A stretch of 57,773 bases of DNA from Paludibacteraceae bacterium (GTDB lineage: Bacteria; Bacteroidota; Bacteroidia; Bacteroidales; Paludibacteraceae). A program made the position numbers and the translations under genes. Location: contig CAJOMJ010000004.1 of NCBI GenBank assembly GCA_905235505.1, positions 1 through 57,773 on the forward strand. Reading direction: 5' to 3'. Below the pieces are notes generated by a model that was not told the origin of the DNA, searched no databases, and saw only the letters and a list, made by a program, of their open reading frames with translations. Below, piece by piece: positions 1-57,773 of the stretch. Every line of letters begins with the position of its first letter. Position 1 is the stretch's first letter.

Positions 1-24
1 TAAAACACTATAATTAAGGTGTGA

Positions 25-1029
25 TTATTTTCTTATTGAGATATAACCGCTTTCGTCAATCATATCAGCTCCTTTAGACGTAAAGAGAAAACGGTAGAGC
101 TGATAGGCCATATTTTCATGGCTTTCTGATTTGCGTACTGCTGCGTAAATATGGGACGTAAACAGATACTCATTTGCTCTCAAGGATTCTTTACTAGGCA
201 TAACTCCGTCAATAGAAATCATATCCACTTTCATTAAATCACGAACCATAGCTGTACAATAGAAAAACGGTGTGTAGCCTATTCCGTACTCATCATACTC
301 CAACTGCATATATGGAGATGCCATTTGAGATCCGATAATTTCAGGCATGTATGTTCCGTCAATCATTGTAAGCCCATTCATCACCAGCGTTTCCATTTTC
401 TCTTGACTTCCGGAGTCGGCGTCTCGGATATACGGAGTAATGGTATGGTCAACTCCGCCAACTTCTTTCCAATTGGTGATTTCTCCCGTATAGATTTTTC
501 TCACTTGGTCAGCTGTTAGATTCTTAACCGGGTTCTTGGGGTTAACAATGAAGACTAACGCGTCTATGGCCAGAGGAGTCGTCTCTATCTCAATCCCCAA
601 AGAGTCTGAATACTTATTTTCATTTCTGGAAATATCACGGCTCGCAATAATAACATCAGTCTTTCCTTCTATAAGATTTGTGTATGCACCATGAGTGCCA
701 CTGCAGAGATTTTTGTCTAAGTATTCTCTGTATGTAAACGTTGTTTCTGTTTCAGAAAATTTGGGTGCAATTATATAAGTGGTACCACTCATCCAGTCAA
801 CTTCCCATGCATACGGGACATTTAATAACTTATATGCCACTAAATCCCTAACCGGACGAGTGCTGGTGGAGCAGTCTGTTAATGGCCATTCCTTGAATGA
901 AATATTCTCCAAATCCGGATATGGCACATCTGGTTTTGTTCCGGGAGCATTTTTATCCTCACAGGAAGAGAAAATACATGCCAAGAAAAGAAAGGCAATA
1001 ATTTCGTACTGACCTATGATGTTCTTCAT
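25..1029 (-). CDS. PstS-like periplasmic substrate-binding lipoprotein
   Basis: 334 aa. The N-terminus is a lipoprotein signal (hydrophobic stretch ending IFSSC, lipid Cys about residue 23). The body looks like the phosphate-binding-protein-like domain (PBP_like_2 / PstS family): a DADSGSQEKMETLV stretch resembles the phosphate-loop region and 'KNLTADQVRKIYTGEITNWK' is the classic motif following the first lobe. Family role: capture of phosphate or another oxyanion for an ABC importer, or sensing. No pstCAB or phoU genes lie nearby, so it is an orphan here and its ligand is uncertain. The ATG at 1029 is preceded by a good promoter, so the start is well supported. Confidence 0.8.
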   Translation of the reverse strand: MKNIIGQYEIIAFLFLACIFSSCEDKNAPGTKPDVPYPDLENISFKEWPLTDCSTSTRPVRDLVAYKLLNVPYAWEVDWMSGTTYIIAPKFSETETTFTYREYLDKNLCSGTHGAYTNLIEGKTDVIIASRDISRNENKYSDSLGIEIETTPLAIDALVFIVNPKNPVKNLTADQVRKIYTGEITNWKEVGGVDHTITPYIRDADSGSQEKMETLVMNGLTMIDGTYMPEIIGSQMASPYMQLEYDEYGIGYTPFFYCTAMVRDLMKVDMISIDGVMPSKESLRANEYLFTSHIYAAVRKSESHENMAYQLYRFLFTSKGADMIDESGYISIRK

Positions 1030-1072
1030 GATTATTGGTGTTTATTATGAGTTCCATAATTTGAACTCGCGG

Positions 1073-1101
1073 CAAAGATACTATTTTTTTATATACGCAA
1101 A
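1073..1101 (-). promoter_or_regulatory. Bacteroidota-type promoter for the PstS-like gene
   Basis: Reading the minus strand, TTTG (1101-1098) is followed about 20 nt later by TATCTTTG (1080-1073), the Bacteroidota -33/-7 arrangement. The predicted transcript begins roughly 35-40 nt upstream of the ATG at 1029. Confidence 0.7.
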
Positions 1102-1140
1102 TATTTCAACTAAAAGGAGGGAAAAAGCATCTTATAATAA

Positions 1141-1300
1141 AAAATAGTGAGGGATTCGAACCCCCGAGACACTGCGGTTTCTCGGTTAGTTCAGCCCTAA
1201 TGCCGTTTGTTATCGGCAGTTGCGGATCGAACCCCCGGTACGACGTAATGCGTACACCGCATTTCGAGTGCGGCTCTTTCGACCACTCAGACAACTTTCC
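1141..1300 (-). tRNA. aberrant tRNA-Ser (anticodon CGA) with 71-bp internal duplication/insertion
   Basis: From 1300 leftward the minus strand reads as a normal tRNA-Ser: acceptor 5' strand GGAAAGT, D arm, anticodon stem CCGCA/TGCGG around loop CTCGAAA (anticodon CGA), and a variable arm GTACG...CGTAC. The T arm at 1237-1222 is damaged (TTCGAT then CCGCA, which cannot pair with GGGGG). A second, pairable T arm, GGGGG TTCGAAT CCCTC, lies at 1165-1149. The two T arms share the 11-nt direct repeat CGGGGGTTCGA (1237-1227 and 1166-1156), exactly 71 bp apart; collapsing them gives an 89-nt molecule, normal for tRNA-Ser. The remaining acceptor 3' strand (ACTATTT) pairs with GGAAAGT only with one mismatch and two G-U pairs. 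It may be a pseudo-tRNA or a gene interrupted by a small insertion. Confidence 0.55.
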
Positions 1301-1311
1301 AAATGCGGGTG

Positions 1312-1342
1312 CAAAGGTAGTACTATTTTTTGATTCTTACAA
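1312..1342 (-). promoter_or_regulatory. promoter of the tRNA-Ser-like gene
   Basis: On the minus strand TTG (1342-1340) is followed at the usual spacing by TACCTTTG (1319-1312). The expected transcription start is a few nt upstream of the tRNA 5' end at 1300, so the aberrant gene appears to keep an intact promoter. Confidence 0.6.
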
Positions 1343-1351
1343 GTACTACCT

Positions 1352-2101
1352 CTATTTTTCTCTTTTTATCAGATATTCGTTGGCAAGTTCCAAATCTGCA
1401 GGAGTGTCAATACCAATAGTCTCATAGTCAGTGGCTGCTACCTTGATTTGATACCCGTTTTCCAACCATCTCAGTTGCTCCAATGACTCTGCCTTCTCAA
1501 GCGGACTCTGTGGCAGCGAGGTTATCTGCTCCAATACATCAACACGATATGCGTAGAGCCCTATATGCTTGTAGTACTGCTGTTTCTGTAGCCACTCTGA
1601 TTGTGGCACCCCTCTTAAAAATGGCACAACATTGCGTGAGAAATACAGAGCACAACCCGTGACCGAAGATACCACGGCCTTGACATTGTTTGGATTTAGC
1701 AGTTCTTCAATATCGTCTGTTGCAGAATATGGCTTTACTAATGTGGCTATGTCTGTCGGAAAACAAGCCTTGACAGCTTCTATCTGCTCCGGATTGATAA
1801 ATGGTTCATCGCCTTGTATGTTTATCACTACATCCGCCTTTTCTCCGTATTTCAAGTATGCTTCCCAACATCTGTCTGTGCCGCTGCGGTGTTCCGCCGA
1901 TGTCATTACTACATTACCTGCGAAACTCTCCACAGCCTTGTATATGCGCGTGTCATCTGTAGCAACAACAACAGTGTCAAGCGCTTTCTCTGCCTGCTCA
2001 TAGACTCTCTGTATCATTGTCTTGCCCCCAATCATTGCAAGTGGTTTGCCGGGGAATCGTGTGGAGGCATATCGTGCCGGTATGATTCCTATGAATTTCA
2101 T
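1352..2101 (-). CDS. kdsB: 3-deoxy-manno-octulosonate cytidylyltransferase (CMP-KDO synthetase)
   Basis: 249 aa, the usual family length. It activates KDO with CTP to CMP-KDO for lipopolysaccharide inner-core synthesis in the cytoplasm. The N-terminal nucleotide-binding segment IPARYASTRFPGKPL and the later NIQGDEPFI and EHRSGTDRC motifs are diagnostic. The ATG overlaps the stop of mfd by 4 nt (2098-2101), so translation is probably coupled at the end of the DUF1015 - OmpA - mfd - kdsB operon. Confidence 0.96.
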   Translation of the reverse strand: MKFIGIIPARYASTRFPGKPLAMIGGKTMIQRVYEQAEKALDTVVVATDDTRIYKAVESFAGNVVMTSAEHRSGTDRCWEAYLKYGEKADVVINIQGDEPFINPEQIEAVKACFPTDIATLVKPYSATDDIEELLNPNNVKAVVSSVTGCALYFSRNVVPFLRGVPQSEWLQKQQYYKHIGLYAYRVDVLEQITSLPQSPLEKAESLEQLRWLENGYQIKVAATDYETIGIDTPADLELANEYLIKREK

Positions 2102-5100
2102 ATAGTGTTAGTTAGTTCTATTGACTTTATTACATTTATCAGGTTCAGTGCTCCTTGAATAGTCCTCACGGAGTCTATCTCTATTGATTTCTTGGTCTCT
2201 GATTGCCTGAAGCGGCAGCGTGTAGGTCGTTGGGCTACATACATGAGAATCTTGCCGAACTCGTCTGAGTGTATGTAGTTCTCGCTCGCATGTTGCGGAA
2301 TGTATATTATCATTTTCTCTTGTCTCAGTACCACTTTCTCAATACCGAGACTCATACATGTCCATCTGAGTTGTACCACTGTCAGCAGTTCTTCCGCTTT
2401 CTCGGGCAAGGTGCCGAACCTGTCTATCAGGCGTTTCTTGTACTCAAGCAGTTCTGTCTCGTTCTTCAGACTATCTAATTCTCTGTACAAGTTGATACGT
2501 TCTGATATGTTTTCAACATAGTCTTCAGGGAACCCTAATTCCATGTCAGAGTCCAACTGACAATCTGTCACCCACTTGTTGCTCTCTATCTTGTATATAT
2601 CTGCCTCATCTTCAAACAGGGTGCTGAACTCTTCTTCCTTCAGTTCCATAACCGCCTCATTGAGTATCCTTTGATAGGTCTCATACCCAAGGTCGGCGAT
2701 AAAACCTGACTGCTCCGCTCCCAGCATATTTCCTGCTCCCCGTATGTCAAGGTCTTGCATTGCGATGTTAAATCCGCTACCCAGGTCTGCAAAGGTCTCT
2801 ATTGCATTCAGTCTGCGTCTTGCATCCGGTGTCAGGAGTTTGGTCTCCGGTGCTATGAGATAACAGTATGCCTTGCGGTTGCTTCTGCCGACTCTTCCCC
2901 GCAACTGATGTAAATCACTCAATCCGAAATGGTCGGCATGGTTGATGATGATTGTATTAACGTTTGGAATATCTACTCCCGATTCTATTATAGAGGTAGA
3001 TACCAAGACGTCATATTCATAGTTGATAAAGTCGGTCAGTATCTCTTCCAGTTGTTCTGGAGGCAGTTGCCCGTGAGCTGCAACTATTCTTGCCTCAGGA
3101 CATAAGCGGTGTATCTTGTTTACAATCACGTCAAGGGTCTGTATCCTGTTGTTTACAACAAACACTTGCCCGTTTCTGTTCATTTCCTCCTGTACGGCTT
3201 CTTGTATTATGTCCTCGTCAGCAGGGGTGATAAGTTCTGTCTGAATAGGATACCTGTTGGGTGGCGGAGTGTTGATTATGCTTAGGTCTCTTGCGCCAAG
3301 CAGCGAGAATTGCAATGTGCGCGGAATAGGTGTGGCGGTCAGAGTGAGGGTATCTACATTCACTTTCAGTTGTCTGAGTTTCTCTTTGGTGGATACTCCG
3401 AATTTCTGTTCCTCGTCTATTATCAGCAGCCCCAAATCTTTGAACTCCACTTGCTTGCCTACCAGTTTGTGAGTTCCGATAAGTATGTCAATCTTGCCTT
3501 CTTTCAGTTTCTGAAGTATCTCTCTGGTCTGTTTGGCGCTCTTGCCCCGTGAGAGATATTCTACTGTAACCGGCATGCCCTGAAACCGTTCTTTGAATGT
3601 GTTGTAGTGTTGCAGTGCCAACACTGTGGTAGGTACAAGCACTGCCGTCTGCTTCCCGTCTGTTGCCGCCTTGAATGCAGCACGCATCGCAATCTCCGTT
3701 TTGCCGAAACCCACATCTCCGCATATCAGTCTGTCCATAGGCATAGGCGACTGCATGTCGTGCTTCACGTCAAGCGTGGCCTTCTGCTGGTCAGGAGTAT
3801 CTTCATATAGGAATGATGCTTCCAACTCATGCTGCATATATGAGTCAGGCGAATATTGGAATCCCTGTTCCTTCTTGCGTTGCGCATATAGTTGGATAAG
3901 GTCGCGGGCAATATCTTTTACCTTGTTCTTCGCCCTTTCTTTCATCCTCTCCCACTGACCTGAACCGAGCTTGGAGATATTGGGTGCCTCGCCGTCTTTA
4001 CCCTTGTATTTGGATATGCGGTGTAGCGAATGAATGCTTACAAACAGAGTGTCATTGTCTCTGTAAGTAAGTTTTATCATCTCCTGCATCTTCCCGTTGA
4101 TAGGAGTGTGTACCAACCCGCCGAATTTCCCTATACCATGGTCGGCATGCACCACATAATCACCTATCTGCAACTGGTTTAGTTCCTTGAGAGTGAGCAG
4201 CACTTTCCCCTTTCGCGCTTCGTCCGCTTTCTGTTGTACCTTGTGGAATCGCTCGAATATCTGGTGGTCGGTAAAGCAGCATATCTTCCCGTCGTGGTCA
4301 ATAAACCCTTCATGAAGTGTCTTGTCCACTGCGGTGAAACTTATGTCTGCCTCCTTGTCTTGCAGTATAGTCGCAATGCGGTCGGTCTGTTTCTTTGAGT
4401 CTGACAGGATGTATAGACGGTAGTCTTTCTCCTTGTATTCTTTGAGCGAATCTGTCAGAAGGTCAAAGTTCTTGTGGAATATAGGTTGTGGTTGCGAGTG
4501 CCACTCTATTTTCGAGTATGGAGTGAAATACGACTTCTGACCGAACTCTATAGTGAATATATCGTTGTCTGTGAAGACAGGTAAAAGCAGTTGCGGATTG
4601 CAACTCTCAATTCTGTGTTGCAGCAGAGAGAAATCGTCCGACACTACTATGGTGTCTTTGGGCAGGTAGTCGAAAATAGTGGAGTTCTGCTCGTTGTTCT
4701 TGTCAATGGCCGGTACAATCTCCACCTTGTCAAGTTTGCTCTTGGATAGTTGTGTCTCAATGTCGAATATGCGTATTGAATCTATCTCGTCTCCGAAGAA
4801 GTCCAAACGATACGGCTCTTCATGCGAGTAAGAGAAAATATCAACAATACCTCCTCTCACGGCAAACTGCCCCGGTTCATACACGAAATCCACTCTCGCA
4901 AACCCCAGCTCTGTCAGTCTCCCTGTCAGTTCCTCTACTGATATCTGCTCACCTTGCTTTATACTTATCGTATCATGTGTAAGCTCTGCTTTGTCGGGCA
5001 CTGTATCTACTACAGCCTCAGGATACGACAAGATAATGCAACCGTCGTTTCCGTTGCTCAAGCGGCTAAGAATACCCGCGCGCTGAATCTCATAGCTTTC

Positions 5101-5397
5101 GTCCGGTTGGTGATTGCGCTGACGAATACGATATGTTGAGGGAAAAAGGCACGAGTCATTGTCTGAGAGTATGGCAGCAAGGTCGTGCTGCATATATGAG
5201 GCTTGGTCGTGAGTGTCAAGCAGATAGAGTATGGTTCGGTGCCGCTTGCTGTATAATGCCGAGAGTATTATCGCTTTCAGAGATGCGCATACACCCCCGA
5301 GCAAAATCTTTTGCCCGTGTTTCTTGCTTACTTCTGCCTGCAGCAACTCCACCAATGGTGAAGAAGAATACAAGGTGTTCAGTTCCTGCAATGTCAT
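2098..5397 (-). CDS. mfd: transcription-repair coupling factor Mfd
   Basis: 1099 aa, about the normal length. It recognises RNA polymerase stalled at DNA lesions, pushes it off with its translocase and recruits UvrA. Domains in order: degenerate UvrB-like N-terminus with the GGVVDIFSYS-type stretch, CarD-like RNA-polymerase interaction domain (GDYVVHADHGIGKFGGL), then superfamily 2 helicase motifs: Walker A GDVGFGKTE, DEEQ box (LLIIDEEQKFG), TATPIPRTL, and the QLRGRVGRS motif VI. A TRCF C-terminal domain follows. It lies 13 nt downstream of the PorE-like gene and overlaps kdsB by 4 nt. Confidence 0.97.
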   Translation of the reverse strand: MTLQELNTLYSSSPLVELLQAEVSKKHGQKILLGGVCASLKAIILSALYSKRHRTILYLLDTHDQASYMQHDLAAILSDNDSCLFPSTYRIRQRNHQPDESYEIQRAGILSRLSNGNDGCIILSYPEAVVDTVPDKAELTHDTISIKQGEQISVEELTGRLTELGFARVDFVYEPGQFAVRGGIVDIFSYSHEEPYRLDFFGDEIDSIRIFDIETQLSKSKLDKVEIVPAIDKNNEQNSTIFDYLPKDTIVVSDDFSLLQHRIESCNPQLLLPVFTDNDIFTIEFGQKSYFTPYSKIEWHSQPQPIFHKNFDLLTDSLKEYKEKDYRLYILSDSKKQTDRIATILQDKEADISFTAVDKTLHEGFIDHDGKICCFTDHQIFERFHKVQQKADEARKGKVLLTLKELNQLQIGDYVVHADHGIGKFGGLVHTPINGKMQEMIKLTYRDNDTLFVSIHSLHRISKYKGKDGEAPNISKLGSGQWERMKERAKNKVKDIARDLIQLYAQRKKEQGFQYSPDSYMQHELEASFLYEDTPDQQKATLDVKHDMQSPMPMDRLICGDVGFGKTEIAMRAAFKAATDGKQTAVLVPTTVLALQHYNTFKERFQGMPVTVEYLSRGKSAKQTREILQKLKEGKIDILIGTHKLVGKQVEFKDLGLLIIDEEQKFGVSTKEKLRQLKVNVDTLTLTATPIPRTLQFSLLGARDLSIINTPPPNRYPIQTELITPADEDIIQEAVQEEMNRNGQVFVVNNRIQTLDVIVNKIHRLCPEARIVAAHGQLPPEQLEEILTDFINYEYDVLVSTSIIESGVDIPNVNTIIINHADHFGLSDLHQLRGRVGRSNRKAYCYLIAPETKLLTPDARRRLNAIETFADLGSGFNIAMQDLDIRGAGNMLGAEQSGFIADLGYETYQRILNEAVMELKEEEFSTLFEDEADIYKIESNKWVTDCQLDSDMELGFPEDYVENISERINLYRELDSLKNETELLEYKKRLIDRFGTLPEKAEELLTVVQLRWTCMSLGIEKVVLRQEKMIIYIPQHASENYIHSDEFGKILMYVAQRPTRCRFRQSETKKSIEIDSVRTIQGALNLINVIKSIELTNTI

Positions 5398-5410
5398 TTC
5401 TCTAACCCCT

Positions 5411-7474
5411 TTAATACAACTTGTATGTTGTCTTCAGTACTTTAAATTCTGTCCGGCGGTTTATCTGGTTGCAGATCTCTTGCTGCTCTTTGCCCAGTGT
5501 GTCAATAAATTCCTCATTAAGCTCTTGGTCGATTGGGATAAACGGATACTTCGTGTTCAGCGCTTTGTCTGCCACAACGGGTTTTTCCTTCCCGTATCCG
5601 ACCGGTGTCAACCGCTCTTTTTCTATTCCGTGCTCAATCAGATAGTCCACCACAGACTGTGCACGTTTCTCTGACAACACCTTGTTTGCCTCTGCATTGC
5701 CTACACGGTCGGTATGTGCTGAGAGTTCTATCGTGATATTCGGATTGTCGTTCAGAAGCTTGACCAACTGATTCAAACCTTCCTCCGATTGTGGCGTGAG
5801 CGTCCATTTGGCAAATTCATAGAAGATATTCTCCATTGTCACAGGTTTGGAGATAGGGGAGAGGACGAAATCCTGCTTGTATGTATAACTGTCGGCAGCA
5901 CCGATAGTTGACAATGTCTGCTTGTTGTTGAGATACCCGCGTGCAGTAGCAAGCATTACGTATCTTACATCTTTCTTCAGTTTAATTTTATATGTTCCGT
6001 CACGTTTCACTTGCAGGCGTTGTATCGTACCGTCATCCCCGACCATCCTAAGCATGGCATCCGTCAGATTCTCTCCGTTCATGTCGGTAATAGCACCTTC
6101 CACTTGGAGTATCATCTCCGGTAATGTGAATCTATAGATAAGGTCATAACCCTTCTTCTGACCGCGGTTAGAAGTGAAGAAACCGTTCTCCGTCTCTCCT
6201 TGGAAACATATTCCGAAGTCATCTCCTGCCGAGTTGAATGGCGCACCAAGGTTGAACAACACCCATGTGGAGTCTTGCGGAACAGCCTTGAAAAGATCCA
6301 AACCGCCATATCCTGGATGACCGTTCGATGCAAAATACAGCGACCCGTCCTTCCTTATTGTCGGATACATCTCATCGGCAGAGGTGTTAATCTGCGGACC
6401 TAAGTTGGTTGCCCCTATCCATTCCCCTCCATCGTATTCTGCATACCAAATATCCTTGCCTCCGTATCCGCCCGGAGCGTCACTTACAAAATACAGAGTG
6501 TCTCCGTTCGCTGACAGTGAGGGGTGGCCGCAAGTGATAGTGCTGTCGGTGAAAAGTTTCACCTCGCGTGGTTCTCCCCACTCACCGCTTGCTCTGTTCG
6601 ACACAAATATCTTTGCTCCTTGGTCACTTCCGTTCAGTGGTTTGGAGTAGGTGAAATACATCGTCTTGCCGTCCGATGTAAAGCAGCAGACTCCTGTCTC
6701 TGCTACCGCCTTGTCTGCTTTCGAGAACTCTGCGCCGCCATCCTCGCCCTCGCCTGCGTTTGCATCACCCGGGCTGCCCCCCTCCGGTTCTTCCAATACC
6801 ACAGGTTCTATGTCTTCCCACTCGCCGATAGCGTTCTTGCGGGTAGAGTAGAGGGCAAACACAGGCACTCCTGTGATGCTGCTGTTGCGAGAGTTCTTCT
6901 TTGTCGTGGCAGTACGGTTGCTGGTAAACATTATTGCATCTGCATCATCACCTATATACCTCGGCGCAATATTGCTTGTGCGTCGCTGGTTGAAATCTTT
7001 CTCTGCCGCCACTTTGTATCTGCTGCTCTGCTTTTTCCACTCGTCTATCTGTTTGCAGGCAAAGAGTCCCCCTCGTGCCACATAGTCGTCCGGATGCGAC
7101 TGCAAATATATCTCATAACCTTTTGCCGCTTCGGCATATTTCCCTTGATAGTGAAGCACTTGCGCCTGACGCAGATATACTATTGAGTCTTGGTAACGGT
7201 TTCTGATAGCATTTCTGTATGCAGTACTTGCCTTCGTATTGTTTATGTGGCGGTAACATTCGCCTTGTTGGAAAGCAACGTATGCCTTCGTCGGTTTGTC
7301 ATTCGCTTTCACCTGACGGTAAACTGACTGATATATATTACCTGCCTCATAGTATTCTCCGATTTCGTATTTCTTGTCCGCCTTCTTTATTCTTGCCTTT
7401 ACTCCACATGATGAGAGTGTTATCCCAAGCAGGATAACACTCACAACCAATACTATATGCGTCCTATTCTTCAT
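5411..7474 (-). CDS. PorE-like outer-membrane lipoprotein (TPR, PD40 repeats, OmpA domain)
   Basis: 687 aa from the ATG at 7474. An upstream in-frame ATG at 7507 would overlap the preceding gene and put 11 residues ahead of the signal, so 7474 is preferred. Lipobox LSSC about residue 22. Order: TPR-like helices (about 30-150), WD40/PD40-type beta-propeller repeats (about 165-460; note the SLSANGDTLYFVSD-type strands), a carboxypeptidase-regulatory-like fold (about 460-550), and a C-terminal OmpA domain with LSAHTDRVGN...LSEKRAQSVVDYL, where the Asp and Arg bind peptidoglycan. This is the architecture of PorE, a type IX secretion accessory protein, though related proteins exist outside that system. 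A Gly/Glu/Asp-rich insert sits near residue 235. Confidence 0.75.
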   Translation of the reverse strand: MKNRTHIVLVVSVILLGITLSSCGVKARIKKADKKYEIGEYYEAGNIYQSVYRQVKANDKPTKAYVAFQQGECYRHINNTKASTAYRNAIRNRYQDSIVYLRQAQVLHYQGKYAEAAKGYEIYLQSHPDDYVARGGLFACKQIDEWKKQSSRYKVAAEKDFNQRRTSNIAPRYIGDDADAIMFTSNRTATTKKNSRNSSITGVPVFALYSTRKNAIGEWEDIEPVVLEEPEGGSPGDANAGEGEDGGAEFSKADKAVAETGVCCFTSDGKTMYFTYSKPLNGSDQGAKIFVSNRASGEWGEPREVKLFTDSTITCGHPSLSANGDTLYFVSDAPGGYGGKDIWYAEYDGGEWIGATNLGPQINTSADEMYPTIRKDGSLYFASNGHPGYGGLDLFKAVPQDSTWVLFNLGAPFNSAGDDFGICFQGETENGFFTSNRGQKKGYDLIYRFTLPEMILQVEGAITDMNGENLTDAMLRMVGDDGTIQRLQVKRDGTYKIKLKKDVRYVMLATARGYLNNKQTLSTIGAADSYTYKQDFVLSPISKPVTMENIFYEFAKWTLTPQSEEGLNQLVKLLNDNPNITIELSAHTDRVGNAEANKVLSEKRAQSVVDYLIEHGIEKERLTPVGYGKEKPVVADKALNTKYPFIPIDQELNEEFIDTLGKEQQEICNQINRRTEFKVLKTTYKLY

Positions 7475-7484
7475 TATTAACCTT

Positions 7485-8735
7485 TCAGCTCTCCAACTCA
7501 TGTACAATCAGCCCCGAGCGGAGTTTAGGCTCGAACCATGTCGTCTTTGGCGGCATTATATTTCCTGAGTCGGCTATGTCTATTATCTGTTGCATAGTGA
7601 CAGGGTAGAGTGCCAATGCCATGCGCATCTCGCCTGAATCTACTCTGCGTTTTAGTTCGCCCAGTCCGCGAATGCCGCCCACAAAGTCTATTCTCTTGTT
7701 GGTTCGCAAATCTCTCAGGTCAAGTATCTTGTCCAATATAAGATTGGAGGATATTGTTACGTCGAGCACTCCTATCGGGTCTGCATCATTGTATCTCCCC
7801 AGTTTGGCAGTCAGACTATACCATTCGCCGCCGAGATAGAGACTGAAGTTGTGCAGATGTTGGGGTTTGTATATCTCCTTGCCTTTCTTTTCTACTATGA
7901 AATCTTCCTCCAGTTTGTTGAGGAACTCGGCATCTGTCAATCCGTTCAGGTCTTTTACCACGCGGTTATAGTCAATGATAGTCAACTCGTCTTCGGGGAA
8001 ACATACTGCTAAGAAGTAGTTGTATTCTTCCGTGCCGTTGTGGTTGGGGTTCTGTCTGCGTTTCTCGTCACCTACCAATGCTGCGGCTGCACTGCGGTGA
8101 TGGCCGTCTGCTATATAAAGGTAAGGTATCTCGGAGAAGATTTCGGTTATGCGCTTGATTGTCTCCTTATTGTCAATCACCCAGAATGTATGTCCGAATC
8201 CGTCAAGGTCTGACACGAAATCGTATTCAGGTTCGTGTGCCGTCACCTCGCTAATTATTTGGCGAAGGTCTTCACGATGTGGATAGGCGAAGAATACAGG
8301 CTCCATGTTGGCATTGTTTACGCGCACATGCTTCATGCGGTCTTCTTCTTTGTCTTTGCGCGTAAGTTCGTGCTTCTTTATCTTGCCCGTCATGTAGTCG
8401 TCCACGTAAGCTGCCACTACCAATCCGTATTGTGTCTTGCCGTTCATCGTCTGGGCATATACATAGTAGTTCTCCTGCTTGTCTTGCACTAACCAGCCCT
8501 TCGCTTTGAACATGTCGAAGTTCTCGCGTGCCTTCTTGTACACACGCTCATCATGCTCGTCTGTTCCTGCCGGAAAATCTATTTCAGGCTTGATGATATG
8601 ATACAGCGACATCTCGTTACCTTCTGCCTCTTCCCTGGCTTCCTGAGAGTTTAGTACATCGTACGGACGCGACGAAAGTTGTTTCGCAATCGATTTCGGA
8701 GGACGATACCCTCTGAATGGTTTTATTGTTGCCAT
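7485..8735 (-). CDS. DUF1015 family protein
   Basis: 416 aa. It starts PFRGYRPP...SRPYDVL and carries IADGHHRSAAA, both hallmarks of DUF1015. The family function is unproven; in many genomes it sits beside serine-biosynthesis genes, which are absent here. It is the first gene of a minus-strand operon with the PorE-like lipoprotein (10 bp downstream), mfd and kdsB. No convincing promoter is seen upstream; the upstream DNA is the decamer repeat array A, whose TTTAG units begin 2 bp before the ATG. Confidence 0.85.
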   Translation of the reverse strand: MATIKPFRGYRPPKSIAKQLSSRPYDVLNSQEAREEAEGNEMSLYHIIKPEIDFPAGTDEHDERVYKKARENFDMFKAKGWLVQDKQENYYVYAQTMNGKTQYGLVVAAYVDDYMTGKIKKHELTRKDKEEDRMKHVRVNNANMEPVFFAYPHREDLRQIISEVTAHEPEYDFVSDLDGFGHTFWVIDNKETIKRITEIFSEIPYLYIADGHHRSAAAALVGDEKRRQNPNHNGTEEYNYFLAVCFPEDELTIIDYNRVVKDLNGLTDAEFLNKLEEDFIVEKKGKEIYKPQHLHNFSLYLGGEWYSLTAKLGRYNDADPIGVLDVTISSNLILDKILDLRDLRTNKRIDFVGGIRGLGELKRRVDSGEMRMALALYPVTMQQIIDIADSGNIMPPKTTWFEPKLRSGLIVHELES

Positions 8736-8736
8736 T

Positions 8737-8790
8737 GTGCGTGTTGTTTAGAATTGTTTAGTGTGGTGCGTGTTGTTTAGAATTGTCTCG
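8737..8790 (-). repeat. CTAAAC decamer array A (inverted copy)
   Basis: Two near-identical copies of a 21-nt unit (8737-8757 and 8766-8786, reading GTGCGTGTTGTTTAGAATTG on the plus strand) lie 29 bp apart. In reverse complement they read CTAAACAA-type decamers next to CAACACGCAC, the same 10-mer that precedes array B at 9581-9590. The array sits directly upstream of the DUF1015 start. Confidence 0.8.
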
Positions 8791-8821
8791 GGTTGTTATC
8801 CGGATAATTCAGATATTCCGT

Positions 8822-8970
8822 CTCCCCCCTTTGACATTTTGTCACCTTTTCGGGCATTTTACATAGCAAAGTGTAAGTTGACGGGTAGCCCACTTTAAGC
8901 CTACTCTAAGCCGAGTGTTAGCCATCTCCCCCATTTGACACTTTGTCAGATTTTCTGCCCTTTTGCTTAC
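8822..8970. repeat. dispersed intergenic repeat, copy 1 (TGACA palindromes)
   Basis: The segment from about 8870 to 8970 closely matches 56000-56107, including a nearly identical core of about 60 bp at 8909-8970. It contains two palindromes TGACAnnnTGTCA (8832-8844 and 8936-8948), each preceded by a TCTCCCCC tract, so the element also repeats internally. Its right edge (TTTTGCTTAC) runs into the bactofilin stop codon at 8967-8969. Confidence 0.75.
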
Positions 8971-9335
8971 TTCTTGGGCAGTTCAGCAGGTTTCTGACCC
9001 ATTGAACATGTTCCGTTGAAGATGGCGTTAGGTTCTACAATCAGTGTCTGGGTGTGTACTTCTCCATGGAGATTGCTTGTCGCACGAAGTGCAAGAGTCT
9101 GCTTTACCTCTATCTTGCCGTCAAGTTTGCCGAGTATCTCTGCATTCTGGCAGTCAACGGTTCCTTTCAACAGGCCCTTTTCTCCTATTACCACTTTGCC
9201 CGAGCATTTCAGATCTCCTTCCACTACTCCGTCTATTCTGATATCGCTGTCTGCAATGATTGTACCGATAATTTTGCTTCCGGCAGTCAGTGCGTTATAG
9301 AGTGAGCCGGTCGGTTGTTGTGTCTGTGTTGCCAT
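8967..9335 (-). CDS. bactofilin (polymer-forming cytoskeletal protein)
   Basis: 122 aa. A central beta-helical core of short hydrophobic/glycine repeats (IRIDGVVEGDLKCSGKVVIG, ILGKLDGKIEVKQTLAL) with short disordered termini is typical of bactofilins, which self-assemble into membrane-associated filaments without nucleotide and scaffold cell-wall enzymes. Single gene with its own promoter at 9378-9409. The stop codon lies inside the edge of a dispersed repeat. Confidence 0.9.
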   Translation of the reverse strand: MATQTQQPTGSLYNALTAGSKIIGTIIADSDIRIDGVVEGDLKCSGKVVIGEKGLLKGTVDCQNAEILGKLDGKIEVKQTLALRATSNLHGEVHTQTLIVEPNAIFNGTCSMGQKPAELPKK

Positions 9336-9377
9336 AATATTATGTTTGGATATTTATTATATTTATTTTTACCGCTG

Positions 9378-9409
9378 CAAAGATACGAAAATAAAACTAT
9401 ACATGCAAA
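9378..9409 (-). promoter_or_regulatory. promoter of the bactofilin gene
   Basis: Minus-strand TTTG (9409-9406) and TATCTTTG (9385-9378) at standard Bacteroidota spacing, about 40 nt upstream of the ATG at 9335. Confidence 0.7.
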
Positions 9410-9553
9410 TTTTAATTGTGTTTCCATGCGCTTTTGTCCCAATCGCAGGATATCTTGATTCCCCGAAGTCAAACCGCCTGCCTTGCCCTCATCCTAAAAA
9501 TATATCTGTCCCTGTTGCCTGTTTGAAAAAATCAAACTACCTTTGTCCCCGCA

Positions 9554-9580
9554 TAGAGACACGCCTCCGTCACGTCTCTA
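9554..9580. repeat. TAGAGAC inverted repeat (hairpin family, copy 1)
   Basis: TAGAGAC at 9554-9560 is matched by GTCTCTA at 9574-9580, giving a 7-bp perfect stem. Related elements occur at 37772-37795 (degenerate), 37831-37856 and 55911-55935. It lies directly before array B. Confidence 0.6.
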
Positions 9581-9590
9581 CAACACGCAC

Positions 9591-9680
9591 CACTCTAAAC
9601 CACTCTAAACCACCCTAAACAACTCTAAACAACTCTAAACAACTCTAAACAACTCTAAACAACACTAAACCACCCTAAAC
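9591..9680 (+). repeat. CTAAAC decamer array B (9 units)
   Basis: Nine consecutive 10-bp units, each ending CTAAAC (CACTCTAAAC, AACTCTAAAC, CACCCTAAAC and so on), in perfect 10-bp register with no indels. The 460-bp gap between the bactofilin and LytTR genes holds, in order, the bactofilin promoter, the TAGAGAC hairpin, this array and the LytTR promoter. Confidence 0.92.
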
Positions 9681-9757
9681 CCAAATAACAATTTGACAAC
9701 CTCTTGTTCTGTTCGTACAATAAACCGCATATTTCATACATTTGAGCCCTCCCGCTC

Positions 9758-9788
9758 TTGTACATTTCTCTTAACATCTGTATCTTTG
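9758..9788 (+). promoter_or_regulatory. promoter of the LytTR regulator, near-leaderless
   Basis: TTG (9758-9760) followed by TATCTTTG (9781-9788). The ATG at 9797 is only 8 nt after the -7 box, so the predicted 5' leader is a few nt at most. Confidence 0.65.
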
Positions 9789-9796
9789 CACCTGCA

Positions 9797-10162
9797 ATGA
9801 CAAAAGGAACTCACCTCATAATAAGTACCGCCACCGAACTCCTCCGGATAAATATCCGTCATCTGCTTTACATACAGGCAGACGGCAACTACTCCATTTT
9901 GTGTCAGGTGGGAGGCGAGAACCGCACTGTCACTATGCAACTCGGACAGATAGAGAAACTGCTCGAACAACAGATTGACAATTCTGCCGATACTTTTGTT
10001 CGTATAGGGCGCGGCCTTATTGTTAACACAGCTTTTATCTATAGTATCAATCTGCCCAAACAACAACTTATACTATCTGATTCTCACCAAGGCAGATACA
10101 CTCTCAGTGCCTCCCGACAGTCGCTTACTGAGTTGAAACAATATATTGAGCAGAACTTATGA
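9797..10162 (+). CDS. LytTR-type DNA-binding regulator
   Basis: 121 aa from the ATG at 9797; an upstream in-frame ATG at 9758 overlaps the promoter and is rejected. Nearly the whole protein is one LytTR domain: RHLLYIQADGNYS at the start and DTFVRIGRGLIVN (the usual F.R.hrs.ivN segment) before the last strands. There is no receiver domain, so it is a stand-alone LytTR protein that may act as a one-component regulator. It overlaps the following membrane protein by 4 nt (ATGA), so the two are probably co-translated and the partner may supply its signal. Confidence 0.85.
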   Translation: MTKGTHLIISTATELLRINIRHLLYIQADGNYSILCQVGGENRTVTMQLGQIEKLLEQQIDNSADTFVRIGRGLIVNTAFIYSINLPKQQLILSDSHQGRYTLSASRQSLTELKQYIEQNL

Positions 10163-11076
10163 GAAAGTTTAGTGATGATATCAATGACAACGAAATCCGT
10201 ATTATCGGACAGAAGAAAAAGAAAAAACGCTTGATGAGTGCTTCGCTGCAAGTGCTTGTTATTGCCGTCGTCTTCCTTGTTCTCGTTGTCGCTATTTTGT
10301 TATATCTGTATAAAAACAAAACTGTTCATCCCGAATACGGAGTCTTTGAACCCGCATCTAATGCTCAGTTCAATCCTCATCCGTTGTGCAAGTGGATCGC
10401 TGATGCTGATACTGTCACCACTCCCGGAACATATATAAAAGATACGGTTGTGAATGATATCCCTATAAAGATTTATCTGCCGCTCAATGCCAAACCCACA
10501 CTCGAAATAGGGCAGAAATGCCTTACTGATGAAAATGTTATTCTTGCTTTCCAGGCTGCCGATATACGTGCAGATAATTACAAGATTGTAGGTGCTTTCG
10601 TCTTGAAAGGCAAACCCGTTGCTTGGGGACTCAGTAAGAAAGGCTATTGCGCCATCCTCCGTGACAGTGTCTTTGTAGGCAGAGCCGACAACTCTCCGCT
10701 CTTCGAAGAGGCAACCGAATGTGAAGGCTATTTCTTCCGCCAATACCCGCTCGTGTCTAATGGCGAAGTGCAACATAGCGAACTCAAGTCTCAGGCGATA
10801 AGGCGTGCCCTGTGCGATGTGGAGAATAGAATAGTGGTCGTGGAAACACAAACCAATGCAAGTATGAACGATTTCAGTCAGTTGCTTGCTGACATCGGAG
10901 TGGACAATGCAATCTACCTGATCGGTTCTTCCGAGTCGTTCTATAGTATCACCGACCTGCATGGTAACCGCCAAGTGCGCAACACTTTCCCCACTGAAGG
11001 TCCTTATCCCAACCCTTCCAAGGCAAGTCTCAAGTATATCAATTTCATCTATTGGACTGCCTCCCAATCGCATTAA
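10159..11076 (+). CDS. single-pass membrane protein with phosphodiester-glycosidase (NAGPA)-like domain
   Basis: 305 aa. Lys-rich cytoplasmic N-terminus (KKKKKR about residue 14-20), one TM helix (about 27-50), then an outer domain. Near the C-terminus SQAIRRALCDVENRIVVVET followed by a VDNAIYLIGSSESFYS stretch follows the NAGPA/DUF2233 pattern, in which a conserved 'lG..nAinLDGGgSs' segment carries the catalytic region; the DGG is missing here (YLIGSSES), so enzymatic activity is doubtful. Translationally coupled to the LytTR gene (4-nt overlap). The last ~35 codons have a decayed second copy at about 12540-12641. Confidence 0.65.
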   Translation: MRKFSDDINDNEIRIIGQKKKKKRLMSASLQVLVIAVVFLVLVVAILLYLYKNKTVHPEYGVFEPASNAQFNPHPLCKWIADADTVTTPGTYIKDTVVNDIPIKIYLPLNAKPTLEIGQKCLTDENVILAFQAADIRADNYKIVGAFVLKGKPVAWGLSKKGYCAILRDSVFVGRADNSPLFEEATECEGYFFRQYPLVSNGEVQHSELKSQAIRRALCDVENRIVVVETQTNASMNDFSQLLADIGVDNAIYLIGSSESFYSITDLHGNRQVRNTFPTEGPYPNPSKASLKYINFIYWTASQSH

Positions 11077-11100
11077 TCACTCTAAGTTATTTCTCTCCAT

Positions 11101-11292
11101 TTGTACGATACCACCTTTGAGGTATGGTTCCGTACATTCATCGATTATGTGTCGCGTATCTCCTATACAACTCACTTTGAGAACAAAGAGACGGGTGAGA
11201 TTGAGCGCGTTGAACTCACCGGTGACGATTTCTTCGAGTATAATGTTGGCAGCCGTGACGGTCTGATGGATAGCAACTCTATACCACCCTAA
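11101..11292 (+). pseudogene. short coding remnant ending inside decamer array C
   Basis: 63 codons from a TTG, or five more back to an in-frame TAA at 11083; there is no ATG or promoter. Composition is protein-like (FEVWFRTFIDYVSRI... then a charged stretch), but I recognise no family. Its TAA stop at 11290-11292 is supplied by the first CTAAAC unit of array C. It may be the 3' remnant of a lost gene or a small real protein with a TTG start. Confidence 0.35.
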
Positions 11293-11430
11293 ACAATTCT
11301 AAACCACTCTAAACAATACTAAACAACTCTAAACAACTCTAAACCACACTAAACAACACTAAACAATTCTAAACAACTCTAAACCACCCTAAACAATTCT
11401 AAACAACTCTAAACCACCCTAAACAATTCT
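11284..11430 (+). repeat. CTAAAC decamer array C (about 15 units)
   Basis: About fifteen 10-bp units (AAACAATTCT, AAACCACTCT, AAACAACTCT, AAACCACCCT and similar) in perfect register, with a higher-order 30-bp pattern repeated at 11361 and 11391. The run 11289-11334 is identical over 46 nt to 12720-12765 in array D. The rest of the gap to 11716 shows no gene or promoter that I can support. Confidence 0.93.
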
Positions 11431-11716
11431 TCTCACCCTCCATAAATAGGGTAGAAACCCCATTTTGTGTTGTCAAATCAGACTGAAATGACAACAAGGA
11501 AATGATTATTGGCATGCTGAGAGGTTGATAGTAATCGGAGAATATTGATATTGAGCGTGTTTCGACTACAAGAATATAACGAAAAAAGCGTAATAAATTC
11601 TGAATCTGACAACACCTGTGACAACAACGTGCCACTCCGCTATCAGTGATAATACTGTCTTAGCCGTGTGGAGACCTGCTTTTTTCTGAATGGCAATTGA
11701 CTCTTCTTTTAGATAT

Positions 11717-12352
11717 TTACGATTTGAAGAATCGCTTTAGTTCTTCGTTCTTCATAATGACGTCATGGAAGCGTCTAAGGCTTTGGGCAAAAGTCTCAAG
11801 TGTCTCACCCTCAGGAAAGCCTGCGGGCAAGTCTCTGTTGATAACCCCTCCGCCATTGTTGCCGGCAGAGATTCCCGAAGTGTACTCGTCGAACTCAAGA
11901 TAAGCGGTGTTGTCGGCTCTGAAGCGCAGGGTGAGTTTGGTGTTTGTTTCATGTCCGTACATCTCAAAGTGGTTCCAACCGATGAAGATGTCGGCTTGGG
12001 CAAAGCTAAGAGAGTGTTGCCGGGCAAATTTCTCACCATAAGTGCCTTTCCAACCCTTGATACATACATCGTTTTTCTTGAGGAGTTCGATAAGTTCGGG
12101 TGTTATCTCTATATTTTCAACGGTGTAGCTGAGGGTGAGGACTTCAAGATGGTGAAACAGTTCAATCACTCCCTTGCCGATGCTTGTTATGCCGGCAGAG
12201 AAACTGAGTGCACACCAATCGAGATTATCCTCGCGGTCAAAACTTCTTATGTCTGCTACTGTGACTTCGCCTTTGCCTTTTGCCTCGAGCGGGCCACCGT
12301 AGGTGTAGTCGAATTCTACACTTTCGTTTCTGATGCTAAGAATGTAATCCAT
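11717..12352 (-). CDS. hypothetical protein, 211 aa
   Basis: No family recognised. Soluble, no signal peptide or TM segment. An N-terminal beta-rich part (MDYILSIRNESVEFDYTYGG), a central stretch with leucine-rich alternation (HHLEVLTLSY...ITPELIELL), and a Gly-Asn-rich C-terminal region before a basic helix (EELKRFFKS). It is bracketed by arrays C and D with gene debris on both sides, the setting of an accessory gene. Composition and uninterrupted length favour a real gene; no clear promoter was found. Confidence 0.6.
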   Translation of the reverse strand: MDYILSIRNESVEFDYTYGGPLEAKGKGEVTVADIRSFDREDNLDWCALSFSAGITSIGKGVIELFHHLEVLTLSYTVENIEITPELIELLKKNDVCIKGWKGTYGEKFARQHSLSFAQADIFIGWNHFEMYGHETNTKLTLRFRADNTAYLEFDEYTSGISAGNNGGGVINRDLPAGFPEGETLETFAQSLRRFHDVIMKNEELKRFFKS

Positions 12353-12399
12353 AATATATGAGTATATAAAGTTTGCTATGTTAGAGAGTTGTCAAATCT

Positions 12400-12641
12400 G
12401 TTCAGTTGGATGCAGTTTCTTCTCTATGTATGTCGACAGCCTTGATTGTTTGCCAACCGGCACGGTCGGTGATGCGGAGCATAAAGCGGTAGTCGCCTTC
12501 GGCAGCGTCTGCGGATATACAAGTGAACCTGTGCGATATGGCAAACGCCAAGTGCGCAGCACATTCCCCTATGCAGGCACTTACTCCAATTCTTCAAACG
12601 TCTGTCTCAGATATCTCCACTTCCTCTACTGGTATAAATAA
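12400..12641. pseudogene. mosaic gene debris next to array D
   Basis: Three remnants overlap. (1) On the plus strand 12540-12637 is about two-thirds identical to 10960-11062, and the peptides align (GKRQVRSTFP...LRYLHFLYW against GNRQVRNTFP...LKYINFIYW), so it is a decayed copy of the NAGPA-like C-terminus. (2) 12513-12554 matches 17956-17997 inside the efflux adaptor gene at 36 of 42 bases. (3) On the minus strand 12545-12405 reads open as an Ig/HYR-like tail (ADAAEGDYRFMLRITDRAGW) ending in TGA. No intact gene results. Confidence 0.4.
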
Positions 12642-12680
12642 TCTCCGAGTTGCCAGATGAGGGGTTCTGATTATCCTAAC

Positions 12681-12780
12681 TAAACCACACTAAACCACAC
12701 TAAACCACACTAAACCACACTAAACAATTCTAAACCACTCTAAACAATACTAAACAACTCTAAACCACCCTAAACAACAT
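12681..12780 (+). repeat. CTAAAC decamer array D (10 units)
   Basis: Four copies of TAAACCACAC (12681-12720) followed by six variants ending TAAACAACAT, all in 10-bp register. The unit at 12770-12772 supplies the TAG stop of the RND pump on the opposite strand. It shares a 46-nt identical run with array C. Confidence 0.92.
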
Positions 12781-15700
12781 CCTTCTTATTGTTCTCCTCT
12801 TTCTGTTTTGAGTATTCGGCTATTATCTCCAACTCGCGCTGTATCAGCGGGTCGTCTGATGGCTTGAATTCTTTTATCGGCTTCACCTTCTCCTGCAAGC
12901 CTTGGAAAATAACAAACAAGGCAGGTACTATGAAGAGTAGGGCAAGTGTTCCGATGAGTTCTCCTCCCACTGCCCCTGCACCGATAGTGCGGTTACCATT
13001 GGCTCCTACACCCGTGGCGAACATTAGAGGCATCATGCCGAAAATCATAGTAAGTGCAGTCATCAGTATTGGTCGCATACGCATCTTCGCTGCAAAGAAA
13101 GCACTCTGTTTGAGCGACATCCCTGCATAACGGCATTGCGTGGCATATTCTGTCAGTAGTATGGCAGTCTTGCTCAGCAAACCAATAAGCATAATCAACC
13201 CGACCTGCAGGTATATATTGTTCTCCAGACCAAACATGCGTGCAAAGAGGAAAGAACCCAACAGACCGAAAGGTACACTCAGCAATACTGCAAGCGGTAT
13301 GAAGAACGACTCGTATAGTGCTGCCATCACCAGATATATGAATATAAGGCAGATGATAAATATCATGGCTGTGTTGCCGCTGCCCGACTGCTCTTCCTCA
13401 CGCGTGATACCCGAGAAGTCTATCGCATATCCGTATGGCAGTGTCTCTGCCGCCACTTCCTTTATGGCGTTGATGGCCTCGCCCGATGAGTAGCCCTGAG
13501 CCATATTGCCGTTGACAGCAATGGATGTGTATAGGTTGAAACGGTTGAGTACCAATGGGTCATATACCTTCGTAAGGGTGATGAATTGTCCTATAGGTGC
13601 CATCTGCCCGTCATGCAGACGAACGAAGATATTGGAGAGCGATGCCTCATCATGTATCTTGTCGGGCTCACCTTGAATCATAACACGATACACCTTGGTG
13701 AAACGGTTGAAGTTGGAAGCATATATACCGCCGTAATATCCTCCGAGAGTACTTAGTACTTCTGCCGGTGAAACCCCAGCACGCTTACATTTGGCAGCGT
13801 CCACATCCACAACGAATTGTGGGTAGTTGATGTTGTAGGCAGAGAACGCTGCCGCTACTTCAGGTCGTTGCCTGAGAGCTGCAAGGAAAGTCTGTGTTAC
13901 ATCAAAGAGTTCGCGTACTCCGTGACCGCCTTTGTCTTGAATATGGAACTCAAAACCACCGCCTGTGCCGTAACCGGGTATCATTGATGGGGCGAGTACG
14001 AAGATGTTAGCCTCGTGTATGTGGGCGGTGGCAGCATAAATCTTACCCATAACTGCTATGTTGTCTTGTCCGCGGTTACGGCGCTCTTCCCAAGGACGCA
14101 GTTTTACAATCATCATACCCATGTTGTTGCCCGTACCGGCTATCATGCCTTCACCTGCTACTGTGTTCAAGTGTTCTATCTCGGGTATGGCACGTACACA
14201 GGAATCAATGCGTGCCATTATATGAGCCGTCTGGCGCACGCTGCTGCCCGTTGGTGTAGTTACATCCACCATAAGGATACCTGTGTCCTCATCAGGCACC
14301 AGACCTGTCTTCGTCGTCTGCATAAAGAAAACGAGCAGTGCTATAGCCACACCTATCGAAGTCCACACAAGCCATTTGCGGCGTATGAAGAACATCGCAG
14401 CCCCTGTGTAATGTTTCATTAGTGCGTTATATGATGTTGTGTAGGCCTTTCTCACCCGTTGTGCCATCTTGCTGCCCTCGCCCTCTTCGGGGTTAGGCTT
14501 GAGCATAAGTGCACAGAGTGCAGGCGATAGTGTGAGAGCGGATACAAACGATATACCTACCGCCACTGCCATTGTCAGACCGAACTCAGTGTAGAACACA
14601 CCCGTTGTGCCACCCATGAATGACACAGGAATGAACACTGCCATAAATACGAGCGTTGTCGTGAACAATGCCGCTGTCAGTCCGCCCATGGCATCCACCG
14701 AGGCCTTGTATGCCGACTTGTAACCGGCATCGAACCGGGCCTGAACTGCCTCCACTACAACAATCGAGTTGTCCACCACCGTACCTATAACCAGTACCAG
14801 TGCAAACAATGTCAGTAGATTCAATGTGAAACCTGCCACTTTGATAAAGGCGAAAGTACCAATCAGAGAGACTATAATTCCTATGGCGGGTACCATCGTG
14901 GCACGGAAATCTTGCAGGAAGAAATATACCACAAGTACTACCAGCAGAATTGCAAGTATCAACGATATGACCACATTCCTTATGGAGGCAAACAAGAAGT
15001 CGTTAGCGTTCTCCAATGTTACTAACTTGAGGTCATCCGGCAGGTCTTTGCTCACACGCTCGAACAACTTGTCTATATCCTTGTTTATCTGTGTGGCGTT
15101 TGACCCGGCAGTTTGGAATACAAGGTTGCCTATACCCGGTGCACCGTCCTGCAGTCCGCGGTGGTTGTAGTCACTTATGCCCAGTTCAAGTTTTGCCACA
15201 TCACGCAAGCGAAGCACCTCGCCCGTGGGCATGGTCTTGATGACTATATCTCCGAACTCTTCCTCTGTCACACGGCGACCACGGTATTTCATTGCATACT
15301 GGAAAGTCTGGTCGTAGTTGTCACCAAACGAGCCTGTAGGCATCTCTATGTTCTGTTCACCCAAAGCAGCGGCAATATCGTCAGGCACAAGACCATATTG
15401 TGCCATCTTTGCCGGATTGAGCCAGATACGCATAGAGTAGTCGCCACCCATGACTACCACCGTGCCCACACCTTGAATACGGAGCATCTCCGGCTTGATG
15501 TTGATGTTTATATAGTTGGATATAAACTCCTCGTCATAAGTGCCGTTAGGACTGCACAATGCAAATGTGCGAAGCATGGACGGCTGTTTCTTGTAGGTGG
15601 TAAGACCTATGCGGTTGACCTCGGATGGCAACAGACCTGTTGCCTGTCCTACGCGGTTCTGCACGTTTACCTGAGCCATATCAGGGTTGGTGCCCTGACG

Positions 15701-15985
15701 GAAATAGACTGTTATCTCGGCTATACCGCTATTGGAGGCGGTGGATGTCATGTATATCATGTTCTCCACACCGTTGATGGCCTCTTCAAGTGGTACAATC
15801 ACGGATTTCTGTATCGCATCGGCACTCGCACCTGGGTATTGTGCCATGACAACAATAGTAGGAGGTGCTATGTCGGGATATTTCTCAATAGGTAGGGTGG
15901 TGAGTGATATGATGCCCAAGAGGACTATAAATACGCTTATCACAATTGATAAGACGGGACGATCGATGAAAGTCTTTACATTCAT
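12770..15985 (-). CDS. RND multidrug efflux pump, HAE1/AcrB family
   Basis: 1071 aa, normal family length. Inner-membrane proton-driven exporter working as a trimer with the adaptor and outer-membrane channel encoded upstream. Begins with the TM1 motif FIDRPVLSIVISVFIVLLG and the GA-rich YPGASADAIQKSV porter motif; duplicated 6-TM halves are visible (LILAILLVVLVVYFFL... and IFIICLIFIYLVMAAL...). TM4 reads GTVVDNSIVVVEAV: D405 is present, but the second of the two adjacent Asp expected from AcrB (D408) is Asn406. The TM10 Lys (SKTAILLTE) is kept. The stop codon falls inside array D. Last gene of the efflux operon. Confidence 0.93.
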   Translation of the reverse strand: MNVKTFIDRPVLSIVISVFIVLLGIISLTTLPIEKYPDIAPPTIVVMAQYPGASADAIQKSVIVPLEEAINGVENMIYMTSTASNSGIAEITVYFRQGTNPDMAQVNVQNRVGQATGLLPSEVNRIGLTTYKKQPSMLRTFALCSPNGTYDEEFISNYININIKPEMLRIQGVGTVVVMGGDYSMRIWLNPAKMAQYGLVPDDIAAALGEQNIEMPTGSFGDNYDQTFQYAMKYRGRRVTEEEFGDIVIKTMPTGEVLRLRDVAKLELGISDYNHRGLQDGAPGIGNLVFQTAGSNATQINKDIDKLFERVSKDLPDDLKLVTLENANDFLFASIRNVVISLILAILLVVLVVYFFLQDFRATMVPAIGIIVSLIGTFAFIKVAGFTLNLLTLFALVLVIGTVVDNSIVVVEAVQARFDAGYKSAYKASVDAMGGLTAALFTTTLVFMAVFIPVSFMGGTTGVFYTEFGLTMAVAVGISFVSALTLSPALCALMLKPNPEEGEGSKMAQRVRKAYTTSYNALMKHYTGAAMFFIRRKWLVWTSIGVAIALLVFFMQTTKTGLVPDEDTGILMVDVTTPTGSSVRQTAHIMARIDSCVRAIPEIEHLNTVAGEGMIAGTGNNMGMMIVKLRPWEERRNRGQDNIAVMGKIYAATAHIHEANIFVLAPSMIPGYGTGGGFEFHIQDKGGHGVRELFDVTQTFLAALRQRPEVAAAFSAYNINYPQFVVDVDAAKCKRAGVSPAEVLSTLGGYYGGIYASNFNRFTKVYRVMIQGEPDKIHDEASLSNIFVRLHDGQMAPIGQFITLTKVYDPLVLNRFNLYTSIAVNGNMAQGYSSGEAINAIKEVAAETLPYGYAIDFSGITREEEQSGSGNTAMIFIICLIFIYLVMAALYESFFIPLAVLLSVPFGLLGSFLFARMFGLENNIYLQVGLIMLIGLLSKTAILLTEYATQCRYAGMSLKQSAFFAAKMRMRPILMTALTMIFGMMPLMFATGVGANGNRTIGAGAVGGELIGTLALLFIVPALFVIFQGLQEKVKPIKEFKPSDDPLIQRELEIIAEYSKQKEENNKKDVV

Positions 15986-16095
15986 TTTGTTTGTTATGAT
16001 ATAATTACGATTGTATAGTTAGTTATGATATAAATAGTGACTCCCCAATGCGGAGACGTTATATTGGAATCTCTCTGTTCTCAATATTCAACCCT

Positions 16096-17439
16096 TTATT
16101 TCACTCCTCCGCCGAGAGCCTGATAGAGTTCCACTGTTCCCAATGCCCTGTCCAGCAGGTCTTGCAGTTGCGATGTCTGTGCATCAAGCAGTGCCTGTTG
16201 GGCATATATGACCTCCAAATAAGTGGTGGAGCCGTTGTTCATCAGTGACAGCGTATGCTCCATGGCCTTGGTGAGAGCCTCCACTTGCAGAGTATGCTGC
16301 GCATATTCCATTTCGGCTGTCTGACATTTGCGTAGTGCATTGTTCACTTCCGACCCTGCCGTCAGCATCTTCTGCTCAAACTGCAGCAATGCTTGCTCGT
16401 ATTGCGCTTTACTTATTTCATAGTTGGCTTTTATACCGCCATGTGCGAATATCGGCTGTACAAGCGACCCTATGAGTGAGGGTATGAATTTACCACTGAA
16501 TGCAGCTGATGCATCTATCTTGAGAGAAGGATAAAACATAGAGCGTGAGTACTGCACGCCGTAGAAGTATTGTTCGAGGTTATGCTCTGCTTGGCGCACA
16601 TCCGGACGGTTGGAGAGCAATTGTGCCGATACTCCCACCTGCAGTTCTGCCGGCGGAACCTGTTCCTCCAAGGTGCCGCGTGGAATAGGTTGAGGCGCCT
16701 GTTTGAGAATAAGGCACATCGCATTCTCCACGTCGCGTATTGCCTTCTGCAACTCGAAAACGCCTGCCTGTATTGCATAGCATGTCGCCTGCGTCTGCAT
16801 TACACTTACTTCGTTCATCATGCCCGCTTCCTTCATGAGGTCTATCACGCGCACCGTCTCCTGCCACTTGCGGGCGGTAGAGTCAGTGATAATCAGTTGC
16901 CTGTCAAGTATAAGGAGCTGAAAATATAGTGATGCTACAGTGGCTACTATCTGTGTCTGTGCAGCCTCACGGATATCTTGTGTCATGAGTAGGGCGGCAC
17001 CCGCCTTGCGTTTTTTGTTGAGTAGTTTGCCAAATAGATCTATCTCCCAGTCCATTGCAACGGGTATGGCATACCCCCAACCGTGTGAAGTCTCTGATAT
17101 GTTGTAGCCGCCTTTGGGTACAAATGTGAAGCCCGGCACAAATGCCAACTTGGAGGCTTTGTAAGCAGCTTCTGCCTGCTTGACTGTATATTCCAACGAC
17201 TTTAGGTCACTATTGCGCACAAGTGCCGTGTCAATAAGTGCCTGCAGTTGCGGATCGGTGAATAACTCTTTGTATGAGAGAGACGCAAGTGTGGCAGAAT
17301 CAACATTCTCGCTTATGTCCGTTCCGTATAGGTTCTCACCTGTGATATGTTCGGGGCGGGTGTACTTGCCGTATATGCCGCAGGAAGACATGACAACAGC
17401 AAGTATTATATATGATATTTTCTTTCTCATCTCTTTCAT
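16096..17439 (-). CDS. TolC/NodT-family outer-membrane efflux lipoprotein
   Basis: 447 aa. The signal ends VVMSSCG (lipobox Cys about residue 20), followed by two outer-membrane-efflux-protein repeats with long helices (DSATLASLSYKELFTDPQLQALIDTAL; LLSNRPDVRQAEHNL is the typical start of the second half). It forms the outer-membrane duct for the tripartite pump. Its ATG overlaps the adaptor stop by 4 nt. A 110-bp gap with repeated GTTATGATATAA motifs (15994 and 16022 regions) separates it from the pump. Confidence 0.92.
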   Translation of the reverse strand: MKEMRKKISYIILAVVMSSCGIYGKYTRPEHITGENLYGTDISENVDSATLASLSYKELFTDPQLQALIDTALVRNSDLKSLEYTVKQAEAAYKASKLAFVPGFTFVPKGGYNISETSHGWGYAIPVAMDWEIDLFGKLLNKKRKAGAALLMTQDIREAAQTQIVATVASLYFQLLILDRQLIITDSTARKWQETVRVIDLMKEAGMMNEVSVMQTQATCYAIQAGVFELQKAIRDVENAMCLILKQAPQPIPRGTLEEQVPPAELQVGVSAQLLSNRPDVRQAEHNLEQYFYGVQYSRSMFYPSLKIDASAAFSGKFIPSLIGSLVQPIFAHGGIKANYEISKAQYEQALLQFEQKMLTAGSEVNNALRKCQTAEMEYAQHTLQVEALTKAMEHTLSLMNNGSTTYLEVIYAQQALLDAQTSQLQDLLDRALGTVELYQALGGGVK

Positions 17440-18518
17440 TCTATTTGTTCTCCGTCTTTAACAAGTCCTGCACCTGAAGCAATAATACGGTCGCCTGCAC
17501 TGAGACCCGAGTTAACTATATATTGCCTGCCGTCAGGTAGGTTGCTGACATTTATCAGGGTTGATACGGCTTTGCCGTCGATTACGCGATAGCAGAATAT
17601 CTTGTTCTGTATCTCATAAGTGGCTTCCTGTGGTATAAGTATGACATCCTCTTTGACGGTTGGTACAAGCAGATTGCATGACCCGCCGGAGAGCAGTAGC
17701 CGCTCAGGATTGTCAAACACGCTACGCACACTGACTGCGCCTGTCTGCTTGTCAATCACTCCGCTTATACTCTCTATTCTGCCCGTGTGTGCATATTCCG
17801 AACCATCGGCGAGTCTGAGACCTACATCCGGCATCTGTCGTAGCGCATTCTCAAGTGAACCGTATTGTCTTGCTATTGCAAGCATCTGCGCCTCTGTCAT
17901 TGAGAAATATACATACATCTTCGAGTTGTCGCTCACGGTGGTCAAGGGTTGGGGCATCTGCGGGGATACAAGCGAACCTGCGCGATACGGCAACCGCCCG
18001 ACAACACCATTGCACGGAGCCTTGATAGTACAATAACTCAGGTTCTGCTTGGCATTGGTCACACCCGCCTGTGCCTGTGCAAGTGAGGCTTTGGCGGTAA
18101 GCAATTGGTTCTCGGCCACCTGTAGGTCGTATTTGGAAATAACCTTCTCCTCATATAGTTTCTGCTTGGAGGAATAAGTCAGTTCATTAGTCTTGACGAG
18201 TGCTTGGGCAGCCTCAACATTGGCTTCTGCCACTCGCAGTGCAGCCTCGAAATTGACGCGGTCAATCTCAAACAATGTTTGACCCTGTTTGACCTGTTGT
18301 CCTTCCGTAACGCATAGCTTGGTGATGAATCCGCCTATCTGCGGCAGTATGGATATGTCCTGCTTGCCTTGTATCGCAGCGGAGTAGGGGGTTGAGTAAC
18401 TTACGGATGAGGTCGAAACGGTCATTGTCTTGTATGACTTTCCACCGGTCTGATGTCCCGTTGGGGCACACGAAAAAAGAGCAACCGCAAAGGTCGCATA
18501 AAGCAAAGTTTTCTTCAT
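17436..18518 (-). CDS. RND periplasmic adaptor (membrane fusion) lipoprotein
   Basis: 360 aa. Signal MKKTLLYATFAVALFSC with lipid Cys at 17; then a barrel-sandwich/lipoyl half (QGKQDISILPQIGGFI), an alpha hairpin rich in Ala (about 75-150), NGVVGRLPYRAGSLVSPQMP returning through the lipoyl fold, and beta-barrel plus membrane-proximal domains. It couples pump and channel. First gene of the operon; the order adaptor - channel - pump differs from the more common adaptor - pump - channel. Confidence 0.92.
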   Translation of the reverse strand: MKKTLLYATFAVALFSCAPTGHQTGGKSYKTMTVSTSSVSYSTPYSAAIQGKQDISILPQIGGFITKLCVTEGQQVKQGQTLFEIDRVNFEAALRVAEANVEAAQALVKTNELTYSSKQKLYEEKVISKYDLQVAENQLLTAKASLAQAQAGVTNAKQNLSYCTIKAPCNGVVGRLPYRAGSLVSPQMPQPLTTVSDNSKMYVYFSMTEAQMLAIARQYGSLENALRQMPDVGLRLADGSEYAHTGRIESISGVIDKQTGAVSVRSVFDNPERLLLSGGSCNLLVPTVKEDVILIPQEATYEIQNKIFCYRVIDGKAVSTLINVSNLPDGRQYIVNSGLSAGDRIIASGAGLVKDGEQIE

Positions 18519-18565
18519 TGGGATATTAAAGATATAGTATTATAAACCAAATGTTAACCCCTGAG

Positions 18566-18575
18566 GGCATATGCC
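18566..18575. promoter_or_regulatory. palindrome in the efflux-operon leader (possible operator)
   Basis: GGCATATGCC is a perfect 10-bp palindrome, with near-symmetric flanks (AGGGCATATGCCTT), lying between the promoter (18642-18672) and the adaptor ATG at 18518. No regulator gene is adjacent, so a regulatory role is inference only. Confidence 0.3.
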
Positions 18576-18641
18576 TTAACTAATGGTTCTTATAGATTCA
18601 CACCATGATTTTGGCTACGGGCACAATCACCAAAACGGCTG

Positions 18642-18672
18642 CAAAGGTACAACTTTTTTCCGACATCACAAA
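18642..18672 (-). promoter_or_regulatory. promoter of the RND efflux operon
   Basis: Minus-strand TTTG (18672-18669) then TACCTTTG (18649-18642) at standard spacing. The leader to the adaptor ATG is about 120 nt and contains the palindrome at 18566-18575. Confidence 0.65.
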
Positions 18673-18813
18673 ATCTTTCTCCGATGTTTTTTCTCTCTAA
18701 TCTCACTTTCCTGTTATTTGGCACGGAATTTGTTGCTGTTTTTAAGTCAATTATAGTCTGTTCTCGCTCATTGCGGAACATACTCGTTTTTATCATACTT
18801 AATATATAGCTGT

Positions 18814-19203
18814 CTGAAACGTATATCTTACATATTGCTGCTCGCTCTCTTGCCCGTGTTCCTGTATGCTCAGGAAGATGTTCAGCCGCGTCCTCACAGA
18901 ACACCCGAGGAGATAGCGCAGAAACAGACCGAGCGTCTCGGGCGTGACCTTCAGCTGACTCCCGAGCAGCGTGATACTATATACAAGATTAACCTTAAGT
19001 ATATAAGCATGCGTTCCGAAAACGAGACAAGAGACTCTACCGAGAGCCGTATATCCCGTATGATTGCCGAGTTGATGCCGCTACTCACCGATGAGCAGAA
19101 AGAGGCTTATGTGCAGTTCCTGAGGGAGATAGGTCCCAAGCGGCAGAACGCCACCCGTATGCGTGCCGCTGAAGCAGCAGAGGTCGCCGCGAGTGAACAA
19201 TGA
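18814..19203 (+). CDS. Spy/CpxP-like small secreted protein, probable CTG start
   Basis: About 130 aa. A signal peptide (LKRISYILLLALLPVFLYAQ) is complete only if translation starts at the CTG at 18814, where CTG-AAA-CGT replaces the expected ATG-AAA-CGT. The next candidate is TTG at 18835, which would drop the basic n-region. The mature part is helical and charged with the LTPEQRDTIYKINLKY motif of the LTxxQ/DUF4890 type seen in periplasmic Spy-like chaperones, and a second half-motif, LLTDEQKEAYVQF. It ends tail to tail with the PAP2 gene, 2 bp between stops. Confidence 0.65.
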   Translation: MKRISYILLLALLPVFLYAQEDVQPRPHRTPEEIAQKQTERLGRDLQLTPEQRDTIYKINLKYISMRSENETRDSTESRISRMIAELMPLLTDEQKEAYVQFLREIGPKRQNATRMRAAEAAEVAASEQ

Positions 19204-19205
19204 AA

Positions 19206-19877
19206 TCAGACTATCGCACAGATTGTCAAACTGAGAATAAATACCGCCGGAAGAGCGTATTCCAACCATGAGGGCGAGACCTGTGTCTCGCCTTTCTTTA
19301 TTATACCTGTCTTGCAGAGTATGAAACATATCGGCAATACGATGACTGTCGCAAGCAGTAGCCCTGCAATGATATCCCCCGGGTAATGCACTCCGAGATA
19401 CATGCGGCTCCAGCAGTTCATCGCAACCCACAGCATCAGGGGCAGGGTAGTGCGCCAATCGCGCCATATAAGTGAGAAAAGCAGTGCTATGGCGAAAGAA
19501 TCGGCGGCATGCGAACTCGGAAATCCGTACTTACCCCCTCTGTAACCGTTTACAATATGCAATATCCCGCTTAACCCCTCTTCTCTCGTCGGGCGAGGGC
19601 GGCATATCACATGCTTGAGAGTATGTGACAGCCAGTCTGCAAGACCAAACGCCGTCACCAATGCTATGAGAATGCAGACAACGATTATAATTCTCTTGCC
19701 CTCTTTCTTCTGTATCCCGTATCGCCATACCAACAGAAACACCATCACTGCATACATGGCAATCCACGTGTATTTCTGCGACACGTTCCAGAGAAACGTA
19801 TCAAGAAACGTGTTGTGCCAACCATTGATTGCAAGCAGCAACGATGTGTCTAAATTATTTAGTTGTTCGATGACCAT
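19206..19877 (-). CDS. PAP2-superfamily membrane phosphatase
   Basis: 223 aa from the ATG at 19877; the more upstream ATG at 19913 lies inside the -7 box and cannot be used. Six hydrophobic segments and the three phosphatase motifs: KHVICRPRP (KxxxxxxRP-type), PSSHAAD, and SRMYLGVHYPGD with the catalytic His. Likely a lipid phosphatase such as undecaprenyl-diphosphate or phosphatidylglycerophosphate phosphatase; the substrate cannot be told from sequence. Confidence 0.9.
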   Translation of the reverse strand: MVIEQLNNLDTSLLLAINGWHNTFLDTFLWNVSQKYTWIAMYAVMVFLLVWRYGIQKKEGKRIIIVVCILIALVTAFGLADWLSHTLKHVICRPRPTREEGLSGILHIVNGYRGGKYGFPSSHAADSFAIALLFSLIWRDWRTTLPLMLWVAMNCWSRMYLGVHYPGDIIAGLLLATVIVLPICFILCKTGIIKKGETQVSPSWLEYALPAVFILSLTICAIV

Positions 19878-19910
19878 TATGATGACCATTATTTTGAATA
19901 ATTGAGACTG

Positions 19911-19942
19911 CAAAAATACATCATTAATTTTGATTGGACAAA
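19911..19942 (-). promoter_or_regulatory. promoter of the PAP2 gene
   Basis: Minus-strand TTTG (19942-19939) and TATTTTTG (19918-19911). It is divergent from, and only about 17 bp away from, the promoter of the vWA/tubulin-like operon. Confidence 0.6.
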
Positions 19943-19958
19943 AAAATAATGTATTTAC

Positions 19959-19989
19959 TTGTGCATGTTAAAAATATATACTATCTTTG
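19959..19989 (+). promoter_or_regulatory. promoter of the vWA/tubulin-like operon
   Basis: TTG (19959-19961) followed by TATCTTTG (19982-19989), 20 nt between, a strong match to the Bacteroidota consensus. The predicted start is near 19995, giving a ~500-nt leader before the vWA ATG at 20499. Confidence 0.7.
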
Positions 19990-19994
19990 CAGCC

Positions 19995-20456
19995 GAATCT
20001 AACGCCGTACTATTATTCAAAAGGTAGAATAATTAATTATATTAATTATTTGTCTGGAAGATAATGGTATTGTGATGGGTTGGATTTTCACATGTATGTA
20101 GGATTACATATTTTGTGGTTGGAATCTGTGGAGACTGCGAAGTGTCGCGAAATGTTGAAACAGAACATTATTATAGTAATGGCGTTTATTGACGCTTTGT
20201 ATTTGACTGAAAGCTTAGCAACTTTAAAGGTTAGATAGTACAAAGTAACAATAGATGCTTACGGATATGATTATAACCATCGCGTTCTGCGATGTATATA
20301 CGGCAAATGATGATGTCGTATATATTGGAATTATCATATCAGCGTAGGTTTCATTGTTGTTTGTTAATCTAACGGTATGTTAAGGCCTCAGTCGGGTAAA
20401 CAACAGCGAGGTCTACGTTTGTTTTTATATATAGCTAATGTGGAATATGTCAATAG
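19995..20456 (+). ncRNA. long structured 5' leader (possible cis-regulatory RNA or small RNA)
   Basis: No open frame of useful length. Hairpins seen by eye: CATCGC/GCGATG with a 5-nt loop (20278-20294); immediately after it a 10-bp stem ATATACGGCA/TGTCGTATAT with an 8-nt loop (20296-20323); and GGCCTC/GAGGTC (20384-20413), closed further by CGTAG (20343-20347) with CTACG (20413-20417). The last stem is followed by TTTGTTTTT (20418-20426), which could be a terminator or attenuator. It matches no riboswitch class I know. Confidence 0.45.
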
Positions 20457-20498
20457 ATGGCATTCAAAACAGAGTATTTACATAAAAACAAACGAAAT

Positions 20499-21620
20499 AT
20501 GAAAAGACCTATTTTATCACTATTATTTATTTTTGCTATTTCATTCTCCGGTTATGCCCAGTTGCGTAAGTCGGAGCATTGGATATTTGTGTGGGATGTA
20601 ACATTGTCAATGTACGGCTACAATAATGAAAAGGATACTAAGTCTTTGTTTCCTGGGGCATTGGAATATTTGAGTTCACCGCGAAAAGAATATGTTGACA
20701 AAAAAAACATAAGCGACATGAAGGGAGGTATATATATCGAAAAATATGATATATATGACAAAGTGAAAAATGTATTGACGGAACGGATAATGCAGATAGA
20801 CGAGGATGAACTCGGTGAGATAAGTTTAATTCTATTCAATAACAAAGTTCTTGATATTTATACTGTGAGTGCGACAGCTAAAGGCAAAAATGATATATGT
20901 GCATACATAGAGAAATACAGCAATTTGCAACTTACCCGTACAAATATTCAGACGTCACTTGTTTCGGCAATGAATTTGGCAATCGAGACACGAGATGACA
21001 GAAATATTATAATGTTATTGACAGACGGTGACCATAATATGAAACAACCGTCAAAACAGGAATTCTATAATACGTTAGACGAATTTTGCAGTTTTGCAGA
21101 GCCTAATGATGCATATTTGTTTTACGTAATGCTTACAGATTTTGCATTGGAGAAGGATCCGGCGATGCTTCCATATTTGGAAGCATGCAAGAGGATAAAG
21201 GTTATTCCTCCTGATGAAGAGTTGCGTCTTCCTGTGAATGTTCAGTTTAGTGGTTCAATCCTGTATAATCTGCAGGATGAGGGTGAAAATACCGATTTTG
21301 ATATATCAGTGGAAACTGGGGGGGATTTACCTGATTCTTATCGTTTGCGGACGGTGTGCGAGTCTAATGATTATTTCGAAGTTGATACCGTCGGGCAGAA
21401 GCCGATAGATGGCAAACTGAAAGTTGCAGTGCGACTGAAAGAAGGAGTAACCGTGCGTGATTTGGAGCAAGCATTCCCTCGTACGTACAATAAGAAACTG
21501 AATATACATATAGAACCGGTTGAGAATGACCCGTATGTGGTATTGCTGAATGAAGACTGCCAATTAGAGGTGGTTAACAAGGCTGAGAGAACAATGATAA
21601 TTCGTATAAATCAAAAGTAA
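20499..21620 (+). CDS. secreted von Willebrand factor A domain protein
   Basis: 373 aa from the ATG at 20499, which gives a clean signal peptide (MKRPILSLLFIFAISFSGYA|Q); an in-frame ATG 14 codons upstream adds only basic residues. The vWA domain starts at once: HWIFVWDVTLSMYG has a DxTxS form of the metal-ion-dependent adhesion site (D33, T35, S37), a later Thr lies in LTRTNIQTSL, and NIIMLLTDGDHN is the third MIDAS segment. A beta-rich C-terminal domain (about 255-373) is unassigned. No lipobox, so probably periplasmic. First gene of the tubulin-like operon. Confidence 0.8.
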   Translation: MKRPILSLLFIFAISFSGYAQLRKSEHWIFVWDVTLSMYGYNNEKDTKSLFPGALEYLSSPRKEYVDKKNISDMKGGIYIEKYDIYDKVKNVLTERIMQIDEDELGEISLILFNNKVLDIYTVSATAKGKNDICAYIEKYSNLQLTRTNIQTSLVSAMNLAIETRDDRNIIMLLTDGDHNMKQPSKQEFYNTLDEFCSFAEPNDAYLFYVMLTDFALEKDPAMLPYLEACKRIKVIPPDEELRLPVNVQFSGSILYNLQDEGENTDFDISVETGGDLPDSYRLRTVCESNDYFEVDTVGQKPIDGKLKVAVRLKEGVTVRDLEQAFPRTYNKKLNIHIEPVENDPYVVLLNEDCQLEVVNKAERTMIIRINQK

Positions 21621-21629
21621 CTTGAGAAA

Positions 21630-22568
21630 ATGAAAAGCCGCACATTTTTTTTGTTATGTATCATAACTGTGGTATGCAGTTGTGAGAGAGTTGAAGATGC
21701 TATTGAGCATGCAGGAGAATTGAACTTCGGCAAGGCGGAATATGTAAGAGGTTGGTGGTTGGGACTTAAACCAAAGAATCCGTTGTTGACAGATACAATA
21801 TTTTTCGATTACGAGAATATGGAAGCGGGCGCTCCCGTTGTCTTTGAGTTGGTTTCGCAGAGCGGTGCTCAAATGAATAATGCCGAGTTGTGTGTACTTA
21901 AAGAAAGTGAGACGGGCATTGACACGGTCTGGTGCAGAGATAACTGTTTTACCGTGGTGCCACCGCAAGAGAGTGTAATAATAGGTTTGAGATTTAAGGA
22001 TGGTGAAAAAAGTGATAATTACGGCTGGACATTGCGAGTGCGTGATGCCGGAAATGTGGAGCGTCTTGTATTTCCGGAAGGCAATGTGTCAACAAAAGAT
22101 AATGAGAATCCTGCTGTACTTACCTTTAAAGCTCAGTTGACCAAACATTTGAATACTGCCCGTACGGTGACTGATACGATTCTGATATTAATAATATTGT
22201 TTCTGTCGCTCTGGATATTGCTGTTGCGTTATTTGGTGTTTGACCGTTTCGGAATGAAAAAACTCATAATAGAGGACAAGAGTTCAGAGCACAAGATTGA
22301 GATACGCGGTGCGTTGTCGTTGTGCCTGACAGCCAAACAACAAAAACAGCGTGTATGGGAAAGAGTCTTTGTGGGCAAGCGTTTGTATTATGTGAATGAT
22401 TATTTTGAAGATGGTGATATATTGATAACTCCGCGTAATAAGAAGACTGTGAAGTTGAAGGCAGCGGACGAATACAACTTGTCGCAATACACAATATCAA
22501 AAGATGATGAAAATCCGCTTCAATTGTATAACAGCAAACATGCGAAGATGGATTTGCATATAGTATGA
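21630..22568 (+). CDS. lipoprotein-like single-pass membrane protein, unknown
   Basis: 312 aa, 9 bp after the vWA gene. Signal with possible lipobox (ITVVCSC, Cys 18), an outer domain of about 165 residues, one TM helix (about 185-206, TILILIILFLSLWILLLRYL) and a basic ~105-residue C-terminal domain predicted to be cytoplasmic (IEDKSSEHKIEIRGALSL...). No family recognised. If the lipobox is used it would be anchored at both ends of its outer domain. Topology makes it a candidate link between the vWA protein outside and the tubulin-like protein inside. Confidence 0.7.
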   Translation: MKSRTFFLLCIITVVCSCERVEDAIEHAGELNFGKAEYVRGWWLGLKPKNPLLTDTIFFDYENMEAGAPVVFELVSQSGAQMNNAELCVLKESETGIDTVWCRDNCFTVVPPQESVIIGLRFKDGEKSDNYGWTLRVRDAGNVERLVFPEGNVSTKDNENPAVLTFKAQLTKHLNTARTVTDTILILIILFLSLWILLLRYLVFDRFGMKKLIIEDKSSEHKIEIRGALSLCLTAKQQKQRVWERVFVGKRLYYVNDYFEDGDILITPRNKKTVKLKAADEYNLSQYTISKDDENPLQLYNSKHAKMDLHIV

Positions 22569-22627
22569 CATGAATATATTTGTCAAATATTGAAAATGAA
22601 ATTAATCCAACAAAATATATAAACAAT

Positions 22628-25420
22628 ATGAGAACAAAATTAAGAAAGACCTTCTATATCGGCTTAGGAGGCACGGGTATGAATACTATCCTTCGTACCA
22701 AGAAAATGTTTGTTGATAATTATGGTGGAAAAGTTCCGCCCATGATTGGTTTTTTGGGAATAGACACGGATGGAGGAGTGTATGATAAGAAATTGCAAGC
22801 CAAAGATGGTTCTGATGTAGTGCTTGAGCGATTTGAGCAATGCTCTATCAGTGTAAGAAACCCGATAGATTATTACAACGCAAACCGCAGGCAACTATCA
22901 TGGCTGCCTGAGAACAATGTACGGATGATTCAGAATCTTGACAAAGGTGCAGGTCAGGTTCGTACCAATGGTCGTTTGGCACTGATTAATAACATTACGA
23001 ATGTTAAGACTTCCATTTCAAATGTATATGCACAGATAAGCAGTAATATAATTATTGACAATCCTATATATGAGTTGATGCCGGATAATGTGGTTGATGT
23101 TCACATTGTTTTCAGTATATGTGGCGGAACTGGCTGCGGAACATTTTTGGATTTGGCATATTTGCTGAGGAGTATGTATAATTCAGGTCCCCGCGGTGTG
23201 AATATATGCGGATATGGTGTATTGCCGAATGTGTTCCATGAGATGAACAAGGTAGGTAATGCTATGGCAAAGACCAAGCCCAATGCATACGCGGCCATAC
23301 AGGATCTTGACTTTCTGATGCATCTGGGTACCAATGACAAAGCGGTTCATTTTGACTGGATAAGTGCCGAATACGATGCAAAAGAACCCCCGTTTGATGC
23401 CTTCTTCTTTATTGATAACAAGAATGACAACAATATAGTTTATAGTCATGTTGACAATCTTGCAGAAATGATAAGTCTGGCATTGGTAAGCGCAGCGGGT
23501 CAGATAGGTACTGAAACAGCAAGCATCACCGATAATGTGGAGAAATGCATGATAGAAGGTGATTTGGACGTTCAGAATAAGAGGGCTTGGGCATCATGTA
23601 TAGGTGCGAGTCAGATAGTATTCCGAGGGAGTGAGTTGGCAAAGGTATATGGTTTGCTTGTAAAGCAGCGTATCATACAAAGAATGCTTAACGCTTGCAA
23701 GAGTGGTGACGAGGAAGCTAACCGTTGGATAGATCTTCCTGAAGTAAATATTCGCGAAAACAAAGGTCAGGACAATGTTATCAATTTCCTTTGCTCGTCA
23801 ACTGTAAAAGACTTTGACATTGATGACAAGGAAGCTTTGCGTCCTGAACCTATAGTGGATGATTTCCAGAAACGCACATTGGAGCAGGTGGCAAGAATGT
23901 CACAGAAGAATCTTCTGGAGCTTCAGGAACGCGTACAAGCACAACTAACTGCTGAAGTACACAAATTGCTTTCTATTGGTGATTGCGGTGTAACTTACGC
24001 AGATGATACATTGTTAGGCATAACCCGTCAACTGAATTTGTTTACTGATGAGATGACTCACGAAAAAGAAGAGTTGGAAGACAGTATCTCAGGAATTGAA
24101 GCCAAACAGAAAGCTGCAATAGAAGAACTGAAGAGGTATGCTGACAAGAAGTTAAAATTTAATAGCAAACTTCAGGAGCGTATAGACGATGTAAAGCAGA
24201 TTACGAAGAATCTGATCAGGACGAAGATAGAGATTATACGCCGCGTAAGTGCTATACAATTCTTTAACGGATTGCTCGTAAAAGTTGAGGGAGAGTATCA
24301 GCGTGTAATAAACATAAAGCAGATGTTGCAAAAACAAGCTGATGAAATATCGCAGGAACTGACGCGCAGGAAGAATCAGAGTACATCTCTTAACACGGTT
24401 GAGGTGGATTTGTCGGAAGAATCGTGGGATTTGATTAAAGTATCGGATGAGACTCTTGTGATTTCCGAGTTCATACAGAATCTTCCCTCAAAGAATTTGT
24501 ATTATCTGAATGATTCAGCCGAGTTGTCTCTTGCTCTGAATAAATATGCAGAGCAACTTCCGGTATATAAACAATGGGAAGAAAAGACCATAGATGACGT
24601 AATTAACGAGAAGACCGACGAGCAGTTCATGCAGATAGTGAAGCGTGCGATGGACAAGGCTATGCCGTTTATGAAGATTAATGGTCATGGCAAACTTACC
24701 ACTCGCGGAAAGAAAGAAGTACAACAGGCAATCAACCGATATTATTTTGTTTGTCTTCCGGACAGCAAGAACAGTCGTTTCACAAAGAATAATAATTTCA
24801 AGAAGATGAATGACAGTACGCTGAATGTGTCGTTTACTTCCACAGGCTTGAACGACCGCATTATTATTTATCGTCAGGACGGCACAGTGCCTGCATTTGC
24901 AATAGACGGAGTAGAACTTTACGAGCGTGAGGGCGGTAGGAGCGATACAAACTTCCACTTCGACTTGAATATTGAGCAGCGAATGAAAGACGAGCACTAT
25001 CAGATGATGCCGAAGGAGTCGTCAGATGATGCTTTGGCATATTGGGTAACCGGTTTGATATTCGGACTGATAAAATATGATGAGCAGAAGCGAACATATT
25101 TCTATTATGACGAGGAGAACGGTGATCCTATGGATAATTGCTGGTATAACACAGGTGAGCACTACCGTGATCAGGCGTTCAATTTCTTTGACAGAAATCT
25201 CAAGACAATTCAAGGGAGATTTGAGGACCTGATAGATGAGAAAATCAACAATATGGGTAAAGATAATTACAAGCTGTTGATAGCAGATGTCCGTCAGAAT
25301 TATGTTGAGAAGTATTCACAAGTGCCCGTTCAGTTCAAGTCAAATACAAGGAATCAGACACCTGTAAAAGAGTTGATGCAGCGAGAGGTTACTTATGTAA
25401 AGAAAGAGTTGGGGAAATAA
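22628..25420 (+). CDS. tubulin-like protein (Tubulin_2 / FtsZ-like family)
   Basis: 930 aa from the ATG at 22628 (a TTG 16 codons earlier is less likely). Begins RKTFYIGLGGTGMNT, the N-terminal glycine loop of a Rossmann-type GTPase, and has SICGGTGCGTFLDLAYLL (about residues 162-179), the tubulin/FtsZ signature GGGTGS/T in CGGTGCGT form. A long coiled coil (about 475-580) follows, then a ~350-residue C-terminal region. It is much larger than FtsZ (about 400 aa) and belongs with the 'tubulin-like' family PF13809. Probably a cytoplasmic polymer-forming GTPase. A vWA gene is upstream and a protease gene follows 21 bp downstream. Confidence 0.8.
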   Translation: MRTKLRKTFYIGLGGTGMNTILRTKKMFVDNYGGKVPPMIGFLGIDTDGGVYDKKLQAKDGSDVVLERFEQCSISVRNPIDYYNANRRQLSWLPENNVRMIQNLDKGAGQVRTNGRLALINNITNVKTSISNVYAQISSNIIIDNPIYELMPDNVVDVHIVFSICGGTGCGTFLDLAYLLRSMYNSGPRGVNICGYGVLPNVFHEMNKVGNAMAKTKPNAYAAIQDLDFLMHLGTNDKAVHFDWISAEYDAKEPPFDAFFFIDNKNDNNIVYSHVDNLAEMISLALVSAAGQIGTETASITDNVEKCMIEGDLDVQNKRAWASCIGASQIVFRGSELAKVYGLLVKQRIIQRMLNACKSGDEEANRWIDLPEVNIRENKGQDNVINFLCSSTVKDFDIDDKEALRPEPIVDDFQKRTLEQVARMSQKNLLELQERVQAQLTAEVHKLLSIGDCGVTYADDTLLGITRQLNLFTDEMTHEKEELEDSISGIEAKQKAAIEELKRYADKKLKFNSKLQERIDDVKQITKNLIRTKIEIIRRVSAIQFFNGLLVKVEGEYQRVINIKQMLQKQADEISQELTRRKNQSTSLNTVEVDLSEESWDLIKVSDETLVISEFIQNLPSKNLYYLNDSAELSLALNKYAEQLPVYKQWEEKTIDDVINEKTDEQFMQIVKRAMDKAMPFMKINGHGKLTTRGKKEVQQAINRYYFVCLPDSKNSRFTKNNNFKKMNDSTLNVSFTSTGLNDRIIIYRQDGTVPAFAIDGVELYEREGGRSDTNFHFDLNIEQRMKDEHYQMMPKESSDDALAYWVTGLIFGLIKYDEQKRTYFYYDEENGDPMDNCWYNTGEHYRDQAFNFFDRNLKTIQGRFEDLIDEKINNMGKDNYKLLIADVRQNYVEKYSQVPVQFKSNTRNQTPVKELMQREVTYVKKELGK

Positions 25421-25441
25421 AGGTCTAAAAAGATTATTGAT

Positions 25442-28400
25442 ATGCGGCATTCTGTAAATATCATGTTCGGCAAGCAGGCAGGTGACTGTCTGCTTGCCAT
25501 GCACAATTATATTCTTCGCATGGGGGACAATGAAACCGTAAACTACTACCGTTCATATCTATTCAATACTGAGAACAATGGTGTGAATATAATGCAGGTG
25601 GAAGAGTTTGAAGGTGAATACCGTTGTGTCACGAAAGAAGAATGGTTGGAAGAAGATATTACCCAATCGTTTCCTAAATTTGTGCAAGAGATTCATCGTC
25701 AGACGATAACAACAAATAGTAGGTGTGATTTTGCCAATCTGCATCTATGCATGTTTGTGCCATTGCTTGAAGACGTGAAGAAAATATGTGCATATATAAA
25801 TGCGATTGAGAAGGGCGGGTTTCACTATGTAGATATAGATGTGGTATGTCTTGCAGGTGATATATGCCAGAATGTGTTTTCTGATTATTATTCGGATTTG
25901 GATCTACTCGGGCAACAGAAGCGGACTGGTGATAGTTTGAAGTTATTGTGTGAGTATAGAAAAAAACATCCTCTGTTGCAGCATTTGGTAATTATTCAGG
26001 ATTATCAGAACGGAGGAGTAGCCTTGTCGCTCCAACAGGATTCGTTGACACGTATTTTAGGAGAGTTGTCATTGCTGATGATAGAAGATTACAGGAGTTT
26101 GTTTGGCAATCTGCGTTCCGAAGCAGATTTCCAGACGCTCGGTTTGTCGATGTTGCAATTGGATAAATTTTATTTCCAAGAATATATCTTTAGAAAAGCA
26201 CTAAAAAAAATAGCAGAGCAGGAAAATATATCAGTTGAGAAAGTAGATATAAATGCGGCATCGAAGAGAGCCAATGATCTACTGAGGCCTTGGCTTAAAC
26301 TGCTAAGTGAAACATATAGAAAAGAGATAAAAGTCTCTTTTGATAGGAACGAAACAGAGCAGGAAATAGTAGCTAAAGTTGATGGCTATCTGCAGACTCG
26401 ATTTGAGGAGATGCGCGAACAATTGGAGTCATATATAAAAGATGATCAGTTGTCATTACCGGAAAAGAAGGCAATACTTTCCGCAATTCTGGGTCATGAT
26501 GACGAACTGTTTGTCAATGATTTGTATGATGAAGATATATTAAGTATTCACGATTTGGAGAAAGAGGCTGTTGAGCAATTTACCATTACAAACAACTATA
26601 TATTGTCTCATACAGACAGAACGTCTGAGGCTTTGCTGTCAGATAACGGCGAGGACGCGTATTATCCGATAGATGAGATGCGTAGCAACCGAATTAAACT
26701 GCGCAGGACGATGGGATATATCAGAGAGTTGGAGGAAGAGCAAACACGCCTGAAAGAGCAGATGCAATTGCAGGAACATTCGACGGACAGTTTTGTAGGT
26801 GATGGAGAGTTTACCATTGGCGAACGTAAGTACAAACTTCTTCCGCAAGTGAATGAGATTCCCCTCCAAGAGCAATATATACCTCATCCGACGACAATAA
26901 CCTCGATGGATTTAAGCAGTATGATGCCTGATGTGAAAGACCAGGGAGCTCAGGGAACATGTCTTGCATTCTCACTCACAAGTATATTTGAATATCTTTA
27001 TAAGAAAAATACAGGTGAGGATATTGATTTGAGTGAACAATTCCTATACTACAATGCAAGAGAGAGGGCAGGTCAGACAGAAGAAGATTGTGGCTCTGTG
27101 CTGAACTTTGCAGTAGAGAGTTTGGCAGAGAAGGGTATTTGTACTGAAGAAAAATGGCAGTATGGAACAGCCGAAACAACTTATAATATCCGTCCATCAG
27201 CTGAGGCATACGAAGACGCTCTTGACAGGAAACTTGCCGGAGCTAAGAATGTGGCGCTTGATGTCGATGCTATTCGTTCAGCTTTGTCGGATGGTCATCC
27301 GGTTGTTTTCAGCACCAGATTGTATGATAGTTTCGGCAAAGGCGTAGCAGGTTTTGTGTCTATGCCAACAGCAGAAGAGCGCGCATTGGCGGACGAGACC
27401 ATAAACAGAAATCATGCGATGGTGATATGCGGATATAATGATGATGCCCGCGCTTTCAAAGTGAGAAATTCTTGGGGAACAGATTTCGGTAATGGCGGCT
27501 ACGTAATGATGCCATATTCTTATATAACTGATGCAACTCTAACTAATTATGCTGCAATTCTCACTGATATTGAACTTGCCAGGACAATTACAGAGAAGGT
27601 GACAATCAGACCGGGCGCTACTCAAATACCGCATCTCGAATTTGACAAGAACGATACGGCAGCGCAGTTCGGCATAAACAGTATATTGCTCGATGAAACA
27701 AAAGCAGAGTTGCAAAAATTGGAGCTCAAAGATAAGGTATATAGTACATATTGCCTCAATATGAAGCAGAATCTGAAGAATCCTAACATAAGGCAACAGA
27801 TGCGGAAGTCGGCAGATGAATGCTATCAGAGTGATATAGAAGAAAAACAGGTAGTGATAAACAAATTGTTGAAGGAAAAATCGCAGGAATTGACAGCATA
27901 CGAACGTCATGAGTTATGGAAGTTTGTCAAATACGGTGTTGCAGCATTGTTGATGGCAGTGTTCTTTGTTGTGACAGCAGCATTGGACCATAAATATTAT
28001 GTTAGAAGTAACAAATATACAGAGTTGATAGAGAAATGCGAGAAGAGAAGTCCGGGAAATCAGGGAGAAAGTATAAGAGATCCATACAGCAAGAAAAACA
28101 AAGATATTACTGTATTTGAAATGAAAGCCAAGATAAAAGGCTACAAAGTGGCATGCGAGGTGCTGTGTTGGTGTCATAAGTGGTGGCTTGCATTGATATG
28201 TTACAGTGTGACAGGTCTCGCTTTCTTATTGTTCTTCCTTAGATACAAGAGGACCAAACGTGAGTTGGTAGAGACGTATGACGAGAAAATAGAGGATGAG
28301 TCGAGAGCCAAAGGAATACTTGAAAAAAACAAGAATGAACTCGGGATAAAGTTCTATCTTGCCGGCTCAATGCTGACCTACTTCTTCAATACATGTGATG

Positions 28401-29011
28401 CGTTGGAGACCAAAGCACGTATATTGGCTTCATTCATATTGAATATACGCGCACTTACAGAGAAAAATGAAAGAAAATTGAAATGTATGTCGCCCGATGT
28501 ACGGCCACCGTTTATACCTATACTAAAGAATGAGGATTTGGACAGATTCTTTGTCTTGCGAGGTGCAGACATGTTGAAGGATACTCATCTCTACGATTTC
28601 TTTGAAGGATACAAGGTTGACGAGGAGGCATTTTCGTTGTTCCGCAATACGCTTGTTGAACATATCGGAGATATTACAGAGCAGGTGCTGCAAGATTTCA
28701 GCATATACAAATATATGAGCGGAAAAGAGCAATATGCATATCTGACCAACGAGAGACGGCAGATTACAGATTTTCTTGTTGAAATGGATGGGAAATCAGA
28801 AGTCTTTATGTTGTGCAATGATACGATTGCGATAAATCCGTCGAAGTCATTGTATGTGCACATAGAGCCGAATGAGGACCTAATATGGCAGAACACCTAC
28901 AGACGTGCTTTCTCCATCCCGCCTGTATGCGTGAATATAAAATCACGGTTCAAAATCATTCTCTTGAGACTTCTTGATATGAATCTTGATCAGATAGAGT
29001 GGTACAAATAG
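25442..29011 (+). CDS. large membrane protein with papain-like (C1A) cysteine protease domain
   Basis: 1189 aa, no signal peptide. Residues 1-480 are an unassigned, mostly helical region (MRHSVNIMFGKQAGDCLLA at the start). Residues about 490-720 are a papain-type domain with every catalytic position: Gln501 (oxyanion hole) and Cys507 in VKDQGAQGTCLAFS, exactly six residues apart as in papain, His658 in NRNHAMVICGY and Asn676 in VRNSWGTDFGNGGY. Two TM helices (about 828-847 and 913-934) flank a short basic loop, then a ~240-residue C-terminal domain. With no signal peptide and a TM hairpin, the protease should face the cytoplasm, like the tubulin-like protein encoded just upstream. Confidence 0.8.
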   Translation: MRHSVNIMFGKQAGDCLLAMHNYILRMGDNETVNYYRSYLFNTENNGVNIMQVEEFEGEYRCVTKEEWLEEDITQSFPKFVQEIHRQTITTNSRCDFANLHLCMFVPLLEDVKKICAYINAIEKGGFHYVDIDVVCLAGDICQNVFSDYYSDLDLLGQQKRTGDSLKLLCEYRKKHPLLQHLVIIQDYQNGGVALSLQQDSLTRILGELSLLMIEDYRSLFGNLRSEADFQTLGLSMLQLDKFYFQEYIFRKALKKIAEQENISVEKVDINAASKRANDLLRPWLKLLSETYRKEIKVSFDRNETEQEIVAKVDGYLQTRFEEMREQLESYIKDDQLSLPEKKAILSAILGHDDELFVNDLYDEDILSIHDLEKEAVEQFTITNNYILSHTDRTSEALLSDNGEDAYYPIDEMRSNRIKLRRTMGYIRELEEEQTRLKEQMQLQEHSTDSFVGDGEFTIGERKYKLLPQVNEIPLQEQYIPHPTTITSMDLSSMMPDVKDQGAQGTCLAFSLTSIFEYLYKKNTGEDIDLSEQFLYYNARERAGQTEEDCGSVLNFAVESLAEKGICTEEKWQYGTAETTYNIRPSAEAYEDALDRKLAGAKNVALDVDAIRSALSDGHPVVFSTRLYDSFGKGVAGFVSMPTAEERALADETINRNHAMVICGYNDDARAFKVRNSWGTDFGNGGYVMMPYSYITDATLTNYAAILTDIELARTITEKVTIRPGATQIPHLEFDKNDTAAQFGINSILLDETKAELQKLELKDKVYSTYCLNMKQNLKNPNIRQQMRKSADECYQSDIEEKQVVINKLLKEKSQELTAYERHELWKFVKYGVAALLMAVFFVVTAALDHKYYVRSNKYTELIEKCEKRSPGNQGESIRDPYSKKNKDITVFEMKAKIKGYKVACEVLCWCHKWWLALICYSVTGLAFLLFFLRYKRTKRELVETYDEKIEDESRAKGILEKNKNELGIKFYLAGSMLTYFFNTCDALETKARILASFILNIRALTEKNERKLKCMSPDVRPPFIPILKNEDLDRFFVLRGADMLKDTHLYDFFEGYKVDEEAFSLFRNTLVEHIGDITEQVLQDFSIYKYMSGKEQYAYLTNERRQITDFLVEMDGKSEVFMLCNDTIAINPSKSLYVHIEPNEDLIWQNTYRRAFSIPPVCVNIKSRFKIILLRLLDMNLDQIEWYK

Positions 29012-29044
29012 CAGAACTATAAAAAACAAAGATAGATAAGAATT

Positions 29045-29374
29045 ATGAAGACAAAAATCTTACTTGTAGCAATGCTGATAGCATCGGCGTCGGTATTTAC
29101 ATCCTGCAATACCAAGCAGGCAGATATCTACAGACTGGAGAAATTTACTCACAACCTGTATTTGGAAAGTTACAGTTACACTCCCGAGCAATGGGCGGAA
29201 GCATCCGAAAAATACGATGTGATAAGTGCGGACCTGAGCCGGCATGAGTCAGAGATGACTTCGCAAGAGAAACTCTATGTCAAGAAACTGGAAGCAGAGT
29301 GCTACGCTTTTTTCGGCAAAAACAAAGCTAACGGTTTATGGGAAGACATAAAGGATGTAATGAGAGGTGAATAG
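29045..29374 (+). CDS. small lipoprotein, single DUF6565-like module
   Basis: 109 aa. Lipoprotein signal ending VFTSC (Cys 21). The mature part is one helical module: a leading RLEKFTHNL helix, then YTPEQWAEASEKYDVIS, then a SQEKLYVKKLEAEC helix. The same pattern recurs in tandem in the next gene. I associate it with the Bacteroidota DUF6565 lipoproteins, of unknown function. 33 bp after the protease gene, so in the same operon. Confidence 0.7.
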   Translation: MKTKILLVAMLIASASVFTSCNTKQADIYRLEKFTHNLYLESYSYTPEQWAEASEKYDVISADLSRHESEMTSQEKLYVKKLEAECYAFFGKNKANGLWEDIKDVMRGE

Positions 29375-29437
29375 AATGTAGAATGATTTGTAATTAAAAG
29401 AGTGCAGAAAATAACAGATATAAGAAGAATAGAAACA

Positions 29438-30175
29438 ATGAAAGTGAATTATGTTTGTATGTTGGTAGTAGCATTTCTATTATCAGCATGTAATACGCAT
29501 GAAAACACTCTGGTGGGCGATTTGAATAAATTTGCTAATGAATTGTTCAAAGAATGCGGCAACTATACAGAGGAAGAGTGGAATGAATCTGAAGAATTAT
29601 ATAATGCACTAAAGCTCAGCCTCGAAAGAACCAATCTGACAGAGAAAGAAGAAACTAAAGTGTCAGAAATTCTAAAGATATGTGATATGCAGTATTCATT
29701 AAGACCCGTCAGAAAATTGGAAAAACTTGCAGAAGAGTTGGGTAATTATCAGAATATGACTTCAGAACAGTGGGAAGAGGCGAAGAAAATATATGCTGTG
29801 GTTTTTGAAGACATGACTGCTTATGTGTACTCGTCTGATAGAAAAACTGAGATAGATAGTTTGAAAAAACAGTGTGAGAAGTATTTCTCCATGCAACCTG
29901 TAATAGAGTTACTTGAGTTATGCAAATATATCAAAAACAACAGTGCTGCTATCACATCTGAACAACGTGACAGCGTGAAGGCTCGTCAGGTTGAAATTCA
30001 AAGAATACTTGCAGAATATGAGTATGATGCCGACAAAAGTGAACAAATAGCAGCACTCAACGACACGATAACCACTCGTATAAGCAATACACGTTGGTCA
30101 AGCATAAAGAATACCGTAGTGGAGGAGGGAAAAGGTATGCTTGAAAAGATGTACGAATGGTTGGAGCAGTGGTGA
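29438..30175 (+). CDS. lipoprotein with repeated DUF6565-like modules
   Basis: 245 aa from the ATG at 29438 (signal MKVNYVCMLVVAFLLSAC, Cys 18); a start 12 codons earlier would spoil the signal. Contains two clear modules, each a L.KFA/KLAEEL helix followed by a Y[T/M]xEEWxE/EQWEEAKKIY helix, plus a third more divergent one (LLELCKYIKNNSAAITSEQR). With the preceding gene this makes about four copies of one module in two proteins. The C-terminal amphipathic helix is Trp-rich (MYEWLEQW). Probably outer-membrane or periplasmic, helical. Confidence 0.68.
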   Translation: MKVNYVCMLVVAFLLSACNTHENTLVGDLNKFANELFKECGNYTEEEWNESEELYNALKLSLERTNLTEKEETKVSEILKICDMQYSLRPVRKLEKLAEELGNYQNMTSEQWEEAKKIYAVVFEDMTAYVYSSDRKTEIDSLKKQCEKYFSMQPVIELLELCKYIKNNSAAITSEQRDSVKARQVEIQRILAEYEYDADKSEQIAALNDTITTRISNTRWSSIKNTVVEEGKGMLEKMYEWLEQW

Positions 30176-30318
30176 TGTGTAACGAGAATGTTGTAAACAC
30201 GTTGACGGAATCAAATATATTCAGGTTTAATTCTTCCAACGGGTTTGTATATAGCAATTTATATGCCAGTCGCTAAATTTCTTAAATTGCAATATTTATA
30301 CATTACGAGGAGACTTAT

Positions 30319-31389
30319 ATGTTTGAAAAATTAAAGACATCCAAATCGTACAGAATATTCAATAGTATAGCCAAATCCGCCACCTTTGCATTAGCAATAT
30401 CAATCTTGCTGTTTTCGTTCGAGATGTATAAAGAATTGGATCAGGAGTCGCAGAATAATCAACATTTTATTGAAACAGTTCGTCAGTTGGATGAGGTTAG
30501 ACAATCGCTTTCTACCCGTTTTCTGGGCACCTTCCCTAATTACATTACAGAGATAAACCGAGTGTTCGAGAATTTGCAGGCGCAAGATACTGTTGTTATA
30601 TTTGAGGACGTGCTATATTACGGAATCAAGAGCCGCCCGAATGAATTCAGTCATTTTCAACAGTTGCTTATCAGACATTCACGTCAAGGAGGCAAGGTAA
30701 TAGTGGCATATTACAATAATCATCCGGATGTAATGCAAGACCCTATATGGAATACTGTCTTTCATCGTATGGTGCTTGAAGGACTTATTTCTTCGGCTTA
30801 TGTTCCCAAGATAGGCGAAGAACGTGCTGAAGAGTTCCCCAAAAGGAGAGGAGATTACTCTTGGATGATAAGAATGGATTCGATCATTACAGAGAAATAT
30901 TTTTTGAAAACTTGTCAGGAGAATCGTGATGCTGCGGAGAATATGTGGGAAGGCTATTTGGTGCCTATAGCAAAGGACACCATTTTGAATCGTACTGATG
31001 ATATAGTTGTAAAACGGGTATATCAACAGATTGATTCTATTAAACAGGCGTGTTTGGGAAACGGGAAGAGGTTGGATGATGTTCATTTCGCAGATTACAA
31101 AAGGATGTATTCTGATATGACAGACTGTATAGCTGATTTCTATAAATACAATGGAATAGAACTTATTCCATTGAATGAATATTTGACAATGAGTTGCTGG
31201 TTGATAAAACCTGCCGATGTTAACAGGTCAACAGAGGCTATACTCGCATTTCCGAGCAAGTATGCAAGTGATGAAATAGGATTCTATTCAAAAGATGTAA
31301 GTTTTGCGGATTATATCTCGAAAATGCTTGAAGGTGTACGCTTTGAGGCGGTTAAACCTCAAAGGAGGGCACATAAACTAAGGGACTAA
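30319..31389 (+). CDS. single-pass membrane protein, unknown
   Basis: 356 aa. Lys/Arg-rich N-terminus, one TM helix (about 22-38), coiled-coil-like linker, then a ~290-residue domain predicted outside by the positive-inside rule. An alternating beta/alpha stretch (QAQDTVVIFEDVLYYGIKSR ... GGKVIVAYYNNHP) vaguely recalls phospholipase-D-like folds, but no HKD motif is present; function unknown. A 143-bp gap precedes it and no clear promoter is seen there, so it is probably, but not certainly, part of the same operon. Confidence 0.65.
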   Translation: MFEKLKTSKSYRIFNSIAKSATFALAISILLFSFEMYKELDQESQNNQHFIETVRQLDEVRQSLSTRFLGTFPNYITEINRVFENLQAQDTVVIFEDVLYYGIKSRPNEFSHFQQLLIRHSRQGGKVIVAYYNNHPDVMQDPIWNTVFHRMVLEGLISSAYVPKIGEERAEEFPKRRGDYSWMIRMDSIITEKYFLKTCQENRDAAENMWEGYLVPIAKDTILNRTDDIVVKRVYQQIDSIKQACLGNGKRLDDVHFADYKRMYSDMTDCIADFYKYNGIELIPLNEYLTMSCWLIKPADVNRSTEAILAFPSKYASDEIGFYSKDVSFADYISKMLEGVRFEAVKPQRRAHKLRD

Positions 31390-31435
31390 TTATTAAACCA
31401 TGATGGGCGATGGGTAAGAACAGCCTATAATTATT

Positions 31436-31891
31436 ATGAAGAGATTAATGTTTGTAATTTCATGCGTTGTGACATTTACGATGTATGCATCATGTGCCCC
31501 AAAAGGGTATGTGGACATGGGACTGCCAAGTGGAACTTTATGGAAAGAAAGCAATGAAGATGGGTATTATACGTATTTATCTGCCAAAGGCAAGTTCGGT
31601 AGTTCACTGCCAAATACCGGTCAGTATGAAGAACTTATGGACAATTGTACATGGCAATGGACAGGTAAAGGTTTTAAGGTGACAGGACCTAATGGGAATT
31701 CTTTATATTTCCCGTTTGACGGGTATATAGATTGTGATAGCGAAATGCGAATGGAAAGTAATTCCGCAGTATTATGGACACTTGAGAAAGCAGGTGCAAG
31801 TTGGGCTATGTGTTGCGTGTTGTCAAAGAATCAGAAAGAATGCCTGCCGGAATCGAACTGCTGGAGTTGCTCTGTGAGACTTGTAAAATAA
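31436..31891 (+). CDS. FISUMP (major paralogous) domain lipoprotein
   Basis: 151 aa. Signal with Cys at 20 (MYASCAPKG), then YVDMGLPSGTLWKESN, the standard opening of the Fibrobacter-succinogenes-major-paralogous domain abundant in Bacteroidota surface proteins, and a second motif around TGPNGNSLYFPFDGYIDC. Usual domain length is about 150-200, so this copy is slightly short. It has several extra cysteines near the C-terminus (CCVL, NCWSCS). Last gene of the A+T-rich island. Confidence 0.7.
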   Translation: MKRLMFVISCVVTFTMYASCAPKGYVDMGLPSGTLWKESNEDGYYTYLSAKGKFGSSLPNTGQYEELMDNCTWQWTGKGFKVTGPNGNSLYFPFDGYIDCDSEMRMESNSAVLWTLEKAGASWAMCCVLSKNQKECLPESNCWSCSVRLVK

Positions 31892-31996
31892 AATGTCAAA
31901 ACATGCGAAAGCGTTATTAGTAGCATAAATCTATATTCTGCTTACGGAATATGTTAGATTCCATGATATTTATATGATTGTTTATCTTTTTTGCAC

Positions 31997-32031
31997 AAAA
32001 AAATGCAGGCAATGAACCTTATCAATGCCTG
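31997..32031 (-). terminator. intrinsic terminator of alaS
   Basis: On the minus strand, downstream of the alaS stop, CAGGCA...TGCCTG (32031-32006) forms a stem followed by CAT and a run of seven T (32003-31997). It is also well placed to separate alaS from the convergent island genes. Confidence 0.7.
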
Positions 32032-32077
32032 TTACAATGTCAAATGGTGATTATCAGTACTTTTGTCTATGCTTTGT

Positions 32078-34690
32078 TTAGATTATCTGCGAAAGAATCT
32101 CCTTCATTGCAGCACTGAGTCCGTCAGGGTTCTTGCCGCCTGCAGTCGCCATAAACGGAGTTCCTCCTCCGCCGCCTTGTATGTGTTTTGCCGCTGCCTT
32201 GACAAGGTTGCCTGCGCTCAATCCGGAGTCGATGAGAGGCTGGGAGAGGAATACCGAAATCATCGGCTTGCCTTCAAATGTGGTAGCACCAACCACGGCA
32301 AAACGTACATCGGTAAACATTCCGCGCAGTTGGGTCATAACACCCCGTACCATATCCGGGTTGTGTTCGCCTTGCAGTCTCACAATCTTTGTGCCGTTGA
32401 TGTCTTCTGCCTGCTCTATCAGTTTGTCGCGGAATTGCAGCATGCGCTCTTTCATGTATTGCTCCACCTCTTTCTTCAGACCGTTGTTCTCGTCAATGGC
32501 ATGACGTATAGCGGCTGTCAGGTCCGGCGCATTGTTGAAGAGTGAACGCATGTTCTGTATCATGTCTTGCTGTGCATAATATAGTTCGTCGGCCTTCCGG
32601 GCAGTCACAGCCTCAATACGGCGCACACTGGCTGCCACACTGCTTTCCATCACAATCCTGATTGAACCTATCTTTCCTGTGGAACTTACGTGAGTACCAC
32701 CGCATAGTTCTATGGAATCGCCATAACGGATAACGCGCACATCATCTCCGTATTTCTCCCCGAAAAGTGCCATGGCACCCATCTCGCGTGCCTTCTGAAT
32801 CGGTGTGTGTCTGCTCTCCTGAAGCACATAGTCCTCACGAACCATCTCGTTGGCTAATTGCTCCACCTTGCGAAGTTCTTCTGCTGTAACTTTCTGGAAG
32901 TGCGAGAAGTCGAAGCGCAGCGAGTCGGGGGTAACAAGCGAACCTTTCTGCTCTACATGTGTGCCGAGTACTGAGCGGAGGGCATAATGCAACAAGTGGG
33001 TGGCACTATGGTTGTTGGCTATACTCTGCCGTCTGTCGGCATCAACTGTGGCATGAAGCACAACTGATGTGTCTTCCGGCAATTCGGCGGCAATGTGTAC
33101 CGGGAGGTTGTTCTCGTTCTTGGTATCTATGATGCGGATTGTCTTGTCGCCTGTACTTAACACACCCGTGTCGCCTACCTGACCGCCTTTCTCTGCGTAG
33201 AACGGAGTCTTGCTGAGTACTATCTGATAGAACGTCTTGTCTTTCTGACTTACCTGACGATAGCGCAGTATCTGAGTGTCACATTCAAGCATGTCATAGC
33301 CGACAAATTCTGTCTCTCCCTCGTTGAGCACAATCCAGTCGCCTGTCTCCTGTTTCTGTGCATTGCGGGCACGGTCTTTCTGTTTCTGCATCTCTCGGTT
33401 GAACTCTTCTTCGTTGGTGGTATATCCGTTCTCGCGAAGTATAAGTTCCGTAAGGTCGAGAGGGAATCCGTAAGTGTCATACAGTGTGAAGGTGTCCTTG
33501 CCGGTAACTATCTTGTCTGCTGCCTGCTGCATCAGTTTGTCAAGCAGTGAGATACCTTTGTCAAGAGTGCGCAGGAATGCTTCCTCCTCTTCTTTTATCA
33601 CCTTCTCAATTAGTGTCTGCTGTGCTTTCAGTTCCGGGTAAGCCTCACCCATGTCGGTTATTAGTTGCGGCACCAAGCGATAGAGAAATGCCTCTTTCTG
33701 ATTGAGGAATGTATAGCCGTAGCGGACAGCGCGGCGCAGTATGCGGCGTATCACGTAGCCCGCTTTCGCATTGCTTGGCAGTTGCCCGTCTGTGATGGCA
33801 AACGAGATAGTGCGTATGTGGTCGGCAATAACACGGAATGCCACGTCTGTCTTCGGGTCATCGCCGTATTTCAGACCATTGGTCAGACTCTCTATCTTAT
33901 GAATCATTGGCTGGAATACGTCAGTGTCATAGTTCGATTGCTTGCCCTGCATTGCCATACAGAGGCGCTCGAAGCCCATACCCGTATCAATCACTTTGTT
34001 GGGCAACTCTTCCAAACTGCCGTCCGCCTTCTTCAGATACTGCATAAACACTATGTTCCATATCTCAATCACCTGCGGGTGGTCTTTGTTCACCATCTCT
34101 CTCCCCGGTATCTTGTCAATCTCTTCCTGGTCGCGCAGGTCTATATGAATCTCTGAGCATGGTCCGCAAGGCCCTGTATCACCCATCTCCCAGAAATTAT
34201 CGTGGTGGTTGCCCAGTATGATGCGGTCGGCGGTCACATGCTTCTTCCATAGTTCTGCTGCCTCGGTGTCTTGCGGCAGACCTTCCGAAGGAGAACCCTC
34301 GAATACGGTTACATATAGTCTCGACTTGTCTATCTTCAGCACTTCTGTCAGATATTCCCATGCATAGTCAATGGCCCCCTCTTTAAAGTAGTCGCCAAAC
34401 GACCAGTTGCCCAGCATCTCGAACATAGTGTGGTGGTACGTGTCGTTACCCACTGCCTCAAGGTCGTTGTGTTTGCCACTCACGCGCAGACACTTCTGTG
34501 AGTCGCATGCACGGCGGAATGTGATTGGGTCATTGCCGAGAATAATGTTCTTAAACTGGTTCATTCCCGCATTGGTGAACATCAGCGTCGGGTCATCTTT
34601 GATTACCATTGGTGCCGAAGGCACTATCTTGTGACCCTTGCTCGACATGAAGTCTAAAAAAGACTGGCGTATCTCTTTACTTGTCATCAT
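32078..34690 (-). CDS. alaS: alanyl-tRNA synthetase
   Basis: 870 aa from the ATG at 34690 (a second ATG follows at 34687); an ATG at 34753 falls in the -7 box and is rejected. Charges tRNA-Ala. Class II catalytic core near the N-terminus ([24 protein letters not shown]), editing-domain zinc motifs [11 protein letters not shown] and [13 protein letters not shown], and the C-Ala domain with Gly-rich [15 protein letters not shown]. Own promoter and terminator. Confidence 0.97.
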
Positions 34691-34750
34691 TATGTTGTTT
34701 TGTAGTTTGTCGTTATAACAATAACTGTTCGTAACTCTTTTTAGAGCCTG

Positions 34751-34782
34751 CAAAGTTAGTGCTAAAAAATGAATTATACAAG
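34751..34782 (-). promoter_or_regulatory. promoter of alaS
   Basis: Minus-strand TTG (CTTG, 34782-34779) and TAACTTTG (34758-34751) at normal spacing. Its -33 element is only about 7 bp from the -33 element of the divergent regulator promoter, so the two may interfere. Confidence 0.65.
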
Positions 34783-34789
34783 TTTATAT

Positions 34790-34820
34790 TTGCAAGATAC
34801 AATAAATATATCTAAATTTG
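34790..34820 (+). promoter_or_regulatory. promoter of the glucan-locus regulator
   Basis: TTG (34790-34792) followed by TAAATTTG (34813-34820), giving a leader of about 25 nt to the ATG at 34850. Confidence 0.6.
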
Positions 34821-34849
34821 CATGCCCAATCTAACTATTGCTTATATTT

Positions 34850-37723
34850 ATGAAACATACAAGGTTCCTATCCTCCGTCGCCCTGCTTCTTGTTGCCTCC
34901 TGCATGTTTGCCGAGTGGCAGGCACCCATTGTCAATTTCACTCCCGACGACTACTCTGCAGGTACGCAGAACTGGCAGTTGGTAGAGCAGCACAACTCGT
35001 GGATATATACTGCCAACAACTATGGCCTTCTCGAGTATGATGGCGAACGATGGCGCTTGTATGGTATTTCCTCTCCAATGCGCTCTCTCTGTCTGTCTGA
35101 CGACGGCGCCGTCTATGTAGGAGGCACAGGCGAGTTCGGTATATATAAGTCGGACGAATTGGGAAGAATGAACTATAGTTCTCTTTCCGATAGTCTCCCG
35201 CAGGAAGACAGCTCTTTCAGGGAGGTGTGGAATATCTGTATCTCGCAAGGGCAGGTGTATTTCCAGACGCGTAACAAGATATTCATTCTGACTCCCGATG
35301 GCAGCTACAGGACTATATCAACCGATGCTGTGTTCCAGCAGATGTGTGCAGTTGGTGATGCCGTATATGTAGCCGGCTCAAACGGTGTATATCTGCTCGC
35401 CGGTACCCAGCTGAATCTTCTCCGCGGGTCCGAGTTGCTTGAAGGATACGAAGTGCGCGGAATTTGCCGGCTGCCTGACGGACACATCCTTATTGCTACC
35501 GACCTGGGCGGAATGTATGTTTACGATGGCAACTCCATCTCACCTTATAATACGGGTGTTGACTCCTTTATTAAAAGTAGCCAGCTGTATTGTTTTGCTA
35601 TTAACGACAGGTATATCGCTTATGGCACTGTGCTGAATGGAGTGATTGTTACTGACCATGACGGGAAAATGGTATCCCACTGCAATGTTAAAAGCGGTCT
35701 CTGCAACAATACCGTCCTCTCTCTGCTCTTCGCTGACGACGGCAGTCTCTGGGTCGGAATGGATCAGGGCGTGGCTCGCATCGCTATGTCCTCTGTACTT
35801 CAGTATCTGCGTGACGACGGTTTGTCATACGGCTCCGGCTATTGCACTGCAATAAATGAAGGAAGAATGTATTTCGGTACAAACCAGGGCTTGTATTCTG
35901 CTCTGATAACCGATACCTTGACCTTGCAAGTTGGTCCTCTCCGCTTGGTAGAAGGCAGTCAGGGGCAGGTCTGGAACTTGAGAAAGGTAGGCGGCGTACT
36001 CCTCTGCTGTCACAATCGCGGACTATTCGCAGTCAATGGCGAACACTGTGTTCCGATATCCATGTCAGAGGGCTACTGGGATATCCGTCAGCGTGATGCT
36101 TCCACTGCCTATGCCGGCACATATAGCGGTATAGCTGTACTGCGCCTCTCCAAAGGCAACTGGATAGTGGCAAACAAAATCGAAGGTTATACTGAAAGCG
36201 CTTTGCAAGTGGAAACCGATGGGGCAGGGGCACTCTGGACGGTTTCCGAACAGGGAGTCATGCGGCTCATAACCGATGCCGATGCTGAGACTTTTGTCTC
36301 TTCCGAACTTGTCTTCCCCTTTAACGAGCGTCGTGACTGGTACTCATTGTCAAAAGTTGATGGTCAGGTGTTTGTCAGCAGCAACGATACATGCGTACTT
36401 GTTGACCGTAATGGCTACCTCATGTCTGCTACGCCCCTCACCTCACTTTTGGAGGGAGACAAACTGTATCAGATGGTATGTCAGGACGAAAACAGAAACT
36501 TGTGGTATATCGCCGATGGTATTAAAAAGGTGCGCATTTATGATGCCCCGTCCCATTCTTTCGAGAAAGTGCCCAGAAGAGTGGCAAGCAAGGCTAACGA
36601 CTATGCCGACGGGTTCCCCAATCTCTATCTCACAGAAAACAACAAGGCAATCTCAGGTAGTGTGGCAGGCTTCTATCTTATTGATATAAACAGACTGAGA
36701 GAGAATAAAAACAGCAATCGTCAGTTGCTCGTCCGGAGAATAAGAGACCTTAATACCGATGAGGTGATTTATGGTGAAAGCTTCCCTAAAGTGCGAAAGG
36801 ATATCAAACTGCCATACAATAAATATAATATGAGGTTTGAGATAGGAGGTATAGCGGACTTCGGCTCCAAACATATATATTATACAAGAATGTTGCCCCT
36901 TGAAGACGATTTCACTCCTTGTGGTGATGTGCCGCAAAGAGACTTCCGATTCGATAAGCACGGGAAATATACACTGGAGACAATCATGGTGTCCGAGCAG
37001 ACAGGACAAGAGTTCGCAACCTCTGTTTCTTTCGACATATTGCCGCCTTGGTATAAAACCGTTTGGGCAAAACTGATGTATATTTTCCTTGGCTTGATTG
37101 CTGCAGGTCTGTTGGCATATATCGCTTTCTGCTTTGCCGTAAGTTACCAGAAGAAACTCACCCGCAGAAAAGATGAAGAACTCAGGCTCCAGCGTGAAAA
37201 GCACGAGAGAGAGGTTAAAGAGCAGGAGATGAGGATTTTGCAACTTGAGCATGAAAGAGCAATGTACGAATTGAAGAATAAAAGTGAGAAACTGAACGGA
37301 CTAATGCTTAACCAGTTAGGCAGAAACGAACTGGCACAAAAAGTGCTCGCCCAGCTTCATAAGGTGCAGGATGATATGAAAAACGGGGATATGGATAATG
37401 CACAAAAGAAACTTCAGCAGTTGCAACAGCAGTTGGGTAATGAAAGAAACAACGATGTTGACTGGCAGCGGTTCGAAGATAACTTCGACGATGCCAACAA
37501 TAAGTTCATGAAGAAACTCGCTACCTTGTATCCCGATCTTACAAGAAATGAGCGGCGGCTGTGCGTATATATTCACATGGGGTTATACACCAAGGAGATT
37601 TCCCCCTTGTTGGGAATATCCAACCGTGGAGTCGAAATGATGAGATATCGTATGAGAAACAAACTCAACCTCGAACCTCAGGAGAGCCTTAGAGAGTTCC
37701 TCCAAAGACTCTCTAACGAATAA
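34850..37723 (+). CDS. membrane-spanning beta-propeller one-component regulator with LuxR-type HTH
   Basis: 957 aa from the ATG at 34850, which opens a signal/TM (MKHTRFLSSVALLLVASC). Periplasmic region: two-component-regulator propeller repeats (for example NSWIYTANNYGLLEYDGERW, DDGAVYVGGTGEFGIYK, DGSLWVGMDQGVARI), then a Y_Y_Y-type Ig domain (about 650-730). TM helix about 745-765, long coiled coil (about 770-870), then a C-terminal LuxR/GerE-type HTH (LTRNERRLCVYIHMGLYTKE...SNRGVEMMRYRMRNKL). No histidine kinase or receiver domain, so it is not a classical hybrid two-component system. Placed to sense a glucan oligosaccharide and activate the SusC operon downstream. Confidence 0.88.
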   Translation: MKHTRFLSSVALLLVASCMFAEWQAPIVNFTPDDYSAGTQNWQLVEQHNSWIYTANNYGLLEYDGERWRLYGISSPMRSLCLSDDGAVYVGGTGEFGIYKSDELGRMNYSSLSDSLPQEDSSFREVWNICISQGQVYFQTRNKIFILTPDGSYRTISTDAVFQQMCAVGDAVYVAGSNGVYLLAGTQLNLLRGSELLEGYEVRGICRLPDGHILIATDLGGMYVYDGNSISPYNTGVDSFIKSSQLYCFAINDRYIAYGTVLNGVIVTDHDGKMVSHCNVKSGLCNNTVLSLLFADDGSLWVGMDQGVARIAMSSVLQYLRDDGLSYGSGYCTAINEGRMYFGTNQGLYSALITDTLTLQVGPLRLVEGSQGQVWNLRKVGGVLLCCHNRGLFAVNGEHCVPISMSEGYWDIRQRDASTAYAGTYSGIAVLRLSKGNWIVANKIEGYTESALQVETDGAGALWTVSEQGVMRLITDADAETFVSSELVFPFNERRDWYSLSKVDGQVFVSSNDTCVLVDRNGYLMSATPLTSLLEGDKLYQMVCQDENRNLWYIADGIKKVRIYDAPSHSFEKVPRRVASKANDYADGFPNLYLTENNKAISGSVAGFYLIDINRLRENKNSNRQLLVRRIRDLNTDEVIYGESFPKVRKDIKLPYNKYNMRFEIGGIADFGSKHIYYTRMLPLEDDFTPCGDVPQRDFRFDKHGKYTLETIMVSEQTGQEFATSVSFDILPPWYKTVWAKLMYIFLGLIAAGLLAYIAFCFAVSYQKKLTRRKDEELRLQREKHEREVKEQEMRILQLEHERAMYELKNKSEKLNGLMLNQLGRNELAQKVLAQLHKVQDDMKNGDMDNAQKKLQQLQQQLGNERNNDVDWQRFEDNFDDANNKFMKKLATLYPDLTRNERRLCVYIHMGLYTKEISPLLGISNRGVEMMRYRMRNKLNLEPQESLREFLQRLSNE

Positions 37724-38269
37724 ATCTAACTGCCTCTATCTCCTAACCCGCATGTCAGAAAATGCCATAGCGTAGAGACGCGCCCCCGTCCCGTCTTCCC
37801 CTCTCCTTCATCGGAAAACTCACCCACATGTAGAGACATTTGTCTAAATGTCTCTCATTGAGTGCAGCAGCCATGAATGGCTGCTAATGTATAGTCTCGC
37901 TCCCGTCCCCCCTGCCGTTACGCCTCTCCGGCAATCCCCTAATCAGACCCCATCACCCTTTTGACACCTTGTCTGCTATACTCTCTTATAAGTTTTATTC
38001 TCATGTCTTCCCTCGGCTGTATTGTCGTATGACTTTACTGTATATTTGTACTTATTTCTCTTGCATTACTCCATTGATATAGTGTAATATATGTGTCTTG
38101 TGTAGTATTTTTGTTGAATTGTATGTAATTATATGTGAAACTTTTACGAATATGAAAATCATCTTGATTTATCTCCACATCTTGCATAATCATTTTATTT
38201 GTATTACCTTTGCCACGCTTAAATAATAATTTTAAGTAGCGTTAACCTGAAAAACAAATTAACAATATC
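37724..38269. repeat. intergenic region with TAGAGAC hairpin and a second hairpin
   Basis: No gene. It holds TAGAGACATTT-GTCT-AAATGTCTCTCA (37831-37856), a 10-bp perfect stem with a tetraloop almost identical to 55911-55935; a degenerate relative at 37772-37795; an adjacent hairpin AGCAGCCA-TGAA-TGGCTGCT (37866-37885); and the susC promoter at 38182-38212. About 250 bp between 37900 and 38170 show nothing else I can name. Confidence 0.7.
38182..38212 (+). promoter_or_regulatory. promoter of the SusC-SusD operon
   Basis: TTG (38182-38184) and TACCTTTG (38205-38212) at standard spacing; leader about 55 nt to the susC ATG at 38270. Confidence 0.7.
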
Positions 38270-41200
38270 ATGAGAAAACGAATTCCATTCTTTTTTGTTT
38301 TCTGCTTGTCCTCCTTGTTGCTTTCGGCGCAGAGCCTTACGGTAACAGGTGTCGTGACTGCGGCAGATGAGCCGGATCCTGTGATTGGTGCCAGTGTGCT
38401 TGTTAAGGGCACTACTAATGGTACTATAACTGACTTTGATGGTAATTTCCAGATTGAAGCCAAACAAGGTGACGTGCTTCAAATCAGTTACATGGGTTAT
38501 GTAACCCAGGAAGTCAAGGCAAGTGCTTCTCCCCTGAAAATCGTTCTTCAGCCTGATAACGTGCAACTCCAGGAGGTTGTCGCTATCGGTTACGGTACAA
38601 TGAAGAAGTCCGACTTGACAGGCGCTGTTACCTCGGTCAGTGCCGACCAACTCCTCAAAGCCCCTGTCTCCGGTCTCGACCAGGCTCTACAGGGACGTGC
38701 AGCCGGTGTAACAGTCACCACCAATTCCGGTCAGCCAGGTGAAGCGGCTACTATTCGTATCCGCGGTATCGGTTCTGCGCTCGGCGGTAACGACCCTCTC
38801 TATGTCGTTGACGGTGTGATTACTGGTGACATATCTTTCCTCGCTCCTAACGATATTAAGTCTATGGAGATATTGAAAGATGCTTCTGCAACTGCCATCT
38901 ATGGTAGCCGTGGTGCTAATGGTGTCATTCTGGTTACCACCAAGTCCGGTAGTAATGGTAAGGCAAATATCTCTTTCGATGCCTATTGGGGCATGCAGAA
39001 TCGCTGGAAGAAACTTGATATGATGTCTTCTGAGGAGATGGCTGAGACCAAACTCTTGATGGGTATCATGAAAGACAAGTTGCCCGGTATTGATGCCTAC
39101 TATAAGTATAAAACCCAAGGCCTCACAGCTTGGATGAAAGGTCGTGCCTCCAGCAAGTACTATCCTAACAATGATGACTATACTTACGACCGCAATACTG
39201 ACTGGCAGGACGAGGTGTTCCATAAGAATGCCTTTATGCACAACTATAGTCTCTCTATTGACGGAGGTACCGACAAAGGACACTATGCTTTCTCTGCTAA
39301 CTATTTTGGTCAGGACGGTACTATCATGGGTAGTAACTACGAGCGACTCACACTGCGCCTCAATTCCGACTATCAGGTGCGTAGTTGGTTGAAGATAGGC
39401 GAACACCTGTCCTTTATGTATGCAAAGGGCAGAAATGCTATGAACAACGATGCAAGCCCCGGAGCATCTGTCATATCTGCGGCTCTTGCCATGGCTCCGT
39501 GGGACCCGACCCATTATCCCGAAGGATCTACTTATACTAACAAAAGTACCGGCGAGGTGACTGACCTGAGCGGTAAGACAGCTGCTTCAAGCAACTTCAA
39601 AAACGTTACCAACCCGTTCTCAATGGTATATGAGAGTTTCCCCGAGTCGAAAGACGAGCGTCTTGTGGGCGATCTCTACTTGGAACTCACACCCGTAAAA
39701 GGACTCACCATACGCCCCTCTATTTCTATGGACTATACTATCAATAGGTATCGTCTCTTCAAGAATGCTTACGACTATTCTTCTTACGACTCAAGCGCAA
39801 AGAACTTCCTTAGTCGCTCTATGAGTCGTGCTAATACACTCCTTGAGGAAACCACTATTACCTATGCCAAGGAAATCGGCAAACATAGCTTCTCTGTTAT
39901 GGCAGGCCAGACATGGCAGGAAGAGCAGTACTATAGTTTGGGTGCATCAGGCTCCTCAATCCTTAACCCTACTGAGTCGCATTGGTATCTGTCTGAAACA
40001 ACCGATGACAACACCAACCCTGTCGGAGATGCTGTTAGCCGTCTGCGCCGTGTAAGTTTCCTCGGTCGTGCTTTCTATAGTTACGACAGCCGCTATATGG
40101 TAACCGTTAACTTCCGTGCCGACGGCTCAAGTAAGTTCTCAAAGAATCCTTGGGGCTTCTTCCCCTCTGCATCTCTGGCATGGCGTATTAGTCAGGAACC
40201 CTTCTTGCGCGACAAAGACGTCGCTTGGCTTGACAACCTTAAGTTGCGTGCAGGTTGGGGACGCGTAGGTAACGACGGCGTGCCCAATAGCGCCTTTGTT
40301 ACTACCATGGGTTCCTCTTCTATGGTATTCTACGGATATCCTCTCGGTATGGACCAAGTGATGAATTACGGCGCAGCAGTACTTACACAACCTGATTTGA
40401 ATGGCAAGTGGGAGACCAACGAACAATGGGATGCCGGTCTTGATTTCTCCTTCTGGAATGGTAAACTCTCCGGTTCTCTCGACTGGTTCCTGCGTGACAC
40501 CAAAGATGCCCTTCTTTATGTCAATGCTCCGGCACACGTGGGTAACCGCTACCCGATGATACGCAATGTGGGTGTCATCAGAAACCAGGGTGTTGAATTG
40601 GCACTCGAACACAACAATCGTGTAGGTAAATTCAACTATTCTATAGGTGGTAACATCTCTTGGATTAAGAATGAACTTAAGTCGCTGAACGGCGGTTCTC
40701 CTCTCTATGGAAACGGCACATTGCTTAAGACTGACGAAGGTCTGCCGCTGAATAGTTTCTGGGGATATATCTATGAAGGCATCTATCAGAACAACGCAGA
40801 TGCCGCATATTACACCAACCAGGCAATGAAAGAGGGTGACGCAAAGTTCAAGGATCAGGATGGTAATCATCTTCTTGACAACGATGACTACACTTATCTC
40901 GGCAACTCCTTCCCCAAGATTACTTACGGACTCAACTTCGCATGCGACTTCTACGGTGTTGATGTGCAGCTGTTCTTCCAAGGTGTAGCAGGCAACAGAA
41001 TATATAATGCCCTCCGTGTCCGTACTGAGGGTAGTGGCGATGAGTGCTCTCTCGGATCTCAGATGAAAGATGTATGGATTGGTTATGACGATCCCGAAGT
41101 GCAGAACCACCTTGCAGAGGGAGGGTTCTACTATCTGGATTTGGAGAACCGCAATGGTACTATTCCTAATCCTACCGGCTCGCTTACCAACTCCGCCAAT

Positions 41201-41443
41201 AGTACCCGTTTCATCGAGAACGGTAGTTACTTGCGCCTGAAGAATGTGCAGATAGGTTACACCCTTCCTAAAGAGATTACCAAGAAAGCCTACATAGAGC
41301 GTCTCCGTTTCTATGTTACCGCAAGCAACCTGTTCACTATTACAAGTTATACAGGTTATGACCCCGAAGTAGGCGGTGGCGTTGACTATGGTAATTATCC
41401 GCAGTCACGTACTTTCACTTTCGGTCTCAATGCAAACTTCTAA
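38270..41443 (+). CDS. SusC-like TonB-dependent outer-membrane glycan transporter
   Basis: 1057 aa. Signal peptide ending LLLSAQS; CarboxypepD_reg-like N-terminal domain (GVVTAADEPDPVIGASVLVK, GNFQIEAKQGDVLQISYMGY), plug domain (IRIRGIGSALGGNDPLYVVD) and a long beta-barrel ending in an aromatic strand (TFTFGLNANF). Imports oligosaccharides with the SusD lid encoded 36 bp downstream. The neighbouring GH16, GH128-like and GH30 genes indicate a beta-glucan substrate. Confidence 0.95.
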   Translation: MRKRIPFFFVFCLSSLLLSAQSLTVTGVVTAADEPDPVIGASVLVKGTTNGTITDFDGNFQIEAKQGDVLQISYMGYVTQEVKASASPLKIVLQPDNVQLQEVVAIGYGTMKKSDLTGAVTSVSADQLLKAPVSGLDQALQGRAAGVTVTTNSGQPGEAATIRIRGIGSALGGNDPLYVVDGVITGDISFLAPNDIKSMEILKDASATAIYGSRGANGVILVTTKSGSNGKANISFDAYWGMQNRWKKLDMMSSEEMAETKLLMGIMKDKLPGIDAYYKYKTQGLTAWMKGRASSKYYPNNDDYTYDRNTDWQDEVFHKNAFMHNYSLSIDGGTDKGHYAFSANYFGQDGTIMGSNYERLTLRLNSDYQVRSWLKIGEHLSFMYAKGRNAMNNDASPGASVISAALAMAPWDPTHYPEGSTYTNKSTGEVTDLSGKTAASSNFKNVTNPFSMVYESFPESKDERLVGDLYLELTPVKGLTIRPSISMDYTINRYRLFKNAYDYSSYDSSAKNFLSRSMSRANTLLEETTITYAKEIGKHSFSVMAGQTWQEEQYYSLGASGSSILNPTESHWYLSETTDDNTNPVGDAVSRLRRVSFLGRAFYSYDSRYMVTVNFRADGSSKFSKNPWGFFPSASLAWRISQEPFLRDKDVAWLDNLKLRAGWGRVGNDGVPNSAFVTTMGSSSMVFYGYPLGMDQVMNYGAAVLTQPDLNGKWETNEQWDAGLDFSFWNGKLSGSLDWFLRDTKDALLYVNAPAHVGNRYPMIRNVGVIRNQGVELALEHNNRVGKFNYSIGGNISWIKNELKSLNGGSPLYGNGTLLKTDEGLPLNSFWGYIYEGIYQNNADAAYYTNQAMKEGDAKFKDQDGNHLLDNDDYTYLGNSFPKITYGLNFACDFYGVDVQLFFQGVAGNRIYNALRVRTEGSGDECSLGSQMKDVWIGYDDPEVQNHLAEGGFYYLDLENRNGTIPNPTGSLTNSANSTRFIENGSYLRLKNVQIGYTLPKEITKKAYIERLRFYVTASNLFTITSYTGYDPEVGGGVDYGNYPQSRTFTFGLNANF

Positions 41444-41479
41444 TGTGTTAGTGTATTAATTTCTAAAGATACTGAAGTT

Positions 41480-43120
41480 ATGAAAACAAATAATATATAT
41501 AAGGTTCTTTTACTCGTCTCAGTGCTGTTCTCTTTTACCAACTGCACTGATTATCTTACCGAGCAACAGCCCGCAACCACTCTGCTTGAGGATTTCTATA
41601 CCTCCGGCACTTCTGCCATACAGAATGTAACCGGTTGCTATGTACCGCTTATGTGGGAGTTCAATCAGACATACTACTCCGAGTGGTTTATTGGTGACAT
41701 CGTCTCTGATGATGCTCTTAAAGGTGGACAGAATACAGGAGATATGGGGGCGGTCTATGATATGGAGAATTGGAAGACTACCGCCAATAACGACCTGCTG
41801 CTTGATTTCTACAGAGCTCAATACCAAGGTATAGGTCGTTGCAATCTGGCATTGAAGTATGTAACAGATATGGCTACCGACAGTATTATGGACGAACGGA
41901 TGAAGCAACGCCTCATCGGTGAAGCCAAGTTCCTGAGAGCTTACTATTATTTCCGCTTGGTGCGCGTGTTTGGCGGAGTGCCTGTTAATCTTGATGTTAT
42001 AACCGATAGCGAGAAATGGCAGATTCCCCGTTCTTCCGTTGAGGAGGTGTTTGAGCAGATACTCTCCGACCTCGAGGATGCACAGAAAGTTCTTTGGCGT
42101 GTGGAAGAGATACCTTTGACCCAGCGTGGACGCGCCACCAAGGGGGCTGCTGAGGCAATGCTCATGAAGGTTCACCTTTATATGGCAGGCCCATACTGGT
42201 CAACATATCTTTCCAATAGCTCATCCGCTGATAACTACGCCGCAGCCAAAGCATGGGGCGATAGCATAATAACCAACGATACATACATCCTCAACCCTGT
42301 TTATCATGACAACTTTACTGAGGAAGGTGAGAACGGTCCTGAGTCTGTATTTGAAATACAATACATGGAAGTGGGCTGGGGCGACTTTGGTCAAGGCAAC
42401 GGCTTTACTGCCGGTAGTTTTACTCAACGTCTTGTGCGCTCGCGTTCTACTAAGGAAAGTCTCACTCTCGGTGATGCAGGTTGGGGCTTCAACCGTCCTA
42501 CACAATGCTTGTACGATGAGTTTGAAGCAGGAGATGCACGCCGCGAAGAGGCAATACTCACTCCTACTGATGACCAGATGGATGACCCCTCGGAGTCAAG
42601 CGAAGAGGTGTATCTCGGAGTACGGCATCTCAACAATAAGTATGGCTGGTATGGCAACCGCCTTGCTCACCACTCGCGTGGCCCGCTCAACAGCAAGCAG
42701 ATACGCTATGCCGATGTCCTTCTTATGTATGCTGAGGCTTGTGCCGAGGCAGGCGATGATGCCGCTGCACAGAATGCGCTGAACGAAATCCGTACTGCTC
42801 GTGGTATGGATACCTATCCCGGCTATACCTACAACACTATAACTCCTGACGCCGGCTCCGACCTGAAGAATGCCATACGTCATGAGCGTCGGGTGGAACT
42901 CGCTATGGAAGGACATCGTTGGTTCGACCTCGTACGTTGGTATGGTGGTGTCGGTAACGGACTTGACAACTATATGAATGTTACATATAAGAATGTGGAA
43001 AGTCAGGCTGCACAGTCTCACATGGCTAAGTTCGAAGCAGGGAAGCATGAGATATTCCCTTTACCCGCAGAGGAAATAGAACTTGACCCGCTGCTCAAAC
43101 CCAACAACCCGGGATATTAA
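41480..43120 (+). CDS. SusD-like glycan-binding lipoprotein
   Basis: 546 aa. Lipobox Cys in LFSFTNC (Cys 22). RagB/SusD fold with TPR helices and characteristic segments EAKFLRAYYYFRLVRVFGGVPV and RHERRVELAMEGHRWFDLVRW, ending FPLPAEEIELDPLLKPNNPGY as most SusD proteins do. Forms the lid of the SusC transporter on the cell surface. Confidence 0.95.
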   Translation: MKTNNIYKVLLLVSVLFSFTNCTDYLTEQQPATTLLEDFYTSGTSAIQNVTGCYVPLMWEFNQTYYSEWFIGDIVSDDALKGGQNTGDMGAVYDMENWKTTANNDLLLDFYRAQYQGIGRCNLALKYVTDMATDSIMDERMKQRLIGEAKFLRAYYYFRLVRVFGGVPVNLDVITDSEKWQIPRSSVEEVFEQILSDLEDAQKVLWRVEEIPLTQRGRATKGAAEAMLMKVHLYMAGPYWSTYLSNSSSADNYAAAKAWGDSIITNDTYILNPVYHDNFTEEGENGPESVFEIQYMEVGWGDFGQGNGFTAGSFTQRLVRSRSTKESLTLGDAGWGFNRPTQCLYDEFEAGDARREEAILTPTDDQMDDPSESSEEVYLGVRHLNNKYGWYGNRLAHHSRGPLNSKQIRYADVLLMYAEACAEAGDDAAAQNALNEIRTARGMDTYPGYTYNTITPDAGSDLKNAIRHERRVELAMEGHRWFDLVRWYGGVGNGLDNYMNVTYKNVESQAAQSHMAKFEAGKHEIFPLPAEEIELDPLLKPNNPGY

Positions 43121-43169
43121 TTGACACAATATACAATCAACATTATTAACAACTAAAAAATTATTAGTT

Positions 43170-44129
43170 ATGAAAGCAACCAAATTTTTTGTTCTTACAA
43201 TGGCTGCATTGGCTATTGTAGCTTGCACACCAAAAGAGGATCCGGATGATGTAACTATCAAACTGGACAAAGAAACCCTGAATATGGAAGTGGGTGATTC
43301 CCAAGTGTTAACTGCAACAGTTGTTCCTGCAGGAACTGCTGTGACATGGACATCTCTGAATCCTGCATTTGCCACAGTTGACAATGGTATCGTTACTGCT
43401 GTAGCTGAGGGTTCGACTATCATCATCGCATCTGCCGGCTCCGCACGCGCACAGTGCCAGGTGATTGTAGGTAAGGGTTCTTCTATGGAAGGAAACGTCT
43501 ATACCCTCAAAGATGCTTCTGTGTACTATCCTCTCTACGTGGATACAGATACCAAAAACAAGATGGGTAGCAAAGTGAAGATTGACTTCACTGTGGATGA
43601 TGTCAGAAATCACTTCTGGCCTTGGGTAATAGAAGGTTCTGACCTGCTTACTTATGTAATCCTTACTCCTACCGGCAAAAACTTCTATGGTACAGAAAAG
43701 GATGGTGGCTACATGTCTCTTTCGGCTTCCGGTAACGGCGCAGGTTGGGCAGGTGGCGGATATAGTGCACAGCCTGACGAGTTGCAGCAACTCATCGATG
43801 ATATCAATGCCGACCCCGAGAACTTCTATTTCCACATAGGTCTGCGTCAGACCGACGGTTATGGCAACTGCTTCTATTTCTTTGGAATGGAAGAGACAAA
43901 GTTTGTCATAGGTGCAAGCTCTCAATATGGTGGCACATCTATTGGTGACTTCAAGCGTGATGGTTATTGGTATGAGTTCGATATTCCATTGTCGAAGTAT
44001 GCTACTGCATTCTCAGGATATAAGGTTAGCGAGCACCTGAAACCCGGTGATGACCCGTATATCTTCTCTTTCATGACTGACTGGAACGGACAACTCAACT
44101 ACGATGCTCTGTTCTTCTATAAGAAATAA
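43170..44129 (+). CDS. surface glycan-binding lipoprotein with bacterial Ig-like (Big_2) domain
   Basis: 319 aa. Lipobox IVACT (Cys 19); one Big_2 domain (about 28-102, VTIKLDKETLNMEVGD...VTAVAEGSTIIIASAG), then a beta-rich C-terminal domain with several Trp and Tyr that probably binds glucan. The position after SusD is that of a surface glycan-binding protein (SusE/F-like role). No enzymatic motif. The downstream GH16 starts with the same type of Ig domain. Confidence 0.8.
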   Translation: MKATKFFVLTMAALAIVACTPKEDPDDVTIKLDKETLNMEVGDSQVLTATVVPAGTAVTWTSLNPAFATVDNGIVTAVAEGSTIIIASAGSARAQCQVIVGKGSSMEGNVYTLKDASVYYPLYVDTDTKNKMGSKVKIDFTVDDVRNHFWPWVIEGSDLLTYVILTPTGKNFYGTEKDGGYMSLSASGNGAGWAGGGYSAQPDELQQLIDDINADPENFYFHIGLRQTDGYGNCFYFFGMEETKFVIGASSQYGGTSIGDFKRDGYWYEFDIPLSKYATAFSGYKVSEHLKPGDDPYIFSFMTDWNGQLNYDALFFYKK

Positions 44130-44199
44130 ATTGCATCGTGTATCTTTGCATATAAGGGCTTGGTTGCCCTTATATGCCCTAAATTATAGAGAATTTTAT

Positions 44200-45489
44200 A
44201 TGAAGAAATTGTTTTATTCTGTTTGTATTGCTCTTTGTGCAATTACTATGGCAGGATGTCAGCCGCATCAGGAGAATCTAAGGTTCGATCTCGTGCCTGC
44301 TGTGCTGCAACTCAAAGTGGGCGATGTCGAGATGTTGGAGTTGTCTGTATCAACAAGTGCTACCGTCGTATGGACCAGTTCTGATGAGAGTGTGGCTACT
44401 GTGGCTGCTGGTGTCGTGAATGCTACCGGAATAGGTGTGGCAACAATTACTGCTGCAATAGGTAAGAGCAAGGCTTCTGCTGTTGTCTATGTATCAGGCT
44501 CTGCCGGTCAGACCCTCTCTCTCAATCGTTATCAGGCAACACTGAACAAGGGGGAGCAATTCCAATTCGTATGTAAGAATACCTACGGTACGGAACTTGT
44601 CTGGACATCTGCCGATCCTGAGATAGCTACCGTTGACAATACAGGTCTGGTTACTGCAGTAAAAGCAGGTGTAACAAAGGTTACCGTCAGCTCCGGTATG
44701 GAGCAGTTGTCTGCCAATGTGGCTGTGTCCCACAAATGGGGGGAATACAAACTCGTATGGAGTGAGGAGTTTGAAGGTACCTCGCTTGACCTTAACACTT
44801 GGAACATCGAAGTTAATGGTTATGGTGGCGGCAATCAGGAGGCGCAGTATTATACCGACAGAAATGAGAATCTGCGTGTGGAAGACGGCAACCTCGTTAT
44901 CCAACTGCGCAAAGAACCTTATAACGGCAAAGAATATACATCTGGCCGTATTCAGACAAGAGGAAAGAAATCGTTCACCTACGGCAAGATGGAGGCGCGT
45001 ATAATGTTCCCGTCAGGTAAAGGCTCTTGGCCTGCATTCTGGATGCTTGGGCAGAATGGTAGCTGGCCCGCATGCGGTGAAATAGACATAATTGAGCACG
45101 TCGGCTCCCGTCCTGAGTTCTCTTCCTTTGCCCTTCATACGCAACAGAAAAACGGTTCGAACGGACTCAACTGGCACTCAGGCTATACTGCCGACAAGAG
45201 TATGGAGAATGAGTATCATGTGTATGGTATTGAGTGGCTGGAAGAGGAATCAGATGGTTGCGACCAGATAAAGTTCATGGTTGACGATGAGGTGTATGCC
45301 ACCTCAACCGAGAATCTGACTTATATAAACCAAAATGCCTACTGGCCTTTCAATCAGCCTCACTACTTTATTATCAATCTTGCCGTAGGCGGCACAATGG
45401 GCGGAAGCATAGATGACTCTATGTTCCAGCACGATGTGATAATGAAGGTGGACTGGGTCAGAGTATGGCAGCGTGAAGAAATTGACTGA
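44200..45489 (+). CDS. GH16 beta-glucanase lipoprotein with two Ig-like domains
   Basis: 429 aa from the ATG at 44200; the longer frame from 44104 overlaps the previous gene and lacks a signal. Lipobox TMAGC (Cys 18). Two Big_2 domains (about 25-185) then a GH16 domain (KLVWSEEFEGTSLDLNTWN) with catalytic ExDxxE: E294, D296, E299 in CGEIDIIEHVG. Probably a surface endo-beta-1,3-glucanase (laminarinase), given the PUL content. 5 bp before the next gene. Confidence 0.92.
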   Translation: MKKLFYSVCIALCAITMAGCQPHQENLRFDLVPAVLQLKVGDVEMLELSVSTSATVVWTSSDESVATVAAGVVNATGIGVATITAAIGKSKASAVVYVSGSAGQTLSLNRYQATLNKGEQFQFVCKNTYGTELVWTSADPEIATVDNTGLVTAVKAGVTKVTVSSGMEQLSANVAVSHKWGEYKLVWSEEFEGTSLDLNTWNIEVNGYGGGNQEAQYYTDRNENLRVEDGNLVIQLRKEPYNGKEYTSGRIQTRGKKSFTYGKMEARIMFPSGKGSWPAFWMLGQNGSWPACGEIDIIEHVGSRPEFSSFALHTQQKNGSNGLNWHSGYTADKSMENEYHVYGIEWLEEESDGCDQIKFMVDDEVYATSTENLTYINQNAYWPFNQPHYFIINLAVGGTMGGSIDDSMFQHDVIMKVDWVRVWQREEID

Positions 45490-45493
45490 TACA

Positions 45494-46741
45494 ATGATAA
45501 AGAAACTATCTGCTCTCCTTATAGTGCTGCTTTCCTTGGCTGCATGCGTGCCGAATGAAGACCACGGCAGACCTGATGCCGCTATGCATAGAAGCACCAA
45601 ACGCGGCGTGTCCTTTGATTTCTATCGACTGGATGACGCAATGCTCCTATCGCCCTACATCTGCTGGTTCTACAACTGGGGACCGGACTTTAGGGTTACT
45701 GAACTTGATAATTGGTTCGGCTTGGATAATGTTGTTTTCATACCTATGGCATGGAACGGAGGGTTCGATGAGAAAAGAATCCGCTCCTATGTCCTTACTC
45801 ATCCCTCATGCCAATATCTCTTGGCATACAATGAGCCTAACCTGACAGATCAGGCTCGTATGACACCAGCACAAGCTGCCGACAACTGGCCCCGCCTGAA
45901 AGCATTGGCGGACGAGTTGCAACTGAAGATAGTATCTCCCGCCATGAACTACGGTACATTGGCAGGGTATCATGACCCGATAAAATGGCTTGACGAGTTC
46001 TTCCAGTTGGTTCCGGTTTCCGATGTGGATGCAATTGCAATACATTGCTATATGGCATCTCCCTCTGCATTGAGTAATTATGTCGAGAAATTTCGTAAGT
46101 ATGGCAAACCTGTGTGGCTGACCGAGTTCTGCGCATGGGACCCTGTGCCGGGTAATGTCGAGACACAACTCTCTTATATGTGCACTGCGCTCAACTACTT
46201 GGAGCAGTCCGACCTCGTAGAACGATATGCGTGGTTCATCCCTCGTGCTGCAGGTAAAGTGGATAGCGCACCGTATATGCAGTTGCTTACCCACACCTCT
46301 CCGTCCCGACTGACTGAGGCAGGATCTATCTATGCCGGATTGTCCGCATTCGACCGCTCTGTATGGTTGGATGCATCCAAAGAGATATCTTCCAAAGACT
46401 ATGTGGCACTGAGTGAGAATGGTATTCAGTTGCGCCTTTCCCCTGATTCTGATGCACTTATGATAAAGAACCTGAGTGATAATCAGTGGCTGGAGTATCA
46501 AGTCTATATACCCGCAGGAAACACGCAGCTGGAATTGTGTTTTGCCTCTCCTGTAAGCTGCTCATTGGTATATTATATCGACGGGAAGATAGCCGGCTTT
46601 GCAGAAACAGAGCGCTCAGGCAGCGACATGTCCGAGTGGAAAGTGTGGTCTGTACCTGCTTCGTTGCCCTCGGGAAGACATAAACTGAGAATCATGTTAG
46701 GACGTGGTTCACTTAATCTGAAATGGATAAAGATAAGTTAG
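45494..46741 (+). CDS. GH128-like (glycosyl hydrolase catalytic core) lipoprotein
   Basis: 415 aa from the ATG at 45494 (a start 7 codons upstream overlaps the GH16 end). Lipobox SLAAC. TIM-barrel with RGVSFDFY, YLLAYNEPNL (candidate acid/base Glu after Asn) and KPVWLTEFCAWDP (candidate nucleophile Glu), the arrangement of Glyco_hydro_cc/GH128 endo-beta-1,3-glucanases. A C-terminal ~120-residue beta-sandwich (YQVYIPAGNTQLELCF...) looks like a carbohydrate-binding module. GH128 is best known from fungi and plants, so its presence here is notable. Confidence 0.75.
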   Translation: MIKKLSALLIVLLSLAACVPNEDHGRPDAAMHRSTKRGVSFDFYRLDDAMLLSPYICWFYNWGPDFRVTELDNWFGLDNVVFIPMAWNGGFDEKRIRSYVLTHPSCQYLLAYNEPNLTDQARMTPAQAADNWPRLKALADELQLKIVSPAMNYGTLAGYHDPIKWLDEFFQLVPVSDVDAIAIHCYMASPSALSNYVEKFRKYGKPVWLTEFCAWDPVPGNVETQLSYMCTALNYLEQSDLVERYAWFIPRAAGKVDSAPYMQLLTHTSPSRLTEAGSIYAGLSAFDRSVWLDASKEISSKDYVALSENGIQLRLSPDSDALMIKNLSDNQWLEYQVYIPAGNTQLELCFASPVSCSLVYYIDGKIAGFAETERSGSDMSEWKVWSVPASLPSGRHKLRIMLGRGSLNLKWIKIS

Positions 46742-46742
46742 G

Positions 46743-48236
46743 ATGAGAAAATCTATATTACTTTCACTTGTCTTCATGACTGCTGCATGCTTGCATGCTC
46801 AAGTAGTAGTGGACGATTTTGAGAATACTACTAACGAGTGGGGTGCAGTGGCATGTTCGGCAGAGATCCGGGCTAATGAGCAGAAAAGCGGTATCAATCT
46901 GTCGGACAAGGTGCTGTATGTATTGCGCGTCCCGGGTTGTGACAACTGGGCAGGTGCAATGCTGAAACCCTATGCACAGAAAGGATATAAGTATCTTCAT
47001 GCCTACATGTACCGCAACAATACAAACAAACCCAACCTGAAAGTGTCGGACTCAAATGCAAAGGATTTGGAGCCGATAACAACCATGGTCGCCAACCAAT
47101 GGCAGGATGTGGTATGGGACATAAGTGCATACGAGACCTCCGGCATAGAGTTCGTCTTCTTCATGGTGGATAGAACCAACATATCCGGCGATGCATGGAT
47201 GCTAATAGACGAAGTGTGCCTCAGTAACGATGCAACCCCGCGTACTACGGTTGTAGAGGGCAAGCCGGAGCCCGTGGTAAATCCGGCAGGAGATTATCAG
47301 TTGGTATGGTCCGACGAGTTCAACGGCACCACCCTTGACCCTGATATATGGAACATTGAGGTGAACGGCGACGGGGGAGGAAACCACGAACTGCAGTATT
47401 ATTGTGAGAAGGCAGTCTCGGTAGGCAAAGAGCCTAAGAGCGGCAATCAGTGTCTTGTGCTGACTGCAACCAAAGAAGAATACGACGGCGGGCACTGCAC
47501 CTCAGGGCGGGTGAACACTTTGGGCAAGGTGTATTTTACGCACGGTAAAGTGGATGCAAGTATCTGTTTCCCGAATACTGCCAATGGTCTGTGGCCCGCC
47601 TTCTGGATGATGGGCAATGACTTCTCACAGGTAGGTTGGCCGCAATGCGGAGAAACCGACATCATTGAGATGGGGCATGTGAATGGTATAAACCGAAGCG
47701 TGCAAGGGCAGTACTTCAACGGCGCAAGTCATTATGGAGCTGCATGGGATGTATGCGAACATAAATCCCAGGACCATACTGCACCATATAGTCTCCAAGA
47801 TGGAGAGTTCCACCTTATTACCTGCATCTGGACCGACGAGAAAGTGAGTATGTACTATGACCTTGACAAGAACCCGTCCCGTGCGCCGTATTATAGCTTG
47901 TCACTGAAAGGCAATTCCGCAGCCGACTACTTCCACAAACCCAACTTCATTATCTTCAATCTCGCTGTGGGAGGCGACTTCCCCGGTATATGGGACATAA
48001 ACGGCATAACTGCATTGTCCGCCGGCTCACGCTCTATGTATATTGACTATATAAGAATCTATCAGCAGGGTGTAGAGGGCGAGACATTCACCGGAAAGAC
48101 ACCGCAGAATACCGGATTGGAGCAGACCGCAGCAGAGGTGGAGAGTCGCACAGTTAAGAAAATCATGCGAAACGGACAGATACAGATTGTCCGCGGAGAC
48201 AATATATTTACTATCACAGGTCAGAGAATAAGATGA
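46743..48236 (+). CDS. GH16 beta-glucanase with N-terminal binding module and C-terminal tail
   Basis: 497 aa. Signal peptide (MRKSILLSLVFMTAACLHAQ), no lipobox used. Residues about 22-165 form a jelly-roll module (carbohydrate-binding-like); the GH16 domain follows (YQLVWSDEFNGTTLDPDIWN) with E304, D306 and E309 in CGETDIIEMGH. The last ~45 residues (KIMRNGQIQIVRGDNIFTI) resemble the C-terminal tails of type IX-secreted or surface-exported Bacteroidales proteins. It starts 1 bp after the GH128-like stop and overlaps the next GH16 by 4 nt. Confidence 0.9.
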   Translation: MRKSILLSLVFMTAACLHAQVVVDDFENTTNEWGAVACSAEIRANEQKSGINLSDKVLYVLRVPGCDNWAGAMLKPYAQKGYKYLHAYMYRNNTNKPNLKVSDSNAKDLEPITTMVANQWQDVVWDISAYETSGIEFVFFMVDRTNISGDAWMLIDEVCLSNDATPRTTVVEGKPEPVVNPAGDYQLVWSDEFNGTTLDPDIWNIEVNGDGGGNHELQYYCEKAVSVGKEPKSGNQCLVLTATKEEYDGGHCTSGRVNTLGKVYFTHGKVDASICFPNTANGLWPAFWMMGNDFSQVGWPQCGETDIIEMGHVNGINRSVQGQYFNGASHYGAAWDVCEHKSQDHTAPYSLQDGEFHLITCIWTDEKVSMYYDLDKNPSRAPYYSLSLKGNSAADYFHKPNFIIFNLAVGGDFPGIWDINGITALSAGSRSMYIDYIRIYQQGVEGETFTGKTPQNTGLEQTAAEVESRTVKKIMRNGQIQIVRGDNIFTITGQRIR

Positions 48237-49246
48237 TGAAAAAGAAACATTACGTATTTGCGCTGGTGTCGCTATTGTTTATCTCTTGTGGCTCGCATAG
48301 CGGTTCACAAGGCGGGTGGACACTTGTATGGGAAGACAACTTCAACGCTGCAGCACTCGATACTGCGTTTTGGAATGTGGAGGATAATGCCCGTGGGGGC
48401 GGCAATGCTGAATTGCAATACTATTCACCCGCTAATGTGACAATCGAGCGTCACCCCGTCTCAGGCGAGAACTGTCTGGTACTGAACGCCAAGCGGGAGG
48501 ATTATACCTTCCAAACCGCTGACGGGCAAACGGGTATGCGCCCATGCACCTCGGCAAGGCTCAACACGCAGGACAAGATGACGGTCTGCTATGGCAAGAT
48601 AGAGGCGCGTATTGCTTTCCCCGATACAAAAGACGGCTTGTGGCCTGCCTTCTGGATGCTGGGTAATAACCTCGCTACTGACCTTGGAGATAACGACGAT
48701 ATCGACAAACAGGCGGCAGAACTTGAGAAACAGGGCAGGGTGGTATGGCCCAAATGCGGAGAGATAGACATCTGCGAGATGGGAGATGCTGATGGTATAG
48801 AGGCTGGCAAGCAAGACCGCTATTTCAACGGAGCGGCACATTGGGGAGAGTCGTTCAATAACGGTGAATACCCCAACACAGCTGGTGTCTATATCGCAGA
48901 CTATGCCGTTCAGGGCAGTTTCCACTTGTTTACCGTCGTCTGGACTGAGGACTCGCTTGCCATGTATCTTGACATGGACAAGTATCCCGATGCAAAGCCG
49001 TATTTCCAACTGTCACTCCGTAACAAGCAGATAAACGAGCCCGGGCATTATTTCAATCATCCTTTCTACCTCGTGCTTAACCTCTCGGTAGGCGGTTTCT
49101 TCCCGGGTATGCCTGCACAAGAGAAATATCCGTTGGTGATTACAGGCGATGACCCGTCGTTCCAGAGCGTGACGGCACTGCCTGCCGACGGTACTCCCGT
49201 GAAGATGTATGTGGATTACATAAGAATATACCAAGCAAACAAATAA
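48233..49246 (+). CDS. GH16 beta-glucanase lipoprotein
   Basis: 337 aa. Short lipoprotein signal (LLFISCG, Cys 19); a single GH16 domain, WTLVWEDNFNAAALDTAFWN, with E177, D179 and E182 in CGEIDICEMGD. An insert rich in Asp/Lys/Glu (about 148-172) precedes the active site. Third GH16 of the locus; the three probably differ in chain position or location. The ATG overlaps the previous gene (ATGATGA). Confidence 0.92.
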   Translation: MMKKKHYVFALVSLLFISCGSHSGSQGGWTLVWEDNFNAAALDTAFWNVEDNARGGGNAELQYYSPANVTIERHPVSGENCLVLNAKREDYTFQTADGQTGMRPCTSARLNTQDKMTVCYGKIEARIAFPDTKDGLWPAFWMLGNNLATDLGDNDDIDKQAAELEKQGRVVWPKCGEIDICEMGDADGIEAGKQDRYFNGAAHWGESFNNGEYPNTAGVYIADYAVQGSFHLFTVVWTEDSLAMYLDMDKYPDAKPYFQLSLRNKQINEPGHYFNHPFYLVLNLSVGGFFPGMPAQEKYPLVITGDDPSFQSVTALPADGTPVKMYVDYIRIYQANK

Positions 49247-49250
49247 TATT

Positions 49251-50714
49251 ATGGCACAAGATACTACAATGAAACTCTCTGTACGTGAGAAGTTGGGTTA
49301 CAGCTTCGGTGACACCGCGTCGCACTTTGTGTGGGACATGGTTAACTTCTGGCTGATATTCTATTATACCGATATCCTCGGTATCAGTCCTGCATGGTCA
49401 ACCACAATAGCCATACTCGGCACTATAATGGACGCAGTCATGGACCCCGTGGTAGGCATCTGGGCAGACCGTACTAACACGCGTTGGGGCAAGTTCCGCC
49501 CGTTCCTGTTGTTTGGCTGTGTGCCGTTTGCATTGTTTGCTTTTCTCGCCTTCTATGGTCCTGACTTGCAGGGTGATGCACTGATAGGTTATATATTGCC
49601 CATGTTCGTTTGTCTGAGGGTGATTTATGCTATAGTGAACATACCGTATTCGTCGCTTGGTGCAGTTATGACCGATGACTCCATAGAGCGTGCCGGTCTC
49701 AACTCCTACAGGTTTGTTGCAGCCAACATCGGACAACTCATAGTGTCGGGCTTGGCACTGTATATTGTATATTACCTCGGTTCTAATGCTACCGGAATGG
49801 ACTATTCCATCATGGTGGCGGACGCAGAGCGCAAGGCGTTTGTGGAGATGAGTGCAGAGAACGCTGCCCTTGTCAAATCGTCGTATATCATAGGTTTCCG
49901 CTACCTTGTAGGCATATTCGGTTGCATAGGTGTAGTGCTCTTCCTGATTACCTTCTTCTCTACCAAAGAGCGTGTGCAGCCTGCTCAGCGACAGGATTCA
50001 CATCTCGGTCGCGACTTCAAGTATCTCTTCAAGAACCGTCCGTGGGTAGTGCTCACTCTGGTGGGAATAGTGTCGTTCATAATGTTCGCAATACAGAACA
50101 TATCCGCAACCTACTATTTCAAGTATTATCTCGGTGCTGAGTCCAAGGCACAACTGTTCAATATGTTCGGCACTATAGCACTCATAATAGCCATACCCCT
50201 CACCAAGCCGCTTGTGAAGCGGTTCGGGGCAAAGCAGTTGTATATAGTATGTTCGCTCTTGTCCGGCTTCTTCTTCTGCCTGCTGTATTTTGCGGGTACC
50301 AACTTCGTGTTGGTTAATCTGTTCAACTGCTTGGGTAAGATAGCCTACGCACCTGCCATCTCTCTCTTGTGGACTATGCTGGCAGATGCTGCTGACTATG
50401 GCGAGTGGAAATTTGAGCGGCGTACCACGGGTCTTTGTCTCTCGGCGGCAGTGTTCGCACAGAAGATAGGCTGGTCGATAGGTGCAGCGATATTCGGAGC
50501 TATAATGTCGTCGGTAGGTTACAACGCAGAGCTGATGACAATGACAGAGATACAGAACACTCCCGCTATCATGTCGAGCATACACTTGTTGTTCGGTATA
50601 GTGCCGGGCGTGTTGTATGCATCGTGTGCTATATTCCTCTTGTTCTATAATCTTGACAACAAGACAATGGCACAGATGAAGCAGGAACTCAGTGAGAGAA
50701 GGGGAGAGGAATAA
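49251..50714 (+). CDS. GPH-family sugar:cation symporter (MFS)
   Basis: 487 aa, 12 TM segments. Begins VREKLGYSFGDTASHFVWDMV, the GPH (glycoside-pentoside-hexuronide) signature, with DPVVGIWADRTNTRWGKFRP in the first loop and PYSSLGAVMTDD after TM4, both hallmarks. Inner-membrane import of glucose or short beta-glucan oligosaccharides. Placed directly before the phosphorylase, which would act on the imported sugar. Confidence 0.92.
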   Translation: MAQDTTMKLSVREKLGYSFGDTASHFVWDMVNFWLIFYYTDILGISPAWSTTIAILGTIMDAVMDPVVGIWADRTNTRWGKFRPFLLFGCVPFALFAFLAFYGPDLQGDALIGYILPMFVCLRVIYAIVNIPYSSLGAVMTDDSIERAGLNSYRFVAANIGQLIVSGLALYIVYYLGSNATGMDYSIMVADAERKAFVEMSAENAALVKSSYIIGFRYLVGIFGCIGVVLFLITFFSTKERVQPAQRQDSHLGRDFKYLFKNRPWVVLTLVGIVSFIMFAIQNISATYYFKYYLGAESKAQLFNMFGTIALIIAIPLTKPLVKRFGAKQLYIVCSLLSGFFFCLLYFAGTNFVLVNLFNCLGKIAYAPAISLLWTMLADAADYGEWKFERRTTGLCLSAAVFAQKIGWSIGAAIFGAIMSSVGYNAELMTMTEIQNTPAIMSSIHLLFGIVPGVLYASCAIFLLFYNLDNKTMAQMKQELSERRGEE

Positions 50715-50737
50715 CCAAGCGAAGATATATAAGAACT

Positions 50738-53700
50738 ATGGCTATCTATTCAGGAGAAAACATAATCAGGAGCAAGAGCAATCAGCCTTCAGGTAGGTTT
50801 GTTCAGATTGACGGTGAGCAGTGGTACGAGATAGAGAACTACGACTGCATGCAGCCCTTCTTTATCTCTCTTGCCAGCGATACTGACTTGTGGATGTATC
50901 TCGCCTCTACAGGCGGACTGACGGCAGGCAGACAGTCGCCGGAGAAGGCTCTGTTCCCTTACTATACCGACGACAAGATAACAGAGCAATACGAGCAGAC
51001 CGGACCCAAGACTATATTTAGACTGCACCGCTTGGCAGGTGCCGATCAAGTTGCGGAAGACTCAGTCACCTGTCTCTGGGAACCGTTTAGCGAGAGGCAG
51101 GCCGGTGTATATGAGATAAAGCGGAGCATAGCAAAGTCAGTGGTTGGCAATAAGATTATGTTCACCGAAGAGAACCTGACTCTCCGTATGCGCTTCTCGT
51201 ATCAATGGGCACCGGCAGGTGTGTATGGCTGGGTGCGCAAGGCTGTGCTTGAGAACACCGACGGTGTTGATGTACAGGTGGAACTGTTGGATGGTCTGCA
51301 GAACGTGCTGCCTGCCGGAGTGGAGAGAAAGACGCAGAACGAGTTCTCCACACTGGTTGACGGATACAAGAAGACCGAAGTGGTTTATTGTGGCGGATAC
51401 AATTCAGAGACCTCTGTACCAACCAAGCAGGGCAATGCAATGGCATTGTTCCGCATGGAGGCGATATTGGTTGACAGGGCGGAACCGAGCGAGTCGCTCA
51501 GGTGCAACACTGTCTATAGTATAGGTCTCTCGGGTGCGGAGTTCATGGCAAGCAGCCGTCAGCTTGACGCCTTCCGAAGAGGAGAGAGTGTACATGCAGA
51601 AGACGAGTCGAAGGGCGTGCGGGGTGCTATGTTTGCCCATGCTGTTTTTGCGTTGGCAGGCAAGCAGACTAAGACTTGGTATTTCGTGGCTGACACAGGC
51701 AAAGATGCTGTTAGTGTGCGCCGTCTCCTGCACTTCGCGGCTCAGGACGATGCTGCTCCGCAGATAGAGAACGCTATCGCCCGCAGCACCGAGACACTCC
51801 AACAGATAGTGGCGCAGAACGACGGAGTGCAACATACGGCTGACGAGTACAACGATGCCAGACACTTTGCCAATACGCTCTTCAACACTATGCGTGGCGG
51901 TTATTATCTTGACAACTACAATATCGACCGCGAAGCATTCAGCAAGCATGTAGCTCTGTTCAACAAGAACTTGGCGGCAAAGCACCGGGCCTTCCTCCAG
52001 TCTCTTCCTCCCGTCATTAACTATCAGCAGTTGCTCAATTTGGTCGCAGCGCAGAACGACAACCAGTTGGTGCGCCTCACCTATGAGTATCTGCCCATCA
52101 CTTTCGGGCGCAGACACGGAGACCCGAGCCGCCCGTGGAACCTGTTCAACATACGCGTGCAGGACGACAATGGCAAGTCTATCGTCTCCTATCAGGGCAA
52201 CTGGCGCGACATCTTCCAAAACTGGGAGGCGCTGTCCGTTTCCTACCCGGGCTACGTCAATGGTATCATAGCCAAGTTCCTGAATGCCACCACGGTTGAC
52301 GGCTATAATCCGTACAAGGTTACATCCGAGGGTATCGACTGGGAAGTCATAGAACCTGAAAACCCGTGGTCGAACATAGGTTATTGGGGCGACCATCAGA
52401 TTATCTATCTGCTGAAACTGCTTGAACTCAGTTGGCAGCACAACCCCGAAGCACTGCGTTCGCTGCTCGGAAAACGGCAGTTTGCCTTTGCCAATGTGCC
52501 ATACAGGTTCAAGTCCTACAACGAGATAGTGGCAGACCCGAAGAACACAATATGGTTCGACGATGACCTTCACAAGCATATCAATGCACTTATACCCGTC
52601 TATGGCGAGGACGCACGTCTTGTGCTTGACAAAACCGGAGAAGTGCTTCTCACCACCTTCGAGGACAAACTGTTCATCACCCTTCTTGCCAAGTTGTCTA
52701 ACTTCGTGCCCGACGCAGGTATATGGATGAACACCTTGCGTCCCGAGTGGAACGATGCCAACAATGCTTTGGTAGGTTATGGCGCATCTATGGTAACACT
52801 CTGCTATATGCGCCGTTATGTTAGTTTCCTGAAGCAGTTCCTGAAGGGGCCTCTCTGTCTGAATCTTGACACTGCCAAACTTCTGTACGACATAGAGGTG
52901 CAGATCACTTCCTATTGCTCTCAGCAGGAAGCGGGGCAGCCGTCGTCAAGACTCAAGTTCACCGACGGCGTAGGCAAAGCCGCTGAGGCTTATCGTACAA
53001 AAGCATACAAAGGTATTGCTACTCAAACCGCTGAACTCAAAGAGCAGGACTATCAGCAGATACTTGACGACATACTCTCTATGATTGACCGGTCAATACG
53101 TGCCAACAAGCGTGCTGACGGGCTGTACAACGCATACAACCTCATACAGTTCAAGCACACCGATGATGCACAATCAGGCGGGTACGGACTGATTGAGGTC
53201 ACTCCTCTGTACCCGATGTTGGAGGGTCAGGTGGCTGTGCTGACTTCCGGCGCTCTCTCTGCAGAACAGGCTGCCGACCTGCTTGACGCAATGCGTCGCT
53301 CCGACCTATACAGAGCCGACCAGCGCAGCTATATGCTCTATCCTGCACGCAAGCGCCGCTCTTTCCTTGAGCAGAACAACATTCCCGAAGAGGCAAAACA
53401 ACTTCCTGCCGTGCAACACCTGCTCGCCTTCCCCTCACAGCAGATTATCCTGCAAGACGAAGACGGCGGCTTGCACTTCAACGGCGGATTCAACAATGCC
53501 GGTTTCCTGCATCGCGCTATAGAGAGTTTCAATAAGCAGCAGAGTGCAAAAGGCATGAATGGTATCTCAAATGAGGACAGTCGGCAGTTGCTTGACCTCT
53601 ACGAAGATATATTCAACCATAAAGCCTTCACGGGGCGCAGTGGCACCTTCTACAAGTACGAGGGACTGGGTTGCATCTATTGGCACATGGTGAGCAAACT

Positions 53701-54211
53701 GCTGCTCGCCGTGGGAGAGAATATAAGTTCGGCGGAAAGTGCTATAGGTTTGTCAAGTTCTGCAGGTCCCAGTCTGGAGCGACTCAAAGACCATTATAGA
53801 GAGATACGTGAGGGACTTGGTTCCCACAAGCAGCCGCAGGAATACGGTTCTTTCCCCTTCGACCCTTACTCGCATACGCCCTCTATGTCAGGCGTTCAGC
53901 AACCCGGTATGACAGGGCAGGTGAAAGAAGACATACTGAACCGCTTCTTCGAACTCGGTGTGCAGGTGAGCGACGGCGAGTTGCATATCATGCCGCAGAT
54001 GCTGACCGGCAGCGACTTCGTGAACGGAGAACTGAGTTTCACCTACTGCCACGTACCATTCTTATACAGGCTGGGAGAGAAACACGGGATAGAAGTCGTA
54101 GGTGCCGGTTCTGTCATATTCAGCACTGACGGATACGTGTTGCCCGCAGAACAGGCGGCTCATATCTTCGCCCGCGACGGACAGATAAAACAAGTAATAG
54201 TAACAATGTAA
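50738..54211 (+). CDS. GH94/GH149-type glucan phosphorylase, probably beta-1,3-oligoglucan phosphorylase
   Basis: 1157 aa, cytoplasmic (no signal). N-terminal beta-sandwich (about 1-300), helical linker, (alpha/alpha)6 barrel (about 340-1050, GDPSRPWNLFNI and WSNIGYWGDHQIIYLLKLLE) and a C-terminal jelly roll, the clan GH-Q phosphorylase plan. Typical GH94 cellobiose phosphorylases are about 800 aa; this size together with a beta-1,3-glucan locus fits GH149. Phosphorolysis yields alpha-glucose 1-phosphate and a shortened oligosaccharide, sparing ATP. GH94 laminaribiose phosphorylase is the main alternative. Confidence 0.75.
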   Translation: MAIYSGENIIRSKSNQPSGRFVQIDGEQWYEIENYDCMQPFFISLASDTDLWMYLASTGGLTAGRQSPEKALFPYYTDDKITEQYEQTGPKTIFRLHRLAGADQVAEDSVTCLWEPFSERQAGVYEIKRSIAKSVVGNKIMFTEENLTLRMRFSYQWAPAGVYGWVRKAVLENTDGVDVQVELLDGLQNVLPAGVERKTQNEFSTLVDGYKKTEVVYCGGYNSETSVPTKQGNAMALFRMEAILVDRAEPSESLRCNTVYSIGLSGAEFMASSRQLDAFRRGESVHAEDESKGVRGAMFAHAVFALAGKQTKTWYFVADTGKDAVSVRRLLHFAAQDDAAPQIENAIARSTETLQQIVAQNDGVQHTADEYNDARHFANTLFNTMRGGYYLDNYNIDREAFSKHVALFNKNLAAKHRAFLQSLPPVINYQQLLNLVAAQNDNQLVRLTYEYLPITFGRRHGDPSRPWNLFNIRVQDDNGKSIVSYQGNWRDIFQNWEALSVSYPGYVNGIIAKFLNATTVDGYNPYKVTSEGIDWEVIEPENPWSNIGYWGDHQIIYLLKLLELSWQHNPEALRSLLGKRQFAFANVPYRFKSYNEIVADPKNTIWFDDDLHKHINALIPVYGEDARLVLDKTGEVLLTTFEDKLFITLLAKLSNFVPDAGIWMNTLRPEWNDANNALVGYGASMVTLCYMRRYVSFLKQFLKGPLCLNLDTAKLLYDIEVQITSYCSQQEAGQPSSRLKFTDGVGKAAEAYRTKAYKGIATQTAELKEQDYQQILDDILSMIDRSIRANKRADGLYNAYNLIQFKHTDDAQSGGYGLIEVTPLYPMLEGQVAVLTSGALSAEQAADLLDAMRRSDLYRADQRSYMLYPARKRRSFLEQNNIPEEAKQLPAVQHLLAFPSQQIILQDEDGGLHFNGGFNNAGFLHRAIESFNKQQSAKGMNGISNEDSRQLLDLYEDIFNHKAFTGRSGTFYKYEGLGCIYWHMVSKLLLAVGENISSAESAIGLSSSAGPSLERLKDHYREIREGLGSHKQPQEYGSFPFDPYSHTPSMSGVQQPGMTGQVKEDILNRFFELGVQVSDGELHIMPQMLTGSDFVNGELSFTYCHVPFLYRLGEKHGIEVVGAGSVIFSTDGYVLPAEQAAHIFARDGQIKQVIVTM

Positions 54212-54217
54212 CACAAT

Positions 54218-55831
54218 ATGAAACACTTATCATTCATTCTTTTGTCAGTGATGGTATTCACGGCTTGTCATAGCGATGTGAAGTCCACACATGTTTGGCT
54301 CACTACCTCCGAGGGGGACTATTGTGGCGAAACCGGACCCGTGGTATTCAGCAAAGGTAAAGCCGGCAATGCCGTTGTAGTCAGTCTTGACGACAAGCGT
54401 CAGACTATCGACGGCTTTGGCGGCTCGCTCACCGAGTCCTCCGCTTTCGTCTTGGCTTGCCTTTCTCCCGAACAGCGTCAGGCTGTGCTTGAGGAGTTGT
54501 TCGGGGAAGATGGTGCCGACTTTACCTTGAGCCGCACGCAGATAGGGGCTAGCGACTTCTCCGTCGAAGGGTGCTACTCCCTTGCCGAGCAGGAGGGCGA
54601 CACCGCTCTGCTCTCTTTCACGCTCGACCGCGATAAAGAGGGATTCCCCAAAAGCAAATACCCCCAGGTAAAAGACGAAAACTACGACCTATACAACCTG
54701 ATGACCGATGTGTGGAACATCAAGCAGAAACAGGCGGACAAGACCCTGAGATTCATCGCCTCGCCTTGGACTGCCCCCGCATGGATGAAAGATAATGGTA
54801 AGTACTACCAGCGTGACGAATATGCACGCAAGGGAGGTGCTCTGCTGCCGCAGTATTATCAGACCTTTGCCGACTATTTCGTCCGCTATCTTGATGCCTA
54901 CAAAGCCGAGGGTATAACCTTCTGGGCACTCACCCCCGAGAACGAACCTATGGGCAATGACGGCGGCTGGGAGAGTATGGACATGAACCCCGCTGCCGAG
55001 GCTGAGTTTATAGGCAGATATCTCGGTCCGACCTTGCAGAAGGCAGGTTACGGGGATGTGAAGATACTGGGTTTCGACCAGAACATATTTGAAGTCGGTC
55101 CTTATACCGCAGGTATCTATGGTGACGAAGCCGCTAAGCAGTATTGCGACGGCATGGCTCTGCATTGGTATGGCAGCACTGTTTCCTGCTTCCCCGAGGT
55201 GCTCGACAGTGTGCATGCCCTCTATCCTGGCAAGACCCTCATTCATACCGAAGGCTGTATCGACAATCTCGGTTGCCCCGGATGGCCCGGGGTGGGGGAC
55301 TACGAGGGATACAAAGAGTCGGGCTGGTTCATGAACGACAATTTCTGGTGGACACTTTCCGCAACCGACTGGGCATACAGCACCCAATGGGCAGGCGACA
55401 CTCACCCCCGATATGCACCCGTACACCGCTATGCACGCTATATCATCGACGGACTTAACCATTGGATGACAGGCTTCTGCGACTGGAACATAGTGCTCGA
55501 CTCCATCGGAGGCCCCAACCATGTGTCCAACTACTGCGGTGCCGAGGTGATGGTGGACTATAGCAACGATATAGTCTATTATACGCCCTACTACTATGTT
55601 CTCAAGCAGTTCTCCCGCTCTATGCGTCCGGGCGACGTGGTGCTTGGTGTAACTGAGCCTGACAACAAAAACTTGCATATCTGTGCCGTGCAGAAACCAT
55701 GCGGCATGATTGTTCTGAATGCTTTTAATGAAGGACTTGAGCCTGCTTCATGCCCCCTGCAGATAGGCAGCTATACAGCAGAACTCACCCTCCCCGCAAA
55801 TAGTATCAAAACCATATTCGTAAAACTCTAA
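54218..55831 (+). CDS. GH30 lipoprotein, probable beta-1,6-glucanase/beta-glucosidase
   Basis: 537 aa. Lipobox VFTACH (Cys 17). TIM-barrel plus side beta-structure: IDGFGGSLTESSAFVL at the start, TLSRTQIGASDFS, SPWTAPAWMK, acid/base Glu243 in LTPENEPM and nucleophile Glu345 in IHTEGCID. GH30 subfamilies 1 and 3 contain beta-glucosidases and endo-beta-1,6-glucanases; subfamily 3 would remove the beta-1,6 branches of laminarin-type glucan. Last gene of the operon, 7 bp after the phosphorylase. Confidence 0.9.
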   Translation: MKHLSFILLSVMVFTACHSDVKSTHVWLTTSEGDYCGETGPVVFSKGKAGNAVVVSLDDKRQTIDGFGGSLTESSAFVLACLSPEQRQAVLEELFGEDGADFTLSRTQIGASDFSVEGCYSLAEQEGDTALLSFTLDRDKEGFPKSKYPQVKDENYDLYNLMTDVWNIKQKQADKTLRFIASPWTAPAWMKDNGKYYQRDEYARKGGALLPQYYQTFADYFVRYLDAYKAEGITFWALTPENEPMGNDGGWESMDMNPAAEAEFIGRYLGPTLQKAGYGDVKILGFDQNIFEVGPYTAGIYGDEAAKQYCDGMALHWYGSTVSCFPEVLDSVHALYPGKTLIHTEGCIDNLGCPGWPGVGDYEGYKESGWFMNDNFWWTLSATDWAYSTQWAGDTHPRYAPVHRYARYIIDGLNHWMTGFCDWNIVLDSIGGPNHVSNYCGAEVMVDYSNDIVYYTPYYYVLKQFSRSMRPGDVVLGVTEPDNKNLHICAVQKPCGMIVLNAFNEGLEPASCPLQIGSYTAELTLPANSIKTIFVKL

Positions 55832-55910
55832 ATATCCGACATCCACCCCTCTACCATCAATCTAAAAGAATAGAGAAGTTAAAAGAAAAGAAGAAAACCC
55901 CATCCGCCTG

Positions 55911-55935
55911 TAGAGACATTTGCCGAAATGTCTCT
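55911..55935. repeat. TAGAGAC inverted repeat (hairpin family), possible end-of-operon structure
   Basis: AGAGACATTT-GCCG-AAATGTCTCT is a perfect 10-bp stem with a tetraloop, nearly identical to 37831-37856. It lies 80 bp after the GH30 stop and could act as a bidirectional 3' hairpin, though no T-run follows. Confidence 0.7.
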
Positions 55936-55989
55936 CAGGTTTGAAAAACTAATAAGTACACACCCATTTTGCAAAATGTCACCAAAATC

Positions 55990-56107
55990 GGAAAATATCG
56001 TGCAAAGTGTCAGCCGACGGGTAGCCGAAATCTTGCTATCTCCAAGCCGAGTGTTAGCCATCTCCCCCATTTGACATTTTGTCACATTTTATGCCTTTTT
56101 GCTTACG
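55990..56107. repeat. dispersed intergenic repeat, copy 2
   Basis: Matches 8870-8970. The core AAGCCGAGTGTTAGCCATCT plus TCTCCCCCATTTGACA, the palindrome TGACATTTTGTCA (56072-56084) and the edge TTTTTGCTTAC are shared. The remaining intergenic sequence to 56228 is A+T-rich, with the likely promoter region of the next gene but no clear TAnnTTTG box. Confidence 0.75.
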
Positions 56108-56228
56108 TTTTGTTACTTTACATATTTCTCAACTCTTATAGTTGAATCAAGCGACTACTCCGTTAAGTAGTTCTATATATAACCAACTATCTAACTATAA
56201 ATAACCAACCATCTAATTAGTACATATA

Positions 56229-57773
56229 ATGAAAACACTATCCCCATTCGCATCTGACAGGTCTCAATATAATGTTGAGCATCATACGAATAGAAACCCC
56301 GAATCTCAGGGGGGGGTATTCGCAGGTCACCAACCCTCCACAAATAAACTCTCCCTCCCGCACGTCCCATCACCAGACATATCCCTTCTGCACGTCTCCC
56401 GCGTCGCAGCACTCTTCTTCCTGCTCCTCACCATCGGCATAGGACAGGCGTGGGCGGATGATATTGATTGGTCTCAGGAAAACTATGTGTTGTGTGATGC
56501 CGGTGGTGATAGTTATGCCAATAAATATAAAGTTTCCAAGGATGCGGGCCAGAATGTCGCATCAATACAGAATTTTCAAAGTCAAGGGTGGGGTATTTAT
56601 ACCTCATTTGGCACTGGAATAACGGGTGTTACGGGTGTTAGTAGTTATAAGGTTGAGGGTGCCGGAGTTTGTTTGCATTGTTCGTCATTTACAAAACAAG
56701 AAACAGAAGTAACGGTTACTTGTTCTGGTGGAACCTATACTTTTACGGTCTATTACGAAAATCTTTCGTAAACGCACCCGATGTAAATAGCAGTGACATT
56801 CAAAATGTCTCCAATGGCAACGACGGAGATACAAATACCCAAACCAATATAAATAACTGTGCTGCAACGGTTACCGCAGGTACCGCCTATTTCCAAATCG
56901 ATCTTGGACGAATGTATAACATCACACGGATTGACTTGTATGTAGAAGGTAGTGCTTACGCTTCTTCCGGCACATATGAGATAAGCACCGATGGTACTAA
57001 TTGGGCTACTATAGGGCAATACACTATAAGCAATGTTTCGAGCAATGAAAATGCTTCCACCGCTCACTCTACCACAGTTAGCGGTATCGGCAGATATATC
57101 CGCTATATCCCTACTGCTCTCCGTAACGGTACATCATCTTTAACCGGTGGTTCTGCTTGGCGGTGGCGCGACCTCATGGTTTACGGCACTCCTGCCGTCT
57201 GCACCAACGACATCTATTTCGTCAATTTCCAGATGTGGGATACTCCAAAAGCCCACATGTGGAAGGCAGATGATACAAATAACGCAACCACTTGGCCAGG
57301 GACAGCAATGACACAGGTGTCTGCAACAACAGACCCTAACGGTTTTACGGTATGGAAGGCATCTGTTGAAAACAATCGCGATAGAGTTATATTTTCTAAT
57401 AATGGAGGTAACCAACTTGCTGATGCCACCATCTCCACTTGTCATTATTATTTCAACGGCACATGGTATGAGGATTTGGAAGACATACCGAGTGCAATGA
57501 TGTATTCGTCAATACTCCCGATTGGGCGACACCATACGCTCATTTATGGAATGGTTCCGGTAAAGGGCAAAATACCACATGGCCGGGTGTTGCCATGACC
57601 AATACCGGACTGACCAACAGCGACGGTAATGCTCTTTGGGGATTCGCAAAAGGAGATCATTCCCATGTAATATTCAATCAAGGTAACAGTACCGATCAAA
57701 CAGACAAAGACTATCTCGACATTGGCAATGATGTGATATTCAATTATGCGGATGATGCTTGGTACAGACCGCA
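56229..57773 (+). pseudogene. secreted discoidin plus tandem CBM26-like protein, two apparent frameshifts, truncated by window end
   Basis: Frame 1 (56229-56771) has an unusual ~50-residue leader before a hydrophobic signal (VAALFFLLLTIGIGQAWADD) and stops at TAA 56769. Coding similarity continues one base back in frame from about 56757 (VNAPDVNSSDIQNV...) as an F5/8-type-C (discoidin) domain, then a starch-binding CBM26-like module (YFVNFQMWDTPKAHMW...TTWPG). A second shift of the same sense near 57495 restores a second, similar module (NDVFVNTPDWATPYAHLW...TTWPG) that runs off the window. Both shifts equal loss of one base. A G8 tract at 56309-56316 lies in the leader. Decay, assembly error or phase variation are all possible. 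Confidence 0.6.

Follow-up and report, generated by a model that had tools for sequence, protein, structure and literature searches.

A conserved Tubulin_2 gene set with a papain-type protease and a structured leader RNA in a Paludibacteraceae bacterium

The window, as we call the whole 57,773-nucleotide stretch of DNA analysed here (contig CAJOMJ010000004.1 of the Paludibacteraceae assembly GCA_905235505.1, from a bacterium of gut or rumen type), carries a putative operon that encodes a tubulin-like (Tubulin_2 or FtsZ-like-1) protein and a membrane-bound papain-type protease (Table 1). Its gene set is almost certainly a conserved system; among the vWA/FtsZl1 systems of Makarova and Koonin it forms a variant that has no GTPase, kinase or OmpA gene. 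Upstream lies a leader RNA that the initial annotation had missed, and this structured RNA family is new relative to Rfam. We see an even chance that the whole represents a membrane-anchored tubulin-like machine, encoded by a probably transferred operon and expressed via the structured RNA leader.

Table 1. Features of the operon and its leader, with the evidence for each (positions in the window)
Feature	Position	Strand	Evidence
Promoter, presumably Bacteroides-type	19959..19989	+	TTG 19959-19961, 20 nt, TATCTTTG 19982-19989; sequence
Structured leader RNA, one copy of a dispersed family	20169..20440	+	covariance model R1 (built from 18 rows, the window among them), E 6.3e-44
Long-range helix P3, 5' strand	20341..20352	+	A18 columns 201-212, 99.5% of cells paired, 18 sequences
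Terminator-like stem AGGCCTC/GAGGTCT, then U-rich tract	20383..20426	+	sequence; A18 columns 243-253/276-286, 94.4% of cells paired
Secreted vWA protein, MIDAS-like D-x-T-x-S	20499..21620	+	ORF list, Pfam, alignment; signal peptide by eye
Lipoprotein/TM linker, cytoplasmic C-terminal domain	21630..22568	+	ORF list, alignment; lipobox and TM by eye
Tubulin_2 (FtsZ-like-1) protein, 930 aa	22628..25420	+	PF13809 2.3e-51
Papain-type (C1) peptidase, 1189 aa, two TM segments	25442..29011	+	PF00112 (Peptidase_C1) 4.5e-18; 3ois 1.2e-31; TM by eye
Small lipoprotein, family common to second Tubulin_2 operon	29045..29374	+	alignment, profile match
Larger lipoprotein, contains the small lipoprotein's module; seen only in window and L001	29438..30175	+	ORF list, alignment
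N-terminal TM protein, no Pfam match; in 4/5 loci	30319..31389	+	Pfam, alignment; TM by eye

Conservation and origin of the operon

The seven genes of the initial annotation are real, all running in a single direction in the ORF list; the listing starts the vWA gene at 20457 and the larger lipoprotein gene at 29402, the genes being taken here from the starts in Table 1, and the last gene follows after a gap of 143 nt. All signal peptides, lipoboxes and TM segments were assigned by eye. As a seven-gene unit the annotation stands in part: five families (vWA protein, linker, Tubulin_2 protein, C1 protein and small lipoprotein) are adjacent in all five close loci (the window, L001, L028, L029 and L030), and gene order is identical among them, whereas all seven genes recur only in L001, the larger lipoprotein being found in two of the five loci. 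Gene-neighbourhood conservation, which had been proposed as a check on the unit, is borne out in the close loci. In the most distant of these, the proteins share with those of the window 33-36% identity (Tubulin_2 protein), 28-31% (C1 protein), 31% (vWA protein) and 19-24% (linker); for the small lipoproteins of L028-L030 the value is as low as 18-20%. The module said to be common to both lipoproteins was recovered as well, with 28% identity between the small lipoprotein and the N-terminal part of the larger one.

The distribution of the operon is patchy: the close type occurs in 4 of 101 relatives' genomes, and a search of the phylum with one sequence matched 8 of 395 genomes, seven of them weakly and partially. 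Plasmids yielded four records at 22-34% identity, and one unannotated phage record matched at 30% identity over 24% of the query; no relative was confirmed in viral_contigs. The island is indeed A+T-rich, with a G+C content of 0.34-0.42 over 20-32 kb compared to 0.40-0.54 in the other 1-kb rows (GC skew over the island, in 1-kb rows, +0.14 to +0.28), and its similarity to that of the nearest relative begins only at the promoter; together, composition and the onset of similarity suggest transfer, in agreement with the initial annotation, and the operon was probably acquired in this way. The promoter, which we liken to the Bacteroides TTTG/TAnnTTTG type, lies close to where conservation with L001 begins. 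To the left of the island sits a PAP2-like gene (by eye), for which 56 of 61 genomes had a match; in a test for an empty site, three neighbourhoods of about 1.5 kb around this gene showed no alanyl-tRNA synthetase beside it and did not reveal a simple empty junction.

The genus has a second type of Tubulin_2 operon, which likewise carries a vWA-TM protein and whose small lipoprotein matches the family at 6e-13, a match for which the signal peptide accounts in part. Transglutaminase-like ORFs were present in two of the three second-type loci whose translations were read and absent in the third (Pfam for L042 only). A single family uniting the partner proteins across operon types found no support (0.49, 0.33, 0.35, 0.04), nor did a relationship between the second-type partner and its own Tubulin_2 protein (0.31); the tail of the second-type vWA-TM protein is not claimed as related to the linker (0.049).

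The tubulin-like and protease proteins among known systems

The tubulin-like identity is firm, the PF13809 match scoring 175.6 bits against a cut-off of 27, and the GGTG motif is conserved in Tubulin_2 homologues. AlphaFold2 runs with 3 and 2 sequences reached mean pLDDT values of 39 and 30, so that both models were unusable and gave no structural support. Proteins of the Tubulin_2 family have a coiled coil followed by a helical C-terminal region; long helices do occur at 409-584, but in the model with a mean pLDDT of 39. No experimental study of FtsZ-like-1 proteins was found within the parts of the literature searched.

The protease is intact, as first annotated: in addition to the Pfam match, residues Q501, C507, H658 and N676 are invariant in all five homologues, and we assume for this Gln/Cys/His/Asn set the roles of its counterparts in papain. 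Among solved structures, the protease domain is closest in sequence to PDB 3ois (xylellain), a bacterial papain-type cysteine protease; in contrast to 3ois, the domain here sits inside a much larger membrane protein, whose N-terminal 480 aa matched no Pfam family. Across the order, the C1 profile matched 153 of 247 genomes, and among the matches listed (the window's own excluded) nearly all fell in the papain domain. A degenerate tubulin in the C1 protein, conceived by eye from a Tubulin_2-like strand order in its first 300 aa and C-terminus, found no support and is not claimed: hhalign gave E values of 0.25 and 0.28, and Tubulin_2 was absent from the Pfam results at E 10 for all five members.

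FtsZ-like-1 proteins were predicted in 2010 for membrane-linked machines; a diverged GTPase or protein kinase gene is frequent in vWA/FtsZl1 operons without being universal, and an OmpA-family protein occurs in several genomes (Makarova and Koonin, PMC2875224). The proposed relation to this set is supported by the shared core of a Tubulin_2 protein and a linked vWA gene, and by lineage-specific membrane genes; relative to the operons described there, the window adds a papain-type protease, a small lipoprotein, a separate linker and a structured RNA leader, and neither "papain" nor "protease" appears as a word in the paper's main text. It is conceivable, if somewhat improbable, that the operon encodes a membrane-remodelling or vesicle system of this kind, with the protease as an accessory processing enzyme and not the output. 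The core, the largely membrane-linked components (by eye) and the text of Makarova and Koonin favour this reading; yet the Pfam scan, which covered nine ORFs of the window, returned no GTPase, protein kinase or OmpA-family match, and all five loci retain the protease active-site set.

The tubulin theme of the GAP1-N2 DO-GTPase systems, described for firmicutes and actinobacteria, likewise combines a tubulin-like protein, an extracellular vWA protein and membrane parts (Kaur et al. 2020, PMC7159879). These similar parts, a peptidase included, together with the patchy distribution and a methyltransferase-like fragment (by eye) close to the copy in G418, would point to a defence (conflict) system in which sensed infection would lead to assembly and protease-driven growth arrest. 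We consider this unlikely: the GTPase found in those systems has no match here in Pfam, NCBIfam or PADLOC, a single locus beside a methyltransferase fragment is a weak indication, and the PADLOC defence scan gave weak matches only (0.0083 and 0.051). GAP1 proteins were also without a match in the same three libraries, which possibly hold no GAP1 model.

A structured leader RNA

The leader is about 500 nt long, and 19990-20460 folds with a z of -7.7 (-4.5 and -5.5 in two other loci). Rfam 15 gave 0 gathering-score matches in the window and seven permissive ones (best E 0.46), each below its own gathering score. R1 detected the RNA in 61 of 101 genomes of relatives and, within the genus, in 58 of 61, at up to 20 copies per genome. 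Because two alternative folds are open to its 3' end, a terminator-like hairpin and a helix that competes with it, the leader may be read from its fold as an attenuator; P3, the competitor of the terminator-like stem, is conserved in A18. A terminator scan did not include this stem among its sites, and pairs of P3, P4 and the terminator-like stem change on one side only in A18, with no double change and covariation not above letter shuffles. Leader position, terminator-like stem and mutually exclusive helix recall riboswitches and transcription attenuators, from which the leader differs in having no Rfam family match.

The leader RNA likely acts in cis. A same-strand ORF starts within about 110 nt downstream in 13 of 14 copies examined (a raw count), and a copy lies ahead of the cassette in four of five loci, directly before the vWA gene in three and separated from it by one ORF in G453; G418 had no copy by blastn and one weak R1 match (1.4e-4) somewhere in its genome. 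These positions and the conserved competing helix make it rather doubtful that the RNA is an independent trans-acting sRNA or mobile repeat standing before the operon by chance, as its own terminator-like 3' end and its many copies per genome might otherwise indicate.

Coupling across the envelope and its implications

That the vWA gene adjoins the Tubulin_2 set, as initially annotated, is upheld by a Pfam VWA match below its cut-off (0.0019), by MIDAS-like residues invariant in five loci and by a profile match to a fusion protein in the distant relative G545. There, vWA and linker form one protein (hhalign 2.5e-10 and 5.7e-11, respectively), which supports a periplasm-to-cytoplasm connection and with it the trans-envelope reading; we regard such coupling of the system as likely. 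The periplasmic vWA domain may sense a ligand or damage, and the linker would relay this signal at the inner membrane to the Tubulin_2 protein, a presumed GTP binder, whose assembly might concentrate and activate the membrane-bound papain-type protease, which would then cut one or more targets. Expression would be set by the leader RNA through a switch between the terminator-like hairpin and the long-range helix. Activation of the protease by assembly is offered tentatively. Equally speculative is the wider proposal that the leader belongs to a new riboswitch-like RNA class (P1 and P2 domains, with a terminator competing with a long-range helix) controlling an envelope/signalling regulon, one member of which would be a tubulin-like machine spanning the envelope that turns on the membrane-bound protease by assembling with GTP.

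The vWA-linker fusion provides a concrete wiring that is open to test. The occurrence of cysteine-enzyme folds in two operon types suggests proteolysis as one of the tasks of FtsZ-like-1 machines. The RNA, widespread in one genus (58 of 61 genomes) and not in Rfam 15, offers a route to the genes that are expressed together with the machine, and perhaps to its signal.

Composition and conservation of the cassette

All seven cassette genes lie on the same strand. In a Pfam search with nine window ORFs, the tubulin-like protein matched Tubulin_2 (PF13809; FtsZ-like-1, or FtsZl1) at 2.3e-51 and the papain-type protein matched Peptidase_C1 at 4.5e-18, with 3ois as the closest solved relative of the protease domain (1.2e-31); the vWA domain scores stayed under the Pfam cut-off (0.0019 and 0.002), and no convincing family was found for the linker, the two lipoproteins or the last gene. 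PADLOC matches were weak (larger lipoprotein, 0.0083; vWA, 0.051; nothing stronger), and the best NCBIfam match, to a lipoprotein model (4.4e-5), reached 23.8 bits vs. a cut-off of 100. Signal peptides, lipoboxes and transmembrane (TM) segments in the window proteins were assigned by eye, without a prediction tool. An eighth ORF of 151 aa with a lipoprotein-like start lies inside the A+T-rich stretch; it had no Pfam match, and no counterpart was seen in the ORF lists of the other cassette loci.

Among 101 relatives' genomes, 15 gave any match and four, the window's genome counted, carry the close type. Beyond the window, this type occurs at four loci: L001, from a Paludibacteraceae MAG of roe deer rumen, and one each in genomes G453, G427 and G418, which belong to the same genus as the window. 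The order vWA, linker, Tubulin_2, C1 protein, small lipoprotein is kept in all five loci; the last TM protein is present in four and missing from the G418 locus list of ORFs of at least 100 aa, and the larger lipoprotein was seen in the window and L001 only. With L001 excluded, identity to the window is 33-36% for Tubulin_2, 28-31% for the C1 protein and 31% for vWA; it is 19-24% for the linker and 18-20% for the small lipoprotein, whose assignments are partly positional. A second Tubulin_2 gene is found in L001 and in G453, where it is short (405 aa), and a TPM-domain gene (7.6e-25) lies downstream in L001. The G+C content of the island is below that of its flanks. Since the likeness between the window and L001 starts approximately at the promoter, with little similarity before it, and the genes upstream differ, the alignment fits an island that may have moved into different sites; neither a mobility gene nor an empty site emerged. 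At L094 and L096, a relative of the PAP2-like gene that borders the island on its left comes after a TPR/BatE-like gene, as seen by eye.

A vWA-linker fusion and a second operon type

In G545, a genome of the same order as the window, the vWA protein and the linker are combined in one ORF, directly followed by the Tubulin_2 gene; by hhalign, with each E-value from one single comparison, the vWA part matched the window vWA at 2.5e-10, and the fusion matched the TM and cytoplasmic part of the linker at 5.7e-11 over 121 columns. Because the two are fused in G545, this arrangement argues that the outer vWA and the inner domain of the linker would act as a single unit. The 770-aa product of the next G545 gene had no Pfam match and no detectable similarity to the window C1 protein. 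Another genome of the order encodes a papain-like protein that stands alone and has a very long tail rich in Asp and Glu (L086).

A second Tubulin_2 operon type was found in the window's own genome (L042) and at six same-genus loci (L038-L041, L045, L046); a longer Tubulin_2 gene is followed by the gene for a 933-1026-aa partner with an M-x-P-x-W-I start, which in L042 is a large TM protein. The gene for a vWA-TM protein, named by eye, precedes this pair in the six loci; in L042 the contig end falls short of its position. The Tubulin_2 proteins of both types are homologous (3.5e-18), the vWA profile of the second type gives a weak match to the window-type vWA (3.7e-4), and L042 also encodes a small lipoprotein of the window's family (6e-13; the 83 aligned columns take in the signal peptide). 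Among three loci translated, a transglutaminase-like ORF comes next in L042 and L045, by eye, and is absent in L040; its Pfam support in L042 (3.6e-5) falls solely on a neighbouring 181-aa ORF. In one subtype, the C-terminal half of the partner carries a second vWA-like motif, DVSGSM, seen by eye in the alignment.

Coordinates of the cassette, leader RNA copies and related features
Feature	Location	Coordinates	Strand
Promoter	window	19959-19989	
Leader RNA	window	20169-20440	
Seven cassette genes	window	20499-31389	+
Eighth ORF	window	31436-31891	+
Further full-length leader copy	window's genome, contig C11	42618-42871	
Further full-length leader copy	window's genome, contig C2	42764-43014	
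Second operon type, L042	window's genome, contig C51	1803-12305	
Partner with DVSGSM	L040	12417-15362	
Partner with DVSGSM	L038	6981-9782	
Partner with DVSGSM	L039	6701-9502	
Stand-alone papain-like protein	L086	5228-7381	

The leader RNA

Promoter and vWA gene are about 500 nt apart in the window, and folding z-scores were -7.7 (window 19990-20460), -5.5 (L001) and -4.5 (G427). A comparison with Rfam found no family; the leader RNA falls outside Rfam 15. DNA searches detected it in 42 of the 101 relatives' genomes, and a covariance model (R1), built from 18 copies that match by construction, in 61 (58 of 61 within the genus, 3 of 40 outside), with stricter filters and scoring limited to 20 candidates in each genome; the maximum was at least 20 matches per genome. 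R1 matches in other genera of the order were seen in G472 (1.9e-18), G473 (1.7e-10) and G479 (9.3e-17). The window's genome has seven R1 matches in all; the copy on contig C11 lies upstream of an ORF of 188 aa that matched nothing in Pfam.

The leader RNA stands directly before the vWA gene in the window, in L001 and in G427 (L029); in G453 (L028) one WG-repeat ORF (1.4e-20) follows the leader and separates it from vWA. In G418, blastn found no leader copy, and R1 gives one weak match somewhere in the genome. A same-strand ORF starts within about 110 nt downstream of 13 of the 14 leader copies examined, a raw count, uncorrected for chance proximity, that leaves out alignment rows L106, L108, L111, L114-L117 and L121, and also L124, and treats loci of minus-strand matches as unflipped, per the alignments; L109 has no downstream ORF of at least 70 aa. 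At the other loci, the ORF that follows encodes a zinc-ribbon protein that also matches FHA weakly (L104), a small lipoprotein of the cassette's family (L110, 7.7e-15), a product whose CsgG match is borderline (L112, 2.7e-4), or proteins without an assigned family (L107, L120, L123, L126, L127, L147; ambiguous in L120, where ORFs overlap, and in L127 for its start).

The 18-copy consensus comprises two hairpins, P1 and P2, the second of which varies at its tip, and helices P3 (GGCGUAGGUUUC paired with the 3' strand GAGGUCUGCGC) and P4 (UGUUGUUUA paired with UAAACAACA). The 3' strand of P3 has an alternative partner, GCGAAGGCCUC, with which it can form a terminator-like hairpin followed by a U-rich tract; this hairpin is missing from the sites of a simple terminator scan. 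Across the 18 copies, P3 and P4 have 98.9% of cells paired vs. 38-52% after sliding, and P4 with the terminator 96.2% vs. 35-49%. Pairs in all three vary on one side, with G-U replacing A-U or G-C; because double changes are absent from them and covariation is no higher than in shuffles (432 and 388-500 of 500 shuffles equally high), covariation proof for P3, P4 and the terminator is missing. Elsewhere in the leader RNA, 4 of 49 pairs show a double change.

Known relatives and proposed mechanism

At the protein level, the cassette is a variant of the vWA/FtsZl1 systems (PMC2875224). Among conflict systems, the closest relative is the GAP1-N2 tubulin theme (PMC7159879), which features a GTPase; no GTPase was found at the window cassette. 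The parts list, the conservation of the parts, the vWA-linker fusion and the existence of the RNA are observations; assembly, sensing, proteolysis and attenuation by the leader are inferences. On the favoured reading, the vWA protein would be the sensor, and the linker would stand between it and a putative GTP-binding, tubulin-like assembly of the Tubulin_2 protein; the protease would be the output of this assembly, and the leader RNA may set expression.
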